From positions 1 through 39,149 of the forward strand of contig CANGXU010000015.1 of the NCBI GenBank assembly GCA_947457885.1: a stretch of DNA of 39,149 bases. Reading direction: 5' to 3'. This document shows, piece by piece, positions 1 to 39,149 of the stretch. The position numbers and the translations under genes were made by a program. The notes under the pieces are model-generated. The model was not told the origin of the DNA. It was given only the letters and a program-made list of their open reading frames with translations, and made no database searches. The DNA comes from Betaproteobacteria bacterium (lineage in GTDB: Bacteria > Pseudomonadota > Gammaproteobacteria > Burkholderiales > CAIKXV01). Position 1 is the stretch's first letter; each line of letters opens with the position of its first letter.

Positions 1-19
1 CCATCCAGCCCGTGACGCC

Positions 20-1096
20 ATGCGCATCGGTCCCCACGACATATCGCCTTCACTCGTCGTCGCGCCGATGGCCGGGGTCACCGATCGTCCGTTCCGCAGC
101 GTGTGCCGCCGCCTGGGAGCGGGGCTCGCGGTGTCCGAGATGGTGTCGGTCGACCCCCGCCTGCGCGAGACGGCGAAGTCTCGGCGCCGCAGCGACCATT
201 CCGGTGAAGCCGGCCCGATCGTCGCGCAGATCGCCGGTGCCGACCCGCAATGGCTGGCCGACGCGGCACGCTGCAACGTCGACCTCGGCGCACAGCTGAT
301 CGACATCAACATGGGCTGCCCGGCGAAGAAGGTGTGCAATGTCGCGGCCGGCTCCGCGCTGCTGCGCGACGAACCGCTCATCGCCCGCATCCTCGAGGCC
401 GTGGTGGCGGCGGTATCGGTGCCCGTGACCCTCAAGATTCGCACCGGATGGGATCGGAATTCCCGCAATGCCGTCCGGGTTGCCCGCATCGCCGAGCAGT
501 CCGGCATCCAGGCGCTGACGGTGCACGGGCGCACGCGCGCCGATGCATTCGAGGGCGAGGCCGAGTACACGACGATCGGTGAAGTGAAAGCCGCCGTGCG
601 TATCCCGGTCATCGCCAACGGCGATATCGTCGATCCTCAGGGTGCCCGTGCGGTGCTCGATGCAACAGGTGCCGATGCGCTGATGATCGGCCGTGGCGCG
701 TTCGGCCGGCCATGGCTGTTCCGCGAGATCGCGCATTTCCTCGCGACGGGGCGGCACCTGCCGCCACCGGATGCGCGCGAGTGGAGCACGATCGTGCTGG
801 CGCACCTCGACGACATCCATGCCTTCCACGGCGAGCAGGCGGGCGTGCGCTTCGCCCGCAAGCATGTCGGCTGGTATGTCCATGGCATGCCGGGAGGCGA
901 TGTGCTGCGCGACCAGGTCAATCAGGCATCCACCATCGCCGTCCAGCGCGCGGCAGTGCAGGCATGGTGCGCGCTGCTGCAGGCGCGCGAACAGTGCGGC
1001 TCTTGGCAGGCGGCACCCGCGTCCAGGCCGGTCTACAACAACCACCGCAGGTCCGGCGGGCGCGATCGCGTCCGGCAGGAGGAGATCCATCGATGA
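20..1096 (+). CDS. dusB: tRNA-dihydrouridine synthase B
   Basis: This FMN enzyme uses NADPH to reduce specific uridines in the D-loop of tRNA to dihydrouridine in the cytoplasm. The 358-residue protein opens with the family hallmark APMAGVTDRPFR (residues 15-26). It carries the catalytic-cysteine motif MGCPAKKV near residue 98, a TVHGRTR stretch and the phosphate-binding IANGDI and IGRGAFGRPW segments of the TIM barrel. The start at 20 fits the usual DusB N-terminus (MRIGP). It is somewhat longer than E. coli DusB (about 321 residues), the excess being a basic C-terminal tail with no recognised motif. Its stop overlaps the fis start in an ATGA, so the pair is probably translationally coupled, as in many proteobacteria. 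Assignment to DusB rather than DusA/DusC rests on the N-terminus and on the fis neighbour. Confidence 0.95.
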   Translation: MRIGPHDISPSLVVAPMAGVTDRPFRSVCRRLGAGLAVSEMVSVDPRLRETAKSRRRSDHSGEAGPIVAQIAGADPQWLADAARCNVDLGAQLIDINMGCPAKKVCNVAAGSALLRDEPLIARILEAVVAAVSVPVTLKIRTGWDRNSRNAVRVARIAEQSGIQALTVHGRTRADAFEGEAEYTTIGEVKAAVRIPVIANGDIVDPQGARAVLDATGADALMIGRGAFGRPWLFREIAHFLATGRHLPPPDAREWSTIVLAHLDDIHAFHGEQAGVRFARKHVGWYVHGMPGGDVLRDQVNQASTIAVQRAAVQAWCALLQAREQCGSWQAAPASRPVYNNHRRSGGRDRVRQEEIHR

Positions 1097-1341
1097 AGGA
1101 AGAAAGCGAACTCAGTCGTACCGTCCGGCGCGCGATCGACGGCTACTTCCGCGACCTCGACGGACAGAAGCCGCATGCCATCTACGAGATGGTGATCCAC
1201 TGCGTCGAGCGGCCGATGCTCGAATCGGTTCTGGAACTTGCCGACGGCAACCAGAGCCGCGCCGCCGAGATCCTCGGCCTGAACCGGAACACGCTGCGCA
1301 AGAAGATGAAGGAACACGGCCTCGACGGGACGCGGCCGTAG
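1093..1341 (+). CDS. fis: DNA-binding protein Fis
   Basis: Small nucleoid-associated protein that binds and bends DNA as a homodimer, influencing rRNA transcription, recombination and chromosome topology. The 82-residue product ends in the Fis helix-turn-helix, with [20 protein letters not shown] at about residues 52-71, closely matching the C-terminus of enteric Fis. It is shorter than the 98-residue E. coli protein and lacks most of the N-terminal beta-hairpin arm, as is common for betaproteobacterial Fis. The ATG at 1093 overlaps the dusB stop (ATGA). A longer reading of the same frame extends back into dusB and is rejected because the family N-terminus begins here. Its expression is probably tied to dusB. 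purH follows after a one-base gap. Confidence 0.93.
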
Positions 1342-1342
1342 C

Positions 1343-2935
1343 ATGGCCGGTTCCGGCTATCCGCTGCGGGCGCTGCTCAGCGTCTCCGACAAGACCGGGC
1401 TGGAAGCGTTCGCTGCCCGGCTGGCCAGCCTCGGCTACGAGCTCGTCTCCACCGGCGGCACCGCTGCGGCACTGCGGGCGTCGGGCCTGGCGGTGACCGA
1501 AGTGGCTGAGCTCACCGGGTTCCCCGAGATGCTCGACGGACGTGTGAAGACGCTGCATCCGAAGGTGCACGGCGCGATCCTCGCGCGCATCGACATCCCG
1601 GCGCACCGCGAAGCGATCGACGGTGCAGGCATCTCGCCCATCTCGCTGGTCGTGGTCAACCTGTATCCGTTCCGCGAAGTGTCGGTGCGACCCGGGGTCA
1701 CGCTCGACGAGGCCGTCGAGAACATCGACATCGGCGGGCCTGCGATGGTGCGTGCGGCGGCCAAGAATTACCCGCATGTCGGTATCGTCACCGATCCCGG
1801 CGACTATTCCTGCGTGCTGGACGAACTGACCGCCTCCGGTGTGCTGTCCGATGCCACGCGTTTCGAACTCGCCCGCAAGGCCTTTTCGCACACCGCTGCC
1901 TACGATGGCGCGATCAGCAACTACCTGGGCAGGGTAGCGGCCGGGGACGATGGCGATGCATGGCCCGCGCAGATCAATTTCTCGTTCAGCCGTGTCTCGC
2001 GGCTGCGCTACGGCGAGAATCCGCACCAGGCCGGCGCGTTCTACCGCGATCTCGGCAGCGCGGCGTCGGTGACTGCCGGCACCATCGCAGGCGCCGTCCA
2101 GCGCCAGGGCAAGGAGCTTTCCTACAACAACATCGCCGATGCCGATGCTGCGTGGGAATGCGTGCGCGGCTTCGAGGATGATACGGACGCGGTGGTTTGC
2201 GTGATCGTCAAGCACGCCAACCCCTGCGGCGTTGCGGTGGGCGCGGATGCAGCCGAGGCCTACCGCCGCGCATTCGCGACCGACCCGACTTCCGCATTCG
2301 GCGGCATCATCGCGTTCAACCGGGCGCTGGATGAAGCGGGGGCGCGCGCCGTGTCCGGGCAGTTCGCCGAGGTGGTCATCGCGCCCGAGGTGCTGCCGGC
2401 TGCGCTTGCCGTGCTGGCGGCCAAGCCCTCGCTGCGCGTGCTCGAGACTGGTCATGGCAAGGTGCGCAACGCCGTGCACCTGCAGCGTGTCGGCGGAGGC
2501 GTGCTGGTACAGGGAACCGATCTGACCTCCCACGATCCCGCGCAGCTGAAGGTGGTCACCCGGCGCGCGCCGACGCCCGCCGAACTGGCAGACCTGCTTT
2601 TCGCCTGGAAGGTGGCGAAGTTCGTGAAGTCGAACGCGATCGTGTTCGCCGTTGGCGCACAGACGCTCGGCGTCGGCGCCGGCCAGATGAGCCGCATCGA
2701 CAGCGTGCGCATCGCCCGGCACAAGGCCGGCGAGGCGGGGCTCGACCTGGCAGGCTCGTGCGTCGCGTCCGATGCGTTCTTCCCGTTCCGGGACGGCGTC
2801 GATGCGCTGGTCGCGGCGGGCGCGCGCGCGGTGATCCAGCCCGGCGGCAGCGTGCGCGACGCCGAGGTGATCGCCGCGGCCGACGATCAGGGCGTCGCGA
2901 TGCTGTTCACCGGTATCCGTCACTTCCGGCACTGA
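1343..2935 (+). CDS. purH: Bifunctional AICAR transformylase/IMP cyclohydrolase
   Basis: Catalyses the last two steps of de novo IMP synthesis: formylation of AICAR with 10-formyl-THF, then ring closure of FAICAR. The 530-residue length matches E. coli PurH (529). The N-terminal MGS-like cyclohydrolase domain (about 1-200) opens with [15 protein letters not shown] and contains [10 protein letters not shown] and [15 protein letters not shown]. The C-terminal transformylase domain contains [24 protein letters not shown] (the catalytic Lys-His pair near residue 290) and [11 protein letters not shown]. It starts one base after the fis stop, giving a dusB-fis-purH cluster. ruvC, which often follows purH in related bacteria, is absent, and purD comes next. 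No frameshift is visible. Confidence 0.97.
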
Positions 2936-2947
2936 TCCGCAGCCCGG

Positions 2948-2967
2948 CCGCCCGCAATCACGGGCGG
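2948..2967 (+). terminator. Possible hairpin after purH, no U-tract
   Basis: A perfect seven-base-pair inverted repeat (CCGCCCG / CGGGCGG, six-base loop) lies 12 bases after the purH stop. No run of T follows, so it does not meet the intrinsic-terminator pattern. It may be an attenuating or mRNA-end-protecting stem between purH and purD, or simply a product of high GC. Confidence 0.3.
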
Positions 2968-3085
2968 GATGCGTGTCCGCGGGTGGCGAATCGGTTACGA
3001 TCCTGCGCGTGATGAACGATCGCTGCTGTCCTCCCTGCCCCGCGCGTGCGCCGCACCGGGGCTATCCTTCCTCCACGGTGGCCCG

Positions 3086-4375
3086 ATGAAGGTGCTGGTG
3101 ATCGGTGGCGGCGGCCGCGAGCATGCGCTGGCCTGGAAGCTCGCCGCCTCGCCACGGCTGCAGTGCGTGTTCGTCGCACCCGGCAACGCCGGTACCGCGC
3201 ACGAGGAAGGCGTCACGAACGTGCCGATCAGTTCGGTCGCCGGCTGGGTCGATTTCGCCCGCCGTGAGGGTATCGGCCTGACCGTGGTCGGCCCCGAGGC
3301 CCCGCTCGCCGACGGCGTGGTCGATGCGTTCCGGGCCGCTGGCCTGCGCATCTTCGGCCCCACCGCGGCGGCGGCGCAGCTCGAAAGTTCCAAGGAGTTC
3401 GCGAAGGCGTTCATGCAGCGCCACCGCATCCCGACCGCGCCCTATGCTGCGTTCGACGATCCGGCGGCGGCCCATGCGTATGTCGATTCGGTCGGTGCGC
3501 CGATCGTCGTGAAGGCGGACGGGCTGGCGGCAGGCAAGGGGGTAGTGGTTGCCACCGACGTGGCCGAGGCGCATGCGGCCATCGACCGCTTCCTGGTCGG
3601 GCGCTCGCTCGGCAATGCCGGTGCCCGTGTGGTGATCGAAGGCTTCCTCGCTGGCGAGGAGGCGAGCTTCATCGTGATGGTCGATGGCGAGCGCGCGGTG
3701 GCGCTGGCGACCAGCCAGGACCACAAGCGCCTGGGCGACGGGGATGTCGGGCCGAACACCGGCGGCATGGGCGCGTACTCGCCCGCACCGGTGGTCACGC
3801 CGCAATTGCATGCGCGGGTGATGCGCGAAGTGATCAACCCGACAATCGCAGGCCTCGCGGCCGAGGGCATCCCGTTCACCGGATTCCTGTACGCGGGCCT
3901 GATGATCGGCGCCGACGGTTCTCCGCAGGTGCTCGAGTTCAACTGCAGGCTGGGGGATCCCGAGACGCAGCCGATCCTGATGCGCCTGAAGACCGACCTG
4001 GTCGACCTGATCGAACTCGCACTGGCCGGTCGCCTCGACCAGGCGGAGCCGGAGTGGGACCGGCGCGTCGCCGTTGGCGTGGTGATGGCTGCAGGCGGCT
4101 ATCCCGAATCGCCGCGCGCCGGCGACGCGATCACCGGGCTGCCCGCACCGCAGGCGGACTGCCGTGTGTTTCATGCCGGTACCGCCCTGTCGGGCGACAC
4201 CGTGGTCACCGCAGGCGGCCGGGTGCTGTGCGTCACCGCGCTCGGCGACAACATCCGTGCGGCACAGCGCCGCGCCTATGAAGCCGTCGAACGCATCCGC
4301 TTCGCGGGCGCTCAGTTCAGGCGGGATATCGGGCACCGTGCGGCGGGGCGCATCGGTGGACCGGCGCAGGGGTAG
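3086..4375 (+). CDS. purD: Phosphoribosylamine-glycine ligase (GAR synthetase)
   Basis: ATP-grasp enzyme that joins phosphoribosylamine and glycine to form GAR, the second step of de novo purine synthesis. From the ATG at 3086 the product is 429 residues, the same length as E. coli PurD, and begins with the typical [19 protein letters not shown]. Other hallmarks are [24 protein letters not shown] (ATP-grasp lysine region), [11 protein letters not shown] followed by [12 protein letters not shown], and [13 protein letters not shown] with the metal-binding Glu and Asn. The frame is open 39 codons further upstream, but that extension is arginine-rich and resembles no PurD. It lies about 150 bases after purH and 5 bases before hemF, so purD and hemF are probably co-transcribed. 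Confidence 0.97.
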
Positions 4376-4380
4376 CCATC

Positions 4381-5307
4381 ATGTCCAGAGCCGATGCAGT
4401 GCAGGTCAAGACTTTCCTCACCGGGCTGCAGGCCGGTATCGTTGCCGAACTCGAGCAGGCCGATGGCGGCGGGTTCCGCCGGGATGGCTGGGAGCGTCCT
4501 GGTGGCGGTGGCGGCCTGTCCTGCGTGATCGAAGGCGGCGCGCTGTTCGAGCGCGGCGGGGTGAACTTCTCTCATGTGACGGGCGACAGGCTGCCGCCGT
4601 CGGCCAGTGCCGGCCGGCCTGAACTGGCCGGGCGCAGCTTCGAGGCGATGGGCGTGTCGCTGGTGCTGCATCCTCGCAACCCCCATGTGCCGACGGTGCA
4701 CATGAACGTCCGCTTCTTCATCGCCAACCCGGTGGCGGGCGACACGACTGGCGAGCCGGTCTGGTGGTTCGGCGGCGGCATGGATCTCACGCCCTACTAT
4801 GGCTTCGAGGCCGATGCAGTGCATTTCCATCGCACCTGCAGCGATGCGCTGGCACCGTTCGGCGCGGGCCGCTATGCCGAGTACAAGGCGTGGTGCGATC
4901 GCTACTTCTTTCTCAAGCATCGCAACGAGCCGCGCGGGATCGGCGGGGTATTCTTCGACGATCTGTCGGCGCCGGATTTCGACGGTGCGTTCGCGCTGAC
5001 CCGGTCGGTCGGCAGCAGCTTCACCGCCGCCTACCTTCCGATCGTAGAACGGCGGCGCGGGCTCGCGTACGGCGAGCGGGAACGCAGCTGGCAGGCGTTG
5101 CGTCGCGGCCGCTATGTCGAGTTCAACCTGGTCTTCGATCGCGGTACGCTGTTCGGCCTGCAGTCGGGCGGGCGCACCGAATCGATCCTGATGTCGATGC
5201 CGCCGAAGGTCGAGTGGCGCTACGACCATCGCCCAGAGCCCGGCACCGAAGAGGCGCGGCTGCATGCCGACTTCCTGACCGGCCGCGACTGGCTCGCCGG
5301 CGGCTGA
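4381..5307 (+). CDS. hemF: Oxygen-dependent coproporphyrinogen III oxidase
   Basis: Aerobic heme-pathway enzyme that oxidatively decarboxylates coproporphyrinogen III to protoporphyrinogen IX in the cytoplasm without a metal or flavin cofactor. The 308-residue protein (E. coli HemF about 299) contains [33 protein letters not shown] with the conserved Asp (near residue 134), [15 protein letters not shown], and the C-terminal [19 protein letters not shown] and [13 protein letters not shown] blocks. It starts five bases after purD, so an operon is likely. Its stop lies only 11 bases from the end of the convergent Ser/Thr kinase gene. No truncation or missing motif was seen. The anaerobic radical-SAM type (HemN) is excluded because no CxxxCxxC motif is present. 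Confidence 0.97.
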
Positions 5308-5313
5308 CCGCCG

Positions 5314-5329
5314 GCAGATCAGGATCTGC
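5314..5329. terminator. Inverted repeat between convergent genes
   Basis: A perfect inverted repeat, GCAGATC-AG-GATCTGC, sits in the 11-base gap between hemF and the Ser/Thr kinase gene and overlaps the kinase stop codon. It could form a six-base-pair stem with a four-base loop in either transcript. There is no T-run on either side, so intrinsic termination is only a possibility. Confidence 0.3.
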
Positions 5330-7244
5330 GCCGCCGCAGCCCGAGGCGTTCGCCGAGTGCGCGGACGTGCTCGAGCCAGTGGCCCGGCAATGCCAGCCTC
5401 GGGGCCGCGGACGGTTCGGGCGCCTGGCGCCGGACCAGCAGCGGTGCCTGCTCGAACTGCTGCGCACGCTCCATCGCCGCGATCAGATGCCCGCGCAGGC
5501 TCTTCAGCACCACCGGCTTGTTGATGAAGCGGAAGATCTGCGCTTCGTTGATCAGGCCGATCATCAGTTCCGAATCGGATGCCTCGGTGACCACCAGTGT
5601 CAGCAGTTGCGGGTGGTCCTGCTTCAGTGTCTTGATCAGGTTCGCATTGTCGGAAGGGTTGCCGGTGTCGATGTCGAACAGCACGACCGCGATATCGCCT
5701 GCAGCCAGTTCGCCCAGTGCGGCTTCCGGACCGCTCGCCTGCCGTACCGGCGCGACGTCGGCCATCAGTTCGCGCGTGGAACGGTACAGTTCGCCGTTCT
5801 CGTCGACGACCAGGAGGGCCCGGTCGGGCTGCATCTGTAGCGACGGGGGGGGCGCAAGGTCGGCCAGTTCGATCGAAACCGCGACCGCCTCGCGCACGAT
5901 CGAGCGCAGTTCGTTGTTGTCCCAGGGCTTCGCGACGAAACGGTAGATCTCACCGTCGTTGATGGAGCCGACGATCGCCGCCAGGTCGGCATACCCGGTC
6001 AGCAGGATGCGCATCGAACCGGGCGCGATCTCTTTCGCGCGACGCAGCAGCTCGACGCCGGTCATGCCCGGCATGCGCTGGTCGCTGACGATGGCATTCA
6101 CGCGATACTTGGTGATGAACGCTAGTGCGCGCTCACAATCGCTGGTCGCGAACACGTGATAGTCGGTGCGGAACACCGACTTCAGCGCACTCAGGATACG
6201 TTCCTCGTCGTCAACCACCAGCAGCCGTGGCTTGTGCGCCGAGGAGATCGGCCGCGCGGCACTGCGCGGGCCGGGGAACGTGCTGCCCGGCGGCACGGTG
6301 TACTGGCGCCGCAGGGCCGCCAGCCGGCTGCCTGCGCCAGCCAGCCCTGTCATCAGCACGCCTGCGGCCGGCCCCGGCAGGGCGTCGCCGGGCGTGGCGT
6401 CCCCGGTCAGCGCGAGGCTGTCCACGATACCCTGCGCGAACAGCGTGCCGAACTCCGCGGCGCTGGTGAAACGGTATTCGATCGGCTTGGCCAGCGCGGT
6501 CAGTACGACCTCATCGAGCGTGGCCGACGCGTTCGCGTTCAGGCGCGAGGGCGGGATCGGCAGCGTCTCGAGGTCGAGCACCTGACGCATGATCTGCGGC
6601 GTACCACCGCTGTAAGGTCGGATGCTGGTGAGCAGCTCGTAGGCGATCACGCCTGCCGCGTACAGGTCGGCCGCCGGTCCGGCCTGCTGGCCGAGGAACT
6701 GCTCGGGGGCCATGTAGTACGGCGTGCCGAACATCTGCCCGCTCTGGGTCAGGTTGGACGACTCGATGCGGGCGATGCCGAAGTCGGTGATCTTCACGCG
6801 GCCGTCGGCGTTGAGCAGTATGTTCGCCGGCTTGATGTCCCGGTGCACGACTCCCTGCGCGTGGGAGTGCGCAAGCGCATCGAGCAGTTCGGCCATGATG
6901 CGCGCGACCTCGCGCAGCGTGAACCGGCGCCGTGCCGCGAGTTCCTGGTGCAGCGAACAGCCTTCCACCAGCTCCATTGCGATGAACGCGGTGTCGCCGT
7001 CCTCGCCGTATTCGAAGACCTGCACGATGTTCGGGTGGACCAGCCGTCCGGCTGCCTGCGCCTCGCGCCGGAAACGGTCGAGCGTGGCCGTCTGCTCATC
7101 GAACGGCAGCGAGGTGCGGCCGATGGCCTTTATCGCCACGGCACGCTCGATCGCGGTGTCGAAGCCGCGGTAGACCAGGCCCATGCCGCCGCGCCCGATG
7201 ACCGCGTCCACCCGGTACTTGCCGATGCGCTCCGGAAGCATCAT
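5319..7244 (-). CDS. Ser/Thr protein kinase with two receiver domains (SK-B)
   Basis: Predicted soluble signalling kinase of 641 residues. The N-terminal Hanks-type kinase domain (about 10-270) has the glycine loop GRGGMG (17-22), ATP-anchoring Lys39 in VAIK, catalytic loop HRDIKPAN (134-141), DFG (154-156) and APE (179-181), so it looks active. A Pro/Gly/Ala-rich linker (about 275-335) leads to receiver domain 1 (340-455) with acidic pair Asp344/345, phospho-acceptor Asp388 in SDQRMPG, Thr416 and Lys439. Receiver domain 2 (476-592) has DE at 481-482, probable acceptor Asp524, Thr553 and Lys576. No transmembrane or PASTA segment is seen. Its ATG overlaps the stop of the histidine kinase gene upstream (ATGA), implying coupling and a functional partnership. 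It is paralogous to the kinase at 9076-11007. The phosphorylated targets cannot be inferred. Confidence 0.88.
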   Translation of the reverse strand: MMLPERIGKYRVDAVIGRGGMGLVYRGFDTAIERAVAIKAIGRTSLPFDEQTATLDRFRREAQAAGRLVHPNIVQVFEYGEDGDTAFIAMELVEGCSLHQELAARRRFTLREVARIMAELLDALAHSHAQGVVHRDIKPANILLNADGRVKITDFGIARIESSNLTQSGQMFGTPYYMAPEQFLGQQAGPAADLYAAGVIAYELLTSIRPYSGGTPQIMRQVLDLETLPIPPSRLNANASATLDEVVLTALAKPIEYRFTSAAEFGTLFAQGIVDSLALTGDATPGDALPGPAAGVLMTGLAGAGSRLAALRRQYTVPPGSTFPGPRSAARPISSAHKPRLLVVDDEERILSALKSVFRTDYHVFATSDCERALAFITKYRVNAIVSDQRMPGMTGVELLRRAKEIAPGSMRILLTGYADLAAIVGSINDGEIYRFVAKPWDNNELRSIVREAVAVSIELADLAPPPSLQMQPDRALLVVDENGELYRSTRELMADVAPVRQASGPEAALGELAAGDIAVVLFDIDTGNPSDNANLIKTLKQDHPQLLTLVVTEASDSELMIGLINEAQIFRFINKPVVLKSLRGHLIAAMERAQQFEQAPLLVRRQAPEPSAAPRLALPGHWLEHVRALGERLGLRRRRS

Positions 7245-9004
7245 GCCGAGGCCGCCTGCACGCCGGTGCGCGGCAGCCGGATGCTGAACGTGGTGCCCAG
7301 CCCCGGGCGCGACGCCACGTCGATCCGGCCACCGTGCTGGGCGATGATCTTGTAGCAGATCGACAGCCCGAGGCCGGTGCCCTGACCCACGCCCTTGGTG
7401 GTGAAGAACGGATCGAATATCCTGGGCAGCACCTCGGGCTGGATGCCCGCGCCGGTGTCGATGACCTCCAGTATCAGCTCCTGTTCATCGCCGCGGGTGG
7501 TGAGCGTGATGGTGCCGCCGTCCGGGCCGATCGCCTGTGCGGCATTGGTGATCAGGTTGAGCAGGACCTGGTTCAGCTGCGATGGCGAACCGACCAGGTG
7601 ACCGTCGGTCCCGAACCGGCGCTCGATGTGCACCGCTTTCAGCAAGTGCTGCGCCAGCCGCAGCGTGCTGTCGATGCCTTCGTGTACGTCGAAGCGCTGC
7701 ACCTTGCCGCGATCGAGACGGCTGAAGTCGCGCAGGTGGGTGACGATCTGGCCGATCTGGTCGACACCGTACAGACCATCCTTCACCAGGTCTCCGAGTT
7801 CGGCGACCGCCGTGCTGCCACCGAGCCCGCGCGCCGCAGCGGACAGTTGCGCGAGCTGCAGATCGAGCATCGCGTCAGGGGTTTCGCCCGAGTCGAGCAT
7901 CGCCAGCAGCTTCTCGCACTCCCCGGTCATGCGGCCGATCGCATCGAGCCGGCCATCGACCGAGCCGAGGCTGTTCTTGACGTAGGCGATCGGGGTATTG
8001 ATCTCGTGGGCGACGCCGGCCACCATCTGGCCAAGCGAGGACATTTTCTCGGACTGGATCAACTGCGCCTCCGAATCCTTGAGGTGGGCCAGCGCGTCCG
8101 ACAGTTCACGCGTGCGCTGTTCGACCTTGCCCTCGAGGTTTTCGTTGGCCGCGTGCAGGGCGCCGTTGATGCGCGCGATCACGCGGTAGCTCGCCACCAG
8201 CCGCGATGCGATCCAGCCCAGCAGTACGAGGAGGGCGGCAGAATAGAACAGCAGGTAGGTGCGGAAGAGCTGCTGGCGCTGGATGGTGGCCTGGACCTCG
8301 GCCGCGAACGCGGTCGTCATCGCACCCAGTCGCGGGCCCGCCGTCGAAAGCGCGAAGCGTTCGAGCGCCGATTCGAGTTGTGACTTGCCGTCGAGTACCG
8401 CGCGTGCCGGCTCCAGCATGGCGGAGTCGGCTGACAGCCGCGCGAGCGCCGCCTCGACCTGCGGCCGGCGCCGAACTCCCGCGTCGCCCCAGAACGCCAG
8501 CAGTTCGGCGGCCGCGGCCTCTGGTGGGTGCAGAGCGCCCTGGCCCACGCCGGCATCGGTGCGGATTGCGCTGTTCGCGACGGCCGACGACAAGGCCTCG
8601 CCCAGGCCGGCTGCAGCGCGGCTGATCGATGCGCCCAGCGCGATGCGATCCGCGATCGCGGCGTCGACGCCGGGAAGGTTCGCCGCGAGGGCCGGGCTGC
8701 CGGTGGCGGCGGCGAGGGCCTGCAGGTCGGACATTGCGCGCCGGATCGAGGGTACGATGTTGGCATCGGCCTGGAGCGCCTGCGTCGGTTCGGTCTTCGC
8801 ACGCGCCACGGCGAGGTCCCAGCGCGCGGCCAGTTCGTTCAGCAGCTGCAGCTTGCCCGCGGCTTCGACGCGTGCGGTATCGTCGGTCTGGCGCGTGTTC
8901 CAGGCGAGCCACGCCGCCGCTGCGACCAGTGCGACGGTAGCCAGCACATACAGCGCCGCGCGCCAGGCCGGCACGGGCGCAGTGTCACGTCTGAGGACGG
9001 TCAT
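7241..9004 (-). CDS. Membrane sensor histidine kinase (HK-B)
   Basis: Predicted inner-membrane histidine kinase of 587 residues. Transmembrane segments at about 14-35 and 248-270 flank a roughly 210-residue, Ala-rich, probably all-helical periplasmic domain. A coiled linker without an obvious HAMP follows. The dimerisation/phosphoacceptor motif is GVAHEINTP with His333. The ATPase domain has N-box Asn483/487, DTGAG (516-520), FDPFFTTK and GTGLGLS (542-548), so all catalytic boxes are present. The periplasmic part resembles that of HK-A at 11072-13036 (shared pattern L-x-E-L-x-A-R-W-D) and may be a DAHL-like helical sensor, but this needs a profile search. It overlaps the start of the receiver-bearing Ser/Thr kinase by four bases, so the likely phosphotransfer partner is that protein's receiver domain. 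The ATG at 9004 lacks a strong ribosome binding site. Confidence 0.9.
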   Translation of the reverse strand: MTVLRRDTAPVPAWRAALYVLATVALVAAAAWLAWNTRQTDDTARVEAAGKLQLLNELAARWDLAVARAKTEPTQALQADANIVPSIRRAMSDLQALAAATGSPALAANLPGVDAAIADRIALGASISRAAAGLGEALSSAVANSAIRTDAGVGQGALHPPEAAAAELLAFWGDAGVRRRPQVEAALARLSADSAMLEPARAVLDGKSQLESALERFALSTAGPRLGAMTTAFAAEVQATIQRQQLFRTYLLFYSAALLVLLGWIASRLVASYRVIARINGALHAANENLEGKVEQRTRELSDALAHLKDSEAQLIQSEKMSSLGQMVAGVAHEINTPIAYVKNSLGSVDGRLDAIGRMTGECEKLLAMLDSGETPDAMLDLQLAQLSAAARGLGGSTAVAELGDLVKDGLYGVDQIGQIVTHLRDFSRLDRGKVQRFDVHEGIDSTLRLAQHLLKAVHIERRFGTDGHLVGSPSQLNQVLLNLITNAAQAIGPDGGTITLTTRGDEQELILEVIDTGAGIQPEVLPRIFDPFFTTKGVGQGTGLGLSICYKIIAQHGGRIDVASRPGLGTTFSIRLPRTGVQAASA

Positions 9005-9075
9005 CTGAAGAATCCGGCACGCACCGATCGTCCGACGCTCCCTCCACCGTCGCCGATGCCCTCACCCGAGCCTGA

Positions 9076-11007
9076 TCACGATGCGGCCGGTATCGAGATC
9101 GCAGGCAACCCGGCTTCCGGCACTGCCGGCAGCCCGGCATCCGGTAGCGTCGACTGCCGTACCATCGGGGCTGGTCGGTACATCTGGGCCAGCTCGGGCG
9201 ACTCGCGCAGCAGTTGGGCCCTTTCGAGGGCAGCCAGCAGGTGCGAACGGATCAGCTGCTGGTTCAACGGCTTGCTCAGGAAGCGGAAGATCTGCGCCTG
9301 GTTGATCAGTTCGATCATCAGCTCCGAATCGGATGCGCCAGTCACCACGATCGAGAGAATCCCGGGCTTCTCCTGCTTGAGGGTCTTCAGCAGCGCGATG
9401 CCTTCCGCACCGGTGTACTCGACATCCATCAGCACGATGGTCACCGGGTGCTGGTCGATCTGGTCCATCGCGGAGTCGGCGTCGATCGCATGCCGGATCT
9501 GGCATACGCCCACCAGCATTTCCTTGACCGAACGCAACAGCTCGTAGCTGGGATCCACCACCAGCACCGCCATCTCCTGGCGCAATGCCGTGTTGACCCG
9601 CATCACCCGCCGCTCGCCCACCGTGAGGCCGATCTCGACGGCCTCGCGCACGATCTGCTTGAGGTCGCGGTTGTTCCATGGCTTGTTGATGAAGCGGAAG
9701 ATCTCGCCCTCGTTGATCGAGCCGACGATCGCGTTCAAGTCGGAGTAGCCGGTGAGCAGCAGCCGCATCGACGTCGGCGAGGTGATCTTCGCCCGGCGCA
9801 GCAGTTCGACGCCCAGCATCTCGGGCATGCGCTGGTCGCTGATGATCGCATGCATGTGGAACTTCTCGACGAAGCGCAGGGCATGGTCGCAATTACTCGT
9901 CGCGAAAACGTGGAAATCGTCCCGGAACAATGCCTTCAGCGAATTGAGGATGCGCTCCTCGTCGTCCACCACCAGCAGACGCGGCTTGTGCGCCGAGGAC
10001 ACAGGCACGCCCGGCGTCTTCGTCGTGATCGGGCTGTCGCGCTGCGGCGCCGATGCCGTGCCGCCGCCACTGGTCGTGTCGCGCAGCAGGCGTGCGGCAG
10101 CCGCCAGATTACGCGTGGCCCTGTCGCTGAGCGGCGCAGGCTCGATCGCGTCGCCAACCACTCGCAGCGTCGACTCGATTCCCCGCTGGAATGCGAGCCG
10201 GAATTCCGCTGCGTTCTGGAAGCGCTCCGCCTGCCGCTTCGCCAGCGCCTTGAGGACAGCTGCGTCCAGATCGGCCGAGATGCGCGGGTCTACCAGCGAC
10301 GGAGGGGGAACATTGACGTCGGGATCCATCACCTGACGCATCACGAACGCCGTGCTGCCCGAAAAGGCCCGCTGGCCGGTGAGCAGTTCATAGGCGACCG
10401 TACCCGCGGAATAGACGTCGCTGGACGGGGTGGCGGTGTCGCCGTTGATCAGCTCGGGCGCCATGAAATGCGGCGTGCCCAGCGGTTCCTTGTTCACGAT
10501 CATGCGTGTCGACTCGACATGTGCGATGCCGAAGTCGGTGACCTTGATCCTGCCGTCGTTGGTCAGCAGGATGTTCGCCGGCTTGATGTCCTGGTGGATG
10601 ACGCCGTTCTGGTGCGCATACTCGAGCGCCGACAGCAACTGCTCGACGATGGAGCCGATCTGCCTGAGGCCGTAGCGGCGCCGCTCGAGCAGCCGCTGGT
10701 GCAGCGTCTTGCCGGCAACGAGCTCCATCGCGATGAAGGCGACTTCCTGGCTCTCGCCGTAGTCGTAGACCTGCACGATGTTCGGGTGCATCAGCCGGCC
10801 GGCAGCCTGGGCCTCACGCTTGAAGCGCTCGAGGATACCCATCGCCTGCTCGGGATCGAGTGCGCGCTTGATCAGCGCCTTGATCGCGACCGGCCGCTGG
10901 ATCGTGGAGTCGAAGGCCGAGTAGACGGTCCCCATGCCGCCCCGGCCGAGGATGCCGTGGACTTCGAACTTGCCGATGGTGGCGGGTAGCGGGCCGATGG
11001 CACTCAT
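9076..11007 (-). CDS. Ser/Thr protein kinase with two receiver domains, HQD variant (SK-A)
   Basis: Paralogue of the kinase at 5319-7244, 643 residues from the ATG at 11007. The frame runs 46 codons further upstream, but that stretch is Arg/Pro-rich and unlike the paralogue. The kinase domain (about 12-275) has GRGGMG (21-26), Lys43, DFG (158-160) and APE (183-185). The catalytic loop reads HQDIKPAN (138-145): the usual HRD arginine is Gln139, making it a non-RD kinase. Receiver 1 (343-458) has Asp348/349, acceptor Asp391 in SDQRMPE, Thr419 and Lys442. Receiver 2 (479-595) has only Asp485 of the acidic pair, with probable acceptor Asp528, Thr556 and Lys579. A Pro/Ala-rich tail with a short AGLPA repeat ends the protein. 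It follows HK-A by 64 bases and precedes HK-B by 71. No phosphatase gene is adjacent. Confidence 0.87.
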   Translation of the reverse strand: MSAIGPLPATIGKFEVHGILGRGGMGTVYSAFDSTIQRPVAIKALIKRALDPEQAMGILERFKREAQAAGRLMHPNIVQVYDYGESQEVAFIAMELVAGKTLHQRLLERRRYGLRQIGSIVEQLLSALEYAHQNGVIHQDIKPANILLTNDGRIKVTDFGIAHVESTRMIVNKEPLGTPHFMAPELINGDTATPSSDVYSAGTVAYELLTGQRAFSGSTAFVMRQVMDPDVNVPPPSLVDPRISADLDAAVLKALAKRQAERFQNAAEFRLAFQRGIESTLRVVGDAIEPAPLSDRATRNLAAAARLLRDTTSGGGTASAPQRDSPITTKTPGVPVSSAHKPRLLVVDDEERILNSLKALFRDDFHVFATSNCDHALRFVEKFHMHAIISDQRMPEMLGVELLRRAKITSPTSMRLLLTGYSDLNAIVGSINEGEIFRFINKPWNNRDLKQIVREAVEIGLTVGERRVMRVNTALRQEMAVLVVDPSYELLRSVKEMLVGVCQIRHAIDADSAMDQIDQHPVTIVLMDVEYTGAEGIALLKTLKQEKPGILSIVVTGASDSELMIELINQAQIFRFLSKPLNQQLIRSHLLAALERAQLLRESPELAQMYRPAPMVRQSTLPDAGLPAVPEAGLPAISIPAAS

Positions 11008-11071
11008 CTGGGTCGAACCTGGGTCGAAAAGGGGCTGGCTTGGAAACGGTGGATGGTGCGTTGCGGACCGA

Positions 11072-13036
11072 TCACGGCGCGGACAGCGCTGCGGGCATGG
11101 TCGGGGCGCTGCCATCTGCGGTCGCCGCCGGTGCCGGCGGGTCATCGTCCTCGACGCTGGCAGCAGACTGGTTCGCGGGCAGGAGCACGGTGAACGTGGT
11201 GCCTTCGCCGGGGCGGGAGTGCACGAGGATCTTGCCCCTGTGCTGGTCGATGATCTTGAAGGAGATCGACAATCCGAGGCCGGTGCCCTTGCCGGTGTCC
11301 TTGGTCGTGAAGAACGGGTCGAAGATTCGCGGCAGCACGTCGGGCGGTATGCCCTTGCCGTTATCGCGTACCTCGATCATCACGCTGTGCCCGACCGCCT
11401 TGGTGGTCAGCGTGATCAGGCCGGCACCGGGGCCGCGCTCCTCGATCGCCTGCGCGGCGTTGGTGACCAGGTTCAGGAACACCTGGTTCACCTGCGACGC
11501 CGCACACAGCACCGGCGGCAGCGTTCCGAACAGCTTGCGTACCTCGACGCCCTTCAGCAGGTGACGGGCGAGCAGCAGCGTGCTCTCCAGGCCCTGGTTC
11601 ACGTCGAATACCTGCACCTTCAACCGGTCGAGGCGGCTGAAATCCTTCAGGTTGAGCACGATCTCCGCGATCCGGTCGATGCCGTGCAGGCCGTCCTGCA
11701 CCAGCAGCGCCAGCTCGCCCAGGGTGTTGCGGTTGCGCATGGCTTCGAGGTCGCGGTCTACCCGTGCGAACTGTTCGCGCAGTTGCTGCTCGGGAGTGTC
11801 GGTCGACTGCAGCATGCGCAGCAGCTGGTCGAAATGCTCGATGAGGTCCACGATCGTGCCGAGGCGGTCATCGACCATGCCCAGGTTGTTCTTCACGTAG
11901 GCCAGGGGGGTGTTGATCTCATGCGCGACGCCGGCGACCATCTGACCCAGCGAGGACATCTTCTCGGACTGGATCAGCTGCGTCTCGGACTGTTGCAGTT
12001 CCGCCAGCGCGCTGGACAATTCCGCGGTTCGCGCAGTCACGCGCCGGTCGAGCGACTCGTTGATGTCCTTCAGGTCGTCGTTGACCTGGTTCAGCATCCG
12101 GTAGCTCTGCGCCAGCCGCCAGCCGAAGTAAGCCAGCAGGGCGAGCAGGGCGGCTGCATACCAGATCAGCGCCGTGCGGTAGCGCTGCTGTTCCGCGGCC
12201 GCAACCCGCAACTCGGTCTCGAAGCCGGTGATGACCGCGTCGAGTTCCTGCCCGGCGGTCGATTCCGAGATCACCTTGAACAGTTCGACCGACAACTGCT
12301 TGCGGCTCACCACTTCACGGCCCAGCTTGACGAGGGCTTCGCGCGCGATGGTGAGCCGGGCCGTCGTGTAGTCGGGCCGCGCCTCGCCGATCGCGGTCAG
12401 TGCGTCGTTGATCGAACGCGCGCGTTCAGTGGAGCCATCGATCGCGAAGGCGCCGAGGTCGGCCGCCGCCTGCGTGGCCACGCGGTCGAGATTCAGCAAT
12501 GCCTGCCGGGTCGTCTCGTCGACCCGGCGCGTGGTCCGCAGGGCCGAGAGGTATTCGATGAACCACTGCTGCGCCTCCGGCAGGCTGGTAGTGACGAAGT
12601 TCGACTCGGACAGAAAGCGCACCGTCACCGCGTTCTTTTCCTGGAACGCGCCGATCATGTCGGGAAGCTTGTCCTGCAGCGTCGAGGAAGACAGCCTCGT
12701 GCTCGACTGCTGCAGTGCGCGCAGCGTCTTGCCGACCATCGGTACGAGGTTCACCGCCGACTCGTAACCGCGCTCGGTATCTGTCGCGGAGCGCAGGAGG
12801 AGGGTGTCCCAGCGCGCCTCGAGTTCTTTCAGGGCGCGCAACTGGCCGCTGATCTCGACCACTGCGCGTTCGTCGAGCGGCCGCGTCTTCCAGTACACGA
12901 AGGCGAGGGCGCCGAGCAGCAGCACCGTCACCAGCACGGCCGCACCGATGCGCGACCAGCCGCGGATCGGAAGCGCGGGCCGATTCGCCGGAGATCCGGC
13001 GCCTGGCTTTGCGGGGCGAAGGGCGAATCGAAACAC
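11072..13036 (-). CDS. Membrane sensor histidine kinase (HK-A)
   Basis: First gene of the four-gene signalling run, 654 residues, with a GTG start at 13036 preceded by an AGAGAGG-type ribosome binding site about ten bases away. A basic cytoplasmic N-terminus leads to a transmembrane segment (about 29-49), a 230-residue helical periplasmic domain, and a second segment (about 288-306). The phosphoacceptor motif is GVAHEINTP with His372. The ATPase domain has N-box Asn522/526, DNGKG (558-562), FDPFFTTK and GTGLGLS (584-590). A Pro/Ala/Asp-rich tail follows residue 620. The cytoplasmic half is very like HK-B, including the shared SEKMSSLGQMVAGVAHEINT block. The signal is unknown. The cognate receiver is most simply that of the kinase encoded immediately downstream, though crosstalk with the second module is plausible. 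Confidence 0.9.
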   Translation of the reverse strand: MFRFALRPAKPGAGSPANRPALPIRGWSRIGAAVLVTVLLLGALAFVYWKTRPLDERAVVEISGQLRALKELEARWDTLLLRSATDTERGYESAVNLVPMVGKTLRALQQSSTRLSSSTLQDKLPDMIGAFQEKNAVTVRFLSESNFVTTSLPEAQQWFIEYLSALRTTRRVDETTRQALLNLDRVATQAAADLGAFAIDGSTERARSINDALTAIGEARPDYTTARLTIAREALVKLGREVVSRKQLSVELFKVISESTAGQELDAVITGFETELRVAAAEQQRYRTALIWYAAALLALLAYFGWRLAQSYRMLNQVNDDLKDINESLDRRVTARTAELSSALAELQQSETQLIQSEKMSSLGQMVAGVAHEINTPLAYVKNNLGMVDDRLGTIVDLIEHFDQLLRMLQSTDTPEQQLREQFARVDRDLEAMRNRNTLGELALLVQDGLHGIDRIAEIVLNLKDFSRLDRLKVQVFDVNQGLESTLLLARHLLKGVEVRKLFGTLPPVLCAASQVNQVFLNLVTNAAQAIEERGPGAGLITLTTKAVGHSVMIEVRDNGKGIPPDVLPRIFDPFFTTKDTGKGTGLGLSISFKIIDQHRGKILVHSRPGEGTTFTVLLPANQSAASVEDDDPPAPAATADGSAPTMPAALSAP

Positions 13037-13192
13037 GGGCAGCGAACCTCTCTGAGGTGTCTGGACCTAACGGATCGCGCCGCCCTGACTTGAGAAAGCA
13101 GCGCCGTGCAGCGGGGCGGTCCGGCCGCTGGCCGCGCGACGCGGACCCTGGGAACTCGTTAATGCTGAAACTTCTTCAGGAATCAACGCCAA

Positions 13193-13206
13193 GTAGCTTA
13201 GGCTAC
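13193..13206. promoter_or_regulatory. Inverted repeat in divergent promoter region
   Basis: GTAGC-TTAG-GCTAC is a perfect five-base inverted repeat in the roughly 215-base region between the start of HK-A (left, - strand) and the yqaA-like gene (right, + strand). A second weaker repeat (CTGAA/TTCAG) lies about 25 bases to the left. Either could be an operator for one of the divergent units. No convincing sigma-70 promoter was identified here. Confidence 0.25.
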
Positions 13207-13251
13207 ATGGAAAGTCTCGTCCAGCATCTCCTTCTGGAGCGGGACCCGCCG

Positions 13252-13689
13252 ATGAACGATCCCACTGTCCTGAGCCTGTTGTTCCTGTCCGCCCTGGTCG
13301 CCGCCACGGTGCTGCCGATGCAGTCCGAGGCGGTCCTGGTTGGCCTGCTGCTGGCTGGCCAGCAGCCCGTGTGGTTGCTGTTACTGGTCGCAACTGCAGG
13401 AAACGTGCTGGGATCGGTCGTCAACTGGTGGCTTGGTCGCGGTATCGAGCGTTTCCGGGGGCGCCGCTGGTTCCCGGCCAGTCCGGAGGCTCTAGACCGC
13501 GCCACCAGGTGGTACCGGCGCCATGGACGGTGGTCGCTGCTGCTCAGCTGGGTGCCGATCATCGGGGATCCGCTGACGGTCATTGCCGGCGTGCTGCGCG
13601 AACCGCTGCCCGGTTTCCTGCTGCTGGTCACGCTCGCCAAGGGTGGGCGCTATCTGCTGCTGGCGTTCGGCACTGCGGCACTGTCCTGA
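13252..13689 (+). CDS. yqaA: YqaA/DedA-type small inner-membrane protein
   Basis: A 145-residue membrane protein matching the size and layout of E. coli YqaA (about 142 residues, SNARE-associated/DedA-like). Hydrophobic segments lie at about 5-22, 28-52 and 90-142, with motifs LPMQSEAVLVGLL, GNVLGSVVNWWLGRG, WYRRHGRWSLLLSWVPIIGDPLTVIAG, and a C-terminal GGRYLLLAFGTA. The E-rich LP-x-x-SE and G-x-x-x-G-x-x-x-N-W-x-x-G signatures are typical of the family. DedA-family proteins are linked to lipid transport and membrane homeostasis, but the role of YqaA itself is not settled. The ATG at 13252 gives the family N-terminus, with a GGGA seven bases upstream. In-frame upstream ATGs at 13207 and earlier would add unrelated residues. 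It is divergent from the kinase operon and convergent with livF. Confidence 0.85.
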   Translation: MNDPTVLSLLFLSALVAATVLPMQSEAVLVGLLLAGQQPVWLLLLVATAGNVLGSVVNWWLGRGIERFRGRRWFPASPEALDRATRWYRRHGRWSLLLSWVPIIGDPLTVIAGVLREPLPGFLLLVTLAKGGRYLLLAFGTAALS

Positions 13690-13716
13690 TCGCAAGCCCG
13701 GCCCCTGCTGCGCGCG

Positions 13717-15217
<1,501 letters not shown>

Positions 15218-15221
<4 letters not shown>

Positions 15222-16378
15222 GGTGCGGACCCTGCGTCGGCGCTGCCGCCAGTGCGGTGGCCGGTTACCGCGTTGTCTGCGGTGGCCCGTGCCGCCGCGA
15301 ACTCACGGTGCCGGATTGCCGAGGGCCAGAGCCCCGCCGGCCGCCAGCGCATCACCACCACGAGCGCTACGCCGAACAGCAGTAACCGCAGGTCGGACGG
15401 TTCGATATGCACCTGCCCGAACAGCCAGCGCTGGAGCGGGCCGATGTAGCGCAGGGCCTCGGGCAGCGTCACCAGCAGTGCGGCACCCAGCACCACGCCG
15501 CGGATGTGTCCCATACCGCCGAGCACCACCATGCAGAGCACCATGATCGATTCCATCAGGCCGAAGCTCTCCGGGCTGACGAACCCCTGGAAGCTGGCGT
15601 ACAGGCTGCCGGCGATGCCGCCGAAGCTGGCGCCCATCGCGAACGCGAGCAGCTTCAGGTTGCGGGTGTTTACGCCGGACGCCCGGGCGGCGGATTCGTC
15701 CTCGCGGATGGCGACCCAGGCGCGGCCCACGCGCGAATGCTGCAGCCGCGCCGATACGAACACCACCAGCAGCGTGAGTACGAGGAACAGGTAGTAGTAG
15801 TTGTACAGGGAAGGGATCGACAGCGGGCCGATCGCATGTGCCTTGGCCATCGACACACCCGCGACCTCGATCGGCCGGATCATCGTGATGCCCTGCGGGC
15901 CGTTGGTGAGGTTGAACGGCGCATTCATGTTGTTGAGGAAGATGCGGATGATCTCGCCGAAGCCCAGCGTGACGATCGCCAGGTAGTCGCCACGCAGCTT
16001 CAGCGTCGGTGCGCCGAGCAGCATGCCGAACAGCCCGGCGACCAGTGCGGCCGCGGGCAGCAGCAGCCAGAACGGCAGGTGCAGGCCGAAGTGCGGGGAG
16101 GCGCACAGCGCGTAGAGGTAGGCACCGACAGCGAAGAACGCGATGTATCCGAGGTCGAGCAGACCGGCGAAGCCGACCACGATGTTCAGGCCGAGTGCGA
16201 GCATCGTGTAGAGCATGACGAGATCGAGCACGCGTACCCAGGCACGGCCGAGCAGGGCATCGACCAGGAACGGCGCCAGCAGCAGGGCGGCGGTGGCCAG
16301 CGCGAGCAGCGCACCCTGCGCCAGCGGCGAGCGCCCGGCGGCATCCGACATCCCCGCCGGGATCGGCAGCCTAGGCAC
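15218..16378 (-). CDS. livM: Branched-chain amino-acid ABC transporter permease LivM
   Basis: Inner-membrane permease subunit, 386 residues with about eight to ten hydrophobic segments. Family motifs include LGLNIVVGFAGLLDLGYIAFFAVGAY near the N-terminus and the EAA-like loop RVGRAWVAIREDESAARASGVN (contacting the ATPases), followed by KLLAFAMGASFGGIAGSLYA. A short hydrophilic, Ala/Gly-rich tail follows the last helix. The start given is a GTG at 16378, which overlaps livH by eight bases. An ATG at 16351 would give MSDAAGRSPL and is an equally reasonable start. It pairs with LivH to form the channel. Confidence 0.93.
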
Positions 16379-17297
16379 GCTCGGCCACCCGTTCGCCGAG
16401 CAGGCCGGAGGGCCGGAAGACCAGTACCACGATCAGCACCGCGAACGCGAAAACGTCCTGGTAGTGGCTGCCCAGGAAGCCACCGGTCAACGCACCGATG
16501 TAGCCGGCGCCGAGGCTCTCGATCACCCCGAGCGCGAGGCCTCCGAGCATCGCACCGGAGATGTTGCCGATGCCGCCCAGCACTGCCGCGGTGAACGCCT
16601 TGAGGCCGAGCATGAAACCCATGTGGTAGTGCGCCTGGCCGTAGTAGCCGGCGATCATCACCCCGGCCACCGCGGCCAGCGCCGAGCCGATCATGAAGGT
16701 GAACATGATGATCCGGTCCACGTTCACGCCCATCAGTCCGGCCAGTGCCGGGCTCTGGGACGTGGCGCGCATCGCGCGGCCGAGCCGCGTGCGGTGTACC
16801 AGAAGGAGCAGCGCGCCCATCAGTACTACGGTCAGCGCGACGATGAGTACCTGGGTGCCTGTCACGGTCGCGCCGAGCACTGCATGCGGCTCGTTGGGCA
16901 GCAGCGGCGGGAAGGAAATGTACTGACGACCCCAGACGATCATCGCCACGTTCTGCAGCACGATCGACATCCCGATCGCGCTGATCAGCGCGGTGAGGCG
17001 CGGCGCGTCGCGCAGCGGCCGGTAGGCGATCCGTTCGAGCAGTGCGCCGAGCAGCATGCAGGCCGGTATCGCGACGGCGATACCGGCGATCATGACCGCC
17101 GGCGCGGGCAGCCCGCTGCCGGTTCCGATCGCCACGATCACCGAGATCGCGATCATCGCGCCGATCATCACCACTTCGCCGTGCGCGAAATTGATCAGGC
17201 CCAGGATGCCATAGACCATCGTGTAGCCGAGCGCGACGAGCGCATAGATGCTGCCGAGCACGATGCCGTTGATCAGTTGCTGGACGAAGATGTCGAT
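16371..17297 (-). CDS. livH: Branched-chain amino-acid ABC transporter permease LivH (non-canonical start likely)
   Basis: Inner-membrane permease with the family motif GYTMVYGILGLINFAHGEV, the loop RLGRAMRATSQSPALAGLMGVN, and about seven to eight hydrophobic segments. LivH proteins normally begin M-D-I-F-x-Q-Q-x-I-N-G-x-x-L-G-S. Here that sequence is encoded (DIFVQQLINGIVLGS), but the codon where Met is expected, at 17295-17297, is ATC. No ATG, GTG or TTG occurs between it and the stop at 17382-17384 upstream. A GGAG lies eight bases before this ATC, ideal for initiation there. The first standard start is GTG at 17261, giving 296 residues but removing part of the first helix. The coordinates follow the ATC. 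A rare start codon, a point mutation or a base error would all explain it. Confidence 0.85.
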   Translation of the reverse strand: MDIFVQQLINGIVLGSIYALVALGYTMVYGILGLINFAHGEVVMIGAMIAISVIVAIGTGSGLPAPAVMIAGIAVAIPACMLLGALLERIAYRPLRDAPRLTALISAIGMSIVLQNVAMIVWGRQYISFPPLLPNEPHAVLGATVTGTQVLIVALTVVLMGALLLLVHRTRLGRAMRATSQSPALAGLMGVNVDRIIMFTFMIGSALAAVAGVMIAGYYGQAHYHMGFMLGLKAFTAAVLGGIGNISGAMLGGLALGVIESLGAGYIGALTGGFLGSHYQDVFAFAVLIVVLVFRPSGLLGERVAERA

Positions 17298-17381
17298 CGT
17301 TTCGGCTCCGCTAATGAAAACGCCACCGGCGACACGGCCTGTTGTCCGTGCGCCGATGGCGGCGGGAGGATGCCCGGGAGC

Positions 17382-18698
17382 CTACTTGGCGGGGGCGCTG
17401 GCCGGGGCTGCCGGTGCCGGTGCCGGTGCAGGGCTGGCTGGCGCGGCTGCCCCGCCCGGAGCGGGGGGCGCCGCCGAAGCCGCCGCCGGGGCCGAGGCGG
17501 AGGCTGGTGCCGCGCCGCCAATGGTCTCGATGGCCGTCCAGCCATCACCCTTGACCGCATACATCGTGACGCCGCCGGCCTTGATGTCGCCCTTCTCATC
17601 GAAGGCGATGTTACCGGTCACGCCCTGGCGGTCGATCTTCGACAAGGCTTCGAGGATTCTGCCCGGTTCGATCGAGTTGGTCGCCTTCATTGCATCGATG
17701 ATGGTCCAGGTGGCGTCATAGGCGAACGGCGCGTAGATCTGGATCTCGCCGAACTTCGCCTTGAACCGCGTGGTGAACTGCTCGCCGCCGGGCATCCTGT
17801 CGATCGGCAGGCCGGGCGAGGAGGCGATCACGCCCTGCGCGGCCGCACCGGCCAGCTTGATGAACTGTGCACTCTGCGCGCCGTCTCCACCGAGCAGCTG
17901 CACGCCGAGTTTCAGCGTGCGGACCTGCTCGGCCATCGGACCGAACTGGGCGTCCATGCCGCCGAAGAACAGGACGTCAGGCTTCTTGCCGCGCAGGGTG
18001 GTCAGGATGGCGCGGAAATCGGTCGCCTTGTCGTTGGTGTATTCGCGTCCGACGATGGTGCCGTCAGCCGCCTTCACGGCCTTCTCGAACTCGTCGGCGA
18101 GACCTTGCCCGTAAGCCGTGCGGTCATCGATGATCGCGATGCGCTTGCCAGCCAGTTGCTTCACTGCGTACTCGCCCAGCACCTTGCCCTGCTGCAGGTC
18201 GTTCGCGATCACCCGGTAGGTGGTCTTGAAGCCCTGAGCCGTGTAGGCGACCGCCGTGGCCGATGGCGACACCTGCGGAATGCCGGCGTCGCTGTAGATG
18301 CGCGAGGCCGGTATGCTGGCGCCGGAGTTCATGTGCCCGACCACGGCGACCACTTTCCTGTCTACGAACGACTGTGCGACGACCGTGGCCTTGGTGCCGG
18401 AGGCTTCGTCGTCCTCCGGGACCAGTTCGAACTTGATACGGGTGCCGCCGATGATGATGTTGGCGGCATTGGCCTCCTCGATCGCCAGTCGGGCACCGTT
18501 CTCGACGTCCTTGCCCAGGTGCGCCTGCGGGCCGGTCAGCGGGGCGGCTACTCCGATCATCACGGTCACTTCGGCTGGCGGCTTCGGTGCTTCGGCGACG
18601 GGTTTCGGCGGCTCTTCCTTGCCGCAGCCGGCGACGATCAGTGCAGCGGTAGCGGCAAGGGCGAGCGCACGGGTCGCCCGGTGGAACAGGTGGGCCAT
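17382..18698 (-). CDS. livK: Substrate-binding lipoprotein of liv-type ABC transporter
   Basis: Periplasmic-binding-protein family, 438 residues. A positively charged hydrophobic signal peptide ends in the lipobox IVAG-Cys25, so the mature protein is probably a lipid-anchored binding protein, unlike the freely soluble E. coli LivJ/LivK. The binding fold (about 43-390) shows IGVAAPLTGPQAHLGKDVENG, the hinge-region VVAVVGHMNSGASIPAS, and DVLFFGGMDAQFGPM, typical of Leu/Ile/Val-binding proteins. The last 43 or so residues are a low-complexity Ala/Pro/Ser tail encoded by GCCGGT-type repeats, which is unusual for this family. An AGGAGA ribosome binding site lies five bases before the ATG. It is the first gene of the operon. 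The ligand is not certain. Confidence 0.9.
   Translation of the reverse strand: MAHLFHRATRALALAATAALIVAGCGKEEPPKPVAEAPKPPAEVTVMIGVAAPLTGPQAHLGKDVENGARLAIEEANAANIIIGGTRIKFELVPEDDEASGTKATVVAQSFVDRKVVAVVGHMNSGASIPASRIYSDAGIPQVSPSATAVAYTAQGFKTTYRVIANDLQQGKVLGEYAVKQLAGKRIAIIDDRTAYGQGLADEFEKAVKAADGTIVGREYTNDKATDFRAILTTLRGKKPDVLFFGGMDAQFGPMAEQVRTLKLGVQLLGGDGAQSAQFIKLAGAAAQGVIASSPGLPIDRMPGGEQFTTRFKAKFGEIQIYAPFAYDATWTIIDAMKATNSIEPGRILEALSKIDRQGVTGNIAFDEKGDIKAGGVTMYAVKGDGWTAIETIGGAAPASASAPAAASAAPPAPGGAAAPASPAPAPAPAAPASAPAK
17410..17427. repeat. Three GCCGGT tandem hexamers
   Basis: Three exact copies of GCCGGT lie inside the coding sequence of the Ala/Pro-rich tail of the binding lipoprotein and encode alternating Ala-Pro on the - strand. 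Hexamer gain or loss would keep the frame, so tail length could vary between strains. Confidence 0.6.
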
Positions 18699-18736
18699 CT
18701 ATTTCTCCTGGAGGCGGGACCGGGGACAGACGTCCG

Positions 18737-18765
18737 ATTATCGCCCCGCGAGACCGCGCAGGAAA
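18737..18765 (-). promoter_or_regulatory. Weak candidate promoter of liv operon
   Basis: On the - strand, GATAAT (18742-18737) matches the -10 consensus in five of six bases. Seventeen bases upstream is TTTCCT (18765-18760), a poor -35. It is placed about 40 bases before the start of the binding-protein gene. The spacing is right, but the -35 is weak, so an activator or a different sigma factor may be involved. Confidence 0.3.
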
Positions 18766-18798
18766 GGGGCGCTGTCCCGCAGGGGACGCGCCCACCCG

Positions 18799-18824
18799 AA
18801 AAAAAGCCGGCGCTGGGCCGGCTT
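18799..18824 (-). terminator. Intrinsic terminator after cytochrome c gene
   Basis: Read on the - strand, AAGCCGGC-CCAGC-GCCGGCTT forms a perfect eight-base-pair stem with a five-base loop and runs directly into seven T residues. This is a textbook Rho-independent terminator 25 bases after the cytochrome stop. It separates the cytochrome gene from the liv operon on the same strand. Confidence 0.9.
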
Positions 18825-18849
18825 CAAGGTTCTGCGGGTGCTGCGTGAC

Positions 18850-19200
18850 TTACTTCGTCGCGAGGATGAAACGCACCATCGAGCGAACATCCGCCTCGGG
18901 AATGTGCTTGTGGGGAGGCATGGCGATCTGGCCCCAGACGCCACCGCCGCCGTTGAGCACATGGGCGGTGATCTTGTCTTCGGCTCCCTTGACGCTACGG
19001 TACTTGTTCGCGACATCGGTATAGGACGGGCCGACGAGTTTCTTGTCGACGGCGTGGCAGGCCAGGCAGCCACTCTTGGCGAGCAGATCCTTGCCGGAAG
19101 CGGGACTTGCGGGCGCGGCCTTGGCCTGCGCAAAGGCACCGGACACCGCACCGGCGGACAGCATCGCGGCGACCGCGACCGAACCAACCCAGTTCTTCAT
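18850..19200 (-). CDS. Periplasmic class I c-type cytochrome
   Basis: Small electron-carrier of 116 residues with an N-terminal Sec signal peptide (cleavage predicted after AFA, near residue 24). The heme-attachment motif is C-L-A-C-H (Cys45, Cys48, His49) and the likely axial ligand is Met94 in IAMPPH, giving a single covalently bound heme. The pattern G-K-D-L-L-A-K-S-G-C-L-A-C-H with VGPSYTDVANKY resembles cytochromes c-551/c-552/c5 of betaproteobacteria. The ATG at 19200 has an AGGAGAG ribosome binding site six bases upstream. The open frame to 19302 is rejected as start. A TATACT hexamer about 29 bases before the start could be the -10 box. It is monocistronic, ending at a strong terminator. 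The redox partner is unknown. Confidence 0.93.
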   Translation of the reverse strand: MKNWVGSVAVAAMLSAGAVSGAFAQAKAAPASPASGKDLLAKSGCLACHAVDKKLVGPSYTDVANKYRSVKGAEDKITAHVLNGGGGVWGQIAMPPHKHIPEADVRSMVRFILATK

Positions 19201-19340
19201 TTGAACTCTCCTGAATGAAACCTGCGAAAGTATATCCGACGCGGCGTTGTCGGCGGGGTTGCCAGCATCGTGGCCAGTCATTAACGCCGGGCCCGTGCGC
19301 ACGTTGACGCGGCGCTAGGCGTGCGAGGCATGCGCGCCAG

Positions 19341-20297
19341 TCAGGTTTCGCTCAGCATCCGCTCATAGATGAACAACTGCAGCGCGTTGCGTTGCGCATG
19401 GATCAGTTCCGCGAATTCGAGTCCGCAGGCCCGGTACTGGCTGACGGTATCCTCTGGGTCGCGGACATTCCGGATGACGCCTGGCACATCGAAGGTGGCT
19501 GGCTCACCGCTGATCTGCAGGCGGAATGCCACTTCGACCTGGGTGCCGACGACGGCCAGGTGGCGCGGGATATGCACCAGCATCCCGGCGATGCTGAGGT
19601 CCTTCATGTTGCAGGCGACTCGCGTACGTTGCCCGGCCCGACCGACCGAAGCCACCGCGTTCAGCATGATCCGGTGAGCCTTCCGGACCGACGTGCACTG
19701 CACCTGGTTGGGAAACGTCAGGTGCAGGTAAGGATACGGCGCGAGCTGGCACTTCAGCACCGACACATCGAAGCTGTAGGCGAACTTGCCGCGCATCGCC
19801 TTGACGGTCACCGGCTGGCCGTCTTTCACGTAGATCATCCGGCTATCGATAGTCGGGTGGCTTACCAGCAGACTGCGTTTGTCCACCGCGCCGATCAGGC
19901 GGACCGGGTAGCGGTCTTCGGTGCCGTCATCGAAGCGCAGCTGCAGCGGATCGCCCATCCGCAGCGTGGTCTCGAAGAACGGGATCAGCGTTTCGTCGCC
20001 CATTTCGGCGGCGGCGACGGCGACCGGAAGGTCTTCGGTGACCGGACCTCGCCGCTCCGCCGCCTCGGCGACAGCCACCCGCGACCCGATCACGGACGGT
20101 TGGTACAGCAGCCCGCCCTTGCTCTTCGGCTTCGAGTCGTCGCTGAACATGCCCTGCTCGCGCAGCATGCTCAGGACCGTATCCGATTCGACCACGCAGC
20201 CGTGGCTGAGCAGCAGCACCCGGTCCTTGTCATAGACCGAGTACGGGATCGGTTTCCCGATCTGCAGATCGTCCTTGCGCAGCGGTTGAAGGGGCAT
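19341..20297 (-). CDS. PilZ-domain c-di-GMP-binding protein
   Basis: Predicted cytoplasmic c-di-GMP effector of 318 residues. The C-terminal PilZ domain (about 200-310) has both binding signatures: R-K-A-H-R (Arg205, Arg209) and D-L-S-I-A-G (Asp233, Ser235, Gly238). The segment at about 102-195 (FETTLRMGDPLQLRFDDG, LVSHPTIDSRMIYVKDG, GKFAYSFDVSV) is a YcgR-N/PilZN-like beta domain as in flagellar-brake proteins. The first 100 residues, including a glycine/lysine stretch, match no domain I recognise. YcgR-type proteins slow flagellar rotation or act on surface polysaccharide systems, but no flagellar genes lie nearby, so the output is unknown. The gene stands alone between the cytochrome and ilvD on the same strand. 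Confidence 0.85.
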   Translation of the reverse strand: MPLQPLRKDDLQIGKPIPYSVYDKDRVLLLSHGCVVESDTVLSMLREQGMFSDDSKPKSKGGLLYQPSVIGSRVAVAEAAERRGPVTEDLPVAVAAAEMGDETLIPFFETTLRMGDPLQLRFDDGTEDRYPVRLIGAVDKRSLLVSHPTIDSRMIYVKDGQPVTVKAMRGKFAYSFDVSVLKCQLAPYPYLHLTFPNQVQCTSVRKAHRIMLNAVASVGRAGQRTRVACNMKDLSIAGMLVHIPRHLAVVGTQVEVAFRLQISGEPATFDVPGVIRNVRDPEDTVSQYRACGLEFAELIHAQRNALQLFIYERMLSET

Positions 20298-20373
20298 TTG
20301 AAGCTGTTCCGGCGTTCGCTCAGTATGCGGATAACGGCGGCGCGGTGCGTTAACTTGAGGCGCGTCTGCCTGG

Positions 20374-20413
20374 GGCCCTGCACCGCCGCGGGATAGCCCG
20401 GCGGCGCAGGGCC
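20374..20413 (-). terminator. Strong GC-rich hairpin after ilvD
   Basis: GGCCCTGC...GCAGGGCC (eight pairs) continues, after one mismatch, into CCGCCG/CGGCGG and two more pairs around a short loop. It starts eight bases after the ilvD stop in the direction of transcription. No T-run follows, so it may be a Rho-assisted or transcript-stabilising structure rather than a classic terminator. Confidence 0.45.
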
Positions 20414-20420
20414 GGTCCGG

Positions 20421-22103
20421 TCATTCGAACAGGTCGGTGACCGCGCCCTTGCTGGCGGTGGACACCAGGCGGGTGAACTTGCCGATCAGCCCCCGGTTGA
20501 AGCGCAGCGGCGGCGCCGTCCAGGCGGCCTTGCGGCGGGCGATTTCCGCATCATCGACGTTGAGCTGGATCAGCAGGCGGTCGGCGTCGATAGTGATCGA
20601 ATCGCCTTCCTCCACGAATGCGATCGGGCCGCCGACCTGCGCCTCGGGCGAGATGTGGCCGACTACCATGCCCCAGGTGCCGCCGGAGAACCGGCCGTCG
20701 GTGATCAGGCCAACCGAGTCGCCGAGTTCCTGGCCGATCAGCGCTGCGGTCGGGGCCAGCATTTCCTGCATGCCCGGACCGCCTTTCGGGCCTTCGTAGC
20801 GGATCACCAGGATATCGCCGGCGACGATCCGGCGCGCCATGATGGCTTCCATCGCCTGGTTCTCGGAGTCGAACACGCGGGCCGGGCCGGTGATGTGCCG
20901 CTGTTTCAGGCCGGTGACCTTCGCCACGCAGCCCTCGGGCGACAGATTGCCCTTGAGGATGGCCAGATGGCCCTCGGCATACATGGGGTTGTCCCAGGCG
21001 CGGATCACGTCCTGGTCGTCGCGCCGGGTGGTCGGATGCAGCGCCAGTTCTTCTGCCATCGTGCGCCCGGTGATGGTCATGCAGTCGCCGTGCAGCAGGC
21101 CCTTGTCGAGCAGCATCTTCAGCACCACCGGCACGCCGCCGGCGCGGTGGAAGTCGGCCGCAACGTACTTGCCGGACGGCTTCAGGTCGCACAGCACCGG
21201 CACGCGCCGGCGCACCCGCTCGAAATCGTCGATCGTCCATTCCACGTCTGCCGCCGAGGCGATTGCCAGGAAGTGCAGCACGGCATTGGTCGAGCCGCCG
21301 GTGGCCATGATCAGCGCGACTGCGTTCTCGATCGACTTGCGGGTGATGATGTCGCGCGGGCGCAGGTTTTTCCTGATCGCCTGTACCAGCACCTCGGCCG
21401 ACAGCGCGGCCGAATCGGCCTTCTCGGGGTCGGGCGAGGAGATCTGCGAGGAGCCGAGCAGGCTCATGCCCAGGGCCTCGAACGACGAGGACATCGTGTT
21501 GGCGGTATACATGCCGCCGCAGGCGCCCACCGAAGGGCACGCATTCTTCTCGATGCCGACGAAGTCTTCCTCGGACATCTTGCCGGCGGTAAATGCACCG
21601 ACTGCCTCGAAGGCGGACACGATGGTGAGGTCCTGCCCCTTCCAGCGGCCCGGCTTGATGGTGCCGGCGTAGACGAAGATGCCGGGCACGTTGATGCGCG
21701 CCATCGCGATCATGCAGCCGGGCATGTTCTTGTCGCAGCCGCCGAATGTGAGTACGCCGTCCATCATCTGGCCGTTGACCGAGCATTCGATCGCATCGGC
21801 GATCACCTCGCGCGACACCAGCGAATACTTCATGCCGTCGGTGCCCATGCCGATGCCGTCGGTTATGGTCGGTACACCGAACATCTGCGGCATCGCCCCG
21901 GCCTTCGTCAGCGCGGCGATGCCGCGGTCGACCAGCGGCTGGATGCCGGCGTTGCAGGGGTTGAGCGTCGAATGGGTGTTGGCCACGCCGACGATCGGCT
22001 TGGTGAAGTCGCCATCGCCGAAGCCCACCGCGCGCAGCATCGCGCGGTTCGGGCTGCGGGCGACGCCCGCGGTGATCAGTTTCGAGCGCCAGTTCTCAGC
22101 CAT
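20421..22103 (-). CDS. ilvD: Dihydroxy-acid dehydratase
   Basis: Iron-sulfur dehydratase forming the 2-keto acids in valine and isoleucine (and hence leucine and pantothenate) synthesis. The 560-residue length is normal. Cluster and active-site motifs are [18 protein letters not shown] (near residue 120), [32 protein letters not shown], and the C-terminal [21 protein letters not shown]. The ATG at 22103 gives the standard N-terminus [17 protein letters not shown] with a GAGG nine bases upstream. The open frame upstream to 22370 runs through the lgt region and is not coding. It is transcribed divergently from lgt, with about 155 bases between the starts. The liv operon nearby imports the same class of amino acids, though no shared regulator is seen. 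Confidence 0.97.
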
Positions 22104-22257
22104 CGGGGTAGTCCTCGTTCGGTGTCGCGTGCTGCACGGCCAGGTGCGTGCATGAGGCCGGATGATAGCAGCGCGTACCTCGGTGCCGGCATGCGCGCAC
22201 GATCCCGGCGCAGCATCCGCGCCGGCGGTGGCGATGTCGGTGGGATACCATCGCAGC

Positions 22258-23055
22258 ATGTTTGTCTTTCCGGATTTCGACCCGATTGCCGTCCAGGTCG
22301 GCCCCCTTGCAATCCGCTGGTACGGGCTGATGTACCTGCTCGCGTTCGGGCTGTTCCTCGGGCTGGGCAAGCAGCGGGCGAAGGCCGAGCCGCGCTGGGG
22401 TATCGCGCCATCGCAGGTCGACGATCTGCTCTTCTACGGTGTGCTGGGCGTGGTGCTCGGTGGTCGGCTCGGTTACATCCTCTTCTACAAGCCGGGCGAG
22501 TACCTGGCCGACCCGATCAGCGTTCTCTACGTGTGGCAGGGGGGCATGTCGTTCCACGGTGGACTGTGCGGCGTGCTGGTGGCGACCTGGCTGTATGCCC
22601 GCTCTATCGGCATGCGCTGGCTGCAGGTCACCGATTTCGTCGCGCCACTGGTGCCGCTGGGGCTGGCCGCGGGCCGGATGGGCAACTTCATCAATGGCGA
22701 ACTGTGGGGGCGACCGACCGATGTGCCGTGGGGAATGGTGTTCCCGCACGTCGATCACCTGGCGCGACATCCGTCGCAGCTCTACCAGTTCGCGCTGGAA
22801 GGTGTGGCGCTCTATGCGCTGCTGGCCTGGGTGTCCCGCCAGCCGCAGCCGCGCGGGCTGGTGTCGGGAATGTTCCTTGCCGGCTATGCGCTGTTCCGGT
22901 TCCTTGCCGAGTTCGCGCGCGAGCCCGATGCGTTCCTCGGCACGCTCGGCTTCGGGCTGACCATGGGACAGTGGCTGAGCCTGCCGATGGCGGCGGTCGG
23001 TATCGCGATGGTCGCGGTGGCGATGTGCCGGCCGGACGAGCCGGCCAGGCCTTAG
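22258..23055 (+). CDS. lgt: Prolipoprotein diacylglyceryl transferase
   Basis: Inner-membrane enzyme transferring diacylglycerol from phosphatidylglycerol to the lipobox cysteine of prolipoproteins, the first step of lipoprotein maturation. The 265-residue protein has about seven transmembrane helices. It carries the Lgt signature [20 protein letters not shown] (near residues 139-158) with the essential Arg, Asn and Glu, plus the family motifs [22 protein letters not shown] and HPSQLYQ with [12 protein letters not shown]. The ATG at 22258 gives the typical [12 protein letters not shown]-terminus. The open frame starting at 22162 adds 32 non-homologous residues. Substrates in this window include the liv-type binding lipoprotein. 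Confidence 0.97.
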
Positions 23056-23080
23056 TCAGGTCGGCGACCGGGCCCGCGCG

Positions 23081-23872
23081 TTACTGGAGCGACCCGGCCG
23101 CCGGGGCTGCCGTGGGTTCCATCGCTGCGGCCCGGTCGGACAGCCGCCGGAAGTTCTCCAGCGACAGCAGGTGCGAGTAGAGACGCGCGAGTACGCCCTT
23201 GCGGGCGAGTTCGATCAGCTTTTCCGGGTCTAGTTCGTTCAGCTTGTTCTCGTTCACGCGATACATGCCGGTGAGCTGCAGGGTGGCGCCGGTCGAGAGC
23301 GAGGCCTGCATGTTGAACGGCTCGAGCAGTCCGAGGCCAGCGACGAGCTTGCACAGCTCTTCGCTGCGCACCAGGTCGGTCTCGTATTCCTGCAGCAGTT
23401 TTTCGAGCGCCTGCCATTCGGCGGTCGCGGTGCCGGTCGTGTCGAACAGCGCGTCGCCGTTCGGTACGACCGCGCGCTTCGCCACGCATACCACGCGCTC
23501 GTTGCGCTGCGCGTTGTCCACCGTTACCTTGGCCATGCAGAACGGATAGCGCCGGACGTAGGCAGGCAGGTATGTCGACGGGTCCCAGCCCAGCGGCGAC
23601 ACGAACAGATTCTGCTTTGCCTTCAGGCCGAGGATCGCCATCGTCATGAAGGTGGCTCCGCTGTCGGCCGAGACGAACACGATCGGGTAGTCGCGCTGCG
23701 CGACCGGGATCTCGGTGTACGAAACGGGAATGACGTGCAGGTCCTGGCAGAAGGCTGGCGTGTTGCCGGGCTTGGGCAATACCACGCGGTCGGTCTTCTT
23801 CAGGGTGTCGATCTCGGGGTAGGCGAAGGGCGGGGTGATCTGCATGGGCGGTCGAGGTTCAGGGGAGGGCAT
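23081..23872 (-). CDS. SapC-family protein
   Basis: A 263-residue protein with the SapC pattern: DLHVIPVSYTEIPVAQRDYPIVFV, then a short hydrophobic stretch (MTMAILGLKAKQNLFV), and YLPAYVRRYPFCMAKV. The conserved P-A-Y-V-R-R-Y-P-F block near residue 100 is the clearest family mark. SapC was named from the Campylobacter S-layer locus, but in most proteobacteria it is found without S-layer genes and its biochemical role is undefined. No signal peptide is obvious, and a Thr/Ala-rich tail ends the protein. The ATG at 23872 is used. An internal ATG at 23845 (MQITPPF) is also possible, and neither has a clear ribosome binding site. It diverges from the tRNA promoter. Confidence 0.82.
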   Translation of the reverse strand: MPSPEPRPPMQITPPFAYPEIDTLKKTDRVVLPKPGNTPAFCQDLHVIPVSYTEIPVAQRDYPIVFVSADSGATFMTMAILGLKAKQNLFVSPLGWDPSTYLPAYVRRYPFCMAKVTVDNAQRNERVVCVAKRAVVPNGDALFDTTGTATAEWQALEKLLQEYETDLVRSEELCKLVAGLGLLEPFNMQASLSTGATLQLTGMYRVNENKLNELDPEKLIELARKGVLARLYSHLLSLENFRRLSDRAAAMEPTAAPAAGSLQ

Positions 23873-23920
23873 GGCACCCAGGGACCCAGATCTTATACGG
23901 ACTGGCCGTACAGATACCGA

Positions 23921-23949
23921 TTCACGGTGGCGCGGGTTTCAGGCATAAT
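23921..23949 (+). promoter_or_regulatory. Predicted sigma-70 promoter of tRNA-Ala
   Basis: TTCACG (23921-23926, four of six matches) and CATAAT (23944-23949, five of six) are separated by exactly 17 bases. Transcription would start near 23956, giving a leader of about 75 bases before the tRNA. No other gene lies between promoter and tRNA. Confidence 0.6.
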
Positions 23950-24030
23950 TTCGGACGCTGGATTCACAGGGCAGAACCACAGGGGCCGATTTTCGAGGGC
24001 ATGTGGGTCACCATCCGTGTTTCGGCCCGT

Positions 24031-24106
<76 letters not shown>

Positions 24107-24112
24107 TTGTTC

Positions 24113-24138
24113 AAAAGCCGGATATGTTCCGGCTTTTT
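24113..24138 (+). terminator. Intrinsic terminator after tRNA-Ala
   Basis: AAAAGCCGGA-TATGT-TCCGGCTTTT gives a ten-base-pair stem with a five-base loop ending in a run of T, six bases after the encoded CCA. It ends the tRNA transcript. The following 172 bases to recG show no gene or clear element. Confidence 0.92.
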
Positions 24139-24310
24139 CTATGGACGCCAGGGTCCAGGCTGTTGTGGGCTTGCTTGAATGGTGCGCAGGTGGGCCTTTG
24201 TATGGCTCACGACCCCGGACAGATCGCGCTGGTCTCGATTCATCAGCGGTTTGAAAAGCTCCGGCAGATCAACCCGCCCGCCTGCCAAGCTTCTCGTTTA
24301 GCATCCTCGG

Positions 24311-26431
24311 ATGCCCGGTGTGTCCCGCAAGAACAATTCCGCTGCCGACGTCTCTCCGCGGGCGGCCAACAGCGCGGGCCCGCCCGGGATCAACCCTGCC
24401 CAGGCCAGGCTGCTCGCCCGTATCGGCCTGCGCACCCTCGCCGACCTCGCGCTCCACCTGCCCTTGCGCTACGACGACGAGACCCGTCTGTCGACCATCG
24501 CCGAGGCGACGCGGGTGCTCGGCGGCGGTGCGGTCGTGGTGGAGTGCATCGTCCGCGAAGCCCAGGTCAGGTTCAAGCCCCGCCGCACGCTGGTCGTCAC
24601 GGTTGACGATGGCACTGGCGAACTGACGCTGCGTTTCCTCAACTTCTACCCCAGCCAGCAGCGCGCGCTCGAGCCGGGCACGCGTATCCGGGCCGTGGGC
24701 GAGATCCGCGGCGGGTTCATCGGCGCGGAGATGGTCCACCCGCGCTGGCGGGCGCTGGCCGAAGGCACGCCGATGCCGGACCGGCTGACGCCGGTCTATC
24801 CGACCACCCAGGGTCTGTCGCAGCCGGTACTGCAGCGGCTGGTGCGTCGGGCAGTCGCGCAGGCGGATCTGTCCGAAACGCTGCCTGCGTCATTGCTCGG
24901 CGGCCTCGGGCTGCCGCCTTTCGACCAGAGCCTGCACCTGCTGCACGCGCCTCCCGCCGACATCGACGCCGCCGCGCTCACCGACCGCACCCACCCTGCG
25001 TGGCGCCGCATGAAGCTCGATGAACTGCTCGCCCAGCAGCTGTCGATGCGCATGCATCGCAACAGCCGCTCGTCCCGCTGCGCGCTGCCGCTGCCGGTGG
25101 CCGGCAGGCTGGCGCGCCAGGTGCTCGCCACCGCCGGCCTCGACCCGACTCGCGCCCAGGCGCGCGTGCTCGCCGAGATCTCCGCCGACCTCGCGCGCGC
25201 CCAGCCGATGCAGCGCCTGCTGCAGGGCGACGTCGGCAGCGGCAAGACGCTGGTGGCCGCACTCGCTGCCGCGCAGGCGGTCGAAGCCGGAGCCCAGGTG
25301 GCGGTGATGGCGCCGACCGAGCTGCTCGCCGAGCAGACTTTCCGCAAGTTCGAAGGCTGGTTCGCCCCTGCCGGGGTCGAGGTAGCCTGGCTTGCGGGCA
25401 GCCTCACGAAGAAGAAGCGCGAGGTGGCCTGCGCCCGGCTGGCTGCCGGCGAAGCCTCGATCGCCGTCGGTACCCACGCATTGTTCCAGCAGGGCGTCGA
25501 GTTCAGTCGCCTGGCGTTGGCCATCGTCGATGAGCAGCACCGCTTCGGCGTCAACCAGCGGCTCGCGCTGCGCGGCAAGGGGTCGGGCACTGGTACGGCT
25601 GCGGCGACCGAGGCCCACCTGCTGATGATGACCGCCACCCCGATCCCGCGCACGCTGGCCATGGCCTGCTATGCCGACCTCGACGTATCGACCATCGACG
25701 AACTGCCGCCCGGCCGCAGTCCGATCGCCACCCGGCTGGTCGGTGACCATCGCCGCGACGAGGTCATCCAGCGGGTGCGTGACGCCTGCATGCAGGGCCG
25801 CCAGGCCTACTGGGTGTGTCCGCTGATCGAGGAGTCCGAGGCATTGCAGCTGCAGACGGCGGTGGATACCCACGCTGCGCTCTGCGCGACCTTTCCCGAG
25901 CTGGCGGTCGGGCTGGTGCACGGCCGGCAGAAGGCCGCCGAGAAGGCGGCGGCGATGGCGGCCTTCCAGCAGGGCGCGCTGCAACTGCTGGTGGCCACGA
26001 CGGTCATCGAAGTCGGCGTCGATGTGCCGAATGCGTCGCTGATGGTGATCGAGCATGCCGAGCGGATGGGGCTCGCGCAGCTGCACCAGTTGCGCGGCCG
26101 GGTCGGGCGCGGCAGCGCGAAGTCTTCGTGCATCCTGCTCTACCAGACGCCGCTGTCGCCGCTCGCCCGCGAGCGGCTGAAGGTCGTGTTCGAGAGCAGC
26201 GACGGCTTCGAGATCGCACGCCGCGACCTCGAGTTGCGCGGCCCGGGCGAACTGATGGGGGCGCGGCAGAGCGGCCTGCCGATGCTGCGTTTCGCCGATC
26301 CGGTGCAGGATGCCGACCTGCTCGAGGCTGCCGTCGAGGCGGCTGGGACGATGTTGAATACCGATCCGGTCGCCGTCGAACGTCACCTGCGGAGATGGCT
26401 GCCGGATGCGCTGAGCTGGCTGGATGGATAG
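24311..26431 (+). CDS. recG: ATP-dependent DNA helicase RecG
   Basis: Helicase that remodels stalled replication forks and branched DNA. The 706-residue protein (E. coli 693) has an N-terminal wedge domain with an OB-fold (about 25-190, including LRTLADLALHLPLRYDDET). The SF2 motor follows, with Walker A GDVGSGKT (about 306-313), the DEQHRFGV Walker B box (from about 407), TATPIPRT (about 440), and GRVGRG in motif VI. The C-terminal RecG block reads RDLELRGPGELMGARQSG with LRFADPVQD. The start at 24311 has no strong ribosome binding site, and the first 25 or so residues are polar and unaligned, so the true start could be slightly downstream. The stop codon lies inside a palindrome preceding the next gene. 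Confidence 0.96.
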   Translation: MPGVSRKNNSAADVSPRAANSAGPPGINPAQARLLARIGLRTLADLALHLPLRYDDETRLSTIAEATRVLGGGAVVVECIVREAQVRFKPRRTLVVTVDDGTGELTLRFLNFYPSQQRALEPGTRIRAVGEIRGGFIGAEMVHPRWRALAEGTPMPDRLTPVYPTTQGLSQPVLQRLVRRAVAQADLSETLPASLLGGLGLPPFDQSLHLLHAPPADIDAAALTDRTHPAWRRMKLDELLAQQLSMRMHRNSRSSRCALPLPVAGRLARQVLATAGLDPTRAQARVLAEISADLARAQPMQRLLQGDVGSGKTLVAALAAAQAVEAGAQVAVMAPTELLAEQTFRKFEGWFAPAGVEVAWLAGSLTKKKREVACARLAAGEASIAVGTHALFQQGVEFSRLALAIVDEQHRFGVNQRLALRGKGSGTGTAAATEAHLLMMTATPIPRTLAMACYADLDVSTIDELPPGRSPIATRLVGDHRRDEVIQRVRDACMQGRQAYWVCPLIEESEALQLQTAVDTHAALCATFPELAVGLVHGRQKAAEKAAAMAAFQQGALQLLVATTVIEVGVDVPNASLMVIEHAERMGLAQLHQLRGRVGRGSAKSSCILLYQTPLSPLARERLKVVFESSDGFEIARRDLELRGPGELMGARQSGLPMLRFADPVQDADLLEAAVEAAGTMLNTDPVAVERHLRRWLPDALSWLDG

Positions 26432-26438
26432 TACTATC
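26427..26438. promoter_or_regulatory. Palindrome GATAGTACTATC before higA-like gene
   Basis: A perfect 12-base palindrome includes the recG stop codon and ends 22 bases before the antitoxin start. Antitoxins of the HigA class commonly repress their own promoter by binding such palindromes with their helix-turn-helix, so this is a candidate autoregulatory operator. Binding is inferred from position only. Confidence 0.5.
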
Positions 26439-26460
26439 GCAGCGGGGAACGGAGAAACTG

Positions 26461-26886
26461 ATGGGATACGTGCTCAAAGCGGTGCCCGAACCGCAAGCCA
26501 TTCTTCGGGCATGGCTACCGTTCAAGCAACTCGTGGGCGTGACCGTTGTTCACACCGAGGGGGACTATGCGCAGGCGCGTGCCACGATTGATGCGCTGCT
26601 CGAAGAGATTGGTGACGACGAAAGCCATCCGCTGGCCGATGTGCTCGATTACCTCGCCGATCAGGTGAAAGCCTACGAGGACGAGAACTTCCAGATCCCT
26701 GAAGCAGAGCCGAGCGAAGTACTGCGCTTCCTGATGGAGCAACACGGTCTCAAGCAAGAGGACCTGGGAGACTGTGCGCCGCAAAGCCGTATCTCGGACA
26801 TCCTGAACAACAAGCGCTCGATCAGCAAGGAGATCGCCAAGCGACTGGCGCATCGCTTCAGCGTCCGTGCCGACGTGTTCCTGTGA
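26461..26886 (+). CDS. higA: HigA-type antitoxin/HTH regulator, solitary
   Basis: A 141-residue protein of the E. coli HigA (YgjM, COG5499-like) class. The N-terminal helical part (about 1-80) with YAQARATIDALLEEIGDDESHPLADVLDYLADQVKAYEDEN matches the HigA dimerisation region. The C-terminal Xre-type helix-turn-helix (about 85-141) reads LRFLMEQHGLKQEDL, then SRISDILNNKRSISKEIAKR. HigA normally neutralises the mRNA-cleaving toxin HigB encoded just upstream, but only 29 bases separate this gene from recG and no toxin gene lies on either side. It could be an orphan antitoxin, an anti-toxin against a distant HigB, or a plain repressor. Its codon use looks less GC-rich than recG, hinting at transfer. 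A GGAG lies five bases before the ATG. Confidence 0.85.
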   Translation: MGYVLKAVPEPQAILRAWLPFKQLVGVTVVHTEGDYAQARATIDALLEEIGDDESHPLADVLDYLADQVKAYEDENFQIPEAEPSEVLRFLMEQHGLKQEDLGDCAPQSRISDILNNKRSISKEIAKRLAHRFSVRADVFL

Positions 26887-26897
26887 GCGGAACAGGA

Positions 26898-26939
26898 TGC
26901 GTCACTGCTTCGCAAGGGGCCATGACGCACGCAAGCGGA
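26898..26939. repeat. Spaced inverted repeat after higA-like gene
   Basis: TGCGTCA (26898-26904) and its complement TGACGCA (26933-26939) are separated by 28 bases in the 57-base gap before ubiC. It could fold into a long-loop hairpin at the end of the antitoxin transcript or be a split binding site. No T-run follows it. Confidence 0.25.
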
Positions 26940-26943
26940 TGTC

Positions 26944-27645
26944 ATGGCCAATCCTGCCGTTAATCTGAATCTGCCGGCGCACGCATCGCGCGCACGCTGG
27001 CGCCAGGTCGCCCTGGCGCCCGGTGCGATGCACGGTTGGCTGACCGATCGCGGGTCGTTGACGCGCCGGCTGAAGCAGGCGTCGAAGCGGTTTCAGGTGG
27101 TCCGGCTCGCCCAGGGTCGAGGCGGTGTATGCATCGACGAGGTGGGCTGCCTCGTGTCGGCAGTCAGTGGTGTGTCTGGCAGGACGGTTTCACGCAGCGC
27201 CAGCCAGCGCACATTCGGATTCCTGGTGAGACAGGTGTTGCTCGAATGCGATGGCCGTCCGACGGTATTCGCCCACAGTGTGATCGATGCGCGCGCGCTC
27301 ACTGGCGGCTGGCGCTGGCTGGCCGGCCTGGGTGCGCGTCCGCTGGGCGAAGCGCTGTTCAGCGACCCGCGGGTGCGGCGCGGCCCGCTCGCATTCCGCC
27401 GGTTGCGGGCACCCGACCCGCGCTATCTGCGCGCCGCATCGGCGCTCGCAGCGCGCGGCCTGACGGTGCCGTCCGGGCTGTGGGCGCGGCGTTCCGTGTT
27501 CAGCGCGGGACACTGGAACCTGCTGGTCACGGAAGTGTTCCTGCCCGACGTGGCATGCCTGGATCCAGCGTGCGCGCCCGCCTGCGCAGGCGCGTCGCCG
27601 CGCCTGCCGGAGCCTGTCAACGATGAGTACAGCGATGGCCAATAG
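26944..27645 (+). CDS. ubiC: Chorismate--pyruvate lyase
   Basis: Releases pyruvate from chorismate to give 4-hydroxybenzoate, the first dedicated step of ubiquinone synthesis. The 233-residue protein shows the UbiC pattern: MHGWLTDRGSLTRRL near the N-terminus, VLLECDGRPTVFAHSVID, the LGARPLGEALFSDPRVRR block with RGPLAFRRL, and LWARRSVFSAGHWNLLVTEVFLP containing the conserved active-site Glu. The product is longer than E. coli UbiC (about 165) because of N- and C-terminal extensions; the last 30 residues are Ala/Pro-rich and partly coincide with the start of ubiA. It overlaps ubiA by 23 bases, so the two are co-expressed, and UbiA uses its product directly. Confidence 0.92.
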   Translation: MANPAVNLNLPAHASRARWRQVALAPGAMHGWLTDRGSLTRRLKQASKRFQVVRLAQGRGGVCIDEVGCLVSAVSGVSGRTVSRSASQRTFGFLVRQVLLECDGRPTVFAHSVIDARALTGGWRWLAGLGARPLGEALFSDPRVRRGPLAFRRLRAPDPRYLRAASALAARGLTVPSGLWARRSVFSAGHWNLLVTEVFLPDVACLDPACAPACAGASPRLPEPVNDEYSDGQ

Positions 27646-28534
27646 CCCGTCTGCAGCGCCGATTTCCCTGGCGACCCGCCTTTCGTACTACGAAAAGCTG
27701 ATGCGCCTGGATCGCCCGGTGGGAATCCTCCTGCTGCTCTGGCCGGCGCTCTGGGCGCTGTGGCTGGCCTCCAGGGGGCAGCCCGACCTGGTGCTGGTCT
27801 GGATGTTCGTGCTCGGCGCGGCGCTGATGCGCTCGGCCGGGTGCGTGGTGAACGACATCGCCGACCGCGACTTCGACCGGCATGTCGCGCGCACCCGTGA
27901 CCGTCCGATCACCGCCGGGCTGGTCGGCGTGAAGGAGGCGCTCGTGCTGGCCCTGGTGCTGACCGTGCTCGCCGGCGGGCTGGTGCTGATGATGAACCGG
28001 CTGACCATCGGCCTGTCGCTGCTGGCGCTGGTGTTCGCGTTCACCTATCCGTTCACCAAGCGGTTCTTCGCGGTGCCGCAGGCCTATCTCGGCATCGCCT
28101 TCGGGTTCGGCATCCCGATGGCCTATGCAGCGGCCACCGGCCGGGTGCCGGCGGTCGCGTGGGTGATGATGCTTGCCAACGTGTTCTGGGCGATCGCCTA
28201 CGACACCGCCTATGCGATGGTCGACCGCGAGGACGACCTGAAGATCGGCATCAAGACCTCGGCGATCACCTTCGGCCGCTTCGACCTGGTCGGCATCGCG
28301 GTCGCCCATGGCGCGTTCCTGCTGACGATGATCGCCGTGGGCGTGATGACCGGTCGCGGCGGGGTCTACTTCGGCGCGCTGGTGCTGTGCGCGCTGCTCG
28401 CGCGCCACCAGGTGGCGCTGTGCGCCACGCGCGAGCCGCAGCAGTGCTTCAAGGCGTTCATGAACAACACCACGGTCGGCGGCGTCGTGTTCCTGGGGAT
28501 TCTGATGGATGGGTGGTTCAGGGTGGCGTTGTAG
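27623..28534 (+). CDS. ubiA: 4-hydroxybenzoate polyprenyltransferase
   Basis: Integral-membrane prenyltransferase that attaches the polyprenyl chain to 4-hydroxybenzoate. The 303-residue protein has about eight to nine hydrophobic segments. It carries the two Asp-rich diphosphate/Mg-binding motifs: NDIADRDFDRHVARTRDRP (near residue 78) and YDTAYAMVDREDD (near residue 193). YYEKLMRLDRPVGILLLLWP is the standard family N-terminus. The ATG at 27623 gives MSTAMANSPS, and a second ATG at 27635 would remove four residues. It overlaps ubiC upstream. Downstream, the mazEF pair stands between it and ubiD, the decarboxylase acting next in the pathway. Confidence 0.96.
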   Translation: MSTAMANSPSAAPISLATRLSYYEKLMRLDRPVGILLLLWPALWALWLASRGQPDLVLVWMFVLGAALMRSAGCVVNDIADRDFDRHVARTRDRPITAGLVGVKEALVLALVLTVLAGGLVLMMNRLTIGLSLLALVFAFTYPFTKRFFAVPQAYLGIAFGFGIPMAYAAATGRVPAVAWVMMLANVFWAIAYDTAYAMVDREDDLKIGIKTSAITFGRFDLVGIAVAHGAFLLTMIAVGVMTGRGGVYFGALVLCALLARHQVALCATREPQQCFKAFMNNTTVGGVVFLGILMDGWFRVAL

Positions 28535-28578
28535 GGCTTCGACAGGCGCGACCGCACGATATTCCAATCGTGTGCCGA

Positions 28579-28607
28579 TTGACCTCGCGTTCCATGGAAT
28601 CTACAAT
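28579..28607 (+). promoter_or_regulatory. Sigma-70 promoter of mazEF
   Basis: TTGACC (28579-28584, five of six) and TACAAT (28602-28607, five of six) are 17 bases apart, the best promoter match in the window. Transcription would begin around 28614, giving a leader of about 17 bases before mazE. The -10 box lies inside the palindrome described separately, so a bound antitoxin would block polymerase. Confidence 0.75.
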
Positions 28608-28617
28608 GTAGATACAT
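28599..28617. promoter_or_regulatory. Overlapping palindromes, probable MazE/MazEF operator
   Basis: ATCTACA-A-TGTAGAT (28599-28613) is a perfect seven-base inverted repeat. Its right arm is shared with a second one, ATGTA-GA-TACAT (28606-28617). A middle arm that can pair with either neighbour recalls the alternating palindrome described for the E. coli mazEF promoter. A further palindrome, TTCCATGGAA, lies just left (28590-28599). Autoregulation is inferred. Confidence 0.6.
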
Positions 28618-28630
28618 CACGGAGTTGACC

Positions 28631-28873
28631 ATGGACACGATCATCCGCAAATGGGGTAACAGTCCTGCAGTGCGCCTTCCAAGGGCCTTGATGAGTACCG
28701 CCCATCTGGAACTGGAACAGGCCGTACGCCTCACGGCTGAAGAAGGCCGCATCATCATCGAGCCGCATTCGCAGCCCACATATTCGCTGGCTGATCTCGT
28801 CGCTGGTATTACGCCGGAGAATGCTCATCCGGAAGTCGATTTCGGTCCGGCAGTCGGAAAAGAATCGTTCTGA
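28631..28873 (+). CDS. mazE: Antitoxin MazE
   Basis: An 80-residue antitoxin. The N-terminal swapped-hairpin (AbrB/MazE) DNA-binding domain reads IIRKWGNSPAVRLPRALM (about 4-21), followed by an EEGRIIIEP strand. The acidic C-terminal part (about 50-80) is the type of flexible tail that wraps the toxin. A GGAG six bases before the ATG fixes the start; a TTG two codons earlier is rejected. Its stop overlaps the mazF start (TGATG), typical of toxin-antitoxin pairs. It sits behind a strong promoter with overlapping palindromes, and it is expected to repress that promoter alone or with MazF. Its less GC-biased codons contrast with the neighbouring ubi genes. Confidence 0.93.
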   Translation: MDTIIRKWGNSPAVRLPRALMSTAHLELEQAVRLTAEEGRIIIEPHSQPTYSLADLVAGITPENAHPEVDFGPAVGKESF

Positions 28874-29214
28874 TGGCGGCGCGATATGTACCGGATGCAG
28901 GAGACATCGTCTGGCTCGATTTCGATCCGCAGGCCGGCCATGAACAGGCGGGCAGACGGCCAGCCCTCGTACTCAGTCCCGCCCTATACAACGGGAAGAC
29001 GGGTCTCATGGTCTGTTGCCCGCTGAGCACGCGTGCGAAAGGCTATCCGTTCGAAGTTCCAGCTGTCGTCGATAGTCTCGAATGTGCCGTGCTGTCGGAC
29101 CAGGTGCGGTCGCTCGACTGGCGGGCGCGGAAGGCCAAACGAAAAGCTGTGGCGGATGCCGAGGTGGTCCTGCACGTTCGAGCGAAGATCAAGGCGCTGC
29201 TCGAACTGCATTGA
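28873..29214 (+). CDS. mazF: Endoribonuclease toxin MazF
   Basis: A 113-residue ribosome-independent mRNA interferase toxin. Family marks are [30 protein letters not shown] (about 7-36; the GRRPALV block holds the conserved catalytic Arg), then [17 protein letters not shown] with the conserved Thr/Ser, and [14 protein letters not shown] near the C-terminus. The length agrees with MazF/ChpB (about 110-116). No disruption is seen, so it appears functional and held in check by MazE. It begins on the last base of mazE (TGATG) and ends 37 bases before ubiD. The cleavage sequence cannot be predicted from this reading. Confidence 0.94.
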
Positions 29215-29251
29215 CGAGCACTTTTCAGAAGTCCACGGAGCAGCTACCGAC

Positions 29252-30736
29252 TTGAAATACCACGACCTGCGCGACTTCATCGCGCAACTGGAAACCCTGG
29301 GTGAACTGAAGCGTATCGCCACGCCGGTCTCCCCGAACCTCGAGATGACCGAGGTGTGCGACCGCGTGCTGCGTGCCGGTGGCCCGGCCATCCTGTTCGA
29401 GCAGCCGACCGGTCATTCCATGCCGGTCCTCGGCAACCTGTTCGGCACCACGAAGCGCGTCGCGCTCGGCATGGGCCAGGACGATCCCTCCGCGCTGCGC
29501 GAGATCGGCAAGCTGCTGTCCTACCTGAAGGAGCCCGAGCCGCCGAAGGGGCTGCGTGATGCCTGGGAAAAATGGCCGCTGCTCAAGCAGGTGCTGAACA
29601 TGGCGCCGAAGGAGGTCTCGCGGCCGGCCTGCCAGCAGCAGCGCCTCGAGGGCGGCGAGGTCGATCTCGGCCGGTTGCCGATCCAGACCTGCTGGCCGGG
29701 CGATGCCGGGCCGCTGGTCACCTGGGGCCTCACCGTCACGCGCGGCCCGGCGCGCGCGCGGCAGAACCTCGGCATCTACCGGCAGCAGGTGATCGGCCGC
29801 AACAAGCTGATCATGCGCTGGCTCGCGCATCGCGGCGGCGCGCTCGACTTCCGCGACCATGCCAAGGCGCATCCGGGCCAACCGTTCCCGGTGGCGGTGG
29901 CGCTCGGCTGCGATCCGGCCACCACCCTCGGCGCGGTGACGCCGGTGCCCGACACGCTGTCGGAGTACCAGTTCGCCGGCCTGCTGCGCGGCGGGCGCAC
30001 CGAACTCGCGACCTGCATCGGCAACGACCTGAAGGTGCCAGCCACCGCCGAGATCGTGCTCGAAGGTGCGATCCACCCGGACGCATCGTCGCCGACCGGC
30101 TGGGAGACTGCGCTCGAAGGGCCGTTCGGCGACCACACCGGTTACTACAACGAGCAGGACCGCTTCCCGGTGTTCACGGTCGAGCGCATCACCCATCGCA
30201 GCGATCCGCTGTACCACTCGACCTACACCGGCAAGCCGCCGGATGAGCCGGCCATCCTCGGCGTCGCGCTCAACGAGGTGTTCGTGCCGCTGCTGGTGCG
30301 GCAGTTCCCCGAGATCGTCGACTTCTACCTGCCGCCGGAGGGCTGCTCGTACCGGATGGCGGTGGTCAGCATCCGCAAGCAGTATCCGGGGCATGCGAAG
30401 CGGGTGATGTTCGGCATCTGGAGCTTCCTGCGCCAGTTCATGTATACGAAGTTCATCCTGGTGACCGACGATGACGTCGACGTGCGCGACTGGAAGGAAG
30501 TGATCTGGGCGATGACCACGCGCGTCGATCCGGCGCGCGACACGCTGCTGGTCGAGAACACGCCGATCGATTACCTCGACTTCGCCAGCCCGGTGTCGGG
30601 GCTGGGTTCGAAGATGGGCATCGATGCCACGAACAAGTGGCCCGGCGAGACCACGCGCGAGTGGGGTCAGCCGATCGCGATGAGCGCAGAGGTCAAGGCG
30701 CGCGTCGATTCGATCTGGGGCGGGCTGGGGCTGTAG
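29252..30736 (+). CDS. ubiD: 4-hydroxy-3-polyprenylbenzoate decarboxylase UbiD
   Basis: Decarboxylase of ubiquinone synthesis that needs the prenylated-FMN cofactor made by UbiX, which is not encoded in this window. The product is 494 residues (E. coli 497). Motifs include [33 protein letters not shown], the cofactor-binding [19 protein letters not shown] near residue 172, and [20 protein letters not shown] with the catalytic-region Glu. The start is a TTG at 29252, because the first residues match UbiD exactly after it and no in-frame ATG is nearby. A GGAG lies 11 bases upstream. The frame is open to 29033 through mazF and is non-coding there. The short gap suggests read-through from the mazEF promoter as well as from upstream ubi genes. 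Confidence 0.94.
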
Positions 30737-30755
30737 CGGGCCGGCCGCTGGTGCC

Positions 30756-32423
30756 TCAGGTTGCTGCCGCCGCCATCGCGTCGGCGAGCATCAGGTCGGC
30801 CGCCTTCTCGGCGATCATAACGGTCGGCCAGTTGGTGTTGCCCGAGACCAGCGTGGGCATCACCGATGCATCGACCACGCGCAGACCGTCGACGCCATTC
30901 ACCCGCAACTGCGGATCGACCACCGCGTCGCGGTCGGTGCCCATCCGGCAGGTACCCACCGGGTGGAAGATCGTCGCGCCATGGTTGCGCGCGAACTCGA
31001 GCAGGTCGGCGTCGCTGCGGGCATCGGGTCCGGGACGATACTCGTCGAGCGTGTAGTCTTTCATCGCATGGGTGGCGGCGATGGTGCGCGCCAGTTTCAG
31101 CCCGGCCACCGTCGTCTCGCAATCGAGTTCGGTCGACAGGTAGTTGGGCTGCATCGCAGGCGCCTGCCGAGGGTCGTTCGACTTGATGCGCACGGTGCCG
31201 CGCGAGGTCGGCCGCAACTGGCAGACCGACATCGTGAAGCCCGACCAGGGATGCGGCGCGGCCCCGGCCATCTCGGCCGACAGCGTCGCGAAGTGGAACT
31301 GCACGTCGGGCGTGCGCGAATGCGGCATCGCCCGCGCGAACAGCCCGCCCTGGTTGATGCCGACCGCGAGCGGACCGCTGCGTCGGAGCAGCCATTCCAG
31401 GCCCATGCCGAACCTGCGCGTGAGGCTGCGCAGGTCGTCGTTGGTCGTCACCGGTTTCGCACAGCGGAAGATCGCGCGCACCTGCAGGTGGTCCTGCAGG
31501 TTCTCGCCGACGCCGGGCAGTGCGTGCACCAGCGGAATGTCGTGTTCGGCCAGCAGGGAAGGGTCACCGATGCCCGACAGTTGCAGCAGCTGCGGCGACT
31601 GCAGGCCGCCGGCTGACAGCACGACCTCGCGCCGCGCGCGGGCGACCATCGTGCGGCCGCCCTTCGAGTACTCGATGCCGGTCGCGCGGCGCCCGTCCAT
31701 CAGCACGCGATGGACCATCGCTTCGGTCTCGATGCGCAGGTTGGGCCGGCCCCGGGCCGGCTTCAGGTAGGCCACCGCCGTCGAGCAGCGCAGACCGTTC
31801 TTCGTGGTCAGCTGGTAGTAGCCGGCGCCTTCCTGCGTTGCGCCGTTGAAGTCGTCGTTGTGCGGGATGCCGACCTCGCCGGCGCCGGCGATGAACGCGT
31901 CGACCAGTTCATGCGGCCGGCCGATGTCGGAGGCGCTGAGCGGTCCGTCCGCGCCGTGGTACTCGGACGCGCCGCGCGAGTTGCCCTCGCAGCGCTTGAA
32001 GAAGGGCAGTACGTCGTCCCAGCCCCAGCCGGCGTTGCCGAGCGAGGCCCAGTGGTCGTAGTCCTCGCGCTGGCCGCGGATGAAGATCAGGCCGTTGATG
32101 GAACTCGACCCGCCCAGGCCCTTGCCGCGCGGCCAGTAGATCTGCCGGCCGTTCATCGTGGGTTCCGGCTCGGTCTTGAACATCCAGTTCCAGGTCGGGT
32201 GGAACATGGTCTTCGCGTAGCCGATCGGTACGTGGATCCACGGGTACCAGTCGCGCTTGCCCGCCTCGAGCAGCAGCACACTGAAGCGTCCCCCCGCCGT
32301 CAGGCGGTTGGCGAGTACGCATCCGGCCGAGCCTGCGCCGACGACGATGAAGTCGTACTCCGGGCCACTGGCGGGCGCGGGCGGGCGGGCGAGGGCGGAG
32401 GGAGCCTCGATGGTCGACGACAT
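30756..32423 (-). CDS. GMC-family FAD oxidoreductase
   Basis: Flavoprotein of the glucose-methanol-choline family, 555 residues. The FAD site is DFIVVGAGSAGCVLANRL (about 24-41, GxGxxG 29-34) with Glu53 for the ribose. Signature 1, RGKGLGGSSSINGLIFIRG, and signature 2, GGLQSPQLLQLSGIGDP, are intact. The active-site base is probably His487 in HPVGTCRMG, with an Asn in GNTNWPT (about 529-531). The sequence class is that of choline dehydrogenase/alcohol dehydrogenase-like enzymes (BetA, AlkJ), but the substrate is not determined. The ATG at 32423 is chosen because the upstream frame is unrelated; no ribosome binding site precedes it, and a promoter lies so close that the mRNA may be leaderless. 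It is divergent from the ABC importer genes. Confidence 0.9.
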   Translation of the reverse strand: MSSTIEAPSALARPPAPASGPEYDFIVVGAGSAGCVLANRLTAGGRFSVLLLEAGKRDWYPWIHVPIGYAKTMFHPTWNWMFKTEPEPTMNGRQIYWPRGKGLGGSSSINGLIFIRGQREDYDHWASLGNAGWGWDDVLPFFKRCEGNSRGASEYHGADGPLSASDIGRPHELVDAFIAGAGEVGIPHNDDFNGATQEGAGYYQLTTKNGLRCSTAVAYLKPARGRPNLRIETEAMVHRVLMDGRRATGIEYSKGGRTMVARARREVVLSAGGLQSPQLLQLSGIGDPSLLAEHDIPLVHALPGVGENLQDHLQVRAIFRCAKPVTTNDDLRSLTRRFGMGLEWLLRRSGPLAVGINQGGLFARAMPHSRTPDVQFHFATLSAEMAGAAPHPWSGFTMSVCQLRPTSRGTVRIKSNDPRQAPAMQPNYLSTELDCETTVAGLKLARTIAATHAMKDYTLDEYRPGPDARSDADLLEFARNHGATIFHPVGTCRMGTDRDAVVDPQLRVNGVDGLRVVDASVMPTLVSGNTNWPTVMIAEKAADLMLADAMAAAAT

Positions 32424-32432
32424 TGTCGGGAC

Positions 32433-32461
32433 ATAATGACATGAGGCATTCCGTTTTTCAA
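32433..32461 (-). promoter_or_regulatory. Predicted promoter of GMC oxidoreductase gene
   Basis: On the - strand TTGAAA (32461-32456, five of six) and CATTAT (32438-32433, four of six) are 17 bases apart. The expected transcription start is near 32426, only about three bases before the ATG at 32423. This fits the lack of a ribosome binding site there and would make the message leaderless. Confidence 0.45.
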
Positions 32462-32493
32462 AGGATTGCTTGCCGAGGCGCGGTTTAGCTGCT

Positions 32494-32521
32494 AACGTTT
32501 TTCCTGCAATGCAGGAACGTT
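32494..32521. promoter_or_regulatory. 17-base palindrome flanked by AACGTT repeats
   Basis: TTCCTGCA-A-TGCAGGAA (32501-32517) is a perfect eight-base inverted repeat with a one-base centre, and AACGTT stands on both sides (32494-32499 and 32516-32521). It lies in the 259-base divergent region between the GMC gene and the importer operon. It is a good candidate operator for the IclR-family regulator encoded at 35756. The rest of the region, up to 32670, is GC-rich with no recognised gene. Confidence 0.5.
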
Positions 32522-32682
32522 GGGCGCCGTGCACCGGCCGCCGGCAGGGTTGCAGCACCCGGCCGCAGCGGACATCGAACAGCCGGGGCGGCGCATTCCC
32601 GAGCGGGAGGACAGGCCCGGTGCCGCGCAGAGCGATGGCAGCGGCAAGTCGAGCCCGCACAGACCGGCCAGGAGGCAATGCA

Positions 32683-33972
32683 ATGCATGACTCGACGGGC
32701 AAGCGCCCGATGCGGTGGTTCGCGGCGACGTTCCTGCTGCTGGCGATGTGCTCGGCCACGGGTGCCTTCGCGCAGCAGTTCACCCAGTGGGGCTGGCCGC
32801 AGCCCTATGAGCGCATCTCCGACAAGTCGATCGCCTGGATGAAAGAGCGCGGCTGGTGGCCGATGACCGTTGCCTATCAGCCTCCGTGGTCCGGCCAGAA
32901 TGCGATCTTCTCGGTGATGAACCAGCAGAAGTTCCTGCAGGCGCGCGGCATCGAGGCCAACTTCCAGGCCTTCCCGTCCGGGCCGACGCTGAACGAGGTG
33001 TTCATCTCAGGCCGTGCCCAGGTCGGCAACGGCGGCAACTTCCCGATGAACACGCTGATCGACCGTAACGTGCCGATGCGCGTGATCGCACTGATGTCGC
33101 CGAACCTGCGCCACCAGATCATCGTGCCGAACGACTCGCCGCTGAAGAGCATCAACGACCTGCGCGGCGGAAACCCGGCCACGAAAGAGCCTTGGGTGAT
33201 CGGCATTGCCACCGGTTCCTCCGCCGAGTTCTACCTGCAGTTGTCGCTGGCCTCGAACAAGCTGGTGATCGGCAAGGACGTCACCTTCCGCAACATGCCC
33301 CCGCCCGAGCAGGCACTGCTGCCGCGCGGCATCGACGCCATCGTGCCCTGGGACTTCACCAATTCGCTGGTGATCAACGAGCGCAAGACCGGGCGCCCGA
33401 TCGACGTGCACTATCCATACGTGATCTACCTGGGCGTGACCTATGTACGGCAGGAACTGGTCGATAACGTGCCCGACGTGGTGCAGGCGCTGACCGATGC
33501 GATCGCCGAGTCGCAGCTCTGGATCCGTCTCAATCCCGAGCGCACCGTCGACGCGCTGCTGCAGGACCCGAACCTGAAGCTGGTGCCGCGTACGCTGCTC
33601 GCGCAGCAGGTGGCCGAGTACAACAATCAGTTCAAGCCGACCTACCTGTACCCGCACACTGCGTTCTGGTTCCGCGAGAACGACCGCACGGTGAACTGGC
33701 TGTACGAGACCAAGCGCATGAAGACGCCGCTGCTCGAGAAGGAGTTCCAGGCGGTGTTCCGCCCCGAGTTCATGGAGCGCACCTTCAATCGCCTCGGCTG
33801 GCGGGTGCCGGCGCAGCCGCCGTTCATCCAGACGGGCTGGACGGGCACGGTCGGCAAGCCTCCGTATCCGGAGTACCTCACCTTCCTCAACATGAAGGCG
33901 CCGCAGCCCTTCCCCGAGGCGGGTGACCTGGTGCGTCCGTGGAGTTTCAACGGCCAGATGTTCAAGCCGTAG
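32683..33972 (+). CDS. ABC transporter substrate-binding protein (NMT1/SsuA class)
   Basis: Periplasmic binding protein, 429 residues, with a Sec signal peptide (basic start, hydrophobic core FAATFLLLAMCSA, cleavage after AFA near residue 29). The mature part has the nitrate/sulfonate/taurine-type fold: QNAIFSVMNQQKFLQARGIEANFQAF, TLNEVFISGRAQVGNGGNFPM, and SPNLRHQIIVPNDSPLKSINDLRGG with IGIATGSSAEFYLQ. It is larger than SsuA/TauA (about 320) because of an extended C-terminal region with many aromatic residues (from about 330). A GGAGG seven bases before the ATG at 32683 sets the start. It is the first gene of a binding protein-permease-ATPase operon. The ligand is unknown; the neighbouring oxidoreductases suggest an oxidisable organic compound. 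Confidence 0.88.
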   Translation: MHDSTGKRPMRWFAATFLLLAMCSATGAFAQQFTQWGWPQPYERISDKSIAWMKERGWWPMTVAYQPPWSGQNAIFSVMNQQKFLQARGIEANFQAFPSGPTLNEVFISGRAQVGNGGNFPMNTLIDRNVPMRVIALMSPNLRHQIIVPNDSPLKSINDLRGGNPATKEPWVIGIATGSSAEFYLQLSLASNKLVIGKDVTFRNMPPPEQALLPRGIDAIVPWDFTNSLVINERKTGRPIDVHYPYVIYLGVTYVRQELVDNVPDVVQALTDAIAESQLWIRLNPERTVDALLQDPNLKLVPRTLLAQQVAEYNNQFKPTYLYPHTAFWFRENDRTVNWLYETKRMKTPLLEKEFQAVFRPEFMERTFNRLGWRVPAQPPFIQTGWTGTVGKPPYPEYLTFLNMKAPQPFPEAGDLVRPWSFNGQMFKP

Positions 33973-33985
33973 CGCGGTCGGGGCC

Positions 33986-34846
33986 ATGTACGACGCCGCG
34001 CCGGTGCCTGCGCTTCCACCGTCCGCCATCACCCCGGAAGAACGGCGGGCGCTGGACGCGCTGCGCCGTCCGCCCAACCTGTTCCAGCGCTTTTCGCGCT
34101 GGATGGGGCTGCTGGTGTTCTTCGGCGCATGGCAGCTGCTGTCGGTGGTGATCCTGCCGCGCATCGATGCCAACCTGGTGACGCTGATGCCACCGCCGAC
34201 CGCGGTGGCCGCCGGTGCCTGGGAGCTGATCCAGTCGGGCGACCTGGCGAAGCACTTCTGGGCGAGCCTCAAGCGCGAGGCGATCGCCTTCGCCTATGCG
34301 TCGGTAGCCATTCCCTTCGGGCTGCTGATGGGCTGGTCGAAGACCGCGCAGAACCTGTTCGAGCCGGTGTTCGAGATGCTGCGGCCGATCCCGCCGATCG
34401 CATGGATCCCGCTGGCCATCCTGTGGTTCGGCATCGGCGACCTGCAGAACCAGTTCATCATCTTCCTCGGCATCTTCTTCCCCCTGCTGATCAACACCAT
34501 TTCCGGCGTGAAGAACGTCGAGCACAACGTCATCCGCGCGGCGCGCTGCCTCGGCGCATCCGAGTTCGACGTGCTGGTGAAGATCGTGTTCCGCGCGGCG
34601 CTGCCGCAGATCGTCACCGGCATTCGCATCGGCCTGGGCGTGGGCTGGATGGCGCTGGTCGCGGCGGAACTGGTCGGCGCCACCTCCGGGCTCGGCTGGC
34701 TGATCTCGGATGCGCGCAGCGTGCTGCGCACCGACATCATCCTGGTCGGCATGATCTCCATCGGCGTCGCCGGGCTGGTGATCGACCAGGGCCTGCGCTG
34801 GGTCGCGAAGAAGATGCTGCCGTGGTCGCTGGCCATGACTCGCTGA
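33986..34846 (+). CDS. ABC transporter permease (SsuC/TauC class)
   Basis: Inner-membrane permease of 286 residues with about six hydrophobic segments. The BPD_transp_1 region includes ASVAIPFGLLMGWSKTAQNLFEP, MLRPIPPIAWIPLAILWFGIGD, and the EAA-type loop EHNVIRAARCLGASEFDVLVKI that contacts the ATPase. GIRIGLGVGWMALVAAELVGATSG is another class mark. The first 50 residues are hydrophilic and proline-rich before the first helix. It starts 13 bases after the binding-protein stop and precedes the ATPase by 34 bases, forming one operon. Confidence 0.91.
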   Translation: MYDAAPVPALPPSAITPEERRALDALRRPPNLFQRFSRWMGLLVFFGAWQLLSVVILPRIDANLVTLMPPPTAVAAGAWELIQSGDLAKHFWASLKREAIAFAYASVAIPFGLLMGWSKTAQNLFEPVFEMLRPIPPIAWIPLAILWFGIGDLQNQFIIFLGIFFPLLINTISGVKNVEHNVIRAARCLGASEFDVLVKIVFRAALPQIVTGIRIGLGVGWMALVAAELVGATSGLGWLISDARSVLRTDIILVGMISIGVAGLVIDQGLRWVAKKMLPWSLAMTR

Positions 34847-34880
34847 AGACCGCTCGCTGAACACCACAGGACAGGCAACG

Positions 34881-35708
34881 ATGGGCGTGCTCGACATTCG
34901 CAACGTGGTGAAGATCTATCCCGGCCACGGCCCCGCCGATGAGCCGGTGAAGGCGCTGGCCGATATCTCGTTCACCGTCGGGCAGGACGAGTTCTGCTCG
35001 GTGCTCGGGCACTCCGGCTGTGGCAAGACCACGCTGCTGAACATCATCGCCGGCTTCGACGACGCGACCCTCGGCACGATCCATCTCGACGGCCGCCCGA
35101 TCGGCCGCCCCGGCTGGGAGCGGGCGATGATCTTCCAGGACTATGCGCTCTTCCCCTGGCTGACCGTGCTCGGCAACGTCGCCTTCGGGCTCGAGATGAA
35201 GCGGGTACCCGCCGAGGCGCGCGCACGCCTCGCGCAGCGGCAGATCGAACTGGTCGGCTTGAGCGGGTTCGAGCATCGCTACCCGCATCAGCTGTCGGGC
35301 GGGATGCGCCAGCGCGTCGCTATCGCCCGCGCGCTGGCGGTCGACCCGGCGGTGCTGCTGATGGACGAGCCGTTCGCCGCGCTCGACGCGCAGAACCGCA
35401 GCATGCTGCAGGATGAAATGGTCCGCATCTTCATGGAGCAGCGCAAGACCATGGTGCTGGTCACGCACTCGATCGAGGAGGCGATCAAGCTGTCCGACCG
35501 CATCATCGTGATGACCCGGCGCCCCGGCCGGGTAAAGGCTAACATCGAGGTAGACATGCCGCGCCCGCGGCGCGAAGAAAGCCCCGAGTTCGTCGCGCTG
35601 AAGGCGCGCATCCGTGACCTGATCCATGACGAATTCGACCTGTCGGAACTGCCCGGTGCTGCCGCACCGTTTGCTGCAACCCCTGCCGTGGGTGCGAGCC
35701 CGGCCTGA
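34881..35708 (+). CDS. ABC transporter ATP-binding protein (SsuB/TauB class)
   Basis: ATPase of the importer, 275 residues. Walker A is GHSGCGKTTLLN (about 43-54), Q-loop MIFQDYALFPWLTV, signature QLSGGMRQRVAIARAL, Walker B VLLMDEPFAALDAQ, and the H-loop VLVTHSIEEAIKLSDRIIVM. These match the nitrate/sulfonate/taurine class, agreeing with the binding protein and permease upstream. A short Ala/Pro-rich tail ends the protein. The ribosome binding site ACAGG lies five bases before the ATG. The IclR-type regulator gene follows 47 bases later in the same direction, so it may be part of the same transcript. Confidence 0.92.
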   Translation: MGVLDIRNVVKIYPGHGPADEPVKALADISFTVGQDEFCSVLGHSGCGKTTLLNIIAGFDDATLGTIHLDGRPIGRPGWERAMIFQDYALFPWLTVLGNVAFGLEMKRVPAEARARLAQRQIELVGLSGFEHRYPHQLSGGMRQRVAIARALAVDPAVLLMDEPFAALDAQNRSMLQDEMVRIFMEQRKTMVLVTHSIEEAIKLSDRIIVMTRRPGRVKANIEVDMPRPRREESPEFVALKARIRDLIHDEFDLSELPGAAAPFAATPAVGASPA

Positions 35709-35755
35709 CCGGAACCCTGGTCGAGCCGCGCGCCGATCGGCGCCAGGCTGCTGAG

Positions 35756-36526
35756 ATGGCTGCCGTGACCTCCGACCCCGACTCGGCGCTGCTGCGCGGG
35801 CTGCGCGTGCTCGAAGTGCTCGCCGCGTCCGATCGCGCGCTGCCGCTGTCGGCGGTGGCCGATGCGCTGGGGCTGCCCAGGCCGACGGTGCATCGGATCC
35901 TGCGCCAGCTTGCAGTGGCCGGCTTCCTCGCGCAGGAACCGGGCGACCGCAACTACATGCTCGCGCGCAGGACCACCCGGCTGGCGGTCGATGCCATGCG
36001 CCACGGCGCACGCCAGGCAGACCGGCGGGCTATCCTCGAGCGGCTGGTCACGGACCTCAACGAGACCTGCAACATCACGATGCTCGACGGGGCCGAGGTG
36101 GTGTACATCGATCGGGTGGAGTCGCAGTGGCCGCTGCAGATGACGCTGCAGCCCGGGTCGCGCGTGCCGCTGCATTGCACCGCCAGCGGCAAGCTGTTCT
36201 TCGCGCTGCTGCCGGCACGAACCCGCAAGCGGCTGCTGGCGACGCTGCCGCTCGAGCGGCGCACCGCGCGCACGCTGGTCGAACCGGCGCTGCTCGAGGC
36301 CGAGTTCACGCGCATCCGCGAATCGCGCTTCGGCACCGACAATGAGGAATTCCTCGACGGGCTCGTGGCGGCCAGCGTGCCGGTGCTGGATGCCGCCGGC
36401 CGGCCGATCGCCGCAGTCGCGGTGCACGGTCCGGTGGGCCGCCTGTCCTTCGATCGCGCACTCAGCCTGGTGCCCCGGCTGCGGCAGGCCGCGGCCGAAC
36501 TGGCAGAGGCGTTCGAGGCAGGCTGA
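35756..36526 (+). CDS. IclR-family transcriptional regulator
   Basis: DNA-binding regulator of 256 residues. The N-terminal winged helix-turn-helix (about 10-75) reads LLRGLRVLEVLAASDRALPLSAVADALGLPRPTVHRIL, the standard IclR pattern. The C-terminal effector-binding domain (about 80-252) has EVVYIDRVES, RVPLHCTASGKLFFALLP, and DNEEFLDGLVAASVPVLDAAGRPIAAVAVHGPVGRLS. IclR proteins act as dimers or tetramers on palindromic sites near catabolic operons and sense small organic acids or aromatics. The palindrome at 32494-32521 in the divergent region is a plausible site. The ligand is unknown. It lies between the importer operon and the large oxidoreductase gene, both on the same strand. Confidence 0.93.
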   Translation: MAAVTSDPDSALLRGLRVLEVLAASDRALPLSAVADALGLPRPTVHRILRQLAVAGFLAQEPGDRNYMLARRTTRLAVDAMRHGARQADRRAILERLVTDLNETCNITMLDGAEVVYIDRVESQWPLQMTLQPGSRVPLHCTASGKLFFALLPARTRKRLLATLPLERRTARTLVEPALLEAEFTRIRESRFGTDNEEFLDGLVAASVPVLDAAGRPIAAVAVHGPVGRLSFDRALSLVPRLRQAAAELAEAFEAG

Positions 36527-36580
36527 GACGCCGTCGGGCCAGGCCGTCCGCAACGGCACCGCTGATACACTCGCCACCCC

Positions 36581-39149
36581 ATGCCGCCGCCCCTCGATAC
36601 CCCGTCCCCCGATATCCCGTCCCCCACGCAGCCGTCCGGCCCGTCCGCGCGCGTGCGGCACGACGTCGATGTCGACGCGCTGGCCGCTGCGCTGCGCCGG
36701 GCGGTGTCCGGCGAGGTGCGCTTCGATGCCGGCAGCCTGGCGGTGTATGCGCACGATGCCTCGAACTACCGGCAGGTGCCGATCGGCGTGGTGCTGCCGA
36801 AGACAGTCGACGATATCGTCGCCGCCGTCGCGGTGTGCCGCGAACACGGGGCGCCGATCCTGCCGCGCGGGGGTGGCACCGCGCAGAACGGGCAGACGGT
36901 CAACGTGGCGGTGGTGCTCGATTGCTCGAAGTACCTGAACCAGGTGCTCGAGGTCGACCCGGCCGCGCGCAGCGCGCGGGTCGAGCCGGGGGTAGTCTGC
37001 GACGCGCTGCGCGATGCGGCCGAGGAACATGCACTGACCTTCGGGCCTGATCCGGCGACCCACAGCCGTTGCACGCTCGGCGGCATGATCGGCAACAACT
37101 CCTGTGGCGCGCATTCGGTGATGGCCGGCAAGACGGTCGAGAACGTCGAGGCGCTCGAGGTACTGACCTACGACGGCCTGCGCCTGTGGGTCGGGCCGAC
37201 GTCCGATGACGAGTATGAACGCATCGTCGCTGCGGGCGGGCGCCGTGCCGAGATCTATTCGAAGCTGAAGGCGCTGGCAGACAGATACGGCGAGCTGATC
37301 CGCACGAAGTATCCGAAGATCAAGCGCCGCGTGTCGGGCTACAACCTCGACCAGCTGCTGCCGGAGAACGGTTTCAACGTCGCCCGTGCGCTGGTCGGCA
37401 CCGAGGGGTCGTGCGCGATCACGCTGCAGGCGAAGACGCGCCTGGTGCAGAGCCCGCAGAAGCGGGTGCTGCTGGTGCTGGGCTATCCCGATATCTATGT
37501 CGCCGGCGACGCGGTGCCGCAGATCCTGCCGTTCGGGCCGATCGCCACCGAAGGCCTCGACCAGAAGATCATCGGCGGGCTGCGGGTGCGCGGGCTTCGG
37601 CTGGCCGACATCGCGAAACTGCCGGCCGGCGATGCCTGGATCATGATCGAGTTCGGTGCCGACACCGTCGAGGCAGCCAGCGCACAGGCGCAGGCGCTGG
37701 TCGATCACTACGCCAGCCGGTCCGATGCGCCGTCGCACTGGTTGATCGACGACCCGGCGGTGGCCGAGGCCATCTGGACGATCCGCGAGACTGCGGCCTC
37801 GGCCAGCGCGCTCGGGCTGGAAGGCAGCCGCGATCCGCAGGTCGGCTGGGAAGATGCGGCGGTCGACCCGATGCGGCTGGGCGACTACCTGCGCGAGTTC
37901 CAGGCGCTGGTCGACCGCTACGGCTACGAGACTTCGCTGTACGGCCATTTCGGCGATGGCTGCATCCATGCGCGCATCACCTTCGACCTGCGCACGCCGG
38001 AAGGCATCGCGAAGTGGCGCGGCTTCACCGAGGATGCTGCGCACCTCGTGGTGCGCTACGGCGGGTCGCTGTCCGGCGAGCATGGCGACGGCCAGGCCAA
38101 GGCGGAGTTCCTGCCGGTGATGTACGGGCCTGAACTGATGCAGGCGTTCCGCGAGTTCAAGGCGATCTGGGACCCCGAAGGCCGGATGAACCCTGGCAAG
38201 CTGATCGATGCCTACCGCATCGACGAGAACCTGCGCTACGGGCCCGGCTACAGCCCGATCCGCTTCGCGACGCGGATGCACTTCTCGACGCCAGAGGGCG
38301 ACGGCTTCGCGCGTTCGATCGAGCACTGCGTCGGCATGGGCAAGTGCCGGTCGCAGAGCGGCGGCGTGATGTGCCCCAGCTATCGGGTGACCGGCGAGGA
38401 AAAGTACTCGACGCGCGGCCGCTCGCGGCTGTTCGGCGAGATGCTGCGCGGCGAGGTGGTCAAGGGCGGCTGGCAATCCGAGGCCGTGAAAGAGGCGCTC
38501 GACCTGTGCCTGGCGTGCAAGGGCTGCAAGAGCGACTGCCCGACGCATACCGACATGGCGAGCTACAAGGCCGAGTTCCTGTACCACTACCACCAGCGCA
38601 ATCGGCGGCCGATCCAGGCCTGGAGCATGGGCTTCATCCATCGCTGGGCGCGCCTGGCGTCGAAGATGCCGCGGCTGGTCAACTGGTTCACGCAGACGCC
38701 GGGCCTGAACGTGCTGGCCAAGCAGCTGGCCGGGATCGCGCTGCAGCGCGACGTGCCGAAGTTCGCCGCGCGCACCTTCCGCCAGTGGTTCGCCGGCCAG
38801 GGGCGACCGGCGGCGGCTTCGCCGACTGCGGCGCCGCGCGGCCGGGTCATCCTGTGGGCCGACACGTTCAACAACCACTTCCATCCAGAGACGGCGATGG
38901 CGGCGGTGAAGGTGCTCGAGCACGCGGGCTACGAGGTGTCGGTACCCCAGGCGCACCTGTGCTGCGGCCGCCCGCTGTACGACTTCGGGCTGCTCGACCA
39001 GGCCGAACGGCAGCTGCGCGAGATCATGCAGGCGCTGGCTGCCGACATCGAGGCAGGCACGCCGATCGTCGGCCTCGAGCCGGCCTGCGTCGCGGTATTC
39101 CGCGACGAGCTGCTGAAGCTGTTCCCCGACGATCCGCGCGCCAGCAAGC
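36581..39149 (+). CDS. FAD- and Fe-S-binding oxidoreductase, YdiJ/GlcD-GlcF-like (partial)
   Basis: About 856 residues are present and the gene runs off the window end with no stop. The N-terminal FAD-binding domain (about 60-245) has PILPRGGGTAQNGQ and GPDPATHSRCTLGGMIGNNSCGAHS. The FAD-linked oxidase C domain (about 260-550) includes YGHFGDGCIHARITFDL, SGEHGDGQAKAEFL and WDPEGRMNPGKLID. A ferredoxin-like region carries Cys583-x5-Cys and C-L-A-C-K-G-C-K-S-D-C-P (Cys643, 646, 649, 653). A CCG domain begins with C-C-G-R-P (794-798). This fused layout is that of YdiJ (D-2-hydroxyglutarate dehydrogenase, about 1018 residues) and D-lactate/glycolate dehydrogenases, so a D-2-hydroxyacid substrate is likely but not proven. 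The ATG at 36581 precedes a Pro-rich stretch of about 25 residues; a later start is possible. Confidence 0.9.
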   Translation, partial: MPPPLDTPSPDIPSPTQPSGPSARVRHDVDVDALAAALRRAVSGEVRFDAGSLAVYAHDASNYRQVPIGVVLPKTVDDIVAAVAVCREHGAPILPRGGGTAQNGQTVNVAVVLDCSKYLNQVLEVDPAARSARVEPGVVCDALRDAAEEHALTFGPDPATHSRCTLGGMIGNNSCGAHSVMAGKTVENVEALEVLTYDGLRLWVGPTSDDEYERIVAAGGRRAEIYSKLKALADRYGELIRTKYPKIKRRVSGYNLDQLLPENGFNVARALVGTEGSCAITLQAKTRLVQSPQKRVLLVLGYPDIYVAGDAVPQILPFGPIATEGLDQKIIGGLRVRGLRLADIAKLPAGDAWIMIEFGADTVEAASAQAQALVDHYASRSDAPSHWLIDDPAVAEAIWTIRETAASASALGLEGSRDPQVGWEDAAVDPMRLGDYLREFQALVDRYGYETSLYGHFGDGCIHARITFDLRTPEGIAKWRGFTEDAAHLVVRYGGSLSGEHGDGQAKAEFLPVMYGPELMQAFREFKAIWDPEGRMNPGKLIDAYRIDENLRYGPGYSPIRFATRMHFSTPEGDGFARSIEHCVGMGKCRSQSGGVMCPSYRVTGEEKYSTRGRSRLFGEMLRGEVVKGGWQSEAVKEALDLCLACKGCKSDCPTHTDMASYKAEFLYHYHQRNRRPIQAWSMGFIHRWARLASKMPRLVNWFTQTPGLNVLAKQLAGIALQRDVPKFAARTFRQWFAGQGRPAAASPTAAPRGRVILWADTFNNHFHPETAMAAVKVLEHAGYEVSVPQAHLCCGRPLYDFGLLDQAERQLREIMQALAADIEAGTPIVGLEPACVAVFRDELLKLFPDDPRASK

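Follow-up and report, generated by a model that had tools for sequence, protein, structure and literature searches.

The window, the whole 39,149-nucleotide stretch of betaproteobacterial DNA that was analysed, carries between positions 5319 and 13036 four open reading frames, all on the minus strand, in the order HK1-STK1-HK2-STK2. Pfam assigns DAHL, HisKA and HATPase_c matches to both HKs, and a Pkinase domain with two Response_reg stretches to both STKs; among the four proteins, two strong hydrophobic peaks are found in the HKs only. These results confirm a preliminary description of the locus as two same-strand copies of a pair, each a two-helix membrane histidine kinase with a soluble Ser/Thr kinase bearing two C-terminal receivers (REC1 and REC2). 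The features are:

11072..13036, minus strand: HK1, membrane histidine kinase with TM1, periplasmic helical sensor, TM2, DHp and HATPase_c (Pfam, hydropathy, AlphaFold2 of the sensor)
about 12179-12889, minus strand: HK1 sensor
11921-11923, minus strand: HK1 His372, in DHp
9076..11007, minus strand: STK1 (copy 1), ATG start at 11007 (Pfam, alignment, orthologue starts)
about 10171-10977, minus strand: STK1 Hanks kinase domain, followed by the linker (Pfam)
10591-10593, minus strand: STK1 Gln139, HRD changed to HQD (alignment)
9625-9981, minus strand: STK1 REC1 (Pfam)
9835..9837, minus strand: STK1 REC1 Asp391, predicted phospho-acceptor (alignment tally)
9208-9570, minus strand: STK1 REC2 (Pfam)
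7241..9004, minus strand: HK2, membrane histidine kinase, paralogue of HK1 (Pfam, alignments)
about 8264-8899, minus strand: HK2 sensor, shorter than in HK1
8006-8008, minus strand: HK2 phospho-acceptor His333
5319..7244, minus strand: STK2 (copy 2) (Pfam, AlphaFold2, alignment tally)
about 6420-7226, minus strand: STK2 Hanks kinase with HRD Arg135 and activation-loop Thr166, followed by a disordered linker
5871-6227, minus strand: STK2 REC1
6081..6083, minus strand: STK2 REC1 Asp388, predicted phospho-acceptor (Asp invariant in 98/98 proteins)
5454-5819, minus strand: STK2 REC2

The STK1 reading frame extends to 11145 (full frame 9076-11145); we place the start at the ATG at 11007 because orthologues and the alignment favour it. 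Of the overlaps or short gaps first described, the 4-nt overlap of HK2 with STK2 therefore stands, whereas HK1 and STK1 are more likely separated by a 64-nt gap.

The H-box and the N, G1, F and G2 boxes are conserved in the alignment of HK relatives, and a HisKA phospho-acceptor histidine combined with HATPase_c identifies these proteins as histidine kinases. Profile and fold both place the modelled sensor of HK1 with the helical TorS/McpS/PilJ type: HK1 alone exceeds the DAHL cut-off of 38 (46.6 bits, with HK2 at 25.6 bits), and over 211-227 residues its AlphaFold2 sensor model matches TorS, PilJ and McpS with Z scores of 15-16, at an identity of only about 10%. TorS is a hybrid kinase carrying its own receiver, whereas here the receivers sit in the STK. 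The STKs show neither a TM-like hydropathy peak nor a PASTA domain by Pfam and hydropathy analysis (292 bits with the PknB_PASTA model, cut-off 450), and a PASTA/transmembrane Hanks kinase was rejected since the STKs have no TM helix or extracellular sensor in the same protein. Pfam, hydropathy and the modelled HK1 sensor thus agree with the original suggestion that a separate HK, here membrane-bound and with a periplasmic domain, has taken over sensing.

A homologous HK lies directly upstream of the STK, on the same strand, in 79/79 relatives testable for linkage (loci with room upstream of the STK), the arrangement expected of a histidine kinase and its regulator in a two-component system. 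The two genes stay together across very different gene neighbourhoods, so the co-occurrence holds across genomes and the pairs are not usually encoded apart. Full-length STK-REC-REC proteins were found in about 57 of 399 sampled genomes of the order and in no other order sampled, and genomes without them also lack a full-length HK relative. The pair is carried by many little-studied betaproteobacteria of freshwater and groundwater. It is conserved in about 14 families, all within a single order, was not split at any locus sampled, and offers clear mutants for testing.

Residues were tallied in an alignment of 98 STK proteins, comprising 8 STK1 orthologues and 90 other members. The two acidic residues, the phospho-acceptor Asp, the Thr and the Lys of REC1 are invariant in all 98, giving it the complete set of receiver sites (two acidic residues, Asp, Thr/Ser and Lys). 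The description of two receivers per STK therefore holds for REC1, whose acceptor site is complete, but has to be qualified for REC2, in which the second acidic position is non-acidic in 85/98 proteins and acidic in 13/98. REC2 does not show all five sites, which is no bar to membership of the two-component family because REC1 does. It looks like a degenerate receiver, although its conserved D (97/98), T (95/98) and K (93/98) might mean that it does become phosphorylated.

The catalytic Lys, HRD Asp, Asn and DFG Asp are kept in 98/98 proteins, as expected of Hanks-type kinases, and the closest solved kinases to the STK kinase domain are PknA and PknB. Although the core catalytic residues are thus present as first reported, the statement that all kinase boxes are intact fails for STK1. 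All 8 STK1 orthologues lack the HRD Arg, the activation-loop Thr and the APEQ Gln (HRD becomes HQD and APEQ becomes APEL), and STK1 is therefore not an RD kinase. These three residues are retained by all 90 other members, with the RD Arg and activation-loop Thr present in STK2, eight more STK2 orthologues and 81 further proteins. STK2 thus has both hallmarks of a PknB-type RD kinase, and the threonine of its LTQSG motif aligns with the activation-loop VTQTG of PknA. The copies are asymmetric and not interchangeable, and motif losses restricted to copy 1 rule out equal, redundant copies.

The two-copy state is specific to the genus of the window and is old, the STK copies being 50% and the HK copies 46% identical, which also upholds their proposed paralogy. 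HK1, STK1, HK2 and STK2 all have orthologues throughout the genus, with no sign of gene decay, and the duplicated genes have dN/dS values of 0.12-0.28 (0.12-0.15 for STK1), so a chance origin of the four-gene module is remote. A recent duplication or assembly artefact is likewise ruled out by the degree of identity, the genus-monophyletic copies and purifying selection. Between the copies the DHp (70%) and REC1 (67%, against 46% for REC2) are most conserved, and the HK sensors (26%) are the least conserved folded part; cross-talk between the two HK-STK copies is therefore plausible. A single duplication at the root of the genus was followed by divergence of the sensors, while the presumed phosphotransfer interface remained similar and STK1 became a non-RD kinase, expected to be independent of activation-loop phosphorylation.

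We consider it probable, as an explanation of the locus as a whole, that the HK phosphorylates REC1 and that REC1 switches the Ser/Thr kinase tethered to it. Because a membrane HK adjoins a receiver-bearing kinase, a surface sensor probably switches protein phosphorylation by phosphate transfer. According to this model each pair would be a two-component system in which the output of the response regulator is a Hanks-type Ser/Thr kinase. The HK would read a periplasmic signal via its helical sensor, autophosphorylate at the H-box His and pass the phosphate to the REC1 Asp of the partner STK, and REC1, on a flexible linker, would then alter kinase activity towards the presumed substrates. In STK2 and the single-copy relatives this would most likely proceed via dimers, the RD kinase domains trans-phosphorylating the activation-loop Thr in the manner of PknB-type kinases. 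The role of REC2 is probably in docking or dimerisation and not that of another full phosphate acceptor. AlphaFold2 predicts the STK2 linker (287-334) to be flexible and disordered and gave no confident REC-kinase arrangement for STK2 (pTM 0.49). A covariation test on 92 pairs (Neff 43), comparing the HK DHp with columns of REC1, REC2 and the kinase, could not tell these apart and was set aside: kinase columns score as high as REC1, which is not singled out, presumably because of shared ancestry.

A variant lying within this explanation, its likelihood not to be added to that of the whole, is that STK1 is a pseudokinase or scaffold regulating STK2 by hetero-dimerising. The joint loss of the HRD Arg, activation-loop Thr and APEQ Gln in STK1 orthologues would fit, but we regard this as unlikely given that the VAIK lysine, catalytic Asp, Asn and DFG Asp are retained 8/8, that the low dN/dS of STK1 speaks against it and that non-RD kinases are commonly active. 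It is improbable that control runs in the reverse direction, with the Ser/Thr kinase modifying its own receivers or the HK and so tuning a two-component pathway with its output elsewhere. Cross-talk between Ser/Thr kinases and two-component regulators is well known in bacteria (review, PMC4601284), and one relative has an HK and REC-REC cassette without a Ser/Thr kinase domain, so that receivers can occur without kinase output. Against this reading, no additional regulator is conserved beside the pair in the neighbourhoods of relatives, and kinase and REC1, both with all catalytic residues, are always fused. Equally doubtful is a two-tier cascade of the tandem copies, its logic comparable to Sln1-Ssk1-Ssk2 in yeast, in which non-RD STK1, freed from activation-loop control, would phosphorylate the activation-loop Thr166 of STK2 under His-Asp control; if true, two HKs with diverged sensors would feed one bacterial Ser/Thr cascade. 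Finally, that the receivers serve the HK only as a scaffold or phosphate sink, with the kinase constitutive or driven by autophosphorylation, fits the long, variable, predicted disordered linker and the degenerate REC2 but is very unlikely, since no other part of the STK is as well conserved as REC1, which remains fused to the kinase throughout the order-wide set, a fusion needless for a sink.

Most studied bacterial Hanks kinases have a sensor of their own, and DNA or cyclic nucleotides are the targets of most response regulators. If the favoured phosphotransfer model is true, a dedicated HK-receiver-Hanks kinase pair would directly connect the two main phosphorylation systems of bacteria, and the genus-wide duplicate with RD loss would be a natural experiment in the handover of a kinase from activation-loop to receiver control. 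The STKs resemble PknA/PknB-type kinases in their kinase domain, and STK2 also in its RD Arg and activation-loop Thr, but differ in having no TM helix or PASTA sensor, in the separate sensing HK and in the non-RD character of STK1. In the papers covered by our literature search, nothing but predictions turned up when we looked for characterised Ser/Thr kinase-receiver proteins encoded next to an HK, in keeping with the initial impression that no characterised system shares this layout; an earlier mention of the bare architecture is possible. The word receiver is absent from a 2005 survey of STK architectures.

Control of a serine kinase by a receiver has a precedent in SypE of Vibrio fischeri (sensor kinase RscS), a serine kinase-REC-serine phosphatase protein acting on the STAS protein SypA, in which the serine phosphorylation of a protein depends on an HK-phosphorylated receiver (PMC10120452). 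The STKs, however, have a Hanks (Pkinase) fold, two C-terminal receivers and no phosphatase domain. A SypE-type partner-switching regulator was rejected, as the STKs have no PP2C domain and no STAS gene is among the annotated conserved neighbours; as first noted, no PP2C is encoded nearby, and the assembly's sole PP2C_2 match sits on a different contig. The predicted REC-PP2C-STYK proteins of Campylobacterota, like STK1 and STK2, combine a receiver and a Ser/Thr kinase in one protein and are predicted to be HK-controlled (PMC9239204), but their receiver is N-terminal, a PP2C domain is fused and the HK partner is not known, whereas the STKs have two C-terminal receivers, no PP2C and a dedicated adjacent HK. 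Ser/Thr and histidine kinase modules are also coupled in cyanobacterial Hstk proteins, which have a Ser/Thr kinase and HisKA in a single protein; the recruitment of HisKA and GAF domains by STKs has been described (PMC2176072). Here the modules belong to separate genes and are linked by receivers, and an Hstk dual kinase was rejected because STK and HK are encoded by separate ORFs.

HK1 is preceded by genes of the same orientation that encode a livKHMGF-type ABC transporter:

13717..18698, minus strand: livKHMGF-type genes (Pfam, NCBIfam)
17382-18698, minus strand: liv SBP
16371-17261 and 15218-16378, minus strand: liv permeases
14421-15221 and 13717-14421, minus strand: liv ATPases

The HK-STK pair does not adjoin liv genes in 26/69 relatives, and in five genomes livF adjoins hemF without the pair; the link of liv to the signal is therefore weak, and an obligate functional partnership with the operon was rejected. 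Liv genes nevertheless precede the HK in 43/69 relatives, frequently with a 4-nt overlap, and the transporter is a possible signal source for the HK.

The preliminary description of four same-strand genes forming two pairs, each a two-TM membrane histidine kinase (HK) and a soluble Hanks-type Ser/Thr kinase with two C-terminal receivers, REC1 and REC2 (STK-REC-REC, or STK), is borne out by the open reading frames, the Pfam matches and the identity between the copies (50% for STK1/STK2, 46% for HK1/HK2). The draft assembly comprises 289 contigs and 4.0 Mb; the window is its contig 15, on which the four genes are, in transcription order:

11072-13036, minus strand: HK1, with Pfam DAHL (above the curated cut-off in this HK only), HisKA and HATPase_c
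9076-11007 (likely start; the reading frame extends to 11145), minus strand: STK1, with Pkinase and two Response_reg stretches
7241-9004, minus strand: HK2, with DAHL (below the curated cut-off), HisKA and HATPase_c
5319-7244, minus strand: STK2, with Pkinase and two Response_reg stretches

HK1 and STK1 are separated by 64 nt and STK1 and HK2 by 71 nt, and HK2 and STK2 overlap by 4 nt. Hydropathy of the four proteins gives TM-like peaks in the HKs and none in the STKs.

The HK and STK-REC-REC form one unit. Across 60 genomes (the window's own and relatives), those with a full-length STK-REC-REC are the same as those with a full-length HK relative, which adjoins it on the same strand. A scan of GTDB species genomes retained 80 loci, nearly all under betaproteobacterial assembly titles, the exceptions bearing broader or doubtful ones; wherever there was sequence upstream of the kinase (79/79 loci), an HK lies there on the same strand. 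The pair stays intact while the surrounding genes differ between lineages (liv transporter and hemF genes; rpe, gph and trpE versus apaG and mltA; ribD, ribE and others), and because it is kept together in this way the pairs cannot be said to be mostly encoded apart. Full-length STK-REC-REC occurs in about 57 of 399 genomes sampled from the order, in 14 families, and samples of 369 genomes from the class and 398 from the phylum yielded no case beyond the order at E 1e-135. Loci L046, L049, L052, L080, L085 and L100 of this family come from public MAGs whose records name Chitinophaga pinensis or Bordetella parapertussis, names that look wrong.

Each STK was first described as carrying two receivers for phosphate from an HK. 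Both are present, and in REC1 the two acidic residues, Asp, Thr and Lys are found in 98/98 proteins, but of the 98 REC2 domains, of which 97 keep Asp, 95 Thr and 93 Lys, just 13 have an acidic residue at the second of the acidic sites. This residue binds Mg2+ directly in CheY-type receivers, and with it mostly missing REC2 probably accepts phosphate poorly. When the two copies are compared, conservation is best in the DHp domain bearing the phospho-acceptor His (70%) and REC1 (67%), with 46% in REC2 and 26% in the sensors. The simplest reading is that in both pairs the HK would transfer phosphate to REC1, the two sensors perceiving different signals with the transfer interface little altered; a covariation test lent this no further support. 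As the HK-REC1 interface is so little changed, cross-talk between the pairs is possible.

The duplication is, on these sequences, a property of the window's genus: genes of the system occur in 10 of its 11 genomes (the window's own counted), the exception, G007, being 84% complete. A quick tree, whose long branches all fall outside the clade of the two copies, resolves each copy as a monophyletic group and joins them as sisters with full SH-aLRT support; one further locus, L120, groups inside the copy-2 clade. Between-species dN/dS of 0.12-0.17 for the STKs and 0.20-0.28 for the HKs indicates purifying selection on all four genes. All 98 aligned STK proteins keep the catalytic Lys, HRD Asp, Asn, DFG Asp and APE Glu. 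The RD arginine, the activation-loop threonine (in the VTQTG segment of PknA by alignment) and the Gln after APE are kept in 9/9 copy-2 and 81/81 other proteins, and all three are lost in 8/8 copy-1 proteins, which have HQD, no Thr and APEL. Judged by these residues, the two copies differ in kind. Phosphorylation of the activation loop is usually required by RD kinases but not by non-RD ones; STK1, lacking both the arginine and the threonine, is therefore probably uncoupled from this step yet still an enzyme. AlphaFold2 predicts the kinase and receiver domains of STK2 confidently, with a disordered linker (287-334) and no confident arrangement of the domains relative to each other (pTM 0.49); PknB and PknA are the nearest solved structures to its kinase domain.

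The HK1 sensor is predicted to be all-helical (AlphaFold2, pTM 0.78) and matches the periplasmic domains of TorS, PilJ and McpS over more than 210 residues at Z 15-16, above the unrelated helical matches ranked beneath, although helical bundles generally score high and the Foldseek E-values are just above 0.001. TorS acts with the periplasmic binding protein TorT; the matched structures include crystals of the two in complex. Of the 69 relatives whose sequence reaches far enough upstream, 43 have genes for a livKHMGF-type ABC transporter preceding the HK on its strand, most commonly with a 4-nt overlap at the junction, which makes transcriptional coupling likely in those 43. Together, the TorS match and the preceding liv genes raise the testable idea that a binding protein feeds the HK sensor. 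In the window another gene intervenes:

13009-13689, plus strand: VTT-domain (DedA/TVP38-like) membrane protein gene, between livF and HK1 and on the opposite strand to them

In other members of the genus livF and the HK stand about 640-690 nt apart at this position. The liv operon is ruled out as an obligate partner by the 26 of 69 relatives in which the pair lies elsewhere and by five genomes in which livF adjoins hemF without the pair.

In a relative (G056), an HK sharing this transmitter family, whose soluble N-terminus is CBS-like by eye rather than by profile, is followed by a REC-REC protein without a Ser/Thr kinase domain (L041, 7961-10226, minus strand). Such a cassette can evidently exist without the kinase, which suggests that the kinase was gained by, or dropped from, an older HK and REC-REC cassette. 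Receiver control of a serine kinase is already established for SypE, which RscS phosphotransfer switches from kinase to phosphatase (PMC10120452). Unlike SypE and the REC-PP2C-STYK proteins predicted in Campylobacterota (PMC9239204), the system described here has no phosphatase and has a dedicated HK next to it; its kinase fold and the order of its domains differ as well. The literature searched contained no characterised counterpart; the bare architecture may already be listed in response-regulator surveys.

No PP2C phosphatase lies near the pair, as originally noted: the assembly's only PP2C_2 match is on another contig, adjoining an FHA-domain protein (L130, 6060-8220, minus strand). The assembly encodes two more soluble Ser/Thr kinases, both Pkinase-cNMP_binding:

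L131, 3954-5546, plus strand: kinase with a C-terminal cyclic-nucleotide-binding domain
L132, 4190-5530, minus strand: kinase with a C-terminal cyclic-nucleotide-binding domain

The cell thus has a candidate enzyme for reversal, and phospho-Thr readers, away from the pair. The PP2C_2 and FHA genes lie near those for a GAF-T2SSE ATPase and a GAF-HD protein.
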